From: an uncultured Clostridia bacterium
GTDB lineage: Bacteria; Bacillota; Clostridia; Christensenellales; Borkfalkiaceae
DNA length: 50,179 nt
Assembly (NCBI GenBank): GCA_944362555.1
Contig: CALVTL010000013.1
Location: forward strand, 1 to 50,179
Reading direction: 5' to 3'
Below, piece after piece: positions 1 to 50,179 of this stretch. Position 1 is the first letter of the stretch, and every line of letters begins with the position of its first letter. The translations under genes and the position numbers were made by a program. A model generated the notes under the pieces. It saw nothing but the letters and a program-made list of their open reading frames with translations, did not search any database and was not told the origin of the DNA.

Positions 1-119
1 CGGTGGGCGACGTCGTCACCGTCTGGGTGAAGGAAGTGGACGAGGCGAAAAAGCGCATCTCCCTCACGATGAAAAAGCCCAAGTCCCGTCCCGCCGCGGG
101 CGGAAACAAGAACGTTTAA
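1..119 (+). CDS. C-terminal end of an S1-domain RNA-binding protein, probably Tex (partial)
   Basis: The reading frame is open from the window edge (first full codon at 3) to TAA at 117-119 and encodes the last 38 residues of a protein. The text VGDVVTVWVKEVDEAKKRI followed by SLTMKK is the last two strands of an S1 RNA-binding domain. A basic Pro/Lys/Gly-rich tail follows. This end is typical of the Tex transcription accessory protein, in which the S1 domain is last, but other S1 proteins of the YugI kind end in a similar way. Only the 3' end is in the window, so the family assignment is an inference from the S1 signature. Confidence 0.6.
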   Translation, partial: VGDVVTVWVKEVDEAKKRISLTMKKPKSRPAAGGNKNV

Positions 120-333
120 GCGGGCGTCCGGGCAAGGGATAAGCGCCGTGTGCGCCGCATAAAGTGCCGCGCCGCATAAAGGGGCGCGCAAAAAGAGAAT
201 ACATTTCTGCCACCGGGTAGAGAACTGCGAAAAGCGTTCGTGGCATTGCCGTTAGGTCTTGGAAGGCAATGCCGATCGGGCGCTTTTTTGTTTGGACGTT
301 CCCGAAAAGCGGGACGTTTCTTTGGAGGACATC
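120..333 (+). promoter_or_regulatory. Structured leader upstream of pnuC
   Basis: This 214-base gap holds several base-paired segments. A perfect 9-bp stem is formed by 242-250 and 265-273 with a 14-nt loop. It is enclosed by AAAAGCG (230-236) pairing with CGCTTTT (281-287), which runs into a T tract, so the outer stem looks like an attenuator. A second hairpin (296-317, with one bulge) stands directly before the GGAGG at 322-326. The 10-mer GCCGCATAAA occurs twice (154-163, 171-180). PnuC genes are often controlled by NAD+, preQ1, TPP or FMN riboswitches depending on substrate. I could not match the conserved cores of any of these here, so regulation is an inference from structure and position. 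Confidence 0.4.
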
Positions 334-1041
334 ATGGAAAAGGTCAAAAAAGCGCACTACTTCACGGCGGCGGAGCTGGCGCTCTGGATGGGCTCGCTCG
401 CGCTCATCGTCGCCGCGTTCTGCATCTGGGACAGGGTGAACTTCCTCACCCTCGCCGCCTCCCTCCTAGGGGTCACCTCCCTCATCTTCTGCGCCAAGGG
501 CAATCCCGCGGGGCAGGCGCTCATCATCGTCTTTGCGGTGCTGTACGGCATCATCTCGTGGAAGGTCGCCTACTACGGCGAAATGATCACCTACGTCGGA
601 ATGTCGGCGCCCATGGCGGTGTGGGCGCTCGTCGCGTGGCTGCGCCATCCCTATCGCGGCAAAAAGAGCGAAGTGCGCGTCAACGAGCTGCGCGGGCGGG
701 AGTGGGCGCTGCTCGTGCTGATCACGGCGGCGGTCACGGCGGCGTTCTACTTCATCCTGCGCGCGCTCAATACCGCCAACCTCATCCCGAGCACCGTCTC
801 GGTGACGACGAGCTTTCTCGCCGTCTATCTCACCGCGCGCCGCAGCCCCTTCTACGCGCTCGCCTACGCCGCCAACGACGGCGTGCTCATCGTCCTGTGG
901 TCGCTGATGGCGGCAGAGGACATCACCTGCCTCTCCGTCGTCATCTGTTTCTGCGTCTTTTTCGTGAACGATCTCTACGGCTTTTTCAACTGGTCGCGGA
1001 TGCGCCGCCGTCAGCGGGCGGGGGATGGGGAAAACAGTTGA
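334..1041 (+). CDS. pnuC: PnuC-family nicotinamide riboside/vitamin transporter
   Basis: A 235-residue integral membrane protein with about seven hydrophobic segments. PnuC proteins are facilitators that take up nicotinamide riboside; relatives carry thiamine or riboflavin. The family signature is clear near the C-terminus, where VNDLYGFFNWSRMRRRQ matches the usual NDLYGxxNWxRxxxRQ ending. I chose ATG 334 because GGAGG lies 7 nt before it and the product begins MEKVKKAHYF just ahead of the first membrane span; an upstream ATG at 259 has no ribosome site. The stop overlaps the -35 box of the cysK promoter. The substrate cannot be told from sequence alone. Confidence 0.85.
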   Translation: MEKVKKAHYFTAAELALWMGSLALIVAAFCIWDRVNFLTLAASLLGVTSLIFCAKGNPAGQALIIVFAVLYGIISWKVAYYGEMITYVGMSAPMAVWALVAWLRHPYRGKKSEVRVNELRGREWALLVLITAAVTAAFYFILRALNTANLIPSTVSVTTSFLAVYLTARRSPFYALAYAANDGVLIVLWSLMAAEDITCLSVVICFCVFFVNDLYGFFNWSRMRRRQRAGDGENS

Positions 1042-1067
1042 CAGCGCACCCATGTCCGCGGTATAAT
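1038..1067 (+). promoter_or_regulatory. Promoter of cysK
   Basis: TTGACA at 1038-1043 and TATAAT at 1062-1067 with an 18-nt spacer. The -35 box covers the pnuC stop codon. The start codon of cysK is 44 nt downstream, so the transcript has a normal short leader. Confidence 0.8.
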
Positions 1068-1111
1068 TGAGGCGGAATATGCGGAACGGGATCGCATCGG
1101 AGGGACATGGT

Positions 1112-2035
1112 ATGGCGTATTTTGCGAGCGTTGCGGACATGGTGGGGGGCACGCCCCTTTTGGAACTTGCGCGCTTTGGCGCGGAACGCGGGCTCGGGGG
1201 CAGGCTGTTCGCCAAGCTCGAAAAGAACAACCCGGCGGGCTCTGCCAAGGACCGCGTTGCAAAGTATATGATCGCCGCCGCCGAGCGGGACGGAGCGCTC
1301 GCGGCGGGCGGCACCATCGTGGAGCCGACGTCGGGCAACACGGGCATCGGGCTCGCCGCCATCGCCCGCGCCAAGGGGTACAAGGTGGTGCTCACCATGC
1401 CCTCGACCATGAGCCCGGAGCGGGTGAGCCTGCTGCGCGCGTACGGCGCGGAGGTCATCCTCACGGAGGGCGGAAAGGGGATGGCGGGCGCCATTGCGGA
1501 GGCGGAGCGCATCGCGCGCGAGCGGGGGGCGTACCTCGCGGGGCAGTTCTCCAACCCCGCCAATCCGCTCGCCCATTACGAGACGACGGCGCCCGAAATT
1601 TTCGGGGCGCTTGCGGGCAGGGTGGACGCCTTCGTCTCCGCCGTCGGAACGGGCGGCACGCTGACGGGCGTCGGGCGGTATCTGCGCGAGAAAAACAAGG
1701 ACGTGTACCTCGTTGCCGTCGAGCCCGCAGGCTCTCCCGTGCTCACGGGCGGCAGGGCGGGCGCGCACGCCATCCAGGGCATCGGCGCGGGGTTCGTGCC
1801 CGAAAACCTCGATACGTCGCTCATCAGCGAGGTCATCGACGTCAGGGACGAGGAGGCTTTTGCGTACGCGCGCGCGGTGGGCAGGAGCGAGGGCGTGCTC
1901 GTCGGCATCTCCTCGGGCGCGGCGCTCTTTGCCGCGGCGCAGCTCGCCGCGCGGGAGCAGTTCGCGGGGAAGAACATCGTCGTCCTCTTCCCGGACGGCG
2001 CCGACCGCTATCTCTCCACGCCCCTCTTTTCCTAA
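1112..2035 (+). CDS. cysK: O-acetylserine sulfhydrylase (cysteine synthase)
   Basis: PLP enzyme of 307 residues that makes L-cysteine from O-acetylserine and sulfide. The PLP lysine is in NPAGSAKDR (about K46), the substrate-binding loop is TSGNTG (73-78) and the PLP phosphate loop is GTGGT (179-183). The C-terminal SSGAALFAA segment also fits the family, as does the length. ATG 1112 is preceded by GGAGGG at 1099-1104; an in-frame ATG at 1079 would add 11 residues but lacks a site. It has its own promoter yet stands directly upstream of the sulfite reductase and siroheme operon, which suggests it uses the sulfide made there. Confidence 0.93.
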   Translation: MAYFASVADMVGGTPLLELARFGAERGLGGRLFAKLEKNNPAGSAKDRVAKYMIAAAERDGALAAGGTIVEPTSGNTGIGLAAIARAKGYKVVLTMPSTMSPERVSLLRAYGAEVILTEGGKGMAGAIAEAERIARERGAYLAGQFSNPANPLAHYETTAPEIFGALAGRVDAFVSAVGTGGTLTGVGRYLREKNKDVYLVAVEPAGSPVLTGGRAGAHAIQGIGAGFVPENLDTSLISEVIDVRDEEAFAYARAVGRSEGVLVGISSGAALFAAAQLAAREQFAGKNIVVLFPDGADRYLSTPLFS

Positions 2036-2046
2036 CATATTTCTGC

Positions 2047-2082
2047 GCGCGGGCGCGCCGCCAAAGGACGGCGCGCCCGCGC
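2047..2082 (+). other. Strong GC-rich hairpin after cysK, no T tract
   Basis: A perfect 14-bp stem (2047-2060 with 2069-2082) and 8-nt loop CCAAAGGA lie between cysK and the next promoter. There is no run of T after it, so it is not a classical intrinsic terminator. It could stabilise the cysK mRNA 3' end or assist termination. Confidence 0.6.
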
Positions 2083-2113
2083 TCGTCCGCCCGCTCGCCC
2101 GATGGATCGTATC

Positions 2114-2142
2114 TTGACAACGCGGGCGGTGTGTGTTATAAT
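2114..2142 (+). promoter_or_regulatory. Consensus promoter of the sulfite reductase-siroheme operon
   Basis: TTGACA (2114-2119), 17-nt spacer, TATAAT (2137-2142): a perfect consensus vegetative promoter. The start codon is at 2177 after an AAGGAGA site. The following genes to 9921 are spaced by at most 17 nt and mostly overlap, so this one promoter probably drives them all. Confidence 0.85.
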
Positions 2143-2176
2143 AGGTCACGAAGACAAATACAAGGAGAATGGGGAC

Positions 2177-3064
2177 ATGGAGTGTAAGGTTTCGCCCGAA
2201 GAGGTCAAGCGGGTCAAAGGAATGGGATTTTTGTGGGACAAGCGCACGCCCGATACGTTCAACGCGCGCGTCATCACCGTCAACGGCAAGATCACGGCGG
2301 AGCAGCACCGCGCCATTGCGGACGCGAGCGAGAAGTTCGGCTCGGGGGAGGTCGCCATGACCACCCGCCTCACGCTGGAGATCCAGGGCGTGAAGTATGA
2401 GAATATCGGGCCGCTCACCGCGTTCCTTGCGGCGCACGGCTTGCAGACGGGCGGAACGGGCAAGCGCGTCCGTCCCGTCGTCTCCTGCAAGGGGACGACC
2501 TGCCAATACGGGCTCATCGACACCTTCGCCCTCTCCGAGCGCATCCACAAGCGCTTTTACGAGGGGATGCACGGCGTCACCCTGCCCCACAAATTCAAGA
2601 TCGCCGTGGGCGGCTGCCCCAACAACTGCGTCAAGCCCGATCTCAACGATCTGGGCGTCATCGGGCAGCGCGTGCCCACCGTCTGTTTGGAGAAGTGCCG
2701 CGGCTGCAAAAAGTGCCGCGTCGAGGCGGCGTGCCCCATCCACACGGCAAAGGTCGCGGACGGGAAGATCTGCATCGACCCCGCTGCCTGCAACCACTGC
2801 GGCAGATGCCGCAATATGTGCCCGTTCGGCGCGGTCACGGACTATCGCGACGGGTATAAAATTTACATCGGCGGAAGATGGGGCAAGCGCGTGGCGCAGG
2901 GCAGGGCGCTCAACAAGATCTTCACCTCGGAGGAGGAAGTCATGCAGGTCATCGAACGCGCCATCGACTTGTTCCGCACGGAGGGCGTCGACGGCGAGCG
3001 CTTCTCTGATACCGTCGCCCGCCTCGGCTTTGCGGAGGCGGAGCGCCGCCTGCTCGCGCAATAG
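2177..3064 (+). CDS. Siroheme/4Fe-4S sulfite reductase with ferredoxin domain (AsrC-like)
   Basis: 295 residues. The N-terminal part (about 1-80) is the ferredoxin-like half domain of nitrite/sulfite reductases. The coupled siroheme-[4Fe-4S] site is shown by C104 and C109 (SCKGTTCQYG) plus C147 and C151 (GGCPNNC). A two-cluster ferredoxin insert follows: C174, C177, C180, C186 and C205, C208, C211, C215. This is the arrangement of AsrC and of small anaerobic sulfite reductases, which reduce sulfite to sulfide with six electrons. No asrA or asrB subunit is adjacent, so the electron donor is unknown. All siroheme genes follow in the same operon, which supports siroheme as the cofactor. Nitrite as substrate is not excluded. 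Confidence 0.85.
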   Translation: MECKVSPEEVKRVKGMGFLWDKRTPDTFNARVITVNGKITAEQHRAIADASEKFGSGEVAMTTRLTLEIQGVKYENIGPLTAFLAAHGLQTGGTGKRVRPVVSCKGTTCQYGLIDTFALSERIHKRFYEGMHGVTLPHKFKIAVGGCPNNCVKPDLNDLGVIGQRVPTVCLEKCRGCKKCRVEAACPIHTAKVADGKICIDPAACNHCGRCRNMCPFGAVTDYRDGYKIYIGGRWGKRVAQGRALNKIFTSEEEVMQVIERAIDLFRTEGVDGERFSDTVARLGFAEAERRLLAQ

Positions 3065-3081
3065 GGCGGAATCAAGGCGGC

Positions 3082-4131
3082 ATGAACTGTCTGTACGTCG
3101 ACTTTTGCTCTGCCCCGCAGGCGGAGCGGGCAAACTATGCCTACTCCCGCCGCACGCGCGAGGCGCTCTATGCGGGATTTCGTGAGGCGGGCGGGTGCGT
3201 CGTGCTCGTCACCTGCAACCGCACCGAAGTATACTTTTCCTGCTCCCGCGCGCGGGCGGAGGAAATTATAAGGCGCGCGGCGCTCCCGCCCGCGCGCTTT
3301 TATATGGGCGCGGAGGAGCACCTCTTTTCGCTCGCCGCGGGGCTGTGTTCCATGCTCGCGGGCGAGGACGAAATTTTGGGGCAGCTCCGCGCGGCGTATG
3401 AGGAGGCGCGCGCGGCGGGCGTCACAAAGGGGCTGGACGAGGCGTTCCAGATCGCCCTCGCCTGCGGAAAGGCGGTGCGCACGCGCACCCGCATCTCCTC
3501 CTTTGCCTGTTCCGTGGCGACCCTCGCCGCCAACGAGGCGGCGCGCTTTCTGCCGCGGGGCGGGGCGGTGCTCGTCGTGGGCGGCACGGGGAAGTTCGGC
3601 GGGGCGCTTTTAAAAAACCTCGCCGCGCACAAAAATCTCACGGTGTACGCCGCCGAACGCACGCACGGCGTCGCCGTCTCCGTTCGGGGGGACGTGCTGC
3701 CCGTCGCATACAGGGAGCGCTATATTTTTTTGGAGCGCGCCGATGTCGTCATCGGCACCACCGCCTCGCCGCACGTCGTGTTCGAGGCGGAAAAGGTGGA
3801 GCGCGTTGTGCAAAAGAGCCCGCGGGAGCGGCTTTTTATCGACCTCGCCATGCCGCCCGACATCGGCGCGGGGGTGGGGGAGCTTGCGGGCTGCCGCCTG
3901 CTCGGTATCGACGGGTTCGCCCGCCGCGCGCGGGAGAACAATCAAAAGAAGCAGGAAGCCATAAAAAAGGCGCGCGCCGTCGTGGAGGAATACCTCGTCC
4001 TGCTCGCGGTGCACCGTGCGGCGCGGCGGTATCTTGCGCGCTGCGGCGCCCTTCCCAAGGCGCTGCGGCTCTTAAAAAAACATGACCCGTCCGCGTTTTT
4101 GCGCGCGGTCGGGGAAGGAGCGGGGGAGTGA
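3082..4131 (+). CDS. hemA: Glutamyl-tRNA reductase
   Basis: First step of the C5 tetrapyrrole route: NADPH reduction of glutamyl-tRNA to glutamate-1-semialdehyde. The catalytic cysteine is C45 in VTCNRTEVY. GEDEILGQLRAAYEEA is the conserved catalytic-domain segment, and a Rossmann motif follows (VLVVGGTGKFGGALLKNL). At 349 residues it is shorter than the usual 410-450, and the C-terminal dimerisation region is reduced. It follows the reductase after 17 nt and its TGA overlaps the GTG start of the next gene. Confidence 0.92.
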   Translation: MNCLYVDFCSAPQAERANYAYSRRTREALYAGFREAGGCVVLVTCNRTEVYFSCSRARAEEIIRRAALPPARFYMGAEEHLFSLAAGLCSMLAGEDEILGQLRAAYEEARAAGVTKGLDEAFQIALACGKAVRTRTRISSFACSVATLAANEAARFLPRGGAVLVVGGTGKFGGALLKNLAAHKNLTVYAAERTHGVAVSVRGDVLPVAYRERYIFLERADVVIGTTASPHVVFEAEKVERVVQKSPRERLFIDLAMPPDIGAGVGELAGCRLLGIDGFARRARENNQKKQEAIKKARAVVEEYLVLLAVHRAARRYLARCGALPKALRLLKKHDPSAFLRAVGEGAGE

Positions 4132-4661
4132 GCTGTTTTCCCTTCATGAAGGATATTTCGGGGGCGAAGTGCCTGCTCGTCGGGGGCGGCGAAGTGGCGC
4201 TGCGCAAGGCGCAGAAGCTGCGCCCCTTCGGCGTGCGCGTCGCGGTCTGCGCGCGCGAGGTGCGTCCGGAACTCGTCGCCCTCGCGGAGGAAGTGTACCC
4301 CGCCTATTCGCCCGAATATCTGCAGGGTGCGCTGTTCGCCGTGGCGGCGACGGATGACGCCGCTCTGAACGCGCGCGTCGCCGCCGACTGCCGTGCGCGG
4401 GGCGTTCCCGTCAACTGCGTGGACGCGCCCGCGCTGTGCGACTTTTTCTTCCCCGCGCTCATCACGGCGGGGGAGGTGACCGTCGCCGTCTCCACGGGGG
4501 GCGCGTCGCCCGCGCTCGCGGCGGCGCTGCGGGAGTATCTCGAAGGGGTGCTCCCTCGAAATCTGTCCATGATCGCCGAGCGGTGCAAGGCGCTGCGGGG
4601 GACTTGTTCGCCCGCGGAGTACGCACGGCGGGTGAAGGCGATGCTCGCGGAGGGCGTATGA
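4128..4661 (+). CDS. Precorrin-2 dehydrogenase (siroheme branch)
   Basis: 177 residues with an N-terminal NAD-binding fold, LLVGGGEVALRKAQKL, as in SirC, Met8p and the CysG N-terminal domain. It oxidises precorrin-2 to sirohydrochlorin. The Asp in VNCVDAP lies at the place of the catalytic Asp of CysG. The GTG start overlaps the hemA stop; starting there gives MSCFPFMKDISGAKCL, which matches the usual N-terminus (FPLFLDLKG type), whereas ATG 4146 would trim it. It is short compared with bifunctional dehydrogenase-chelatases (about 210-275), so whether it also inserts iron is open. No separate CbiX/SirB chelatase is seen in the window. Confidence 0.87.
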   Translation: MSCFPFMKDISGAKCLLVGGGEVALRKAQKLRPFGVRVAVCAREVRPELVALAEEVYPAYSPEYLQGALFAVAATDDAALNARVAADCRARGVPVNCVDAPALCDFFFPALITAGEVTVAVSTGGASPALAAALREYLEGVLPRNLSMIAERCKALRGTCSPAEYARRVKAMLAEGV

Positions 4662-5446
4662 AGGTGCGGTTGGGAACGCGCGGCTCCCGTCTTGCGCTGG
4701 CGCAGGCGGAACTTGCCGCCGCTGCGCTGCGACGGGCGGGGTGCGAAGTGGAGATCGTCGTCGTCCGCACGCGCGGAGACGAGAGGACGGATATGCCTCT
4801 TTCCGAACTCGGACGGGGGGCATTCACCGATATTTTCCGTGAAAAACTTGCGCGCGGCGAGCTGGACGCCGCCGTGCATTCCGCAAAGGATCTGCCGACG
4901 GACGAGGGGCACGACAACTTTTTCTGCCTGCCCCGCGCCGACGCGCGCGACGTTCTTTTATCTCTCCCCGGGCGGGAGGTGCTGCGCGTGGGAACGGGCT
5001 CGCCGCGGCGGGCTGCCTTTGCCGCCTCCCGCTTTCCCGCGGCGCAGGTGCTGCCCGTGCGCGGGAACGTGGACACGCGGCTGAAAAAACTGCGCGCGGG
5101 GGAGTTCGATGCACTCATCCTCGCCGCGGCGGGGCTGGCGCGGCTGGGCGCACAGCTCTCCGGGCTGACGGCGGAGTCCCTTCCGCCCGCACTGTGCGTG
5201 CCCGCCGCCTGTCAGGGCATCATCGCCGTCGAGGGCGCGTGCGGGGCGCTCGTGAACGATGAAGAGGCGTCGCGGGCGTCGCGCGTCGAGCGCGCCTTGC
5301 AGCGGGCGCTCGGGGGCGGCTGCACGGGGGGCGTCGGCGCCTATTTTGACGGCGCTCTCTTGTATGCGCAGAAGAATGGCGTGATACATACCCGCCCCTA
5401 TGCGGGGGAGGAGAGCATTTTGCGGCTCGCGGAGGAATTTGTATGA
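4658..5446 (+). CDS. hemC: Hydroxymethylbilane synthase (porphobilinogen deaminase)
   Basis: Joins four porphobilinogens into hydroxymethylbilane. The N-terminus MKVRLGTRGSRLALAQA, the catalytic Asp in HSAKDLP (about D78), the Arg-rich cofactor site in GTGSPRRAA and RGNVDTRL, and the dipyrromethane-carrying Cys in GGGCTGGVGAY (C222) are all present. At 262 residues the C-terminal domain is shortened against the usual 300-315. The ATG overlaps the preceding stop by ATGA, so the genes are translationally coupled. Confidence 0.93.
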   Translation: MKVRLGTRGSRLALAQAELAAAALRRAGCEVEIVVVRTRGDERTDMPLSELGRGAFTDIFREKLARGELDAAVHSAKDLPTDEGHDNFFCLPRADARDVLLSLPGREVLRVGTGSPRRAAFAASRFPAAQVLPVRGNVDTRLKKLRAGEFDALILAAAGLARLGAQLSGLTAESLPPALCVPAACQGIIAVEGACGALVNDEEASRASRVERALQRALGGGCTGGVGAYFDGALLYAQKNGVIHTRPYAGEESILRLAEEFV

Positions 5447-6873
5447 ACCGCGTCGCGCTCGTGGGCGCGGGATGCGGGCGGGGCTCGCTCACCCTGCGCG
5501 GGGCGCAGCTCCTTGCGGCGTGCGCCTGCGTCGTGTATGACAGTTTATTGGACGAAGAGCTCTTATCGCTCGTTCCCGAAGGCTGCGAAAAAATTTACGT
5601 CGGCAAGCGGGCGGGCGCGCACAGCCTCGCGCAGGAGGAGATCTGCGCGCTGCTCGCGGAATGCGCGCAAAAGTACCCTCTCACCGTCCGCCTCAAGGGG
5701 GGCGATCCCTTTGTGTTCGGGCGGGGCGGCGAGGAGCTCTCGGCGCTTTTGCAGGCGGGCGTTCGCTGCGAGATGGTCCCCGGCGTCACCTCGGCGGTGG
5801 CGGCGGCGGAGCGCTTCGGCATCCCCGTCACCCACCGCGCCCTTGCGCGCGGCTTCACCGTGCTCACCGCGCACACCAAGGAGGGCGTGCCCGACTTCAC
5901 CCGCTTTGCCGCCTCGCGCGAGACGCTCGTCTTTCTGATGGCGAAGGGGGCGGCGGAGCGCATCTGCCGCGACCTCCTGCAGGGGGGCATGTCCGCGGAT
6001 ACACCCTGCGCGGTCATCTCGGGGGCGGGCATGTCTGCGGAGCGCATGGCGCGCTGTTCTCTTTCCGCCCTCGCGGACACGGTGCGTCCGCTCCCCGCGC
6101 CTGTGACCATCGTCGTGGGCATGGTATGCGCGGAGGGGCTGTTGGGGGCGTATGCGCCCCCGCCCCGCGTCATGGTCACGGGAACGCCCTCGCACGTCCG
6201 GCGGGTGTGCGCTCAGCTCACGGGGCTGGGCATAGAGCCCCTTCCCTGCGCCTTCCGCACCGTCGTGCCCTGTCTTTTCAACGGGTTTTGGGAGCAGTTT
6301 GCAGCGTTCTCCCATCTCGTGTTCACCTCGCCGAACGGCGTGGACATCTTCTTTGCGGAGGCGGCGCGGCGGGGCATCGATCACCGCGCGTTCGCGGGAA
6401 AACAGTTCGCCGTCATCGGGCCCGCCACGGCGGCGGCGCTCGAACAGAGGGGGTTTTTCGCCGATCTCATGCCGGAGACGTACACGGTGCGCGCCCTCGC
6501 GGCGCTGCTCGTTCGGGCGGGCGTGCGGCGGGAGAGAGCGGCGCTCCTGCGCGCCAAGGCGGGGAGCGCGGCGCTGCTCGGCTGCGGGGTGCAGTTCGAC
6601 GTGTACGAGACGCGCGCGGATAGGGCGCGGCTCGCGCGGGCGCGGGAGGAAATTGCGGGCGCGGCGTGCGTCACCTTCTCCTCGGCGGGCGGCGCGCGGG
6701 AATTTCTTGCGGCGTGTCCGCTGCCTGCGGGCGTCGCTGCGGTGAGCATCGGGGAGGAAACGGCTGCCGCCGTCCGTGCGGCGGGGTATCAAACGGTAAT
6801 TGCAAAGAGCGCCCGCGCGGAGGAGCTTGCGCGGACGGTCGGGGAGATCGTATGCAGAGAACAAGACGATTGA
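5443..6873 (+). CDS. cobA-hemD: Fused uroporphyrinogen-III C-methyltransferase / uroporphyrinogen-III synthase
   Basis: 476 residues in two domains. Residues 1 to about 240 are a SAM-dependent tetrapyrrole methyltransferase: VALVGAGCGRGSLTLRG, RLKGGDPFVFGRGGEE, EMVPGVTSAVAA and a late GAGMSAERM segment. It converts uroporphyrinogen III to precorrin-2. Residues from about 245 are HemD, which closes hydroxymethylbilane, with FTSPNGVDIFF and FSSAGGAREF as family-typical strands. The CobA-HemD fusion is common in Clostridia and places the pathway at the siroheme/B12 branch rather than heme. The start overlaps hemC by ATGA and the end overlaps hemB by 22 nt. Confidence 0.92.
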   Translation: MNRVALVGAGCGRGSLTLRGAQLLAACACVVYDSLLDEELLSLVPEGCEKIYVGKRAGAHSLAQEEICALLAECAQKYPLTVRLKGGDPFVFGRGGEELSALLQAGVRCEMVPGVTSAVAAAERFGIPVTHRALARGFTVLTAHTKEGVPDFTRFAASRETLVFLMAKGAAERICRDLLQGGMSADTPCAVISGAGMSAERMARCSLSALADTVRPLPAPVTIVVGMVCAEGLLGAYAPPPRVMVTGTPSHVRRVCAQLTGLGIEPLPCAFRTVVPCLFNGFWEQFAAFSHLVFTSPNGVDIFFAEAARRGIDHRAFAGKQFAVIGPATAAALEQRGFFADLMPETYTVRALAALLVRAGVRRERAALLRAKAGSAALLGCGVQFDVYETRADRARLARAREEIAGAACVTFSSAGGAREFLAACPLPAGVAAVSIGEETAAAVRAAGYQTVIAKSARAEELARTVGEIVCREQDD

Positions 6874-7825
6874 GAAGAACGCCTGCCCTGCGCGCGCTGG
6901 CGGCGGAGACCGCCATCCGCAAAGAGGGGCTCATCCTGCCCGTGTTCGTGCGCTGCGGGCAGGACGTCAGGGAGGAAGTGCCCTCCATGCCGGGCGTGTT
7001 CCGCTATTCGGTGGACCGCCTCGGCGAGGTCGCCGACGCCGTCCTTTCTGCGGGCATCGGCGGGGTGATGCTCTTCGGCATTCCCGAGGAGAAGGACGAA
7101 AGGGGGAGCGGGGCGTATGACGCGGAGGGGATCGTTCCGCGCGCTATCCGTTTCCTCAAACGTTATCTTGCGGAACGCGGCAAGGCGTTTGTCATTATCG
7201 CCGACATCTGCCTGTGCGAATACACCTCGCACGGGCACTGCGGCGTGCTGAACGGGGGAGAGGTGGACAATGACGCCTCCCTGCCGCTGCACGCCATGTC
7301 CGCGCTGGCGGCGGTGCGCGCGGGTGCGGACATGGTGGCGCCCTCCTCCATGATGGACGGCGTCGTTTCGGCGATCCGCGCCGCGCTCGACGCGGAAGGA
7401 TACCACCATGTCCCGATCATGGGGTACAGCGCCAAGTTCGCCTCCGCCTTTTACGGGCCCTTCCGCGACGCGGCGGATTCCGCTCCGCAGACGGGGGACA
7501 GAAAGGGCTATCAGATGGACGTGCGCAACGGGCGCGAGGCGCTGCGCGAGGCGCTCATCGACGAAGGCGAGGGCGCCGATATTGTGATGGTAAAACCCGC
7601 GCTCGCCTATCTCGACGTGGTGCGCGCTGTGCGCGAGCGCACCCTTCTGCCCGTCGCCGTCTACAACGTGAGCGGCGAGTACGCGATGGTCAAGGCGGCG
7701 ACGGAGCGGGGGATGATCGACGAAGAGCGCATCGTGGAGGAGATCCTGACGGCGTTCTTCCGCGCGGGCGCGGACATCGTCATCACCTATCACGCTCTCG
7801 AATGGGCGCAAAAAAGGGGGAACGT

Positions 7826-7829
<4 letters not shown>
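6852..7829 (+). CDS. hemB: Porphobilinogen synthase (delta-aminolevulinate dehydratase)
   Basis: 325 residues; condenses two 5-aminolevulinates. The zinc-type metal site is visible as C120, C122 and C130 in DICLCEYTSHGHCG. The two Schiff-base lysines are K195 (GYSAKFASAFYGPFRDA) and K248 (IVMVKPA). The N-terminus MQRTRRLRRTPALRAL is the family norm and fixes the start at 6852, inside the end of the preceding gene, with GGGGAG at 6841-6846. The stop overlaps hemL by ATGA. Confidence 0.95.
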
Positions 7830-9111
<1,282 letters not shown>

Positions 9112-9115
<4 letters not shown>

Positions 9116-9921
9116 CCATTCTGCAATTTTATGAGGGCATCGGGCTGGACGACGGGGCAAAGAGGGCGGCGCTTTTCTTGGAAAAGTCCTTTTCGCCCGA
9201 GGCGGCGGCGCCCGTGTTTGACCTTCTGATGCAGCCCGCCATGCGGGAGGAGGCGCTCGCCGCGCTCCGCGCGGCGGCGGGGGAGGACGCGGACGGGATG
9301 ACGTCGTTCGTTCTGATGGCGCACTGCGCGGCGGAACGCACCTTCGCGGCGTATGCGGCGCGCGGCATTGCGGAGGACGTCTTTTGGGCGACCATGCGCT
9401 TTTTGTCGCGCTTTCTTCTTGCGGACAGCCGAAAGGCGGGGCGCCTTGTCTTTCGCTGGGCGTGGTGGTTCCCGCGCCAGCTCGCCCTGCAGGAGTTCCG
9501 CATCGGCGCGCTCGAATACGAGATGATCGAGCGGGAGGGCGCGCCCGCCGTCAGCGTGCACATCCCCGCGGACGCCGACTTTTCAAACGAGGCGGTGGGG
9601 GCATCCCTTTGCGAAATGCGCGCCTTTTTTGAAAAGTTCTTCCCCGCCTATCGGGATGCGCCCGTTTTGTGCGAGTCGTGGCTGCTCGCGCCCGTTTTGC
9701 AGGAGCTCCTTCCGCCGACGAGCCGCATCCTCGCCTTTCAGCGCCGCTTTGAGGTGCTGCGCGTGGACGACGGGAGCCCCGCCGCGCTCGAGTGGATCTT
9801 CCCCGACCCCAACGTGCCCCTCGTTGACCTGCCCGAAGATACTTCGCTGCGCCGCGCCGTCAAGCGCCATCTGCTTGCGGGCGGCAGGGTGGGCTGGACG
9901 CTCGGCAGATTAAAGGACTGA
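9112..9921 (+). CDS. GNAT-like acyltransferase-domain protein (NAT_N/GNAT_C type), function unknown
   Basis: 269 residues, last gene of the siroheme operon, overlapping hemL by ATGA. The C-terminal half carries the signature of the GNAT-like acyltransferase C-terminal family: VSVHIPADADFSNEAVGASL, a late ESWLLAPVLQELLPPTSRIL stretch, FQRRFEVLRVD and TSLRRAVKRHLLAGG. The N-terminal half fits the partner NAT_N domain. The substrate is not known for the family as far as I am aware. Its place in this operon suggests a role tied to sulfite, cysteine or tetrapyrrole metabolism, but that is only inference from context. Confidence 0.7.
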
Positions 9922-9927
9922 AAGAAT

Positions 9928-10023
9928 GCGCGGCGGCGCCCGCAGAATAAACTGCGGGCGCCGCCGCGCGCCCTTCTTGGCGGGGCTGCCTTTCTTCGGA
10001 AAGGCAGCCCCGCCGCCGCTTTT
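9928..10023 (+). terminator. Two tandem strong hairpins ending the siroheme operon
   Basis: First hairpin: perfect 18-bp stem 9928-9945 with 9952-9969, loop AATAAA. Second: perfect 15-bp stem 9979-9993 with 10000-10014, loop CTTCGG (a stable UUCG-type loop), followed by GCCGCTTTTC. The short T run (10020-10023) makes the second a plausible if weak intrinsic terminator; together they separate the operon from lacI. Confidence 0.65.
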
Positions 10024-10116
10024 CGGAGCATCATTCCATATTTTTATGCCGCGCGCCCCCATCCGCCGCCCGCGCGCCCGTCGAAAAAATTTTTTCCGAA
10101 AAATGCAAAAAAGGGC

Positions 10117-10144
10117 TTGACAGGCGGATTTTTCGTGATATAAT
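10117..10144 (+). promoter_or_regulatory. Promoter of lacI-type regulator
   Basis: TTGACA (10117-10122), 16-nt spacer, TATAAT (10139-10144). The expected start of transcription is near 10151, only a few bases from the first in-frame ATG (10154), so the transcript may be leaderless. Confidence 0.8.
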
Positions 10145-10153
10145 GAAATCAAG

Positions 10154-11188
10154 ATGGATGTAAACGTTTACAACACGCCGAGAGCGGTCACAATGCACGA
10201 TATTGCGCGGGAGGCAGGGGTCTCCGTCGCGACGGTTTCGCGTTTCATCAACAACGAGGGCGCCGTGGGGGAGGAGAAGTCCAGGCGCATCCGCGCCGCC
10301 ATCGAGAAGTTCGACTACACCCCCAACCGCTTTGCGAAGGGGCTGAAGATCAGCCGCTCCATGCAGATCATGCTCATCGTTCCCGACATCAAAAATCCCT
10401 ATTATGCGCGCCTTTACGACGTCCTGCAGAGCATCGCGCACAGGGAGAAGTACGTCGTCATCCTGTATAATACCAACGAGAGCGAGGAGAACGAGTTCAA
10501 CGCGCTCCGCCTTGTCGCAGAACTGGGCTGCGACGGGGTGGTGTTCTGCTCCGTTTCGGACGGGGAGGAGATCCTGAAGAGCCTGCAAAAACTGCATCGG
10601 CCCATCGTCTCCTCGTCGGGATTCGACAGAAAGCTCTTCGACACCGTTCACGGCGTCAAGCCCGGGCAGGGCGTCTATCTCGGAACGCGCCACCTGCTCG
10701 AAAACGGGCACAAAAAGGTCGCCTTTGCGGGCGGCAATCCGCGTTCCGTGCTCAACGACCGCCGTATGTCGGGGTATCGGCGCGCCATGCAGGAGGCGGG
10801 GCTGCCCGTGCGCGAGGGGTACGTCTTTTCGAGCGCCTTCTCGCTGGAAGGGGGGTACCGCGCGGGGGAATACTTTGCACAGCTCTCCGAGCGCCCCACC
10901 GCCATCGCCTGCGCCAACGATATGATCGCCATCGGCATCATCCAATATCTGCGCACCGTCGGCATCCGCGTGCCCGAGGACATCTCCATCGTCGGCATGG
11001 ACAACATCTCCATGTCCGAGATCGTCAAGCCCGCGCTCACCACCGTCGTCAACGACAGCGCCGAATTTGCCGAAAAGGCGGCGCAGCTCCTCTTCGACCG
11101 CCTCATCGGCGGCTACAAAGGGGAGCCGCGCGAGCTCTTCTGCGGGCGCACGCTCGTGGAGCGCGATTCGGTCCGTCGCATTTCATAA
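10154..11188 (+). CDS. LacI-family transcriptional regulator of the downstream sugar locus
   Basis: 344 residues from ATG 10154 (331 if ATG 10193 is used). The LacI-type helix-turn-helix begins TMHDIAREAGVSVATVSRFIN and is followed by the hinge region YTPNRFAKGL; the rest is a periplasmic-binding-protein-like sugar domain (LIVPDIKNPYYARLYDVLQ at its start). The operator GTAAACGTTTAC lies at codons 3-6 of this frame, giving an odd MDVNVYN leader before the HTH, so either start is possible. The same operator occurs twice before the ABC binding protein gene, which points to control of that locus and of itself. The ligand is unknown. Confidence 0.9.
   Translation: MDVNVYNTPRAVTMHDIAREAGVSVATVSRFINNEGAVGEEKSRRIRAAIEKFDYTPNRFAKGLKISRSMQIMLIVPDIKNPYYARLYDVLQSIAHREKYVVILYNTNESEENEFNALRLVAELGCDGVVFCSVSDGEEILKSLQKLHRPIVSSSGFDRKLFDTVHGVKPGQGVYLGTRHLLENGHKKVAFAGGNPRSVLNDRRMSGYRRAMQEAGLPVREGYVFSSAFSLEGGYRAGEYFAQLSERPTAIACANDMIAIGIIQYLRTVGIRVPEDISIVGMDNISMSEIVKPALTTVVNDSAEFAEKAAQLLFDRLIGGYKGEPRELFCGRTLVERDSVRRIS
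10160..10171. promoter_or_regulatory. LacI operator GTAAACGTTTAC inside the 5' end of its own gene
   Basis: A perfect 12-bp palindrome, about +9 to +20 relative to the predicted start of transcription, overlapping codons 3-6 of the longer reading frame. Its core is identical to the two sites at 11309-11339, which supports autoregulation by blocking transcription near its start. Confidence 0.75.
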
Positions 11189-11297
11189 AGTTCGGAAGTT
11201 TATTTTTTTCCGCATCGCAGATACTGACGGGGGAAGGGCGCCCGAAGGGCGCACATCGCGCAAAAGCGCAGCCCCCCGCAGCAGATGCGAATAAATT

Positions 11298-11339
11298 TTA
11301 ACATTTAAGTAAACGTTTACATATTGTGTAAACGTTTAC
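11298..11339 (+). promoter_or_regulatory. Double-operator promoter of the sugar ABC operon
   Basis: Two operator copies, 11309-11320 and 11328-11339, have centres 19 bp apart, near two helical turns. The second extends to a perfect 20-bp palindrome (11324-11343) ending at the AGGAGG ribosome site. A weak promoter TTAACA (11298-11303) and TATTGT (11322-11327), 18-nt spacer, would place one operator in the spacer and the other at the start of transcription. The operators are certain; the promoter boxes are less so. The sites also match the general cre pattern recognised by CcpA. Confidence 0.75.
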
Positions 11340-11354
11340 ACAAGGAGGATCGAC

Positions 11355-12719
11355 ATGAAAAAACTTGTTGCTTTGACCATGGGCGGCGTCATGCTGGCTG
11401 CCTCCGCGCTGTTCTTTGCGGCGTGCGGCGACGGCGAACAAAAGACTGCGGACGGCAGAACGACGGTGCATTTCTGGTGCCAGACGTTCACCGAGGCGGA
11501 GACGCTCTCCTGGGTGCAGGACAAGGTGGACGAGTTCAACGAGAGCGACGTCTCCAAGGAGGGCGGTTTTGCCATCAAGGTGACGTTTGTCTCCGAGGAC
11601 GCATGGGAACAGACCTTAAAGGCGGCGCAGAGCACGGGCACGGCGCCCGAGATCAGCACCGTCAACTATGCGGAAGTGGCGCTCAACTCGGTGGAGGGGT
11701 ATTACACGGCGCTCGACGGCGTTATGTCGGAGAGCTGTTTTACCGACCTTCTGCCCAACGTGGAGGAGATGACCAACGTCAGCGGCAGCCACTATATCTA
11801 CCCGTGGTTCGTCGAACCGGACGCCATCCTCTTTTACCGCAAGAGCGCGCTCGCGGCGGCGGGTCTGGACGCGGCGGAGCTTACGTCGTGGGAGGATATG
11901 TACACCTTCGCCAAGACCATCAAGGCGGAGACCGACTACGAATACGGCATCGCCATGCCCAATTCCAGCCAGCTCGGTTGGGTGCTGTGGAGCTTCCAGG
12001 CGCAGGACAAAAATTCCCTCGGGTACTATATGCTCGACGACAACTGGTCACGCGCCGAAGTGAACACCTCCTTCCACCGGCAGCTCTTTGAGCTCTTCAA
12101 AAAGATGTACGACGAGGATCTGACGCCCGCCGTCGCCCTCTCGAGTTATAACGAGATCACGCCGCTCGCGGAAGGGGACGTTCCCATGGCGATCGGCGGC
12201 TCGTGGTCGATCGGGCAGATCAAGAACAACTATCCCGCCGTGCTCGACGATATCGGCTATGTGGTGCTTCCCACCGTGGACGGCGAGACGGAGGGCGTGA
12301 CGACGACGGCGCTCGGCGGATGGGGGCTGGTCATCGACGGGCGCGCCAAGCACCCCGAGGAATGCGGCGCCTTCATCGAATGGCTGCTCGGCAGCGATAC
12401 GACGCACCTCGAAGAGTTCATGGCGGCGCTCGGCTATTCCAAGTTCGCCGCAAGGACGTCCGTGCAGACGGCGCTCGCCGAAACGCCCGAGGCGAGCGGG
12501 GACGCGTTCTACAACTTCGTGTCCGAAAGCATTTTGCCCTACGCCAAGGCGGAGCCCGCCTATCTTTGGGAGATCTCCCGAAAGTATGCGGACGCGCTCG
12601 AGACGGTCACGCAGCTCGGAAAAGACGTTGTTTCCACGCTCGCAACGCTCGAGACCGACCTCAACAACCTCATCGAGGCGGAGGCGCTCGCGGGCACCAA
12701 CCCGTTTCATAAGCAGTAA
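11355..12719 (+). CDS. ABC sugar-binding lipoprotein (CUT1 family)
   Basis: 454 residues. The signal peptide MKKLVALTMGGVMLAASALF ends at a lipobox-like FAAC, so the mature protein is a membrane-tethered lipoprotein. The rest has the layout of family-1 solute-binding proteins: TVHFWCQTF at the start, DKVDEFNES, and the closing GGSWSIGQIKNNYP segment. It would capture an oligosaccharide or glycoside and pass it to the two permeases encoded next. AGGAGG lies 6 nt before the start. The sugar is not evident from sequence. Confidence 0.9.
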   Translation: MKKLVALTMGGVMLAASALFFAACGDGEQKTADGRTTVHFWCQTFTEAETLSWVQDKVDEFNESDVSKEGGFAIKVTFVSEDAWEQTLKAAQSTGTAPEISTVNYAEVALNSVEGYYTALDGVMSESCFTDLLPNVEEMTNVSGSHYIYPWFVEPDAILFYRKSALAAAGLDAAELTSWEDMYTFAKTIKAETDYEYGIAMPNSSQLGWVLWSFQAQDKNSLGYYMLDDNWSRAEVNTSFHRQLFELFKKMYDEDLTPAVALSSYNEITPLAEGDVPMAIGGSWSIGQIKNNYPAVLDDIGYVVLPTVDGETEGVTTTALGGWGLVIDGRAKHPEECGAFIEWLLGSDTTHLEEFMAALGYSKFAARTSVQTALAETPEASGDAFYNFVSESILPYAKAEPAYLWEISRKYADALETVTQLGKDVVSTLATLETDLNNLIEAEALAGTNPFHKQ

Positions 12720-12764
12720 ACGGACGCCGCGCAGCGGCAGACTTATTCCCCAAGGAGGGACGTT

Positions 12765-13727
12765 ATGACGCAGGAAATGCTCGCCGTTCAGGAAGCGGCG
12801 GAGGATGCGGAGACAAGGAGCGCCGCTTCCCCCAAAAAACACAACTATAAGAAAAACGAGGTCATCACGGCGTACTGCTGTCTGCTGCCCTCCTTCGTGC
12901 TCATGATGCTCTTCATCACGCTGCCGCTCATCCTTTCCCTGTATTTCAGCCTGTTCGACGTCAACTACTATCTGGGCAACACCTTCGCGGGGCTGGAAAA
13001 TTACGGCAGGGTGCTCTTCGGCACGGCGAGCAAGGAGTTTTACCGCTCCATTCTCATCGGGCTGGAATATGTCGCCATGATCGTGCCCGTGCAGCTCATC
13101 CTCTCTTTTCTGGTGGCGTCGCTCGTCATGAAGATCAACAAAAAGTACGCCGCCGTCATCAAGGTCGCCATCTACCTTCCCTGCCTGCTCTCGGGCATCG
13201 TCGTGGGCGCCATCTTCTCCTTCCTCTATAACTACGAGGGGGGACTGCTCAACACCATCCTCGAAGGGGTGGGGCTGGACAAGGTCAACTGGACGAACGC
13301 GCAGGGCTGGGCGATCTTCGCGGTGTGCATTGCCGCCATCTGGAACGGGCTGGGGTACAACACGCTCATCATGCTGGGCGGACTTTACGACATCCCCAAG
13401 GACTTTTACGAGGCGGCGAAGCTGGACGGCGCGAATTGGTGGAAGCAGACGGTGTACATCACCGTGCCGTCTTTGAAGAACGTGGGCATCTATCTGCTCA
13501 TCTCCCTCGTCGTCAGCTCCTTCCAGCTCTACGAGATCGCCCTCGTCATCGTGGGGGCGGGCGCGCTGCATTCCACGGAGGGACCCATCTATTACCTCTA
13601 TTATCAGTTCAACTACACCAAAAACATGGGCGAAGTGTACGCCGCCTCGCTCATCGTCGCCATCGTGCTCACGGCGCTCTCGTCCGTCATTTTCAGGCTG
13701 ACGAGTTCGGAAAAGTCGATGGATTAG
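12765..13727 (+). CDS. Sugar ABC transporter permease (MalF/UgpA type)
   Basis: 320 residues with six membrane spans after a 35-residue polar N-terminus. The EAA loop that docks the ATPase is EAAKLDGANWWKQ followed by TVYITVPSLK, near residues 220-243. It follows the binding protein by 45 nt and uses a good AGGAGGG site. No ATPase gene is in the locus, as is common for CUT1 importers that share an MsmX/MsmK-type ATPase encoded elsewhere. Confidence 0.9.
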   Translation: MTQEMLAVQEAAEDAETRSAASPKKHNYKKNEVITAYCCLLPSFVLMMLFITLPLILSLYFSLFDVNYYLGNTFAGLENYGRVLFGTASKEFYRSILIGLEYVAMIVPVQLILSFLVASLVMKINKKYAAVIKVAIYLPCLLSGIVVGAIFSFLYNYEGGLLNTILEGVGLDKVNWTNAQGWAIFAVCIAAIWNGLGYNTLIMLGGLYDIPKDFYEAAKLDGANWWKQTVYITVPSLKNVGIYLLISLVVSSFQLYEIALVIVGAGALHSTEGPIYYLYYQFNYTKNMGEVYAASLIVAIVLTALSSVIFRLTSSEKSMD

Positions 13728-13736
13728 GAGGGGGAT

Positions 13737-14621
13737 ATGGACGTCATCACCGACAAAAAAATAGCGCGGGACAGGATTTTGCAGAAGATCGGCACCGCCG
13801 TCCTTTGGCTTATGGGCGCCATCCTGCTCGTCGGGAGCATCTTTCCCTTTTTATGGGTCATCATCTCCTCCTTCAAGCCCGTTTCCGAGATCCAGAGCAT
13901 CCACTTTCGTTTCTTCCCCGAGGTATGGACGGCGGAGAACTACGCCAACCTGTTTGCAGGCAATTCCGTCTATATCCCGCGCGGCGTCTCCTTTGTGCGC
14001 TCGCTCGGGGTGACGTTCGCGGTCGCCGTCGTCGCGCTCGTAATGAGCCTCATCGTCAATTCGCTCGCGGCGTACGCGTTTGCGCGGCTCAACTTCCCCG
14101 GGAAAAAGGTGCTGTGGGCAATGTACGCGGTGAATATGTTCGTTCCCAACATTGCCGTACAGATCCCCTGCTACTATGTGGCGACGCAGCTCGGGCTCAT
14201 CGACAACTTTCTTGTGCTCGTGCTCCCGGGCGTCGTGTATGTGTGGTCGATCTTCTATTACAGGCAGTACTATCTGGGCATCCCGCGCTCGCTGGAGGAG
14301 GCGGCGCTTATCGACGGGTGTTCCCGCTTCGGCATCTATGTGCGCCTCTTTCTCCCGCTCTCCGTCACCCCCTTCATCATCATGGGGTTGAGCGTCTTTC
14401 AGGGCTTCTGGAATGCCTACATCTGGCCATCCATGACGGTGTACGGCAACGTCAACCTCTATCAGGTCAACCAGATCATCGCCTATTTCAGGAATACGCA
14501 GGGCACCGCGTGGGATATGCTGCTGGCGGCGACCGTCATCACCTGCATCCCGCTCATCGTCATATTGCTCATCATGCAGAAATACATCATGCAGGGCATC
14601 AAAATCACCGGCATCAAATAA
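13737..14621 (+). CDS. Sugar ABC transporter permease (MalG/UgpE type)
   Basis: 294 residues, six membrane spans. The EAA loop reads EEAALIDGCSRFGIYVRLFL then PLSVTP. The C-terminal segment with IIMQKYIMQGIKITGIK is typical of MalG-type partners. It starts 9 nt after the first permease, with GGAGGGG as ribosome site, and together they form the heterodimeric channel. Confidence 0.9.
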   Translation: MDVITDKKIARDRILQKIGTAVLWLMGAILLVGSIFPFLWVIISSFKPVSEIQSIHFRFFPEVWTAENYANLFAGNSVYIPRGVSFVRSLGVTFAVAVVALVMSLIVNSLAAYAFARLNFPGKKVLWAMYAVNMFVPNIAVQIPCYYVATQLGLIDNFLVLVLPGVVYVWSIFYYRQYYLGIPRSLEEAALIDGCSRFGIYVRLFLPLSVTPFIIMGLSVFQGFWNAYIWPSMTVYGNVNLYQVNQIIAYFRNTQGTAWDMLLAATVITCIPLIVILLIMQKYIMQGIKITGIK

Positions 14622-14639
14622 CGCTTTCGGAGTGAGACC

Positions 14640-16664
14640 GTGAAAAAACTGACCGACCTCGACCTTGAAAAAATCTACTGCGGCTGGCTGGGCAAGAATA
14701 TCGGCATCCGCTACGGCGCGCCCGTGGAAATGTGGGACGCCGGACAGATCCGCACGACCTTCGGCACAAAAGAGGGGTATCTTGCAGATTACAACGACTT
14801 TGCCGCCGACGACGACAGCAACGGGCCCGTGTTCTTCTACCGCGCCCTGCGCGACTGCGCCGACCCTTCCGCCTTCTGCATGAAGGACGTCTCCGATGCG
14901 TGGCTCAACTTCGTTCCCTTTGAACACGGCTTCTATTGGTGGGGCGGCTACGGCGTGTCCGAGGAGCACACCGCCTACCTCAATCTGGAGCACGGCATCC
15001 CCGCGCCGCAGAGCGGGAGCATCGCGCAGAACGGAGCCATCCTCGCCGAACAGATCGGCGGGCAGATCTTCAGCGACGTCTGGGGGCTGGTCGCCCCGCA
15101 CGACATCTTCCTCGCCGCCCGCCTTGCGGAGACTGCCGCGCGCGTCTCGCACGACGGCGCCGCGGTGGACGGCGGCAGGTTCGTCGCCGCCATGATCAGC
15201 GCCGCGTTCTACGCCCCGAGCGTGCAAAAGATCATTGAGGAGGCGCTGCGCGTTATCCCCGAGGAGGGCGAATACGCCAAAATGGTGCGCGACATCGTCG
15301 CCTTTCACGAAGGGGGCGAGGACGCTGAGGCGTGCTTTTCTTATATCCGCAGAAGGTATTGGAAGGACCGCTACGGCGGGAACTGCCACATCATCCCCAA
15401 CGCGGCGCTCATGGTGTGCGCGCTGCTCTACGGGGAGGGGGACTTTATCGGAACGCTGCGCCTCGTCACCTTCTTCGGCTTCGATACCGACTGCAACGCG
15501 GGGAATCTGGGCACCGTTCTGGGGGTGTTCACGCAGCTCAAAGGCGTCGACTGCGACGTGTGGATCGCGCCCCTGCACGATACGGCGATCTGCTCCTCCG
15601 TGCTGGGGTATGAGAACATCGTCCCCGCGCCCGCGTTCGCTTATGACGTGTTCCGCACGGCGCTCCGCCTGCGGGGGGAGGAGTATGAAGGGAAATATGC
15701 CGCCTCTCTTTTACGGGACGAGAAAACGTTTACATGTGATTTCCTGCTCCCCGGCTCCACCTCGGGGATGCGCGCCGCGGACGGCGCGCGTATCTGCAAC
15801 AGGGCGGGTGTGCTGGAGATCGCGCCTCCGCCTGCGGGGCACGGGCGCGTATTTGTCAAGACGTATTACGGAAAAGCGGATTTTTCCGACAACCGCTACG
15901 ACCCCGCCACCTCGCCCAAGGCATACCGCGGGCAGACGCTGTGTGCCGATTACGAGGCGGACGAGGGTGCCGAAGTGCGGCTGTATTATCAAAACCTGCG
16001 CAACGGCAAATGCTATCTTTCGGAGGCAGGCGCGCGGGAAGTGCGCATGACGTGCGAGGAGGACGCCCTCATCGGAAGGGTGGGGCTGCTTCTCTCGGGC
16101 GGCACGGTGCGCTTAAAATCGCTCTCCGTCTCGGGCAAGGCGGACTACGTTCTGGACTTTTCCAGGGCGTGGGAGGAGGACTATTGCCTCGAACATGTCG
16201 AAGTGGAACAGTGCACCTATTACCGCGGGAATTGGCGGCTCGAGGAGGGACAGCTCACGGGGCGGTGCCTTGCGGACGGGCAGCTCTTTACGGGCAAGCC
16301 GCTGGGGGACGTGTTGTTTGAAACGGCGATCACGCCCGTCGCGGGCAATGCGTTTGGCGTCATCTTCAAGGCACACGGCGTGCGGCGGCAGTACCGCCTG
16401 CAATTCGCGCGGGACAAGCTCGCCTTCGTGCGCCTTTCGGACGGCGAACGCACGCTGCTCACCGAATGCGCCTTTCCCTTGACGGCGGGCGAGCATTATC
16501 GCGTGCAGCTCGTCGTGGTCGGCAAGACGATGCGCGCCTATGTGAACGGCGTCGAGCGCCTCGCCTATACGGATGAAGCGCTTCCCGCCTTCGGCTATGC
16601 GGGCGCGACGGTCTCGGACGGCACGGCGGCGCGGTTCGACCGGTTCGTCCTCAAAGAACTCTAA
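14640..16664 (+). CDS. Cytosolic ADP-ribosylglycohydrolase-family protein with C-terminal LamG-like domain
   Basis: 674 residues, GTG start with GGAGTGAG upstream, no signal peptide. Residues 1 to about 345 are an ADP-ribosyl-glycohydrolase (ARH/DraG) fold: KIYCGWLGKNIGIRYGAPVE at the start, an acidic AADDDSNGP and the dinuclear-metal signature GFDTDCNAGNLGT. The C-terminal 300 residues are beta-rich with a late AYVNGVERLAYTDEALPAFG strand pattern, like a concanavalin/LamG-type module. ARH enzymes split N- or O-glycosidic bonds to ribose. With ABC import genes before it and a ribokinase after it, an intracellular ribosyl-glycoside hydrolase is the likely role; the true substrate is unknown. 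Confidence 0.8.
   Translation: MKKLTDLDLEKIYCGWLGKNIGIRYGAPVEMWDAGQIRTTFGTKEGYLADYNDFAADDDSNGPVFFYRALRDCADPSAFCMKDVSDAWLNFVPFEHGFYWWGGYGVSEEHTAYLNLEHGIPAPQSGSIAQNGAILAEQIGGQIFSDVWGLVAPHDIFLAARLAETAARVSHDGAAVDGGRFVAAMISAAFYAPSVQKIIEEALRVIPEEGEYAKMVRDIVAFHEGGEDAEACFSYIRRRYWKDRYGGNCHIIPNAALMVCALLYGEGDFIGTLRLVTFFGFDTDCNAGNLGTVLGVFTQLKGVDCDVWIAPLHDTAICSSVLGYENIVPAPAFAYDVFRTALRLRGEEYEGKYAASLLRDEKTFTCDFLLPGSTSGMRAADGARICNRAGVLEIAPPPAGHGRVFVKTYYGKADFSDNRYDPATSPKAYRGQTLCADYEADEGAEVRLYYQNLRNGKCYLSEAGAREVRMTCEEDALIGRVGLLLSGGTVRLKSLSVSGKADYVLDFSRAWEEDYCLEHVEVEQCTYYRGNWRLEEGQLTGRCLADGQLFTGKPLGDVLFETAITPVAGNAFGVIFKAHGVRRQYRLQFARDKLAFVRLSDGERTLLTECAFPLTAGEHYRVQLVVVGKTMRAYVNGVERLAYTDEALPAFGYAGATVSDGTAARFDRFVLKEL
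15722..15733. promoter_or_regulatory. Possible intragenic operator/cre-like site
   Basis: GAAAACGTTTAC differs from the operator GTAAACGTTTAC by one base and lies inside the ADP-ribosylglycohydrolase gene. It could act as an auxiliary operator or CcpA roadblock site. A chance near-match is possible. Confidence 0.35.
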
Positions 16665-16698
16665 CACAACGCAACAAAATCAGGTAAGGAGAAAAAGG

Positions 16699-18492
16699 AT
16701 GAAAGGTTTCAGAAAGGGAATGTGTACGGCACTTGCGGGGTTCATGCTCCTCGGTGGCGCGGGCGCGTTTGCGGCGTGCGGCGACGGGACGGGCGGAACG
16801 GGCGGCACGGGCGGCGGCACGGGGGACGGAGCGCAGGAGTATGAGCACCTCTCCTCGTCCGATCTGCCCGCAACGACGTCGGTCATCTCCGTCGAGCGCT
16901 ACCGCGATAAGGTGAAGGGCGGGCTGGTCGGCACGATGGCGGGCGTCGCCTACGGCTATCCCGTGGAATTTCACTATAAGAACTGGATCCCCGAGAGCTC
17001 GCTGCCCAACTGGTACGACGAGATGATCCAAAACGCCTACGATCAGGACGACGTCTATCTCTCCGTCACCGCCATCGAGGCGCTCAAAGACCTCGGGCTG
17101 GACGCCACGAGCAGGGAGCTGGGCATCTATACCTACAACAAGGACTTCGAGTTCTGGAACGGCTCCAACAACGACGTTCTGGCGCGCGGGTTCGCGCCGC
17201 CCTTCTCGGGCTATCCCAAATACTCCACGACCTATCTGACGGGCGCCTATCCCGACGGCAACAGCTATCAGTGCGGCGCCTCGTTCGGCGGGTTCCTGGG
17301 GCTCAACATGACGGGCTGGGCGAATGACGTGTGCCACCGTTTTGCCGAGATCTGCTGCTATGGCGACGGCATCTATTCCATGCAGTTCATCGCCGCCATG
17401 TACGGCGCGGCGTTCTTCACGGACGACATCGGGGAGCTCATCGACGCGGGGCTCGCCGCCATCCCCGCCGATTCGTGGTCGGCGCTCGTCATCAACGACG
17501 TGCTCAAAAACCATGCGGACGGCATGAGCGCCTACGACAACTATCAGTACCTGCAAAAAACGTACGTCAACAGCGACGAATACAACTGGATCGGCTGGCC
17601 GAGCGGCGGCATCCTGCTGGACGCCAAAATGTGCTCCGCCTTCACCCTCATCGGACTGCTCTACGGCGAGGGTGACATCCAGAAGTCGATGGAACTCACC
17701 GTCTCCTGCGCGCACGACTCCGACTCGACCGCAGCCGCCACGGCGGGCATCCTCGCCACCATCCAAGGCCACAGCGCCCTCGACGCGAAGTTCAAGAACG
17801 GGCTCATCAAGGACCAGAAGTTCAAGTATTCGCAGAGCACGGTGGACGGCGTCGTGGACAACTGCGACGAGCTCATCCGCAAGATCGTCGTGCGCGAGGG
17901 CGGAAAGATCGCCTATGTGGACGACGTGCTCTCCATCGTCATTCCCGCCGAAGCAAAGACCGCCGAGATCGAGGATTACGAGAACAGCAAATATCCTTCG
18001 CCGATGGAGCTCATGACCTATTCGGAGGAGGAGATGGCGCAGATGCGCACCATCAGCGACCCCGGGTTTGAACGCAGCACCAATCAGCTCGCCAACGGCT
18101 GGTCGACCAACGCCGCGGGACAGGTGTCCATCGAATGGATGAAGCAGACGGCGCGCACGGGGCTGTGCAATGCGCTCATACGGGCGCGCAAGGGGACGGA
18201 CGTCGAGGTGTACACCTCCGCCTCCGTCGAAGAAAATACCAATTACACGCTCACGTTCTGGGTGAAGGCGGGCGAAGGGTTTGCCTCCGATGTAAGTCTC
18301 GTGGTGCGCAACGCCTCGGGCGACGCGCTCCGCACCCTCGCCGTCTCGGCGGGCGGCGGCGAATGGACGCAGGTCACCATGACGGTCAATTCGGGGAAGA
18401 ACACCTCCCTGCGCCTCGGCATCCTCGTGACGGGCGCAAACGATACGGATACTTTGAAACTCGACGACGTCGCGTTTCAGAAGATCATATAA
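16699..18492 (+). CDS. Secreted ADP-ribosylglycohydrolase-family lipoprotein
   Basis: 597 residues. A signal peptide ends at FAAC, then a Gly/Thr-rich linker, so it is predicted to sit outside the cell as a lipoprotein. The ARH-type domain runs from about 70 to 390: VKGGLVGTMAGVAYGYPVEF, the acidic YDQDDVYLS, and the second metal motif AHDSDSTAAATAGI. After a spacer, residues from about 450 form a carbohydrate-binding-like jelly roll (DPGFERSTNQLANGW, then YTLTFWVKAGEG and a LKLDDVAF ending). It is the extracellular counterpart of the preceding cytosolic enzyme and probably releases or trims a ribosyl-containing ligand at the surface. AAGGAG precedes the start. Confidence 0.8.
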   Translation: MKGFRKGMCTALAGFMLLGGAGAFAACGDGTGGTGGTGGGTGDGAQEYEHLSSSDLPATTSVISVERYRDKVKGGLVGTMAGVAYGYPVEFHYKNWIPESSLPNWYDEMIQNAYDQDDVYLSVTAIEALKDLGLDATSRELGIYTYNKDFEFWNGSNNDVLARGFAPPFSGYPKYSTTYLTGAYPDGNSYQCGASFGGFLGLNMTGWANDVCHRFAEICCYGDGIYSMQFIAAMYGAAFFTDDIGELIDAGLAAIPADSWSALVINDVLKNHADGMSAYDNYQYLQKTYVNSDEYNWIGWPSGGILLDAKMCSAFTLIGLLYGEGDIQKSMELTVSCAHDSDSTAAATAGILATIQGHSALDAKFKNGLIKDQKFKYSQSTVDGVVDNCDELIRKIVVREGGKIAYVDDVLSIVIPAEAKTAEIEDYENSKYPSPMELMTYSEEEMAQMRTISDPGFERSTNQLANGWSTNAAGQVSIEWMKQTARTGLCNALIRARKGTDVEVYTSASVEENTNYTLTFWVKAGEGFASDVSLVVRNASGDALRTLAVSAGGGEWTQVTMTVNSGKNTSLRLGILVTGANDTDTLKLDDVAFQKII

Positions 18493-18523
18493 GTAAAAAT
18501 TTGTGGTAACGGAGGAAAGACAG

Positions 18524-20767
18524 ATGAAAACAAGATCGAAGTGGTTGGCGGCGCTCCTTGCGCTCGCGGCGGCATTCGCGCTCCTTTTAGGGCTCATCCC
18601 CGCGCGCATCGCAGGCTCTGCGCAGGGCGTCAGCGAGGAGACGGACGATGAACTGCTCACGTCCAACCTCATCAAGGACGGCAGCTTTGAGGATGTGACC
18701 GCCGATGATACGGGCGCGTGGGACGTGGATACCACGTCCGAGGCGGCGGGCGAACGGGGCACGTTCGAGGTCGTGGAGGGCGCAGAGAACGTGCACTCGG
18801 GCGAAAAGGCGGTGCGCCTCGCGGGCGCGGGGAACGACAGCGGCTATCCCGAGATCTCCCAGCAGATGACGGTGCTCCCCAACACGACCTATTATGTCAC
18901 GCTCCGCGTGAAGAACAACAACACGGCGATGTCGAGCGCCAACCTCTTCTTCGGGTTCGCTTCGCCCGAGCGCGAGGAGGAGGTCATCTACGGCGAGCAG
19001 CACCGCTGGGCGGACAACTCCGTCGACAAGGACCATATCTATGCGGAAGGGGAGGGTTGGTCGGAGCACAACGGCTTCTCGCTCATCTCCGCGCGCATCA
19101 GAACGGGGAACGAGACGTCCGTCCGCTTCTACATCCGCTTGCAGAAGATGAACGCGACCATCGACGACGTCTCCGTCACTTATGCGCAGGACATCGTCTC
19201 CACGGGGTCGGAAAACCTGCTCAAAAATCCGGGGTTTGAAGATTCCACCAATGCCAATCCCCTTGCCGACTGGATCACCATCGGCGAGGTCACGAACGGG
19301 TTCTCGGCGGGCATCGACGACGTGCGCACCACGTCCGCTTATACGCCCGGCTCAAATATGCAGGACAAGCAGATCGAGGGCTGCAACACGCTCTACCTCG
19401 TGGCGCAGTCGGGCGCGGAGGGCACGATGACGGTGGGACAACCCATCACCGTCGAGCCGGATACCAACTATGCCTTCTACGTCAACCTCTCCAAGTGGGG
19501 TGAGGCAAAGGCGAGCGGCGCGGGCGTGCAGGCAGCGCGCATCGGCATCCTCGCAGCCGACATGGAGACGGTGCTCGCCCGCTGCGCGGTGGACGGCTCC
19601 GACATCTCGCTCGCGCGCTATATGCTCGCGTCCGTCGTTGCAAACAGCGGCGAGAACACCACCGTCTATCCCTTCATCGAGGCGGAGACGATCGGCTTCG
19701 GCACCTACGGCGCGGGACTGTATATCGACGAATGCTACTTCTTTGAAACGGCGCTCGACCTTCCCGAAGGGAAGGAAAATCTCCTCTCCAACGGCGATCT
19801 TGCAAAGAACAGCGACGGCTGGTGGGAGGTGGGCGGAAGCTCGCAGCTCGGCTGGGAAGCGGGCGGCGAGGACGGCAAGGCGTATGCCACGCAGGGCAAT
19901 ATCTGGCTGAGCCAGTGGTCCCCCCTCGACGGCATCGTGCAGTCCGTCTCCCTCAAAAAGGATCAGATGTACAAGATCACCGCGTATATGCGCCCCTATT
20001 GGGCGGCGGAGAGCAAGTCTGCGGCGTATGACGGGCTGTATTCTCCGCTCTCCGTCCTCGTCATCGAGGGCGACGATGAGACGGTGCAGACGGCGCTTTT
20101 TGCCGACGATTCGACGCAGGGCCTCAACGTCGTCGCAAGGCAGAACGTGCGCGTCGAGCGCGACGATGCCTATATGCCCGTCACCCTCATCTTCACGGCG
20201 CCCGCGGACGGCGAATACTCGGTGTTCGTCGGCTTCGAGGGGGGCAGCGACCCCGTTCTCGGGTTCCAGGGCGGCGTGCAGATCGGCGGCGTCTCGATGT
20301 ATGAGACCAGCATGGAGGAGCTCTCCCTCATCGATGAATCGGGCGACTATTCCGACGTTCTGATCAACACGAGCACGGACGTCACCGTCTCGGGAACGAG
20401 CGTCACCATCGGGAAAGAAATGAGCGTTGCGGACTTCACGAATGCCGTCTACGCGGCGTCGGGCTATACCATGTCCGTGGTGGATGCCGACGGAAACGCC
20501 GTTACGAGCGGAAACATGGCAAACGGCTACCGCGTCGTCGTCAAAGACGGGGGGGGGTCGACTGTCAAAGAATACACCGTGACGGTGAGCGGCGCGCAGG
20601 GCGGCGGTGAGACCACCACGCCCGGCGGCGAAGGCGACGGAGAGGACACGGCGCCCGCCTCCGACGGCTGGACGTGGCAGTGGGCGGCGCTCCTTGTGCC
20701 CATCGCCGTCGTCATCATCGGCGCGATCGTCGCCGTCGCGATCGTCAGAAAGAAGAGAGAAAAGTAA
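18524..20767 (+). CDS. Surface-anchored protein with three carbohydrate-binding-like modules
   Basis: 747 residues. An N-terminal signal peptide (cleavage likely near AGSAQG) is followed by three repeats, each opening with an asparagine-rich motif: SNLIKDGSFED (about 48), ENLLKNPGFEDS (about 236) and ENLLSNGDLAKNSDGW (about 420). These openings are typical of CBM4/9/22-like jelly rolls. A small beta domain, a Gly/Thr/Glu linker, one membrane span and a basic RKKREK tail end it, so the protein is held in the membrane without an LPXTG signal. No catalytic domain is seen; it probably binds the ligand for the neighbouring hydrolase and ABC lipoprotein. GGAGG precedes ATG 18524. Confidence 0.75.
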   Translation: MKTRSKWLAALLALAAAFALLLGLIPARIAGSAQGVSEETDDELLTSNLIKDGSFEDVTADDTGAWDVDTTSEAAGERGTFEVVEGAENVHSGEKAVRLAGAGNDSGYPEISQQMTVLPNTTYYVTLRVKNNNTAMSSANLFFGFASPEREEEVIYGEQHRWADNSVDKDHIYAEGEGWSEHNGFSLISARIRTGNETSVRFYIRLQKMNATIDDVSVTYAQDIVSTGSENLLKNPGFEDSTNANPLADWITIGEVTNGFSAGIDDVRTTSAYTPGSNMQDKQIEGCNTLYLVAQSGAEGTMTVGQPITVEPDTNYAFYVNLSKWGEAKASGAGVQAARIGILAADMETVLARCAVDGSDISLARYMLASVVANSGENTTVYPFIEAETIGFGTYGAGLYIDECYFFETALDLPEGKENLLSNGDLAKNSDGWWEVGGSSQLGWEAGGEDGKAYATQGNIWLSQWSPLDGIVQSVSLKKDQMYKITAYMRPYWAAESKSAAYDGLYSPLSVLVIEGDDETVQTALFADDSTQGLNVVARQNVRVERDDAYMPVTLIFTAPADGEYSVFVGFEGGSDPVLGFQGGVQIGGVSMYETSMEELSLIDESGDYSDVLINTSTDVTVSGTSVTIGKEMSVADFTNAVYAASGYTMSVVDADGNAVTSGNMANGYRVVVKDGGGSTVKEYTVTVSGAQGGGETTTPGGEGDGEDTAPASDGWTWQWAALLVPIAVVIIGAIVAVAIVRKKREK

Positions 20768-20784
20768 GCGGCAAACGGATGCGT

Positions 20785-20813
20785 GCGCTCCGCCGCAGGT
20801 CGCGGCGGAGCGC
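20785..20813. other. Perfect hairpin between the carbohydrate-binding gene and ribokinase gene
   Basis: A 12-bp perfect stem (20785-20796 with 20802-20813) with loop AGGTC. The homopolymer after it is A rather than T on the plus strand, so it is not a plus-strand terminator. It may limit exonuclease decay or set different expression of ribokinase. Confidence 0.55.
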
Positions 20814-20845
20814 AAAAAAAGGGCGCAAAAAAGGCAGGACGTATC

Positions 20846-21712
20846 ATGAAAAAGATCATCGTGGCGGGGAGCCTCAATGCCGATCTCGGCATCACGGCGC
20901 CCCATCTCCCGGCGGGCGGCGAGACGCTCACGGGCGGCGGGTTTTACACGGGCTGCGGCGGCAAGGGCGCCAATCAGGCGACGGCTGCGGGCAGGTTCGG
21001 CGCGGACGTTGTCATGTGCGGCTGCGTCGGCGCGGACGCCTTCGGCGGGATGCTGACCGAAAACCTTGCCGCGGCGGGTGCGGACGTCTCCCTCGTGCGC
21101 CGTGCGGATGGCGTGCCGACGGGCGTCGCCGTCATCCTCCTCACGGGCGGCGAGAACCGCATCATCCTTGACAGGGGCGCAAACGCGCTTCTCTCGGAGG
21201 AGGACGTCGAACGGGCGCTCTTACTGTGCGGCGAAGGGGACATCTGGCTCACGCAGCTCGAAAATCCCCTCCCCGTCGTCGCTTACGGGCTGCGGCGCGC
21301 CAAAGAGCGGGGACTGTTCACCATCCTCAATCCCGCCCCCGCCGACGCCGCCGTTCTTCCCTTTTTGCGGTATGTCGACCTGCTCACGCCCAACGAGGGC
21401 GAGCGCGCCCTTCTGGGCGGAACAAAGGCGCTCTTTTCGGCGGGCGTCGGAGCGGTCGTCACCACGCTGGGCGGCAGCGGGTACGAGATCGCCTGCGGTG
21501 CGGACGCGGTGCAATATACCTGCATCGACGTCCCCGTCCTCGATACCACGGGCGCGGGTGATACCTTCTGCGGCGCGCTTGCGGCGGAACTTGCGCGGGG
21601 CGTCTCCCTTGCGGATGCGGCGCGGCTCGCAAGCAAGGCGGCAAGCATCGCCTGCACGCGCAAGGGCGCGGCTGCCTCCATCCCCACGCGGGAGGAGACG
21701 CTCGCCTATTAA
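20846..21712 (+). CDS. rbsK: Ribokinase (PfkB family)
   Basis: 288 residues from ATG 20846. The N-terminal motif GGKGANQATAAGRFGADV and the second PfkB signature DTTGAGDTFCGALAAEL, with the catalytic Asp, are both intact. SLNADLG at the start and NPAPADA in the middle are ribokinase-typical. It phosphorylates ribose (or deoxyribose) at O5 with ATP. Last gene of the locus and followed by a terminator, it suggests that ribose is the sugar released by the two ADP-ribosylglycohydrolase-fold proteins. Other pentoses are possible. Confidence 0.85.
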   Translation: MKKIIVAGSLNADLGITAPHLPAGGETLTGGGFYTGCGGKGANQATAAGRFGADVVMCGCVGADAFGGMLTENLAAAGADVSLVRRADGVPTGVAVILLTGGENRIILDRGANALLSEEDVERALLLCGEGDIWLTQLENPLPVVAYGLRRAKERGLFTILNPAPADAAVLPFLRYVDLLTPNEGERALLGGTKALFSAGVGAVVTTLGGSGYEIACGADAVQYTCIDVPVLDTTGAGDTFCGALAAELARGVSLADAARLASKAASIACTRKGAAASIPTREETLAY

Positions 21713-21742
21713 AAGTCTATCCTGATTTTCATCCCCCATACG

Positions 21743-21778
21743 ATCATGGCACCGCATTGCGGTGCCATGATGTTTTTT
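21743..21778 (+). terminator. Intrinsic terminator of the sugar/ribokinase operon
   Basis: A near-perfect 14-bp inverted repeat (21743-21756 with 21758-21771) followed by GTTTTTT (21772-21778). The helix reaches almost to its centre, so the effective loop is formed by opening the inner pairs. Confidence 0.85.
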
Positions 21779-22099
21779 CTGCGGGTGCCGTTCTTTCCGG
21801 CAAGCAGGGGGACGTGTTGCGTGATCGTGCCGAAGGGAACGCAGGTGTATGCTGTGTGGAAAGAGGCCACCGAAAACAGCGCGGGTGCAGAAGAGTAGGC
21901 GCTGAAAATTTGTTTTACAAGGGTTCTTTTGAGCGATATTAACAATCGGGGCGGGTGTCGTTGACACCCGCCCCGATGAATTTTGGATATAATAGCTTAT
22001 TTTTTTCAAGTTCCGTAGATCTGCGGCGTCAAGCCGCAATGCCGCAACACCGCAAATTTCGCAAATCCGCAGATCTGCGCCGCAGCCAAACGGCGGGAG
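21779..22099. other. Intergenic region between convergent genes; 15-bp hairpin
   Basis: No convincing gene. A perfect 15-bp stem (21945-21959 with 21963-21977, loop GTT) may end transcription of the minus-strand ATPase gene, though the T run beyond it is poor. A 43-codon open frame (21767-21898, plus) has sense-like content but starts inside the terminator. A 10-bp inverted repeat AGATCTGCGG (about 22017-22026) pairs with a copy about 40 nt on, around short GCAA repeats. Confidence 0.5.
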
Positions 22100-24736
22100 T
22101 CATGCGGAGGGGTTCATCAGGTCGCACAATTTCACAAGGAGATTGGAGACGGGGAACGCCGCGAGGATGATGCACACGAGGTAGAGCACCTGCGTGATGG
22201 AGAGCGAGATGGTCGACCAGCCCGTATAGACGAGTTCGCCGAGGAAGGGCACGGCGAGGATGAGGATGCTCACGCCCACCGAAACGGCATACACGGCGAC
22301 GCGCAGCAGGTTGAAGGGCTTCAAGATGCGGAAGAGCATCACAAGTCCGCCGAAGGAGACGGCGAGCACGAAGAGCGGGTTGATGAGCTGCGTGACGGCG
22401 CCGTCCACGGTGACGCCGATCTGCATCCCGCCGAATTCCTCGGGCAGCACGGTGATGCCCACATACACGGCGAGCACGCTCAAAAACAGCGTGAGCGCCC
22501 CCGGGATGGAGCGGGACAGGACGAACGGGATAAACTTTCCCTTGACGCGTTCGCCGTTGGGCTGCAGTGCGAGGACGGTGGAGGGCAGCGCCGTGACCAG
22601 CGTCTCAAAGAGCAGCATATTGTTGGTGGTGAAGAAGTACTGCGTCCCGAGGATGCAGCAGAACGCCGCCAGCAGGATGGTGAACAGCGTCTTCATGATA
22701 TAGAGGGCGGCGGAGGACTTGATGTTGTTGATGACCCGCCTGCCTTCGTACACGACGTTGGGAAGGTTCAGAAAGTTGTTGTCCATGAGGACGAGGTGGG
22801 AGACGTTGCGCGCCGCCTCGCTCCCCGAGGCGACGGAAACGGCGCAGTCCGCCTCTTTTAAGGCGAGGATGTCGTTGACGCCGTCCCCCGTCATGGCGAC
22901 GGTGTTGCCCTGTTTTTTGATGGTGCGCACCAGGATCGCCTTCTGTTCGGGCGTGACGCGGCCGAACACCGTGTACTGATTGGCGACGTTCTCCACTTCG
23001 AGGTCGGTGAGCCCGTCGAGGGAGATGTACTTCCCCGCGTTCTTCACGCCCACGCGGCGCGCCACTTCCGAGACGGTGACGGGGTTATCGCCCGAGATGA
23101 TCTTGATCTCCACGTCGTTCTCGCGAAACCACTTGATGGTGTCGATGGCGTCCGCGCGGATGTTGTCGGCAAGGGTGATGATGGCTGCGGGGCGGAACAG
23201 GCTGGGGAGCCTCCCGCCCGAGATGGGGCTGGGGGAATATGCCAGAAGCAGCACGCGCAGTCCCGCCGCCGCGTATTGCTTGACGATCTTGTCGATCTTG
23301 GGGGGCATGGGGCGGAGGACAAATTCGGGCGCGCCCATCGCAAAGGTGCCCGCCTCGCCGAAGGTGACGGCGGAGAGCTTGCGTTTGCTGGAAAAGGGGA
23401 CGGTCGCCGTCGCCTGCATCGCGTTGGAGTGCCCGAAGCGGTTATAGAGGGCGATGGAGGTCTGGTTGTTGTCGTCGAGGGCGGAGAGCATACTGCCCAT
23501 GATCTCCTCGACGGAATGGTCGACGAAGTTGTTCAAGATCATCACGTCGTTGACGGTCATTCTCCCGTCCGTGATGGTGCCCGTCTTGTCGAGACATAAG
23601 ACGTTGACGCGGGCGAGCATTTCGAGGGAATAGAGGTCCTGCACGAGCGTCTGCTTTTTGGCGAGGCGCATGACGCCGATCGCCATGGCGAAGGAGGTGA
23701 GCAGCAGAAGCCCCGAGGGGATCATGCCGATGACGACGGCGCCCGTGAACATGATGGTCTCGGATACCTCGCCCGTCACCTGCCAGTTGATGACCCCCAT
23801 CAGCGCCGCGACGACGGGGATGAGGCACCCGATGACGCGGATGAAGAGGCGGATGGAGTTCATGATCTCCGACTTGGGCTTTTTATACTTCTTCGCCTTG
23901 GAGGTGAGCGAGTTGAGGTAGGTCGCCTTGCCCACCTTGTCGGCGCGCACGCGGCAGGCGCCGCTCGCGACGTACGACCCCGCATACAGCATCTCGCCGG
24001 GCGCCTTTTTGACGGGCACCGATTCGCCCGTTAAGAGCGATTCGTTGATCTCCACGTTGCCGTCCAGAAGGATGCAGTCGGCGGGGATCTGCTGCCCCGT
24101 TTCGAGCAGCACGATGTCGTCGAGCACGATGTCCCTGACGCCGATCTCCTGTTTTACCCCGTCGCGCATCACCTTGGCGGTCGCCGAAATGAGCACGGAG
24201 AGCTTGTCGATCTGGCGTTTTGCCAGGATCTCCTGCACGATGCCGATGAGCAGGTTGGCGCCGAAGATGGCGACGAACAAGAACTGCGAGAGGGGCGCGC
24301 CCGCATAGGCGAGGGCGAGCGCCACCAGAAGGCACAGCAGGTTGAAGAAGGTGCAGATGTTGCCGATGAAGATGCTCGCATACGACTTGGAGTACTTCTT
24401 GTTGACGTCGTTGAAGAGGAACTGCGAAAAGCGCAGCTCCGCCTGTGCGGAGGTAAGCCCCTTGTCGGGCGAAGGCTCGAAGCGCTCCACGTCCTCGCCC
24501 GAGGGGAGGGTCTTGGCGCGGCGGAACTGCTTCAAGAGCTTCTTTTTATCGATGGGCGCGGCGGGCGCGGCGCCCGCTTCCAGCACGCGCGCGGAGAAGC
24601 GCTTTCCCTTTGCGCCCTCCTCCTGCGCGGCGCCCTCCTCGGGCAGCGGCGCGAGCTCCTCTTCCGGGATGTTCTCTTGTCTGTTCAAAGGTTGATCCCC
24701 CGTATCGGTAGTCGGGATACCGCAAAGCGGTACCAT
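22100..24736 (-). CDS. Cation-transporting P-type ATPase, CtpE-like
   Basis: 878 residues from ATG 24736. After an acidic disordered N-terminus come the actuator motif LTGESVPV, M4 with GMIPSGLLLLTS, the phosphorylation site LCLDKTGTITDGRM, and the hinge MTGDGVNDILALKEAD; about ten membrane spans in total. The IPSG M4 with LVQDLYSLEMLARV resembles the Firmicute branch of CtpE, for which calcium uptake has been reported in mycobacteria. A perfect promoter lies upstream and ATG 24736 sits at the predicted transcription start, so initiation may be leaderless. A TTG at 24688 with GGGGGAT before it is an alternative start giving 862 residues. The ion cannot be proven from sequence. Confidence 0.85.
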   Translation of the reverse strand: MVPLCGIPTTDTGDQPLNRQENIPEEELAPLPEEGAAQEEGAKGKRFSARVLEAGAAPAAPIDKKKLLKQFRRAKTLPSGEDVERFEPSPDKGLTSAQAELRFSQFLFNDVNKKYSKSYASIFIGNICTFFNLLCLLVALALAYAGAPLSQFLFVAIFGANLLIGIVQEILAKRQIDKLSVLISATAKVMRDGVKQEIGVRDIVLDDIVLLETGQQIPADCILLDGNVEINESLLTGESVPVKKAPGEMLYAGSYVASGACRVRADKVGKATYLNSLTSKAKKYKKPKSEIMNSIRLFIRVIGCLIPVVAALMGVINWQVTGEVSETIMFTGAVVIGMIPSGLLLLTSFAMAIGVMRLAKKQTLVQDLYSLEMLARVNVLCLDKTGTITDGRMTVNDVMILNNFVDHSVEEIMGSMLSALDDNNQTSIALYNRFGHSNAMQATATVPFSSKRKLSAVTFGEAGTFAMGAPEFVLRPMPPKIDKIVKQYAAAGLRVLLLAYSPSPISGGRLPSLFRPAAIITLADNIRADAIDTIKWFRENDVEIKIISGDNPVTVSEVARRVGVKNAGKYISLDGLTDLEVENVANQYTVFGRVTPEQKAILVRTIKKQGNTVAMTGDGVNDILALKEADCAVSVASGSEAARNVSHLVLMDNNFLNLPNVVYEGRRVINNIKSSAALYIMKTLFTILLAAFCCILGTQYFFTTNNMLLFETLVTALPSTVLALQPNGERVKGKFIPFVLSRSIPGALTLFLSVLAVYVGITVLPEEFGGMQIGVTVDGAVTQLINPLFVLAVSFGGLVMLFRILKPFNLLRVAVYAVSVGVSILILAVPFLGELVYTGWSTISLSITQVLYLVCIILAAFPVSNLLVKLCDLMNPSA

Positions 24737-24742
24737 ATCTCC

Positions 24743-24771
24743 ATTATACACCGTATGCGGAAAAATGTCAA
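24743..24771 (-). promoter_or_regulatory. Consensus promoter of the CtpE-like ATPase gene
   Basis: On the minus strand TTGACA (24771-24766), 17-nt spacer and TATAAT (24748-24743). The predicted transcription start coincides with ATG 24736. An inverted repeat around GGTACCGC/GCGGTA follows at 24716-24735. Confidence 0.85.
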
Positions 24772-24820
24772 AAATAACGCAAAGAGTTTTGCTTTTTTTT
24801 GTCCTGCCGCGCGGGGACGG

Positions 24821-24849
24821 TTGCATTCCGCGGAAAAAAAGTGTATAAT
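24821..24849 (+). promoter_or_regulatory. Promoter of serS
   Basis: TTGCAT (24821-24826), 17-nt spacer, TATAAT (24844-24849). The leader to ATG 24882 is about 26 nt. It diverges from the ATPase promoter. No T-box leader fits in this space. Confidence 0.75.
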
Positions 24850-24881
24850 AAAGGAAACTTTGCGAAAAAAAGAGGCACCGT

Positions 24882-26168
24882 ATGATCGACATCGCCATCC
24901 TCCGCGCCGACCCCGACCGCGTGCGCGAGAACATCAAAAAGAAATTTCAGGAGAACAAGCTCCCCCTTGTGGACGAGGCGCTCGCCCTCGACGAAAAGCG
25001 CCGCGCCCTGCAGACGGAGGGGGACGCCCTGCGCGCCGCAAGGAACGCGCTCTCCAAGCAGATCGGCCTTCTGATGCGCGAGAAAAAGACGGACGAAGCG
25101 GAGAAGGTGAAGGCGCAGGTGAACGCAGACGCCGCCCGCCTCGCCGACATCGAGAAGGAGGCTGCGGAGGCGTCCGAACGCCTCAAAGCCATCATGATGC
25201 GCATCCCCAACTTCATCTCCGCGGAGACGCCCATCGGCAGAAATGACACGCAAAACGTGGAACGGGAGCGGTTTTTGGAGCCCAAGGTGCCCGATTTCGA
25301 GGTGCCCTATCATGTCGATATTTTGGAAAAGCTCTCGGGCATCGACCTCGACAGCGCCCGCCGCACGAGCGGGCAGGGGTTCTATTATCTGTTGGGCGAC
25401 GTGGCGCGGCTGCACTCCGCCGTGCTCGCCTACGCGCGCGATTTCATGATCGGCAAGGGCTTTCTGTACGTCATCCCGCCCTTCATGATCCGTTCGGACG
25501 TCGTGTCGGGCGTCATGAGCTTTGAAGAGATGGACGGCATGATGTATAAGATCGAGGGGGAGGATCTGTACCTCATCGGCACGAGCGAACACTCCATGAT
25601 CGGGCGCTTCATGAACACGACGCTCCCCGCCGAACAGCTCCCTTTGACGCTCACGAGCTATTCGCCCTGCTTCCGCAAGGAGAAGGGGGCGCACGGGCTG
25701 GAGGAGCGCGGCATCTACCGCATCCATCAGTTTGAAAAGCAGGAGATGATCGTCGTCTGCAAGCCCGAGGAGAGCGAGATGTGGTACGACAGGATGTGGC
25801 ACTACACGGTGGAGCTCTTCGTTTCGATGGGCATCCCCGTGCGCACGCTCGAGTGCTGTTCGGGCGACCTTGCCGACCTCAAATACCGCAGCGTGGACGT
25901 GGAGGCGTGGTCGCCCCGCCAGAAGAAGTATTTTGAAGTGGGCTCCTGCTCCAACCTCACCGACGCGCAGGCGCGGCGGCTGGGCATCCGCTACAAGACG
26001 GAGAAGGGTTCCGCCTTCGCGCATACCCTCAACAACACGGTGGTGGCGCCCCCCAGAATGCTCATCGCCTTCCTCGAAAACCATCTCCACGCGGACGGCA
26101 GCGTGGACATCCCCGAGGTGCTGCGCCCGTACATGGGCGGCACGGAAAAGCTCACGCCCCGCGCATGA
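24882..26168 (+). CDS. serS: Seryl-tRNA synthetase
   Basis: 428 residues of a class II synthetase. The N-terminal 110 residues form the long antiparallel coiled coil that holds the tRNA-Ser variable arm. Motif 2 is seen as SYSPCFRKEKGAHG...GIYRIHQFEK, and motif 3 near the end as NNTVVAPPRMLIAFLEN. TSEHSM is the usual serine/ATP-site stretch. Length is standard. AGAGG precedes ATG 24882. The stop overlaps the next gene by ATGA. Confidence 0.97.
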   Translation: MIDIAILRADPDRVRENIKKKFQENKLPLVDEALALDEKRRALQTEGDALRAARNALSKQIGLLMREKKTDEAEKVKAQVNADAARLADIEKEAAEASERLKAIMMRIPNFISAETPIGRNDTQNVERERFLEPKVPDFEVPYHVDILEKLSGIDLDSARRTSGQGFYYLLGDVARLHSAVLAYARDFMIGKGFLYVIPPFMIRSDVVSGVMSFEEMDGMMYKIEGEDLYLIGTSEHSMIGRFMNTTLPAEQLPLTLTSYSPCFRKEKGAHGLEERGIYRIHQFEKQEMIVVCKPEESEMWYDRMWHYTVELFVSMGIPVRTLECCSGDLADLKYRSVDVEAWSPRQKKYFEVGSCSNLTDAQARRLGIRYKTEKGSAFAHTLNNTVVAPPRMLIAFLENHLHADGSVDIPEVLRPYMGGTEKLTPRA

Positions 26169-27124
26169 AGTACGTCTTTTTCGACATCGAATGCGCTTGC
26201 GTCTACAAGAGCGTCGCCAAGATCTGCGCCTTCGGGTATGTGCTCACCGATGAAAATTTTCAGGTGCTCGAACGGGAGGACATCCTTCTCAATCCCAAGG
26301 GCAAGTTCCACCTCACCGACCGCAAGGGGAAGGAGGGGCTGGTGCTGCCCTACGACTACGAGGACTTCAAAAAATACCCCGTCTTTCCTGCCGCCTATCC
26401 GCGCATCCGCGCGCTGCTCGAGAACAAGGAGCACATCGTGCTCGGCCACGCGACGCTCAACGACGTCAACTACCTCAACCTCGAGACCAGGCGCTATAAG
26501 CTCCCTTCGCTCAGGTTCCGCTATTACGACACACAGTTCTTCTATATGAACGTCAAAAAGGACTTCTCCCGCCAGCTCGGGCTGGGGGCGATGGCGGAGG
26601 AGCTGGGCGTGGAATTTACGCCGCACCGCGCCGTGGACGACGCCTACGCCACCATGCGCGTGTGCGAGGCGCTCGTCAAAAAAGCGGGCGCGGGTACGGT
26701 TTCCGCCTTCGTGGAGCGCTATCAGATCCGTGCGGGGCAGATCGCGGACTACAAGATCCGCCCGCTCGCCTCGCAGGGGCTCAAGGGCTATCTTGCCGCG
26801 CGCGACGAGGAGCGCGAACGCCGCGCCAGGGCGCACGACGAGTTTTACCGCTATGTGAACAAATATATGCACCGCCGCCGCAAGGGGGGCACGCTGGAGG
26901 GCAAGGTGTTCTGCTTCTCCAAGGAAGTGGAGGAGGAGGTCCCGCTCTCGGTGGACCTCGTCGCCGCCATCTTCGCCTCGGGCGGGAAGTATACCTCCCA
27001 CCCCGCGGAGTGCAACGTGTACATCGCGCGCGGGCAGGGGGGCGTCCGCTATCAGAACGCCATCACCGCGGGCGCGGTCTATGTCCCGCTCGAAAATCTG
27101 GAGAGCGCTCTCATCCCGTCATGA
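26165..27124 (+). CDS. DEDDh-family 3'-5' exonuclease with C-terminal BRCT-like domain
   Basis: 319 residues. The exonuclease fold shows its four acidic residues and histidine: D7 and E9 (FFDIEC), D100 (LGHATLND), and H154 with D158/D159 (PHRAVDDA). This is the DnaQ/RNase T class. A basic linker rich in Arg follows, then about 80 residues from GTLEGKVFCFSKEVEEE to the end that look like a BRCT domain, as in some Pol III epsilon-like proteins. It is co-transcribed with serS and a 16S rRNA methyltransferase, so an RNA-processing or DNA-repair role is equally possible. Confidence 0.75.
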   Translation: MKYVFFDIECACVYKSVAKICAFGYVLTDENFQVLEREDILLNPKGKFHLTDRKGKEGLVLPYDYEDFKKYPVFPAAYPRIRALLENKEHIVLGHATLNDVNYLNLETRRYKLPSLRFRYYDTQFFYMNVKKDFSRQLGLGAMAEELGVEFTPHRAVDDAYATMRVCEALVKKAGAGTVSAFVERYQIRAGQIADYKIRPLASQGLKGYLAARDEERERRARAHDEFYRYVNKYMHRRRKGGTLEGKVFCFSKEVEEEVPLSVDLVAAIFASGGKYTSHPAECNVYIARGQGGVRYQNAITAGAVYVPLENLESALIPS

Positions 27125-28395
27125 ATCTTCCGCAGGAATTTTTAACAAGAATGCAAAAAAGGCTGGGCACGGCGTACCCCGCCTTTTTGCGTTGTTACGA
27201 GCAGCCGCCCGTAAAGGGCGTGCGCGCCAACCTTTTAAAGGTCACGGCGGAGGAGTTCGCGCTCGCGCCCTTTGCCGGGGAGCGCGTTCCGTGGGCGGAG
27301 GGCGGCTTTTACACGCAGGCGGAGGGGCTGGGGCACACGCCCGCCCACCACGCGGGGCTCTTTTACGCGCAGGAGCCCTCCGCCATGTGCGCCGCGCCCT
27401 TACTTGACGCAAAACCGGGGGAACGGGTGCTCGATCTGTGCGCCGCGCCCGGCGGCAAGACGACGCAGCTCGCCGCCGCCATGCGGGGGGAGGGGGTGCT
27501 CGTCGCCAACGAATACGTCTTTTCCCGCGCCCGCATCCTCTCGCAGAACGTCGAGCGGCTGGGGATCGGAAACTGCGCCGTCGTCAGCACCGACCCCGCC
27601 GCGCTCGCCCGCGCGCTGCCTTGTTATTTCGATAAGGTCCTCGTGGACGCGCCCTGCTCGGGCGAGGGGATGTTCCGCAAGGACGAGGGCGCCGTGCGCG
27701 AGTGGAGCGTACAGAACGTGGAGCGCTGCATCCTGCGCCAGCGGGACATCCTCGAGAGCGCCGCGCAGCTCCTTGCGGGGGGCGGCGCGCTCGTCTACTC
27801 CACCTGCACCTTCGAGGCGGGGGAGAACGAGGGGCAGGTCGCCGATTTCCTCACACGTCATCCCGAATTTGTGTGCACGGAGCAGCATCTTCTCCTCCCG
27901 CACGAGGTGCGCGGAGAGGGGCATTTCGCCGCCGTGCTCCAAAAAAAAGAGGGGGAGCGGCGGGAGGCGCGCCCCTTCCCCGCGGCGTGCGGCGCGGAGG
28001 CAAAGCGCGCGTTCGGAGCGTTCGCGGCGGACTTCTTCACTGCGCCTCCTGCGGGCATCCTCTGTTCGGCGGGGGAGCGGCTGTACCTTCTGCCCGAGGG
28101 CTTGCCCGCGCCGAGCGGCAGCGTGCTGCGCGCGGGGCTGGAGCTGGGCACGTTCGAGGGCGGGCGCTTTACGCCCTCCCACGCCCTCGCCATGGCGGTG
28201 CGGGCGGGGGACGTGTTGCGTCATTTTGCGTTCTCGGACGAGGAATGCGCCCGCTGGCTGCGCGGCGAAACGCTGCCCTGCGGCGATCTGCGCGGCTGGG
28301 GCGTCGCCCTGTGGCGGGGGCATCCCGTCGGACTCTTCAAGGCGGCGGGCGGCGTGCTCAAAAACCACTACCCCAAGGGCTTGCGCGAACATTGA
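27121..28395 (+). CDS. RsmF/YebU-like rRNA (cytosine-C5) methyltransferase
   Basis: 424 residues. SAM site LDLCAAPGGKTTQ (about 104-116). The two cysteines of m5C enzymes are C179 in DAPCSGEGMFRKDEG and C229 in YSTCTFEAGENE. The C-terminal third matches the RsmF PUA-like extension (LELGTFEGGRFTPSHALAMA, then LRGWGVALWRGHPVGLFK). It methylates a cytosine in 16S rRNA or possibly tRNA. It overlaps the exonuclease by ATGA and is followed by a strong terminator. Confidence 0.9.
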   Translation: MNLPQEFLTRMQKRLGTAYPAFLRCYEQPPVKGVRANLLKVTAEEFALAPFAGERVPWAEGGFYTQAEGLGHTPAHHAGLFYAQEPSAMCAAPLLDAKPGERVLDLCAAPGGKTTQLAAAMRGEGVLVANEYVFSRARILSQNVERLGIGNCAVVSTDPAALARALPCYFDKVLVDAPCSGEGMFRKDEGAVREWSVQNVERCILRQRDILESAAQLLAGGGALVYSTCTFEAGENEGQVADFLTRHPEFVCTEQHLLLPHEVRGEGHFAAVLQKKEGERREARPFPAACGAEAKRAFGAFAADFFTAPPAGILCSAGERLYLLPEGLPAPSGSVLRAGLELGTFEGGRFTPSHALAMAVRAGDVLRHFAFSDEECARWLRGETLPCGDLRGWGVALWRGHPVGLFKAAGGVLKNHYPKGLREH

Positions 28396-28440
28396 CGCGC
28401 GGCTCACCATCAGGAGGAATCCTTTTGCTTTTTGTCATCC

Positions 28441-28491
28441 CTCATACAGGAGCGCGCGCCAAACGGCGCGCGCTCTTGTGTGAGGTTTTTT
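28441..28491 (+). terminator. Intrinsic terminator of the serS operon
   Basis: A 20-bp stem (28441-28460 with 28465-28484, two G-U pairs) with loop AAAC, then G and six T (28486-28491). Confidence 0.9.
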
Positions 28492-28900
28492 CTTTCCGCG
28501 TCATCCTGCCCGTTTTTCCGCGTCATCCCGAATGTTTTCATGTCATCCCGAACCGAGCCGAAGGCGAGCGTGAGGGATCTCCTCGCAAGTGACAAAAAGC
28601 GAGGGGATCCCTCGTCGGGCTCCACCCTCCTCGGAATGGCGTAGAGAGCGAGGGGATCCATCGCGTCGGGCTAAATGACGGAAGAATAAGGGCTCGCTCC
28701 AACTTCGCCCCTTTGGGGCTCGTGCTGCCGCCTCGGCTACGGGAGCGGCACCGCGCAAAAAGGGGCGCGAAAACGGGCGCAGGCGGGCAAGGGGCGCGTT
28801 CGGGATACCCCGCATATCCCCGCCCGCAAAAGGGCGTGAAGGGCTTGTTTCGCGCCTTTTTTGCCGTCTGCGGCAAAAACTTTGGCGTTTGCGCGTTCAA
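28492..28900. repeat. Repeat-rich spacer before gyrB
   Basis: No gene is supported here. It holds three close GTCATCC(C)-type motifs (28499-28556), a GAGGGATCTCCTCGC-type segment, and from 28702 a fragment of the 83-bp intergenic repeat also found after gyrB and before the Ca2+ ATPase gene (CTTCGCCCCTTTGGGGCTCGTGC). Open frames through these repeats share the same repeated codons and are not credible genes. Confidence 0.7.
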
Positions 28901-28905
28901 ATCAA

Positions 28906-28934
28906 TTTACTTTTGCGCGCCGCTGTGTTATAAT
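28906..28934 (+). promoter_or_regulatory. Promoter of gyrB
   Basis: TTTACT (28906-28911), 17-nt spacer, TATAAT (28929-28934). Leader to ATG 29004 is about 63 nt. Confidence 0.7.
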
Positions 28935-28946
28935 ATGTGCATATAA

Positions 28947-30917
<1,971 letters not shown>

Positions 30918-30919
30918 GG

Positions 30920-31134
30920 GTTCACACATTTTTCCGCGAACTGACGCGGAAAAATGTCGTGAGGGGAGGAAAAACCCAACGTTCGCCTTTGGCTCTGCGT
31001 TCGGTTTTTCCCGCCGATGGGATTTCGCAACAGTTATAGCTCCCATCGGCTCCCTTTTCCGCAGAAGCGCAGGTATGCGCAAATGTGGGGCGCGGGCGGA
31101 GGGGAACCCTCCTTGCGCAAGTATTTATAGCCCT
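30920..31134 (-). ncRNA. Structured repeat element copy E1 (candidate RNA), 3' end abutting gyrB stop
   Basis: Read on the minus strand. From 5': GCTATAAATACTTGCGCAAG, a 6-bp hairpin (31098-31103/31107-31112), a 39-nt block (31054-31092) identical to copy E2, a 10-bp hairpin with an 18-nt loop (31013-31022/31041-31050), a long AAAAACC/GGTTTTT-closed arm, and a perfect 13-bp hairpin with loop TCAGTT (30926-30938/30945-30957), then GTGTGAAC next to the gyrB stop codon. Stems differ from E2 by paired changes while loops are kept. No protein frame is shared among copies. Whether it is transcribed RNA or a DNA repeat is unknown. Confidence 0.6.
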
Positions 31135-31260
31135 CTTACTCTTGCCCTCCCTGTGTAAGGGAGGGTGCCGAGCGGAGCGAGGCGGGAGGGTTGTCAAATC
31201 CGACCATGCAGCGAAAAAGCGCGACTTTCCTTGCGGCATAATTGGTAGCGAGGGCTACTC
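31135..31260. repeat. Spacer with 8-bp GC hairpin
   Basis: Contains CCCTCCCT/AGGGAGGG (31145-31152 with 31158-31165) followed by GTGCCGAGCGGAGCGAGGCG, a motif of the kind scattered in many gut Firmicute genomes. On the minus strand, GCCGCAAGGAAAGTCGCGC (near 31217-31237) resembles the sequence before copy E3' at 46830. No gene seen. Confidence 0.5.
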
Positions 31261-31263
31261 TCC

Positions 31264-31452
31264 GTCATTCCGCCCGGCGCGAGGAGAAATGCCTGCTTGC
31301 AGGAGCATTTCGACGAAGCGGCGCACGAGCCCCAAAGGGGCGAAGTAGGGAGGGCTTGTCACCCCCCCCCGTCATTCCGCCCGGCGCGAGGAGAAATGCC
31401 TGCTTGCAGGAGCATTTCGACGAAGCGGCGCACGAGCCCCATAGGGCGAAGT
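31264..31452. repeat. Two direct copies of an 83-bp intergenic repeat
   Basis: Copies at 31264-31346 and 31371-31452 are nearly identical, with one indel. Each has an inner hairpin (AAATGC...GCATTT) and a GCCCC/GGGGC hairpin at the end. An inverted copy is at 46219-46301 and fragments at 46083-46130 and 28702-28730. Non-coding and of unknown role. Confidence 0.8.
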
Positions 31453-31518
31453 CAGCGAAGCGAGGAATCCCCTCGCAAGGGACAGGTTGTAACAAACGGG
31501 GAGATCCCTCACACGCGC

Positions 31519-31641
31519 CTTCGGCTTGGTTCGGGATGACGTGTAAAACCTTTGGCTTGGTTCGGGATGACGTGTAAAACCTTTGGTTTGCTTCGGGATG
31601 ACGTGTAAAACCTTTGGTTCGCTTCGGGATGACGTGTAAAA
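31519..31641. repeat. 31-bp tandem repeat, four units
   Basis: The block CGGGATGACGTGTAAAACC starts at 31532, 31563, 31594 and 31625, an exact 31-bp period; the last unit is cut after GTGTAAAA. Unit ends vary slightly (TTGGCTTGG, TTGGTTTGC, TTGGTTCGC). It lies in the spacer between gyrB and gyrA. Confidence 0.9.
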
Positions 31642-31764
31642 GGCGCGGCGTTCGGCTGTGCCGAATGCCCGCAAGACACATCTCGCCGAAGTATAAAATA
31701 CCGCAGCCTTGCCGCGACGCGCGGCGCAATGAATACAAGAAAATAATTCCGAGAGGAAACGAGA

Positions 31765-34383
31765 TTGGCTAAAAAAGAGACGAGCCCCGAGCTCACAGAA
31801 GAATTCAAAAAGACGCTCGAAATGACGAGGATCCTCGACGTGGAGGTGGACGACGAGCTGAAGCGCTCCTTCATCGCCTATGCGATGGCGGTCAACAAGT
31901 CGCGCGCCATTCCCGACGTCAGGGACGGCTTAAAGCCCGTTCACCGCCGCATTCTCTACTCCATGCACGAGATGGGGCTGTATAACGACAAGGACTACCG
32001 CAAGTGCGCCCGTATCGTCGGTGACGTCCTCGGTAAATTCCACCCGCACGGCGATTCGTCGGTGTACGACGCCCTCGTGCGCCTCGCGCAGGATTTCTCC
32101 ATCAACTTCCCGCTCGTGGACGGGCACGGCAACTTCGGCTCGGTGGACGGCGACCCGCCCGCCGCCATGCGTTATACGGAGGCGCGTTTGAGCAAGCTCG
32201 CCGCCGAGATGCTGCGCGACCTCGACAAGGAGACGGTGGACTTCTTCCCCAACTTCGACGGCAACGAGATGGAGCCCGCCGTCCTTACGGCGCGCTTTCC
32301 CAACTTGCTCGTCAACGGGTCGGACGGCATCGCCGTAGGCATGGCGACCAACATCCCGCCCCACAACCTTGCCGAGACCATCGACGGCACCATCGCCCTC
32401 ATCGAAAATCCCGACATCACGGTGGATGAACTCATGGACTACATCCCCGCGCCCGATTTCCCCACGGGGGGCATCATCATGGGCAGGAGCGGCATCCGCA
32501 AGGCGTACCGCACGGGACAGGGCAACATCATCATCCGCTCCAAGTGCGAGATCGAGGAGTTCGGCTCGGGCGCCAACACGCGCAACCGCATCGTCGTCAC
32601 GGAGATCCCCTATCAGGTGAACAAGGCGATGCTCGTCAAGACCATCGCCGATATGATCCGCGACAAGCGCATCGAGGGCATCTCCGACATCCGCGACGAA
32701 TCGGGGCGGGACGGGATGCGCATCGTCATCGAATGCAAGAAGGACGCCAACGCGCAGGTCGTGCTCAACTCCCTCTACAAACACACCAACCTGCAGGTGT
32801 CGGACGGCATCATCCTTCTGGCGCTCGTCGAGAACGGCACCGAGCCCAAGCTCCTTGATTTAAAGGAGATCCTCGTCAACTACCTCGCCCATCAGAAGGA
32901 GGTCATCACCCGCCGCACCCGCTTCGAGCTCGCCAAGGCGGAGGAGCGCGCCCATATCCTGGAAGGGCTCGTTCTGGCGCTCGCCAATATCGACGAGGTC
33001 ATCCGCATCATCAAGGAATCGGCGGACAAGAACGACGCGGCGCAAAAGCTCACGGCGGCGTTTGAATTGTCCGAAAAACAGGCGAACGCCATCCTCGAAA
33101 TGCGCCTTCAGCGCCTCACTTCCCTTGAGGTGGAAAAGCTCAAAGAGGAGCTCGAACAGCTCCATCTCACCATCGCCGACCTCAAAGACATCCTGGCGCA
33201 CGAGCAGCGCGTGCTCGACATCATCAAGGCGGACCTGCTCGCCATCAAGGATAAGTATCCCTCCCCGCGCAAGACGGAGATCTCCGTCGATTTCGGCGAG
33301 ATCGAGGACGAGGACCTCATCGACGAGGAGGACGTCGTCATCTCCATGACGCACGGCGGCTATATCAAGCGCATCCCCGTCACCGAATACCGCGCGCAGA
33401 ACCGCGGCGGCGTGGGCATCACGGCGCACCGCCCCAAGGACGACGACTTCGTGGAGCAGATGTTCGTCTGCTCGACGCACAACAACATCCTGCTCTTCTC
33501 CAACTTCGGCAAGGTGTACTCCATCAAGGGCTATCACATCCCCGAGGCGGCGCGCACGGCGCGCGGGCGGGCGATCGTCAACATCGTGCAGCTCGCGGCA
33601 GGGGAGAAGATCGCCGCCATCCTGCCCGTTCTCGAAAACGGAACGGGGTATCTTGTGATGGCGACCAAGAAGGGGCTCATCAAAAAGACGGCGACGAGCG
33701 AGTTCGACCACATTCTGCGCAGCGGCAAGATCGCCATCCGCATCACGGAGGGGGACGAGCTCATCTCCGTGCAGTTCGCCTCGGGCGAGGACGAGATCGT
33801 CGTGGCGTCCCATTCGGGCAAGTGCATCCGCTTCCCCGAGACGGACGTGCGCCCGATGGGGCGGGATACGATGGGCGTGCGCGCCATCAACCTCACGGCG
33901 GAGGACGCCGTCGTGGATATGCTCGTGCTGAAGGCGGGCAGCGACATCCTCACCGTGTCCGAGAACGGCTACGGCAAACGCACCGACCCCGCCGACTACC
34001 GCATCCAGTCGCGCGGCGGAAAGGGCATCAAGGCGGGCGTGTTCAACGAAAAGACGGGCGCGCTCGTCAACATGAAGCTCGTGACCGACGCGGACGACGT
34101 CATGCTCGTCACCTCGTCGGGCGTGGTCATCCGGATGCACGCGGACACCATCTCGCACATCGGCAGGAACACGCGCGGCGTGCGGCTCATGAACGTGCGC
34201 GACGGCGTGGTCGCCACCGTCGCCGTCACCGAAAAGGACGACGAGGCGGAGGTGGAAGCGCCCGAGGAGACGGCGGCTGACCTCACGCCCGAGGAGCTCG
34301 CAGAGGGCGCGGACGACGGCGCCGATGCGGCCGAAACGTCCGTCGACGACGCACCCGAAATGTCCGACGGCGGGGAGGAATAA
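31765..34383 (+). CDS. gyrA: DNA gyrase subunit A
   Basis: 872 residues, TTG start with GAGAGGA upstream; the N-terminus [14 protein letters not shown] lines up with other GyrA. The catalytic tyrosine is Y137 in [10 protein letters not shown]. The quinolone-resistance region reads [10 protein letters not shown], with Ser98 and Asp102 at the positions of E. coli Ser83 and Asp87, the susceptible state. The C-terminal beta-pinwheel has a GyrA box QNRGGVG, which argues for GyrA rather than ParC, though it is degenerate. A 50-residue acidic tail ends the protein. GyrA breaks and rejoins DNA in the gyrase tetramer. Confidence 0.96.
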
Positions 34384-34481
34384 CGCCTTTCGGGAAGGGG
34401 CGGCGCATTCCGTGCGCCCCATGTCCGCAAAAGGCGTGCGTTCTTCGCCGTCCGCCCCACCCATGTCCAAGGGGACGGGAG

Positions 34482-34536
34482 AAAAATTAAAAAACGCCGC
34501 CCATGTCCGAATGCGGACATGGGCGGCTGCTTTTTT
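34482..34536. terminator. Bidirectional terminator between gyrA and veg
   Basis: A perfect 14-bp stem (34496-34509 with 34514-34527, loop AATG) has six T after it (34531-34536) and AAAAATTAAAAAA before it (34482-34494). It can therefore end gyrA on the plus strand and veg on the minus strand. A second hairpin with a seven-T loop follows at 34539-34563. Confidence 0.9.
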
Positions 34537-34585
34537 ATGCCGCGCGCTTTTTTTGCGCGCGGCGCGGCGAGGTGCGGGCGAGGGG

Positions 34586-34861
34586 TCATGCCTTGCGGGG
34601 CGGCGAGGGGGCTGCGCCTTTGGCGGCGGGGCACACTTCGATGCTCCCGCACAGCACTTCCGCGTAGGAATAGGCGGTCTTGCCCAAAAAGTTCTCGTTG
34701 TCGGGGCGCACGGTGAACAGGGCGGGATAGACGCCCGTCAGCGTCCCCCCGAAGCGGTGCACCTTGTTCCTGCCCAGCCGCACGGTGACGTCCACGGGCT
34801 GCGACTGCATCTCTCGGATGCGCCGCCGTACGTTCGCAATGTCGTTGTTTTGTCTGATCAT
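34586..34861 (-). CDS. veg: Veg family protein
   Basis: 91 residues from ATG 34861 on the minus strand, starting MIRQNNDIANVRRRIREMQ. The rest matches the small Veg family: VTVRLGRNKVHRFGGTLTGV, YPALFTVR and a YSYAEVLCGSIEV ending. In Bacillus Veg is a small abundant protein with effects on biofilm matrix and spore outgrowth; its biochemical role is unclear. GGAG stands very close to the ATG, so the start is not certain. It lies divergent to sipL, as in many Clostridia. Confidence 0.85.
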   Translation of the reverse strand: MIRQNNDIANVRRRIREMQSQPVDVTVRLGRNKVHRFGGTLTGVYPALFTVRPDNENFLGKTAYSYAEVLCGSIEVCPAAKGAAPSPPRKA

Positions 34862-34939
34862 GCTCCGATGATTGCCCGTTTTCCCGAAAAATATACCAAA
34901 GCCCGCCCTTCTTCGCGCGATTTCGACGGCGGTGCGCCC

Positions 34940-34968
34940 GCATACCCCGCATCCTCCTTGCATACAAT
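34940..34968 (+). promoter_or_regulatory. Sigma-E-like promoter of sipL
   Basis: CATACAAT (34961-34968) fits the sigma-E -10 consensus CATACANT in full. GCATACC (34940-34946), 14 nt upstream, agrees with the -35 consensus KMATATT at five of seven places. The transcript would begin near 34975 with AGGAGG at 34991-34996 before ATG 35002. This agrees with mother-cell expression of SipL. Confidence 0.55.
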
Positions 34969-35001
34969 GAAGGGAAAACTTCATGAGTTCAGGAGGAGTG
35001 T

Positions 35002-36471
35002 ATGTTCAAGACGCAGACGGAGACTTTCCGCGGGTATGGGAAGCTGTTCGGCATTGCGGCGCAGACGGCGGCGGAGTGCCGTTTCCCCGAGGCGGAGACG
35101 GTGCTCTCCGCACACGCCTGCGCCCATCTTTCGGGTGCGGAGGCGGGCAACGGCGAGGTGCGCTACTTCGGGCGCGCGCTCTTTTCCATCGTCTATGAGG
35201 ACGCCGACCGCCATGTCTGCCGCGCCGAAAAGGGGGTGGAGTTCACCGCCGTCGCCAGGGACGCGCGCATCGCCCCCGCGCAGACGGTGTGCGCGCGGCT
35301 CGCCGTCGAAAATCTCTCGGTGCGCAGGGAGGGGGCGAGCATCTTTCTGACGGCGCTTCTGGGCGCCGACCTCGCCTTCTTCGGCGAAAAGACGTTTGAC
35401 TATCTCTCGGGGGGCGATCTCATCGTCCGCCGCGACGCCGTCCGTTTTTACACCGCACACCTCGCGGAGGGCGCCGCGGAGACGGAGGACGACTTCGAGG
35501 TGGAGCGCATCGGCGACATTTTGCAGCACGCCGAGACGGTGCACGTCACCGCCGTCTCCTGCCGCGCGGGCGAAGTGCACGCGGAGGGGGAGGTGTTCCT
35601 GGGCATCCTCGCGCTGCGCGGGGAGGAGCCCGTCTCCTTCGAGCGGCTCATTCCCTTCTCCCTCGACATCCCCTCCGACGCGGCGCAGGCAGGCTGCCGC
35701 GCGCAGGCGCATATCACCGTTCCCTCCGTCAGCCTCGCCGCCGACGCCGACGAGGAGGCGGGCAAGTGCCGCGTCCGCGCGGCGCTCTCGCTGCGGGCGC
35801 AGGTCATCTTGTGCGAGGAGACCGCCGTGGACGGCGTGACGGACGCCTTCTCGCGCACCAACGATGTAAAACTCTCCTTCTTCGAGGGCGCGAGCGAGGG
35901 CACGGGCGAGACGACGCAGCTCACCGAGCGCGTCTCGGGCAGGGCGGCGCTCTCGGCGGGGCTGGATTTTTCGGACACGTTGCAGGCGGTCACGCTGCAG
36001 CGGGCGGAGGCGAACCTCGTGCACGGGCAAAACGGCACGCGGGCGGAGGGGGTGGCGCTGGCGACGCTCCTGGTGCGCGCGCCCGACGGGAGCAGACGGG
36101 GCATCGAAATGAGCCTGCCCTTCTCCGTTCCCGTGCAGGCGGAGGACGCCGACGTGGACGTCATCGCCTGCGGCATGAGCGCGCGGCAGAAGGAGGAGGG
36201 GACGATCGACGCCGAAGCGACGTTAAAATTCACCTTCACCGAACGGCTGCATTCCTCCGCGCGGCTCGTCTCCGCCGCCGAGGAGGGCGCGGCGCTGCCC
36301 GAAAAGGACTGCGCGATCAGCGTATACGTCCCCCGCGCGGGAGACGGGTTGTGGGAGCTCTCCAAGCGCCTCAAAAAATCGCCCGAGGAGGTGACGGCGA
36401 GCAATCCCGACCTCGAATTCCCCATCCGCGAAGGGCAGCGCGTCGTCATCTACCGCAAAAAGACGGTGTGA
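35002..36471 (+). CDS. sipL: SipL-like sporulation protein (SPOCS/DUF3794 repeats plus LysM)
   Basis: 489 residues. The body is built of repeated SPOCS (DUF3794) beta domains; DFEVERIGDILQHAETVHVT and the repeated late TERVSGRAALSAGLDFSDTL pattern are family-like. The last 45 residues are a LysM domain (WELSKRLKKSPEEVTASNP to REGQRVVIYRK). In Clostridioides SipL partners with SpoIVA to anchor the spore coat, the LysM domain giving the contact. Position between veg and ispE is the usual clostridial order. A sigma-E-like promoter precedes it. Confidence 0.85.
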   Translation: MFKTQTETFRGYGKLFGIAAQTAAECRFPEAETVLSAHACAHLSGAEAGNGEVRYFGRALFSIVYEDADRHVCRAEKGVEFTAVARDARIAPAQTVCARLAVENLSVRREGASIFLTALLGADLAFFGEKTFDYLSGGDLIVRRDAVRFYTAHLAEGAAETEDDFEVERIGDILQHAETVHVTAVSCRAGEVHAEGEVFLGILALRGEEPVSFERLIPFSLDIPSDAAQAGCRAQAHITVPSVSLAADADEEAGKCRVRAALSLRAQVILCEETAVDGVTDAFSRTNDVKLSFFEGASEGTGETTQLTERVSGRAALSAGLDFSDTLQAVTLQRAEANLVHGQNGTRAEGVALATLLVRAPDGSRRGIEMSLPFSVPVQAEDADVDVIACGMSARQKEEGTIDAEATLKFTFTERLHSSARLVSAAEEGAALPEKDCAISVYVPRAGDGLWELSKRLKKSPEEVTASNPDLEFPIREGQRVVIYRKKTV

Positions 36472-36499
36472 ACGCCGCCCGCCTTGTCCCCGCACCGCC

Positions 36500-36529
36500 G
36501 CGCGCCGCCCCGCTTACGGGGCGGCGCGC
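36500..36529. other. GC-rich hairpin after sipL
   Basis: Perfect 13-bp stem (36500-36512 with 36517-36529), loop CTTA, no T tract. It may mark the sipL 3' end without being a classical terminator. Confidence 0.55.
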
Positions 36530-36553
36530 TCTGGCAAATGTGGGGCGAAGGGG

Positions 36554-36582
36554 TTGCATTATGACTGAAAATGTGCTACAAT
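36554..36582 (+). promoter_or_regulatory. Promoter of ispE
   Basis: TTGCAT (36554-36559), 17-nt spacer, TACAAT (36577-36582). The -10 box overlaps an upstream ATG (36581), so that ATG would not be in the transcript. The next in-frame ATG (36590) coincides with the predicted transcription start. Confidence 0.65.
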
Positions 36583-36589
36583 GGCAAAG

Positions 36590-37435
36590 ATGGATACGGT
36601 GAGCGTCAACGCATACGCGAAAGTCAACTTCACGCTGGACGTCGTGGGAAGGGCGGGGGGATACCACCTGCTCGACTCCCTCGTGTGCACCGTCGGGCTC
36701 TTTGACAGGGTGACGGCGCGCCGCGCGGACGGGGTGCGCGTGCGCATGACGGGCGAAGGGGCTGCGTCCATCGCCGCGGGCAGCAATGCGGAACGTGCCG
36801 CAAGGGCGTTCTGTGCGGCGTTCGGGGGCGGCGCGGACATTGTGATCGAGCGCGCCATTCCCGTCGGCGCGGGGCTCGGGAGCTCCTCGGCGGATGCGGC
36901 GGGCGTGCTCCGCGCTCTGGCAAAACTCTACGGCATCCCGGACATGGTATGCCTCAAATCGCTCGCCGACAGCCTCGGCAGCGACACGGGGTACCTTTTA
37001 ACGGGCGGCTGGGCGCGCATGACGGGCAGGGGGGAGCAGATCTCCCCGCTTGCGGGAATGCCCCCCTTGTGGCTCTTGCTGCTCCTTCCCGAGGGCGGCG
37101 TGTCTACGCCCGCGTGCTTTGCGGCGTTCGATCGCATGGGGGAGGCGTATCCCCCCGTCACGGAGCGGGCGATCGCCCTCTTGCGGCAGGGGAACGCCGA
37201 AGGGGCGCGCCTGTTCGGGAACGCGCTCACAAGGGCGGCGTGTTCGCTCTGCGCGGGCACGGGAAATGCTCTCGCCGCGGCGCGCCGTCTGGGCGCGGAC
37301 GGGGCGGGCATGACGGGCTCGGGCAGCGCCGTCTACGCTGCGTTTTTCAGCGAGGCGGCCTGCCGCGCGGCGCAGGCGGCGTATGCGGGAAAGGCGGCGG
37401 CAATGTGCGTGCGCACGGTCGCGCAAATCGAATAA
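36590..37435 (+). CDS. ispE: 4-diphosphocytidyl-2-C-methyl-D-erythritol kinase
   Basis: 281 residues from ATG 36590 (284 from ATG 36581). GHMP kinase of the MEP isoprenoid route. NAYAKVNFTLDVVGRAGGYH is the family start; the ATP loop is PVGAGLGSSSADAAG; the third GHMP motif near the end is GMTGSGSAVYAAF. Asp135-equivalent lies in SLGSDTGYLLTGG. I prefer 36590 because the -10 box covers the earlier ATG. No ribosome site precedes either, which agrees with a leaderless message. Confidence 0.93.
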   Translation: MDTVSVNAYAKVNFTLDVVGRAGGYHLLDSLVCTVGLFDRVTARRADGVRVRMTGEGAASIAAGSNAERAARAFCAAFGGGADIVIERAIPVGAGLGSSSADAAGVLRALAKLYGIPDMVCLKSLADSLGSDTGYLLTGGWARMTGRGEQISPLAGMPPLWLLLLLPEGGVSTPACFAAFDRMGEAYPPVTERAIALLRQGNAEGARLFGNALTRAACSLCAGTGNALAAARRLGADGAGMTGSGSAVYAAFFSEAACRAAQAAYAGKAAAMCVRTVAQIE

Positions 37436-37486
37436 CGTATTCAAAAATGACGAACTTCCCGCCCGCAGGCGGGAAAAGGAGCCGGA

Positions 37487-38389
37487 ATGGAAGAACGCAT
37501 CATCGACAAGGACGAACTGCGGGGCGTGAAGAAAAAGCGCACCGGGGGAGAAGAGGACGTCGTGGACATCAACGACGACGCGCAGGACGAGGCGGACGAG
37601 GCGTCGCCCGACTACGCCATCGAGTTTGAGGGCGAGTACGACGAGGACCTCGTCGGGCTCACGCCCACGCAGCTCCGGGAGGAGCTGGAGCGGCGCGAAC
37701 GCCTGCGCGAGGAGGCGCACGCCGAGGCGGTCAAGTACCTCGCCTCCGCCGAGGAAAAGTTTGCGGCGGGGAACTTCCGCGGGGCGGAAAAGGACTTCGC
37801 CGAAGCGCGCCTGTATGAGGATTCGGAGGAGACGGAGGAGCGCTACTTTGCCGCCGTCACCCAAAATTATACCGACGTCGCCCGCCTTCTCGAACGGGAT
37901 AAGGCGGCGGAATTTGCCTACGCCGGGGAGAGGGCGCGCCAAAGCGTGCTCTCGGTGTTCGGCGAGGCGCTGCGTTCGGAGCGTGCGGAGGCGGAGGAGC
38001 GGGCGCAGCCCCTGCGCGAGCGGGTGCACGCGGATATGGAGGCGCGCCGCGCGCCCTTCGCCGCCAACAAAAAGTACTATGCGGTGCGCTTTCTCATCGC
38101 GCTCGCGACGCTCGTTGTCTTTGCCGTCGGCATTGCGGTGAGCGCAAGTTTTCTGCTGCGCACGCAGAGCATCGCGCCCACCGTGCTCACCATCGCCTTC
38201 GGCGCGTGCACCTTCATCGCCTTCCTCGTCACTCTCTTCTTCACGCGCAAACTGTACGTCGCGGCGAGGCTGTGCCGCGAGAACGAAAAGCTCTCCTCCA
38301 CCGAGGAGGGCGCCGAGCTCCAGACCCTCGAAGACCGCCTCGCCGTCCTTGCGGACGTTCTGGACGGAGCGGGGGAGAGCGAAGATTAA
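37487..38389 (+). CDS. Acidic coiled-coil membrane protein, function unknown
   Basis: 300 residues. The first 55 are acidic and disordered, then a helical Glu/Ala/Arg-rich stretch (about 60-190) resembling TPR-like or coiled-coil helices (AEEKFAAGNFRGAEKDFAEARL fits a TPR-type helix pair). Two membrane spans follow (about 200-222 and 232-252), then a short cytosolic helix. I do not recognise a family. An 8-bp hairpin (37456-37475) and AAAGGA stand before ATG 37487. It could follow ispE in one transcript and is ended by a clear terminator. Confidence 0.75.
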   Translation: MEERIIDKDELRGVKKKRTGGEEDVVDINDDAQDEADEASPDYAIEFEGEYDEDLVGLTPTQLREELERRERLREEAHAEAVKYLASAEEKFAAGNFRGAEKDFAEARLYEDSEETEERYFAAVTQNYTDVARLLERDKAAEFAYAGERARQSVLSVFGEALRSERAEAEERAQPLRERVHADMEARRAPFAANKKYYAVRFLIALATLVVFAVGIAVSASFLLRTQSIAPTVLTIAFGACTFIAFLVTLFFTRKLYVAARLCRENEKLSSTEEGAELQTLEDRLAVLADVLDGAGESED

Positions 38390-38396
38390 CGGAGTC

Positions 38397-38436
38397 CCGC
38401 CCGCGGCGTCGTATGAGCGCCGCGGGCGGATTTTTT
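38397..38436 (+). terminator. Intrinsic terminator after the acidic membrane protein gene
   Basis: Perfect 12-bp stem (38397-38408 with 38418-38429) and 9-nt loop, then A and six T (38431-38436). Confidence 0.9.
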
Positions 38437-38482
38437 CTCCCGCGGGCGAAAAAATTGCCGCAAGAAATTTTCGTGAAAGGTA

Positions 38483-38511
38483 TTTACAACGCGCAAAAAA
38501 TGCGGTATAAT
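38483..38511 (+). promoter_or_regulatory. Promoter of the phosphotransferase gene
   Basis: TTTACA (38483-38488), 17-nt spacer, TATAAT (38506-38511). Leader of about 49 nt with AAGGAGG at 38551-38557. Confidence 0.8.
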
Positions 38512-38566
38512 ATGGCACGGAAAAGCATTGCGGGATAATTCCCCGCGGATAAGGAGGATAAACTTT

Positions 38567-39307
38567 ATGGAACTCATTTACGAAACTGCGGGGAAGAAAT
38601 TCTACCGCGACGGGGGAAAGCTCATCAAGTCGTTTGACGAGAGCTATTCCAAGGCGAACATCTTAAACGAGGCGCTCAACCAGGCGCGCGTCGAGGAGAC
38701 CAGCCTCAACATCCCCAAGATCCTTGCGGTCACGGTGGTGGACGGCAGGTGGGCGATCGTCCGCGAGCTCATCGAGGGCGAAACGCTCGAATCCCTCATG
38801 CAGAAGCACCCCGAGAAGGAGGAGGAATACCTCAACTTCTTCGTCGACCTGCAGATCCGCATGAGCAAGGAGCGCGTTCCCCTTCTGGGACACCTGCGCG
38901 ACAAGATGCACATGAAGATCTCTTCGAGCGCCTATCCCGCCACGGTGCGCTACGACCTGCATATGCGGCTGGACGGGCTGCCCCGCCACAACAAGCTCTG
39001 CCACGGCGACTTCGAGCCGAGCAACATCATCATCACGGCGGACGGCACGCCCTACATCGTGGACTGGTCGCACGCCACGCAGGGCAACGGCTCGGCGGAT
39101 GCGGCGCGCACCTACCTCATCTTCAAATTGCAGGGAAAGGACGCACTCGCGGAGAAGTATCTCAACCTGTTCTGCGCCAAGACGGACACCGCCATCCAGT
39201 ACGTCCAGCGCATCCTTCCCATCGTCGCGGCGTCCCAGTCCGTCAAGGGCAAGCCGGAGGAGAAGGAATTCCTCGACAAGTGGGTCAACGTGTGCGATTG
39301 GCAGTGA
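38567..39307 (+). CDS. Aminoglycoside phosphotransferase-fold kinase
   Basis: 246 residues with a protein-kinase-like fold. The catalytic loop LCHGDFEPSNIII and the metal site VDWSHATQGNG are those of the APH/choline kinase superfamily; IVRELIEGETLESLM is the hinge region. It is shorter than classical aminoglycoside kinases and lacks signs of a resistance cassette, so a small-molecule or sugar kinase is as likely. It is a single gene between its own promoter and a terminator. Confidence 0.8.
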   Translation: MELIYETAGKKFYRDGGKLIKSFDESYSKANILNEALNQARVEETSLNIPKILAVTVVDGRWAIVRELIEGETLESLMQKHPEKEEEYLNFFVDLQIRMSKERVPLLGHLRDKMHMKISSSAYPATVRYDLHMRLDGLPRHNKLCHGDFEPSNIIITADGTPYIVDWSHATQGNGSADAARTYLIFKLQGKDALAEKYLNLFCAKTDTAIQYVQRILPIVAASQSVKGKPEEKEFLDKWVNVCDWQ

Positions 39308-39371
39308 CGGCGCTTGTAAATGTTCTCACGCACGGCTGCGATGCGGCTGCGTGAACAAAAGACCGAACCAT

Positions 39372-39402
39372 AGGGGCTGTGCTACAAGGGGCAGCCCCTT
39401 TT
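39372..39402 (+). terminator. Terminator after the phosphotransferase gene
   Basis: 8-bp stem AGGGGCTG/CAGCCCCT (39372-39379 with 39392-39399) followed by TTTT (39399-39402). It ends 4 nt before the -35 box of tcdA. Confidence 0.7.
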
Positions 39403-39405
39403 GCA

Positions 39406-39434
39406 TTGACAAACGCTGCCCCGCGCATTATAAT
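39406..39434 (+). promoter_or_regulatory. Promoter of tcdA-csdA
   Basis: TTGACA (39406-39411), 17-nt spacer, TATAAT (39429-39434): full consensus. ATG 39441 is only 6 nt after the -10 box. Confidence 0.85.
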
Positions 39435-39440
39435 GGGGGT

Positions 39441-40121
39441 ATGCAGGAACAGTTCAGCCGCACGGCGCTCCTTCTGGGGGCGGACGGCGTGGAAAAATTA
39501 GCAAAGAGCCGCGTCGCCGTGTTCGGGCTGGGCGGCGTGGGGAGCTGGTGCGCCGAGGCGCTCGCGCGGGCGGGCGTGGGGGAGCTCACCCTCATCGACA
39601 AAGACCGCGTGGAGGAGAGCAACATAAACCGCCAGCTCGTCGCCCTTCGCTCCACGGTGGGGCGGCAGAAGGTGCAGGTGATGGCGGAGCGCATCCGCGA
39701 CATCTCCCCCGCCTGCCGCGTGACGGCGCTCGGACTCTTTTATCTGCCCGAAACGGCGCACCTCGTTCCGCTTGCGGCGTTTGACTATGTCGCCGACTGC
39801 ATCGACAACGTCACCGCCAAGCTCCACCTCATCTGCGAGGCGTGCGCGCGGAACGTGCCCGTCCTCTCGGCGATGGGGGCGGGGAACCGCCTGGACGGGT
39901 CGCGCTTCCGGGTGGGGGACATCGCCGCAACGCACACCGACCCCTTCGCGCGCGTCATGCGCAGGGAGCTCAAAAAGCGGGGCGTCGAGCACCTGCCCGT
40001 CGTCTGGTCGGACGAGCCGCCCAAGGGGGGAAGTGCGGACATGGTGGGCTCCGTTCCCTTCGTTCCGCCCGTCATGGGGCTGCTGATGGCGGGGCACATC
40101 ATCGGAGAACTTGTCAAATGA
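39441..40121 (+). CDS. tcdA: tRNA threonylcarbamoyladenosine dehydratase (E1-like)
   Basis: 226 residues of the ThiF/E1-like adenylating family: GLGGVGSWCAEALARAGVG for ATP, DKDRVEESNINRQL, and ADCIDNVTAKL for the metal site. DPFARVMRRELKKRG and the C-terminal GSVPFVPPVMGLLMAG are TcdA/YgdL features. TcdA turns t6A37 of tRNA into its cyclic form (ct6A). It overlaps a cysteine desulfurase gene by ATGA, recalling the E. coli csd cluster where CsdA supports TcdA. The predicted transcript is leaderless. Confidence 0.92.
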   Translation: MQEQFSRTALLLGADGVEKLAKSRVAVFGLGGVGSWCAEALARAGVGELTLIDKDRVEESNINRQLVALRSTVGRQKVQVMAERIRDISPACRVTALGLFYLPETAHLVPLAAFDYVADCIDNVTAKLHLICEACARNVPVLSAMGAGNRLDGSRFRVGDIAATHTDPFARVMRRELKKRGVEHLPVVWSDEPPKGGSADMVGSVPFVPPVMGLLMAGHIIGELVK

Positions 40122-41230
40122 TCTATCTCGACTATGCGGCGACTTCCCCCGTGCGGGAGGAAGTGCTTGCGGAAATGCTGCCCTTCTTCCGGCAGAAATT
40201 TTACAATCCCGACTCCCTGCACGCGGGCGGTCGGGCGGCGGCGCGCGCCGTACGCGCCGCGCGCGACGAGATCGCCGCCCTCGTCGGGGCGTCCCCAACG
40301 GAGGTGTACTTCACGTCGGGGGGCACGGAGGCGGACAACTGGGCGGTGCGCGGCATCGCGTGCGAGGGGGGCATCCTTCTCTCGCCCGTCGAACACGCCG
40401 CCGTGCTCTTCGCGGCGCGGCGCTTCCGCACCGACGTGCGGCTCTGCCGCGTGGGGGAGGACGGCGTCATATCCCCCGACCATGTCCGCGAGCTCCTCTC
40501 GCGCGAGGGGGGCGTGTCCGTGGTGGGCGTGATGGCGGTCAACAATGAAACGGGGTGCGTGCAGCCCGTAAAGGCGCTCGCCGGGGCGGCGCACGCGGCG
40601 GGGGCGTACTTCTTCTCCGACTGCGTGCAGGCGGCGTGCAGCTGCGACTTAAAGGAGATTTCGGCGTGCTGCGACGCCCTCTCCCTCTCCGCCCACAAGG
40701 CGGGGGGACCCAAGGGGGTCGGCGCACTCATCGTAAAAAAGGGCGTGCCCGCCGAGCCGCTCATCGCGGGCGGGGAGCAGGAGCGCGGGCTGCGCGGGGG
40801 CACGTCCAACGTGGCGGGCATCGTCGGGTTCGCGGCGGCGCTCCGCCTCGCGCAGGCGGAGCGCGCGCGCTTCGTGCGGCACACGGGCTCGCTGCGCGAC
40901 GCATTCGAACAGCGCATCCTCTGCGCGCTGGGGGGCGACGTGCGCGTGGACGGCGGACGGCGCGCGCCCAACATCTCCCACCTCACCTTTGCGCACGGGG
41001 GGACGGCGCTGCTCGCTGCGTTCGACCTCGCCGGGCTCGCCTGTTCGGGCGGGGCGGCGTGCTCCGCGCACAGCCGGGCGCCCTCGCACGTCCTCATGGC
41101 GATGGGGAGAGGGGAGGAGGAAGCTCTGCGCGGGGTCCGCTTCTCCTTCGGCATGGAGACGACGGAGGAAGAGGCCCGCGCGGCGGCGGAGATCGTCGTC
41201 GCGGAGTACCGCCGCTTTTCGGCGCAGTGA
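40118..41230 (+). CDS. Cysteine desulfurase (CsdA/IscS-like)
   Basis: 370 residues, class V aminotransferase fold. MIYLDYAATSPV start, PLP lysine K194 (LSAHKAGGPKG), RGGTSNVAGIVG, and the persulfide-carrying Cys in CSGGAACSAHSRAPS (C315; C309 is also present). It takes sulfur from cysteine to give a persulfide and alanine. The gene pair with tcdA indicates a role in tRNA modification or in supplying sulfur; no iscU or thiI is adjacent. Confidence 0.9.
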   Translation: MIYLDYAATSPVREEVLAEMLPFFRQKFYNPDSLHAGGRAAARAVRAARDEIAALVGASPTEVYFTSGGTEADNWAVRGIACEGGILLSPVEHAAVLFAARRFRTDVRLCRVGEDGVISPDHVRELLSREGGVSVVGVMAVNNETGCVQPVKALAGAAHAAGAYFFSDCVQAACSCDLKEISACCDALSLSAHKAGGPKGVGALIVKKGVPAEPLIAGGEQERGLRGGTSNVAGIVGFAAALRLAQAERARFVRHTGSLRDAFEQRILCALGGDVRVDGGRRAPNISHLTFAHGGTALLAAFDLAGLACSGGAACSAHSRAPSHVLMAMGRGEEEALRGVRFSFGMETTEEEARAAAEIVVAEYRRFSAQ

Positions 41231-41264
41231 CGCCCGCCCGGAAAACTGCATAAACCTGCGCGCC

Positions 41265-41290
41265 GCCGACACCGTTCGACGGCTTTTTTT
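41265..41290 (+). terminator. Probable terminator after csdA
   Basis: A short 4-bp stem (GCCG 41265-41268 with CGGC 41280-41283) directly followed by seven T (41284-41290). The stem is weak, the T tract strong. Confidence 0.45.
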
Positions 41291-41313
41291 GGTTCTGAAC
41301 GCGCCTTACGCGG

Positions 41314-41321
41314 CATACATT
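41314..41321 (+). promoter_or_regulatory. Sporulation-type -10 box before spoIVFA
   Basis: CATACATT fits CATACANT (sigma-E) exactly and with the next A also CATANNNTA (sigma-K). No good -35 partner is seen 14-15 nt upstream, so the call rests on the -10 box and on the known sigma-E control of spoIVF in Bacillus. Confidence 0.35.
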
Positions 41322-41383
41322 ACAGTACGCACGGCGGAGGAGCGCACGCCCTTCCGCCCCGACAACATCAAACGAGGTGGGTC

Positions 41384-42106
41384 ATGAACGAAGAATTGAG
41401 TTATGCCGAGATGCTGGAGATCCCGGTGGAGACGGTGACGGTCAACCGCAGGGAGAAGCGCCGTACAAAGAAGGAGGACCTCGCCGCGCAGGTCGTCGAC
41501 CGCGTGAACGGCGAGGCGGAGCCCGAGGACCCCGCCTATGCCGAGAGCCGCCCCATCGCGCGAGAGGCGGCGGAGGACGGCCGCGCAAGGCGGGCGCGCC
41601 GCGTGCTCTGGGCGGAGTTCGCCGCCGTGTGCGCGCTGTGCGCCACCATCTTCCTCACCAACATCTTCATGACGGACAGCGCCATCAACACCTTTGTGCG
41701 CGGGCTGTGGACGGGGGAGGCGGACACGGCGGATACGCGCACCTATGAGGACTTCACCCTCTCGCCCGTCGTCAACGAGTACGCGGACGTCGAGCTCGCC
41801 GTGTCCGATACGGGCGTGCTCACCTTCACGGCGGCGTGTTCCGTCTATGCGCCCTGCGCGGGCGAGGTGACCGCCGTCAACGGGGACGCGGAGAACGGGT
41901 ATACGGTGGAGCTCGCCCATTCCGACCTCTTCTCCACCGTCATCAGCGGGCTCTCCAATGTGTATTTTGCGGAGGGGGAGAGCGTGCTCACCAACGTGCC
42001 GCTCGCCTATACGGACGGAACGCACCCCGTGCGCGTCACCTTCTACGAGGAGGGCAGCCTCATCTCCGGCGTCACGGTGGAGGGGGGAACGCTTGCCTGG
42101 AACTGA
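41384..42106 (+). CDS. spoIVFA: SpoIVFA-like, degenerate M23 peptidase-fold membrane protein
   Basis: 240 residues. A cytosolic N-terminal 70 residues, one membrane span (about 78-98), then an M23/lysostaphin-like beta domain (YAPCAGEVTAVNGDAENGYTVELAHS) in which the metal ligands are lost. In Bacillus SpoIVFA holds the SpoIVFB protease in check until engulfment is over. The gene overlaps spoIVFB by 14 nt and stands near rplU-rpmA, the same order as in Bacillus. GAGGTGGG precedes the start. Confidence 0.8.
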   Translation: MNEELSYAEMLEIPVETVTVNRREKRRTKKEDLAAQVVDRVNGEAEPEDPAYAESRPIAREAAEDGRARRARRVLWAEFAAVCALCATIFLTNIFMTDSAINTFVRGLWTGEADTADTRTYEDFTLSPVVNEYADVELAVSDTGVLTFTAACSVYAPCAGEVTAVNGDAENGYTVELAHSDLFSTVISGLSNVYFAEGESVLTNVPLAYTDGTHPVRVTFYEEGSLISGVTVEGGTLAWN

Positions 42107-42941
42107 CAGGTTCCGCATCCGCATCCATCCGCTCTTTCTGGCGGCGGGGGTGCTCTCCGCCTTCACGGGCGATCTGCTGCTCTTTTGCGCCGCCACGCTC
42201 GCCGCGCTCGAACACGAGTGCGCGCACGCCATTGCCGCGCGCAGGTACGGCTTTCGCCTCGATAAGCTCGTCTTAATGCCGTACGGCGCCGTGCTCTCGG
42301 GGGACATCGGCGGCATCGGGCGGCGGCAGGAGGTCGCCGTCCTTTTGGCGGGTCCGCTCGCCAACGCCCTGACGGCGCTCGCCTTCGCGGCGCTTTGGTG
42401 GCTGTTTCCCGAGACCTATCCCTATACGGAGGGCGCGGCGCAGGTGTCCTTTTCCCTCTTTCTCGTCAACCTGCTGCCCGCCTACCCCCTGGACGGGGGA
42501 AGACTGCTGCACCTCGCGCTCTCCCCGCTCGGGGAGCGCCGCGCGCGCCTCATCTCGCGCGCCGTCACCTTCTTCTGCGCCGCGCTCGTCGGCGCGTGCT
42601 TCGTGTGGTCGTGCTTTTCCTCGCCCGCGTGGTCGGCGCTGCTCTTTTGTGTTCTTCTGGCGGCGGGGGCGTTCGGCGGCGGGCGGTATCTGCGCATCCC
42701 CTTCGCGCGCGGGCGGCACCTGGCGCGCGGGCTGGAAGAGCGGCGCATCGCCATCGCGGCGGACAGGACGGTGCGCGAGGCGTTCCGCTTTCTCAAAGAG
42801 GAGCGCCATCTCGTGCTCGTGCTCTATGATGAGGACGGCTTTGCGGGGGAGGTCGCGGAGGAGGAGCTGCTGTGCGCCGTCGAGGCGGAAAAGTGGGACG
42901 CGCCCCTCGCCGCCTTGCTGCCCGTGTTCAAAAATACTTGA
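42093..42941 (+). CDS. spoIVFB: SpoIVFB-like intramembrane metalloprotease (M50)
   Basis: 282 residues, TTG start with GGAGGGG upstream. Site-2 protease fold: zinc motif H41-E42-CA-H45 (ALEHECAHAIAARRYG) and the distal Asp D134 in LLPAYPLDGGRLL, within five to six membrane spans; a CBS-like domain (EERRIAIAADRTVREAFRFL) closes it. In Bacillus it cleaves pro-sigma-K inside the mother cell. Presence of this pair and sipL argues that the organism makes spores or recently did. Confidence 0.9.
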   Translation: MPGTDRFRIRIHPLFLAAGVLSAFTGDLLLFCAATLAALEHECAHAIAARRYGFRLDKLVLMPYGAVLSGDIGGIGRRQEVAVLLAGPLANALTALAFAALWWLFPETYPYTEGAAQVSFSLFLVNLLPAYPLDGGRLLHLALSPLGERRARLISRAVTFFCAALVGACFVWSCFSSPAWSALLFCVLLAAGAFGGGRYLRIPFARGRHLARGLEERRIAIAADRTVREAFRFLKEERHLVLVLYDEDGFAGEVAEEELLCAVEAEKWDAPLAALLPVFKNT

Positions 42942-42966
42942 TAAATTCCCCGTCTTGTGGTAGAAT
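42938..42966 (+). promoter_or_regulatory. Promoter of the RNase E/G gene and leader ORF
   Basis: TTGATA (42938-42943), 17-nt spacer, TAGAAT (42961-42966). The first ATG (42974) is 7 nt beyond the -10 box. Confidence 0.7.
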
Positions 42967-42973
42967 GGGGAAA

Positions 42974-43027
42974 ATGCACAAAACGCCCCCGTTCGGAGGG
43001 CGGAAAAAAGGGTACGTTTCCGAATGA
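42974..43027 (+). CDS. 17-residue leader ORF overlapping the RNase E/G start
   Basis: ATG 42974 coincides with the predicted transcription start. It encodes MHKTPPFGGRKKGYVSE and its TGA (43025-43027) overlaps the RNase gene start in ATGA. The RNase start has no good ribosome site at the usual distance, so its translation may depend on ribosomes ending this leader. Real if the transcript begins as predicted; otherwise simply 5' leader. Confidence 0.4.
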   Translation: MHKTPPFGGRKKGYVSE

Positions 43028-44520
43028 AGAAGGAATGGTTTTTCGACCGCCTGTGCGGGGCGCAGGTCGCGGTCTATGCCGAGGACGGCAAGATCGCGGA
43101 GGCGGCGTTCGAGCGCGGCAATTCCGCCGAGCTCACGGGCAATATCTATAAGGGGCGGGTGTGCAACCTCGTCCCCGGGATGCAGGCGGCGTTCATCACC
43201 TGCGGGCTGGAGCGCAACTGCTATCTTCCGCTGGGGGAGGGCGCCGCGCGCTTCACCGCCTACGACGGCGCCGGCAACGCCGTGCACGCGCCCGAGCTCA
43301 AGGAGGGGGACGAGCTGCTCGTGCAGATCGTCAAGCCCCCGCGCGGGAACAAGGGCGCCAAGGTGACGTGCGACCTCTCCTTCGTGGGCAAGACGCTCAT
43401 CTATCTTCCGCGCACCGACTTTCTGGGCATCTCCCGCAAGATCACGGACATCTCCGCGCGGGAGCGGCTTTTGAAGGAGGCGGACAAGCTGCGCGAGGAG
43501 GGCGCGGGCTTTATCGTGCGCACCGCCGCCGAGGAGGCGGACAAGCGGCATTTGAAGATCGAATCGGAATATCTGCGGCGCGTCTGGCGCTCGGTGGAAA
43601 AGGCGGCGGCGTCGGCGCAGGTGGGGGACGTCGTCTACCGCGAATACGATCTTCCCTTAAAGGTCATGCGCGACAGCCTGGGCGGCGGCGTCACCCGCAT
43701 CTATGTGGGGGATAAGGAGACGTACGACAAGGTCGTGCAGCTCGCCCGCCTGCGCCCCGACCTCGGCGAGCGCAAGGTGACGCTCTACCAGGGCACGCGC
43801 GAGATGATGCGCTTCTTTGGCATCTCCGAGCAGCTCGACCGCCTCGCCGACCGCACCGTCCCCCTCGAGAACGGCGGGTATCTCGTCATCGACAAGACGG
43901 AGGCGATGACGGTCATTGACGTCAACACGGGCAAATTCGTCGGCGAGCGCGATCTGGAGAGCACCGTCTTCGAGACCAACCTCACCGCCGCGCGCGAGAT
44001 CGCGCGGCAGATGCGCCTGCGCAACATCGGCGGGCTGGTGGCGGTGGACTTCATCGACATGGCGGACGAGGCGCACCGCGCCGCCGTGGATGAGGAGCTC
44101 TCCCGCGCCCTCGCCCTCGACCGCACCAAGAGCCGCGTCTCACCCATGGGGGATATGTGCGTCACCCTCTTCACGCGCAAGCGCACCAACAACGACGCGG
44201 CGGACTTCTTTTTGCAGCCCTGCCGCCACTGCACGGGACTGGGCACGGTGTTTTCGGACGTCTATCTCGCCATCCGCATCCGCTGCGACGTGTGCGACCG
44301 CTTTGCCGACGCGTATGAGTCGGCGGTCGTCGAATGCAGCCGCGCGCTCGCTGCGGCGCTGCTCTCGGGGCGGTATCTCACGGAGGAGACGCGCGGCATC
44401 TGGGCGGACAAGCGGGTATACCTCATCCCGCACGACGATTGGGACTACGCAAAATTCACCGTCCGCGGCGACAACGCGGCGGTGCTCACCCTGCCCGATA
44501 CGGCGCTTCTTCTGCACTGA
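43024..44520 (+). CDS. rng: Ribonuclease E/G family endoribonuclease
   Basis: 498 residues. S1 domain in the first 120 residues (GNIYKGRVCNLVPGMQAAF), RNase H-like fold, then the catalytic core with metal-binding aspartates in MTVIDVNTGKFVGE and AVDFIDM, and a zinc-link CRHCTGLG. The long C-terminal scaffold of E. coli RNase E is missing, so it is RNase G-like. It would process rRNA and mRNA at single-stranded AU-rich sites. It is placed between spoIVFB and rplU, a common order in Clostridia. Confidence 0.93.
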   Translation: MKKEWFFDRLCGAQVAVYAEDGKIAEAAFERGNSAELTGNIYKGRVCNLVPGMQAAFITCGLERNCYLPLGEGAARFTAYDGAGNAVHAPELKEGDELLVQIVKPPRGNKGAKVTCDLSFVGKTLIYLPRTDFLGISRKITDISARERLLKEADKLREEGAGFIVRTAAEEADKRHLKIESEYLRRVWRSVEKAAASAQVGDVVYREYDLPLKVMRDSLGGGVTRIYVGDKETYDKVVQLARLRPDLGERKVTLYQGTREMMRFFGISEQLDRLADRTVPLENGGYLVIDKTEAMTVIDVNTGKFVGERDLESTVFETNLTAAREIARQMRLRNIGGLVAVDFIDMADEAHRAAVDEELSRALALDRTKSRVSPMGDMCVTLFTRKRTNNDAADFFLQPCRHCTGLGTVFSDVYLAIRIRCDVCDRFADAYESAVVECSRALAAALLSGRYLTEETRGIWADKRVYLIPHDDWDYAKFTVRGDNAAVLTLPDTALLLH

Positions 44521-44577
44521 CAAAGAAAAGCGGGGCGGCGGAACGGGGGCGGGCAACGCAAAATGACTGCACACATA

Positions 44578-44621
44578 GCGCCGCGGCGGGGGTCACAGAC
44601 CCCCGCCGCGGCGCATTTTTT
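44578..44621 (+). terminator. Very strong intrinsic terminator of rng
   Basis: Perfect 17-bp GC-rich stem (44578-44594 with 44598-44614), loop ACA, then A and six T (44616-44621). The T run touches the stop codon of the convergent minus-strand gene. Confidence 0.92.
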
Positions 44622-45064
44622 CAGGCAATGAGCGATTTCCACTTTTTTTCAAAGCGCTCCTCGGCGGCGAGCAGCTCCTTCGCGAGCGAGAGGACTTCCT
44701 CGTCCGCGTTCGCCTTCTCCACCTCCCCCAGAGAGCTTTTGAGCGCCGTGATGCCCGTCACCGTGCCGCGCACCATCATCTCGGCGATGTGCGCACGGGA
44801 GTTGTCCGCCAGCGTGCTCATCTTGATGCTCGACCACATCATCGCCTTTTTGATGGGCCCCGGATTTTTGAGCTCGATGCCGCGGTCCTTTGCGAGCAGC
44901 GCGGCGCGTCCGCTCATCTTCTCGTAATCCTCATGCTGCCGCATGAGCTCCTCGCGCAGCGCCTCCTCCTGCGTCTCGGGCAGGATGTCTGCGATGGAGC
45001 GCAGCGCAAGCTGACAGTTGCGGTGCACCTCCGCCAGAATTTCTTCCCATTTTTTGCCTTCCAT
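44621..45064 (-). CDS. Small helical protein, function unknown
   Basis: 147 residues from ATG 45064, with GGAGG 5 nt before it on the minus strand. Charged and helical throughout (MEGKKWEEILAEVHRNCQLA, then DYEKMSGRAALLAKDRGIEL, and a heptad-like C-terminal half), no signal peptide or membrane span. It might form a four-helix bundle, but I recognise no family. It diverges from rplU and may share the control region between them. Confidence 0.7.
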   Translation of the reverse strand: MEGKKWEEILAEVHRNCQLALRSIADILPETQEEALREELMRQHEDYEKMSGRAALLAKDRGIELKNPGPIKKAMMWSSIKMSTLADNSRAHIAEMMVRGTVTGITALKSSLGEVEKANADEEVLSLAKELLAAEERFEKKWKSLIA

Positions 45065-45144
45065 GCCTTCCTCCTTTTTCAGGAGTATGCGCAAAAAACT
45101 GCGCGCAAATACGCCCGAAAAACGCAAAACCCGTGCAAAAGTGA

Positions 45145-45265
45145 TTGACATTTTTTGCGGGATATGATAGATTATACTCCGAGCCGCCAAGGACGGGCAG
45201 AAAAGGGTCATGCAATACGGGCCGCCTACGACGCCTTGCGAGACCGGGAAGAGGAGGTAAAAGCT
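45145..45265 (+). promoter_or_regulatory. Promoter and leader of rplU-rpmA
   Basis: TTGACA (45145-45150) with TAGATT at 45168-45173 (17-nt spacer); TATACT at 45173-45178 is an alternative -10. The remaining 80-nt leader up to GTG 45266 occupies the place of the ribosomal-protein L21 leader RNA known in Firmicutes, but I could not confirm its motif. AGGAGGT (45253-45259) is the ribosome site. Confidence 0.55.
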
Positions 45266-45571
45266 GTGTACGCAATCATCGAAAACGGCGGGAAACAGTA
45301 CAAAGTTTCCGAGGGCGACGTGGTGCGCGTGGAGAAGCTCCGCGCGGAAGTGGGAACGGAAGTTTCCTTCAACGTCGTCATGGTCGCAGACGGTTCTGCC
45401 GTAAAACTCGGCAAGGACGTTGCGAATGCCAAGGTGACGGCGACCGTTCAGGCGCAGGACAAGTACAAGAAGATCATCGTCTTCAAGTACAAGGCGAAGA
45501 AGAACGAGCGCAAAAAGCAGGGCCACCGTCAGCCGTTCACCGCTGTCAAGATCGAGAAGATCGTTCTTTGA
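45266..45571 (+). CDS. rplU: 50S ribosomal protein L21
   Basis: 101 residues, GTG start. [18 protein letters not shown] is the universal L21 N-terminus and [19 protein letters not shown] the rRNA-binding end. It binds 23S rRNA domain 0/II region of the large subunit. The L27 gene follows after only 47 nt. Confidence 0.97.
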
Positions 45572-45618
45572 CGCATGGGCACATCGCCCGTAAAATTTTC
45601 AATGAGGAGATAACGGAT

Positions 45619-45885
45619 ATGTTCTTATTTAGCTTATTCGCGCATAAGAAAGGAACGGGTTCCTCCCACAACGGCCGCGACAGCCAGGCGAAGCGCCTCG
45701 GCGTCAAGCGGCAGGACGGGCAGGCAGTGCTTGCGGGCAGCATCATCGTCCGCCAGCGCGGCACCAAGATCCACCCGGGCAACAACGTCGGCATCGGCGG
45801 GGACGATACGCTCTTCGCCCTCAAAGACGGCGTCGTCAAATTCGAGCGCAAGGGCAGAGACAAAAAGCAGGTCAGCGTGTATTAA
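45619..45885 (+). CDS. rpmA: 50S ribosomal protein L27 with N-terminal extension
   Basis: 88 residues. The mature part [21 protein letters not shown] is standard L27. Before it stands MFLFSLF, similar in place and hydrophobicity to the MxxLxLQFF extension that the Prp protease removes in Firmicutes, leaving the peptidyl-transferase-centre tail starting at Ala. The usual prp (ysxB) gene between rplU and rpmA is missing here. GAGGAGA precedes ATG 45619. Confidence 0.95.
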
Positions 45886-45897
45886 ATGGAGAATAAG

Positions 45898-45930
45898 AGC
45901 CCCCGCCGCATCCAAGCGGCGGGGGCTTTT
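45898..45930 (+). terminator. Intrinsic terminator after rpmA
   Basis: Perfect 12-bp stem (45898-45909 with 45916-45927), loop ATCCAA, then TTTT (45927-45930). Confidence 0.85.
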
Positions 45931-46345
45931 GCATATTGCGGGGATGAGGGGGCGCTTGCGCCCTACGTCATCCCGAACGAATGTGAGGGATCTCCTCGCT
46001 TTTTGCACTCTGTCCCTTGCCATGGGATTCCTCGTCGCAAAAGCTCCTCGGAATGACGGAAGGGTGGGACACGTCCTCGCTGACTTCGCCCTGTTGGGGC
46101 TCGTGCGCCGCGTCGGCGGAATGCTCCTGCCCCTTACGTCATCCCGAACACGGAACGTAGTGAAGTGGAGGGATCTCCTTGCAAGCGACAGGGGGCGGGG
46201 GGATTCCTCGCTTCGCTGACTTCACCCCGTTGGGGCTCGTGCGCCGCTTCGTCGAAATGCTCCTGCAAGCAGGCATTTCTCCTTGCGTCGGGCGGAATGA
46301 CAAAGAACAGTCCTTGCTATCGATTCCGCCGCAAGCAAAACCACG
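45931..46345. repeat. Repeat-rich spacer with 83-bp repeat copies
   Basis: Holds GTCATCCCGAA...GAGGGATCTCCT motifs (about 45969-46000 and 46138-46180), a fragment of the 83-bp repeat (46083-46130) and a full inverted copy (46219-46301) of the repeats found between gyrB and gyrA. No gene is supported. Confidence 0.75.
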
Positions 46346-46600
46346 CCTTTGCGCGAGAAAATTCGTGAACTTGCTATAATTACTCGCGCAAGCAAAACCA
46401 CGCTTTTGCGCCGCGGGACTCAATTTGCCGATACTTCGGCTTACGGGGAAAAGGTGAATTGGCGCGAGCTAAAATTGTAAGCCCTGAAAATCGCGCCAAG
46501 AGGAAAAACGAGACGGAGCAGCGCTTGCGCGTGCCCCGTCGGTGTTTTTCCTCTTCTCACGGAATTTTGTCGCGCCTTTGCGCGAGAAAATTCGTGAACT
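46346..46600 (+). ncRNA. Structured repeat element: partial copy plus full copy E3
   Basis: A 3' remnant (46346-46370) shares CTTTGCGCGAGAAAATTCGTGAAC with the copy end. Full copy E3 runs from GCTATAATTACTCGCGCAAG (46373) to GTGAACT (46600): hairpin GCAAAA/TTTTGC, a conserved GATACTTCGGCTTACGGGGAAAAG block, a 9-bp hairpin (46459-46467/46491-46499, 23-nt loop), a GAGGAAAAAC/GTTTTTCCTC arm, and a 14-pair terminal hairpin with one G-G mismatch (46567-46598 region). 46409-46600 is repeated exactly at 46856-47047. Confidence 0.6.
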
Positions 46601-46820
46601 TGCTATCAATTACTCGCGCAAGCAAAATCGCATTTTGCGCCAGCGCCCCACATTTGCGCATACCTGCGCTTCTGCGGAAAAGAGAATGCGCGGGCGTTAT
46701 AAATGTTGCGAACTGCCCGCGCAGAGGAAAACCGATTGTCAGCCGCTCTGCGGCGTGCAATGGGTGTTCCTCCCCCTCACGACGTTTCTTTTCATCAGTT
46801 TGAAAAGAAACGTGTGAACC
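46601..46820 (+). ncRNA. Structured repeat element copy E2
   Basis: TTGCTATCAATTACTCGCGC start, hairpin GCAAAAT/ATTTTGC (46622-46638), the 39-nt block 46644-46682 identical to E1, a 9-bp hairpin with loop GTTATAAATGTTGCGAACT (46687-46723), a GAGGAAAACC arm, and a perfect 13-bp hairpin with loop TCAGTT (46782-46794/46801-46813), then GTGAACC. Against E1 the last hairpin has six paired base changes in 13 pairs but the same length and loop. Confidence 0.6.
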
Positions 46821-46855
46821 TCTAAAATCCCGCCGCAAGGAACGTCGCGCCGTTC

Positions 46856-47047
46856 CGCCGCGGGACTCAATTTGCCGATACTTCGGCTTACGGGGAAAAG
46901 GTGAATTGGCGCGAGCTAAAATTGTAAGCCCTGAAAATCGCGCCAAGAGGAAAAACGAGACGGAGCAGCGCTTGCGCGTGCCCCGTCGGTGTTTTTCCTC
47001 TTCTCACGGAATTTTGTCGCGCCTTTGCGCGAGAAAATTCGTGAACT
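46856..47047 (+). repeat. Exact 192-bp copy (E3') of 46409-46600, ending at the Ca2+ ATPase stop
   Basis: All 192 bases equal 46409-46600 at an offset of 447. Its last base is the first base of the ATPase stop codon on the opposite strand. Its 5' flank (GCCGCAAGGAACGTCGCGC) differs from that of E3. The identity implies recent duplication, insertion or gene conversion. Confidence 0.9.
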
Positions 47048-49695
47048 CATTTGTGATGTCTCACCAGATCGAGCTCCTTTGCGATCTCCATGACGAGGAT
47101 GGGGACGAAGGAGAGGGCGATGCCGATGACGTACACCTCCCAAGGCAGGTACGCGGCGCCGAAGCCGAACACGTTCATGACGCCCGGGGTGAAGAGCACG
47201 AAGGCGATGAGCGCGAGCGCCAGAAGGGTCACCCAGTTCAACACCTTGTTGGAGAAGGGGCCGATCTTGAAGAGGGAGTGCCCGGAGCGCATATTGTAGG
47301 CGTGCAGCGACTGCGAGAGGGCGAGCACCAGGAAGGTCGCCGCGCTGCACTGTTCTGCCGTGCAGCCGAAGGCGTAGCGCGCGATGCAGTAGCTCGAAAG
47401 GGCGAGCGCCGCGAACATACACCCCTGCAGCACGATCTGAATGCCGTAGCCGTGGGCGAAGATGCTCTCCTTTTTGGAGCGCGGCTTGTGTTCCATGACG
47501 TCGGGTTCCAGCTTCTCCATGCCCAGCGCGACGGCGGGGAGGGAATCGCCGATGAGGTTGATCCACAGAAGCTGAATGGAGATGAAGGGGGAGATCTGCC
47601 AGATGCACATGGCGAGGAAGACGACGATGACCTCGGAGATGTTCGTCCCCAGCAGGAAGCCGACCACCTTTTTGATGTTGGAGTAGATACCCCTGCCTTC
47701 CTTGACGGCGTCCACGATGGTGGCGAAGTTGTCGTCGGTGAGCGTCATGTCGGCGGCGCCCTTGGCGACGTCGGTGCCCGTGATGCCCATCGCGCAGCCG
47801 ATGTCGGCAGCCTTTAAGGCGGGCGCGTCGTTGACGCCGTCCCCCGTCATGGAGACGACCTGACCCTTCTTCTGCCATGCCTTGACGATGCGGATCTTGT
47901 TCTCGGGCGAAACGCGGGCATAGACGGAGATGTGCTCCACTTCCTTGTCCAGCTCCTCGTCGCTCATGGCGTCGAGCTGCGCGCCCGTGATGGCTTTATC
48001 GCCCTCCAGAAGGATGCCCAGCTCGCGCGCGATGGCGGAGGCGGTGACGACATGGTCGCCCGTGATCATGACGGGCTTGATGCCCGCCTTGCGGCAGACG
48101 GCGACTGCCTCTTTCGCCTCGGGGCGGGGCGGGTCGATCATGCCGACGAGCCCCAGGAAGGTGAGCCCGCATTCGAGCTCCTCGGGCGTGGGTTCGTCGG
48201 AGACGTGTTCGATGTACTTATATCCGACGGCGAGCACGCGCAGCGCGCCCGCGCTCATCTCGTCGTTCGCCGCGCGCGCCGATTCGATGTCGCCCGCGAC
48301 GCACTTCTCCGCCATCACGTCGAACGCGCCCTTGACGATGGCGACGAGCTTTCCGTCGATCTTGTTGACCGTCGTCATGAGCTTGCGGTCGGAGTCGAAG
48401 GGGATGCCCGTGATGCGGGGATACTCCTCGCCCAGCACCTCTTTGGGGCTGCCCGCCTTCATGGCGGCGTAGACGATCGCCGTCTCGGTGGGGTCGCCGA
48501 GGTGCACTTCCTTGCCGTCCTCCACTTCCACGGTGCCGTCGCAGCACAGCGTGCCCCAGTCGAGCAGCCTGCGCACCTCGGGGGAGGCAGCGGCGGCGTC
48601 GAACGTCTGCACCGCTCCGCCGTCGAGATAGGTCTTGACGAGCGTCATGCGGTTCTGCGTGAGAGTGCCCGTCTTGTCCGAACAGATGACGGACGCCGAG
48701 CCCAGCGTCTCCACGGCGGGCAGGCGCTTGATGATGGCGTTCTTTTTCACCATGCGCGTGACGCCGATGGAGAGCACGATGGTGACGACGGCGGGCAGCC
48801 CTTCGGGAATGGCGGAGACGGCGAGCGAGACTGCCGTCATAAAGATCTCCAGCCAGTCGGCATTGGGCATACACGCGCCGATGATGAAGATGACGGCGCA
48901 CGCGACGAGCGCGACGATGCCGAGATACTTTCCGAGCTGGGCGAGCTTTTGCTGCAGCGGCGTCTTGGTCTCCTTCTCGCCGGCGAGCAGGTTTGCGATC
49001 TTGCCCATCTCCGTGCTCATGCCCGTTGCGGTCACCACGGCGCGTCCCGAGCCGTACGTCACCGAGCAGCCCGAAAAGACCATGTTGTCCCTGTCGCCCA
49101 GGGGCGCGTTCTCCGCCACTTCTGCGCGGGCGTCCTTTTCGGAGGGGACGCTCTCGCCCGTCAGGGCGGATTCCTCCGACTTTAAGTTGGAGGAGGTGAG
49201 CAGGCGCGCGTCGGCGGGCACAAAGTCGCCCGCTTCCAGAATGATGATGTCGCCGGGAACGAGGTCGGCAGCCTGGATGAACTGCTCCTTGCCGTCGCGG
49301 ACGACGCGCGCGTGCGGCGCGGACATATTTTTCAGCGCTTCGAGCGCCTTTTCCGCCTTGCTCTCCTGCACCAGTCCCATGACGGCGTTGAGGATGACGA
49401 TAAAGACGATGAGGGCGGGTTCGACGAATTCGAGCGCCTCGCCCTCCTTCGTGCCGAACACTTCATAGCAGATGATGCCGAAGGACACGCACGCCGCAAT
49501 GAGCAGGATGATGATCATCACATCCTTGAACTGCTCCAAAAAGCGGATGATGAGCGGCTTTTTCTTCTTTTCCGCCAGTTTGTTGGGGCCGTGCTTTGCG
49601 CGCAGTTCTTCCACCTGCGCGGAAGTGAGCCCCTTGTCTGCATCTGTGCCGAGGGCGCTTATAACTTCGTCCTGCGGCAGATCGTGATAATGCAA
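47047..49695 (-). CDS. Calcium-transporting P2A-type ATPase (SERCA-like)
   Basis: 882 residues, TTG start with GGAGG 9 nt before it, giving MHYHDLPQDEVISALGTDA. Actuator LTGESVPSEKDA, M4 calcium site IPEGLPAVVTIVLSIG, phosphorylation site CSDKTGTLTQNRM, hinge MTGDGVNDAPALKAADIG, M5 GTNISEV and M6 NLIGDSLPAVALGME are all present. This is the arrangement of bacterial LMCA1/YloB-type pumps, which export Ca2+ from the cytosol. Ten membrane spans. In Bacillus YloB is linked to sporulation. Its stop codon is flush with repeat copy E3'. Confidence 0.92.
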   Translation of the reverse strand: MHYHDLPQDEVISALGTDADKGLTSAQVEELRAKHGPNKLAEKKKKPLIIRFLEQFKDVMIIILLIAACVSFGIICYEVFGTKEGEALEFVEPALIVFIVILNAVMGLVQESKAEKALEALKNMSAPHARVVRDGKEQFIQAADLVPGDIIILEAGDFVPADARLLTSSNLKSEESALTGESVPSEKDARAEVAENAPLGDRDNMVFSGCSVTYGSGRAVVTATGMSTEMGKIANLLAGEKETKTPLQQKLAQLGKYLGIVALVACAVIFIIGACMPNADWLEIFMTAVSLAVSAIPEGLPAVVTIVLSIGVTRMVKKNAIIKRLPAVETLGSASVICSDKTGTLTQNRMTLVKTYLDGGAVQTFDAAAASPEVRRLLDWGTLCCDGTVEVEDGKEVHLGDPTETAIVYAAMKAGSPKEVLGEEYPRITGIPFDSDRKLMTTVNKIDGKLVAIVKGAFDVMAEKCVAGDIESARAANDEMSAGALRVLAVGYKYIEHVSDEPTPEELECGLTFLGLVGMIDPPRPEAKEAVAVCRKAGIKPVMITGDHVVTASAIARELGILLEGDKAITGAQLDAMSDEELDKEVEHISVYARVSPENKIRIVKAWQKKGQVVSMTGDGVNDAPALKAADIGCAMGITGTDVAKGAADMTLTDDNFATIVDAVKEGRGIYSNIKKVVGFLLGTNISEVIVVFLAMCIWQISPFISIQLLWINLIGDSLPAVALGMEKLEPDVMEHKPRSKKESIFAHGYGIQIVLQGCMFAALALSSYCIARYAFGCTAEQCSAATFLVLALSQSLHAYNMRSGHSLFKIGPFSNKVLNWVTLLALALIAFVLFTPGVMNVFGFGAAYLPWEVYVIGIALSFVPILVMEIAKELDLVRHHK

Positions 49696-49837
49696 GTGAC
49701 AATTCCTCCATATTGATTTGTATCCGAAACGCCTTCTGCGGCGTGACGAACGCGGGGTTTGCCGCCGTTTTCCGCATACATTTTGTATATCATAAGGGAA
49801 AAACGGGGCGAAAAACACGGGTTTTTCGGCGAGAAAG
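49696..49837. other. Upstream region of the Ca2+ ATPase gene
   Basis: No gene seen. The minus strand has GGAGG before TTG 49695 and AT-rich stretches such as GATATACAAAAT (about 49782-49793), which could hold a -10 box, but no convincing -35 box accompanies them. Confidence 0.4.
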
Positions 49838-49876
49838 TAAAAAAACGGTCTGCGAGAAACCTTCCCGCGAACCGTT
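49838..49876 (-). terminator. Terminator of the tRNA operon
   Basis: Minus-strand hairpin closed by AACGGT/ACCGTT (49844-49849 with 49871-49876) with inner GCG/CGC pairs, followed by seven or more T (plus-strand A run from 49838). It ends the Val-Gly-Cys tRNA transcript. Confidence 0.8.
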
Positions 49877-49880
49877 CTTT

Positions 49881-49955
49881 TGGAGGCGCCACCCGGATTT
49901 GAACCGGGGAGTCAGGGTTTTGCAGACCCTTGCCTTACCTCTTGGCTATGGCGCC
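49881..49955 (-). tRNA. tRNA-Cys (GCA)
   Basis: 75 nt with encoded CCA and U discriminator. Acceptor GGCGCC pairs fully; the anticodon loop CTGCAAA gives GCA; T-arm GGTTCAAATCC. Last tRNA of the transcript. Confidence 0.96.
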
Positions 49956-50003
49956 GATCTCCCGAAATTTTCGGGAAATAAAAAACAGCGCGGAAATCGT
50001 GTT

Positions 50004-50078
50004 TGGAGCGGGAAACGAGACTCGAACCCGCGACATTCACCTTGGCAAGGTGACGCTCTACCACTGAGCTATTCCCGC
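50004..50078 (-). tRNA. tRNA-Gly (GCC)
   Basis: 75 nt with encoded CCA. Acceptor GCGGGAA pairs with TTCCCGC; anticodon loop TTGCCAA gives GCC; T-arm GGTTCGAGTCT. Confidence 0.97.
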
Positions 50079-50102
50079 ATAATCTATGATTCCGCGCTGT
50101 GT

Positions 50103-50178
50103 TGGTGGAAACAACAGGGCTCGAACCTGTGACCCTCTGCTTGTAAGGCAGATGCTCTCCCAGCTGAGCTATGCTTCC
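50103..50178 (-). tRNA. tRNA-Val (UAC)
   Basis: 76 nt with encoded CCA. Acceptor GGAAGCA pairs with TGTTTCC (one G-U); anticodon loop CTTACAA gives TAC; T-arm GGTTCGAGCC. The gene is complete and ends one base inside the window edge; more tRNAs may precede it. Confidence 0.96.
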
Positions 50179-50179
50179 G

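Follow-up and report, generated by a model that had tools for sequence, protein, structure and literature searches.

The window (the whole stretch of DNA analysed, 50,179 nt, from an uncultured Clostridia bacterium of the Borkfalkiaceae; GCA_944362555.1, contig CALVTL010000013.1) contains a folded intergenic element in four near-complete copies and a fifth that is internally deleted. Three near-complete copies, E3 (46371-46599), E2 (46600-46819) and E3' (46820-47046), lie on the + strand, E3 head to tail with E2, and the terminal GTGAAC of E3' directly adjoins (gap 0) the TGA stop codon (47047-47049, - strand) of a P-type ATPase gene. The fourth, E1 (30920-31131), lies on the - strand with its 3' end 2 nt from the stop codon of gyrB (30915-30917, + strand). 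The covariance model R1, built from 59 copies (alignment A1), matched E3 at 46371-46601 (175.4 bits), E2 at 46600-46821 (200.1 bits), E3' at 46822-47048 (160.4 bits) and E1 at 30918-31133 (217.3 bits); E3' is 96% identical to E3 over 214 nt. All four were found where the initial annotation had placed them, with slightly corrected ends. What it had taken for a 3' remnant is really an internally deleted copy (46313-46370, + strand), recognised by direct repeats, in which the 5' start and half of hairpin P2 are fused to the 3' arm of the terminal hairpin P6. Its observation of a multicopy folded element is confirmed, and the extent is larger than it stated. The same intergenic regions (window positions 45940-46310 and 31130-31480) are also occupied by other repeat families, CGTCATTCCGCCC...GGCGCACGAGCCCC and TTGCCCTCCCT...AGGGAGGG, the latter of which frequently lies next to the element at its 5' end.

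The element is typically about 220 nt long (range about 120-235 nt) and consists, from 5' to 3', of an AT-rich leader, the P1/P2 hairpin with a CGCAAG junction, ATTTGC followed by P3, CTT and GGAAAGG, the stem P4 with its loop, the arm P5, and TCACG, P6 and CGTGAAC. On the + strand of E2 the fold places P1/P2 with the CGCAAG junction, which is kept across genera, at 46615-46645, the ATTTGC-P3-CTT..GGAAAAG block, likewise conserved across genera, at 46650-46684, the middle stem and loop of P4 at 46688-46723 (supported also by arm pairing over 59 copies), the long arm of P5 with its inner hairpin at 46724-46772, and P6, an inverted repeat with a single bulge on the 5' side, at 46777-46817, ending in GTGAAC. 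This module order is common to the copies that were read from the three genera considered here, the genus Candidatus Gallimonas and two further ones (g202 and g18); the copies read are mostly 226-236 nt long in g202, with some of about 200 nt, and 185-196 nt long in g18. The shortest variant (118 nt, locus L155) retains only P1/P2, P3 and P6, and no gene was recognised within the element. Among 99 folded copies, P6 carries 92 single-base bulges of the 5' side, mostly G, preceded by four to six foot positions. Of the 188 well-filled columns in the alignment of 99 copies, 44 reach at least 90% identity, and 25 of these 44 are unpaired in the stored structure, which omits P4; the mean conservation of unpaired columns (0.70) does not exceed that of paired ones (0.73). 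Two peculiarities of P6 were also seen: one subtype (L117, L061, L079, L113) has by eye a tandem G-A mismatch in an otherwise perfect stem, and in a copy at L154 (1501-1746) the P6 loop seems to contain another repeat as an insertion.

In Candidatus Gallimonas, a genus which we take to belong to the Borkfalkiaceae, model searches of the kind that the initial annotation had proposed for this genome and related Clostridia detected the element in 55 of 61 genomes. In a family sample they detected it in 6 of 18 genera (76 of 201 genomes), and in a sample of the class, 3 of 291 genomes were positive, all within the family and one of them the genome of the window itself. In that genome (60 contigs), blastn with E2 returned 24 matches and blastn with E3 returned 32, partial ones counted, and R1 gave at least 38 (38 of 38 candidates scored). 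Element-bearing genomes often hold more than 10 copies each, and such per-genome counts are lower bounds, since a capped number of candidates was scored per genome; the large searches used stricter filters. An exact core pattern returned 43 stretches among named genomes, all from Candidatus Gallimonas or uncultured Clostridia metagenome assemblies, and near-identical copies occur elsewhere (97% to E2 over 169 nt at C1, 97% to E3 over 152 nt at C7). One exact pattern gave no match in viral contigs, and blastn gave none in phages and plasmids. Head-to-tail arrays occur, and the copy junction at window positions 46800-46828 yields a -35/-10 pair (TTGAAA, 17 nt, TAAAAT), as the junction of a circle would.

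For E2, E3 and E1, none of 200 dinucleotide shuffles folds as well as the native sequence (z -6.66, -5.40 and -6.72, respectively). As had been noticed beforehand, the terminal stems, of 13 pairs each, differ between E1 and E2 by six compensated changes and share a TCAGTT loop (counted by hand), and the middle stems of the copies are unrelated in their letters, yet pair. This covariation persisted once many copies were aligned, beyond both shuffled and slid controls. Alignment A1, comprising 59 of 73 full copies from the genus (14 were removed by hand, including E3' and several divergent ones), shows compensated changes at 28 of 37 predicted pairs. Alignment A3 comprises 99 matches with E up to 1e-18 from three genera and 78 hand-chosen sources, E3 being absent and the g202 and g18 copies being top-scoring picks from the list of the family search; here 34 of 37 modelled pairs are changed on both sides, 97.4% of cells pair (73.6% after shuffling, 41 to 54% with partners slid), and 855 cells have both sides changed vs 235 in shuffles. 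These counts are of sequences rather than events, from related copies and, for A3, from an alignment fitted to the model; kinship and cassette exchange inflate them, and a DNA fold would give the same signal. P4, which the aligner misplaces, was tested separately: the 59 copies have 26 distinct left arms, and the arms pair at 8.49 of 9 positions vs 3.99 when permuted (maximum of 1000 permutations, 4.81). A candidate pseudoknot between the ATTT before P3 and the P4 loop was rejected, pairing no better than in permuted copies (3.66 vs 3.71 without G-U pairs, 3.98 vs 4.14 with them).

Covariation alone is no proof of an RNA, since a fold at the level of DNA fits the near-absence of G-U pairs from P6, the equal folding of both strands and the replacement of hairpins equally well. 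Over 99 copies only 12 of 1679 P6 pairs are G-U, compared with 138 of 1619 in 160 terminator-like hairpins chosen by a simple rule from the same loci, and these figures fit hairpins that were swapped whole or corrected as DNA. With each strand in its own best fold, the share of G-U in the genus is 3.2% in P1/P2, 3.0% in P3, 2.5% in P4, 6.0% in P5 and 0.1% in P6 on the + strand, and 10.7, 13.6, 6.6, 3.6 and 0.2%, respectively, on the - strand. Folding energy does not distinguish the strands (lower for + in 41 of 81). Together with the replacement of whole hairpins, the P6 pairs and the equal strands would suit a palindrome of the DNA level, the hairpins of which are kept perfect by templated quasi-palindrome correction or by recognition as a cruciform or single-stranded DNA, with no role as RNA. 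We regard this as distinctly unlikely: P5 retains G-U pairs on the + strand, the motifs and a box in the leader are conserved, and a palindrome alone leaves unexplained why the helices keep a fixed order and why there is a bulge of one base.

The box in question is a -10-like hexamer upstream of P1. Among the 83 of 99 copies whose leader could be anchored, 20 of 43, 15 of 24 and 9 of 16 in the three genera have it, vs 3.1, 4.0 and 2.7, respectively, expected from shuffled leaders; the shuffles preserve base content only. The hexamer stands most often at offset 12 or 13 in two of the genera and at offset 9 in the remaining one, and judging from these leaders the element is perhaps transcribed from its own -10 box. 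The first description had offered a structured RNA or a structured mobile repeat. The mobile repeat stands, on many copies, patchy orthologous sites and mosaics, and for the structured RNA the evidence points both ways: motifs kept across genera, many of them unpaired, and the -10-like box in all three genera would speak for it, while a P6 nearly devoid of G-U, two strands that fold equally and hairpins replaced as a whole would speak against RNA as the sole reading, as would the conservation of unpaired columns, which is not above that of paired ones.

The mosaics became apparent from pairwise identities in A1, where the identity of P2 between copies is uncorrelated with that of P4, P5 and P6 (0.02, 0.01 and 0.04), whereas the identities of P4, P5 and P6 are moderately linked to one another (0.34 to 0.56). 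Of the 100 pairs of copies that share at least 95% identity in P2, 77 fall below 65% in P4. On these alignments, hairpins appear to be exchanged as cassettes and copies to be mosaic.

Occupancy of orthologous sites is patchy, the element being present at some and absent at others. At 30 gyrB loci, an antisense copy of at least 100 bits follows the gene in seven (L172-L176, L179, L180), a partial antisense copy of 42 bits in L178 and a weak match of 23 bits in L192, the copies in L176 and L192 being placed by coordinates only; in L182 the copy faces gyrA instead. The remaining loci are without the element there, some having gyrB-gyrA gaps of 10 nt (L184) to 42 nt (L171) and some holding other repeats. 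L173, the gyrB of which is 93.5% identical to that of the window over 615 nt, bears a different copy at this place. In sister species (L194, L196, L197, L198, L200) a different short repeat, CTTGCCCACCC...GGGTGGG, stands some 10-31 nt past the stop codon of gyrB. For the ATPase gene 19 loci could be aligned, and the element is found in the genome of the window, in G004 and partly in G371; at the other 16 loci its place is taken, as judged by eye, by a hairpin and a T-rich stretch, L203 having a model match of 10.7 bits there. Unoccupied sites align with occupied ones in the genes only, matches in the flanks being confounded by the other repeats there; since orthologous flanks cannot be aligned beyond the genes, neither a target duplication nor the exact ends can be read from them.

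The position of the copies against genes follows a one-sided rule. Neighbouring genes were taken as reading frames of at least 120 codons, and in 112 of 145 non-redundant matches the 3' end was intact and the flank long enough. Of these 112, 61 end no more than 10 nt from the stop codon of a gene on the opposite strand, in every case at -1 to 8 nt. The same holds for 2.5% of positions drawn anywhere and for 4.3% of 4000 positions drawn between reading frames (66 loci). Some other copies end by eye just before a ribosome-binding site. Among 52 complete copies of the genus with both ends and enough flank, the 3' end lies at such a stop codon in 28, within 35 nt of the ATG of a long frame in 15 and at either boundary in 38, compared with 12.5% of random intergenic positions, and the 5' end lies at the mirrored boundaries in 2. 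In g202 the stop codon and ATG boundaries are reached by the 3' end in 10 and 11 of 24 copies (by the 5' end in 1 and 0), and in g18 by the 3' end in 5 and 1 of 16 (by the 5' end in 0 and 1); by these counts the rule is weaker there.

A 3' end placed tightly against stop codons or just before start codons could also be the mark of a host regulatory RNA, i.e. a 3' or 5' untranslated element at gene ends that would shape termination, stability or translation of the adjacent mRNA, its spread being incidental. The motifs conserved across three genera and the -10-like leader agree with such a role, as does the ATPase gene, where the usual terminator-like hairpin is not seen beside the stop codon when the element is present. 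However, the antisense neighbours (40 of 60 listed) are by eye unrelated core genes, those recognised including gyrB, guaA, hslU, hslV, secA, era, ftsY and argS, copies are antisense to the adjacent gene in some cases and sense in others, sister species lack the element at the same gene, and P5, considered as an intrinsic terminator, was rejected after the terminator scan did not flag it. We therefore hold a host regulatory RNA to be unlikely.

No enzyme that could mobilise the element was found among the three sought, as neither Y1 transposase, reverse transcriptase nor TnpB tracks it. Y1 transposase was detected neither in the genome of the window nor in 9 of 18 element-bearing genomes in all, which are incomplete, four of those without it being at least 93% complete (G051, G376, G540, G464). 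Read by eye, five Y1 genes or gene fragments resemble ordinary IS200 and carry no element ends, and at nine Y1 loci R1 matched twice, once with 23 bits at a distance of about 470 nt (L130) and once with 7 bits. The absence from half of the element-bearing genomes and the ordinary IS200 look weaken Y1 transposase as a mobiliser. A SINE-like retroelement copied by reverse transcriptase would suit the fixed 3' end and the leader box, and mosaics could arise by template switching. Reverse transcriptase (PF00078) was found with one match in the genome of the window, which is one of only two positives among nine element-bearing genomes, and in none of six element-free ones, these genomes being incomplete; it was not found in G018, G043, G051 and G075, each with at least 38 element matches (38 of 38 candidates scored). 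A retroelement of this kind is hence highly improbable. Scarcely credible, and already disfavoured, is a guide RNA of the omega-RNA type the 3' end of which reads into the adjacent gene. An RNA-like fold with its 3' end against a gene would be in keeping with it, but TnpB (PF07282) exceeded the cut-off in none of 21 genomes, 18 of them element-bearing, with one match below it, and no HEARO was among the Rfam matches up to E 10.

From the observed copy number, fold, independent hairpin identity between copies, patchy orthologous sites and fixed orientation of the 3' end to gene boundaries, we lean towards the reading that the element is a family-wide, non-autonomous mobile structured repeat of the BOX/REPIN/MITE kind that is maintained as a folded single strand. 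Copies would probably be transcribed from the leader, and a protein acting in trans would recognise the folded strand, P6 above all; the 3' end of the element would determine where a copy settles, and exchange between copies at the hairpin boundaries would give rise to the mosaics. There are points against the mobile repeat: no transposition was observed, no autonomous copy with genes of its own was noticed, and motifs inside the element are kept across genera, which pure selfishness would not require. A bolder version, which we put forward tentatively and consider rather doubtful, is a new class of folded selfish replicator with its own promoter, in which the six-helix RNA or single-stranded DNA, and not the sequence ends, would be the substrate of a putative family-wide machinery that recombines hairpin cassettes and places 3' ends against translated regions.

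BOX is not known to have a mobilising enzyme, and the spread of such small structured repeats without a known enzyme is an old open question. With many genomes, three genera of distinct size classes, patchy sites and a sharp positional rule, both the mechanism of insertion and the choice between RNA and single-stranded DNA become testable by comparison in the present element. It also calls for caution, as strong covariation among genomic copies need not imply a host RNA.

Scanned against Rfam 15 at curated thresholds, the window yielded only three tRNAs, with the element unmatched, and at E up to 10 three weak matches (best IRE_I, E 0.73) were taken as chance, as was a match to YenS on the strand opposite to E1 (E 0.0011, 24.9 bits vs a threshold of 80). 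A literature search, with most subscription journals outside its reach, found no publication pointing to the element, and as far as this search and Rfam reach, its earlier designation as undescribed is supported. The bcr1 repeats of the Bacillus cereus group are interspersed and have a proposed RNA fold; they differ from the element in host group and architecture. MITEs, as defined in the accessible part of PMC3049150, resemble it in being short, non-coding in appearance, multicopy and strongly folded. They differ from the element in that its copies share no terminal inverted repeat: none joins the ends of E2, and E3 alone has a 12-nt subterminal inverted repeat (92%); nor was a target duplication seen, the flanks being unalignable beyond genes.

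The nearest in kind are the BOX and REPIN elements. In the accessible part of PMC3049150, the BOX elements of Streptococcus pneumoniae are small, folded, interspersed and modular, counted as boxA, boxB and boxC over 67-637 bp, and 36 are reported at the extreme 3' end of genes. By this description the element is set apart from BOX in its host, in having six helices whose order is fixed and which compensated changes preserve across genera, and in that one of its ends is fixed against genes. REP and REPIN sequences with their RAYT transposases share with the element a bulged hairpin beside a short conserved flank and many intergenic copies (PMC8266576, as far as its text was available). The same portion of that source describes REPs of 20-50 nt, mostly with GTAG, whereas the element has about 220 nt, six helices and a GTGAAC end, and half of the tested element-bearing genomes are without a Y1 transposase; no GTAG-type tetranucleotide was found beside a 20-50 nt palindrome, and no cognate Y1 transposase in the genome of the window. 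Its length, the helices kept across genera, the exchange of cassettes and the one-sided rule at gene boundaries make the element a new variant among such repeats.
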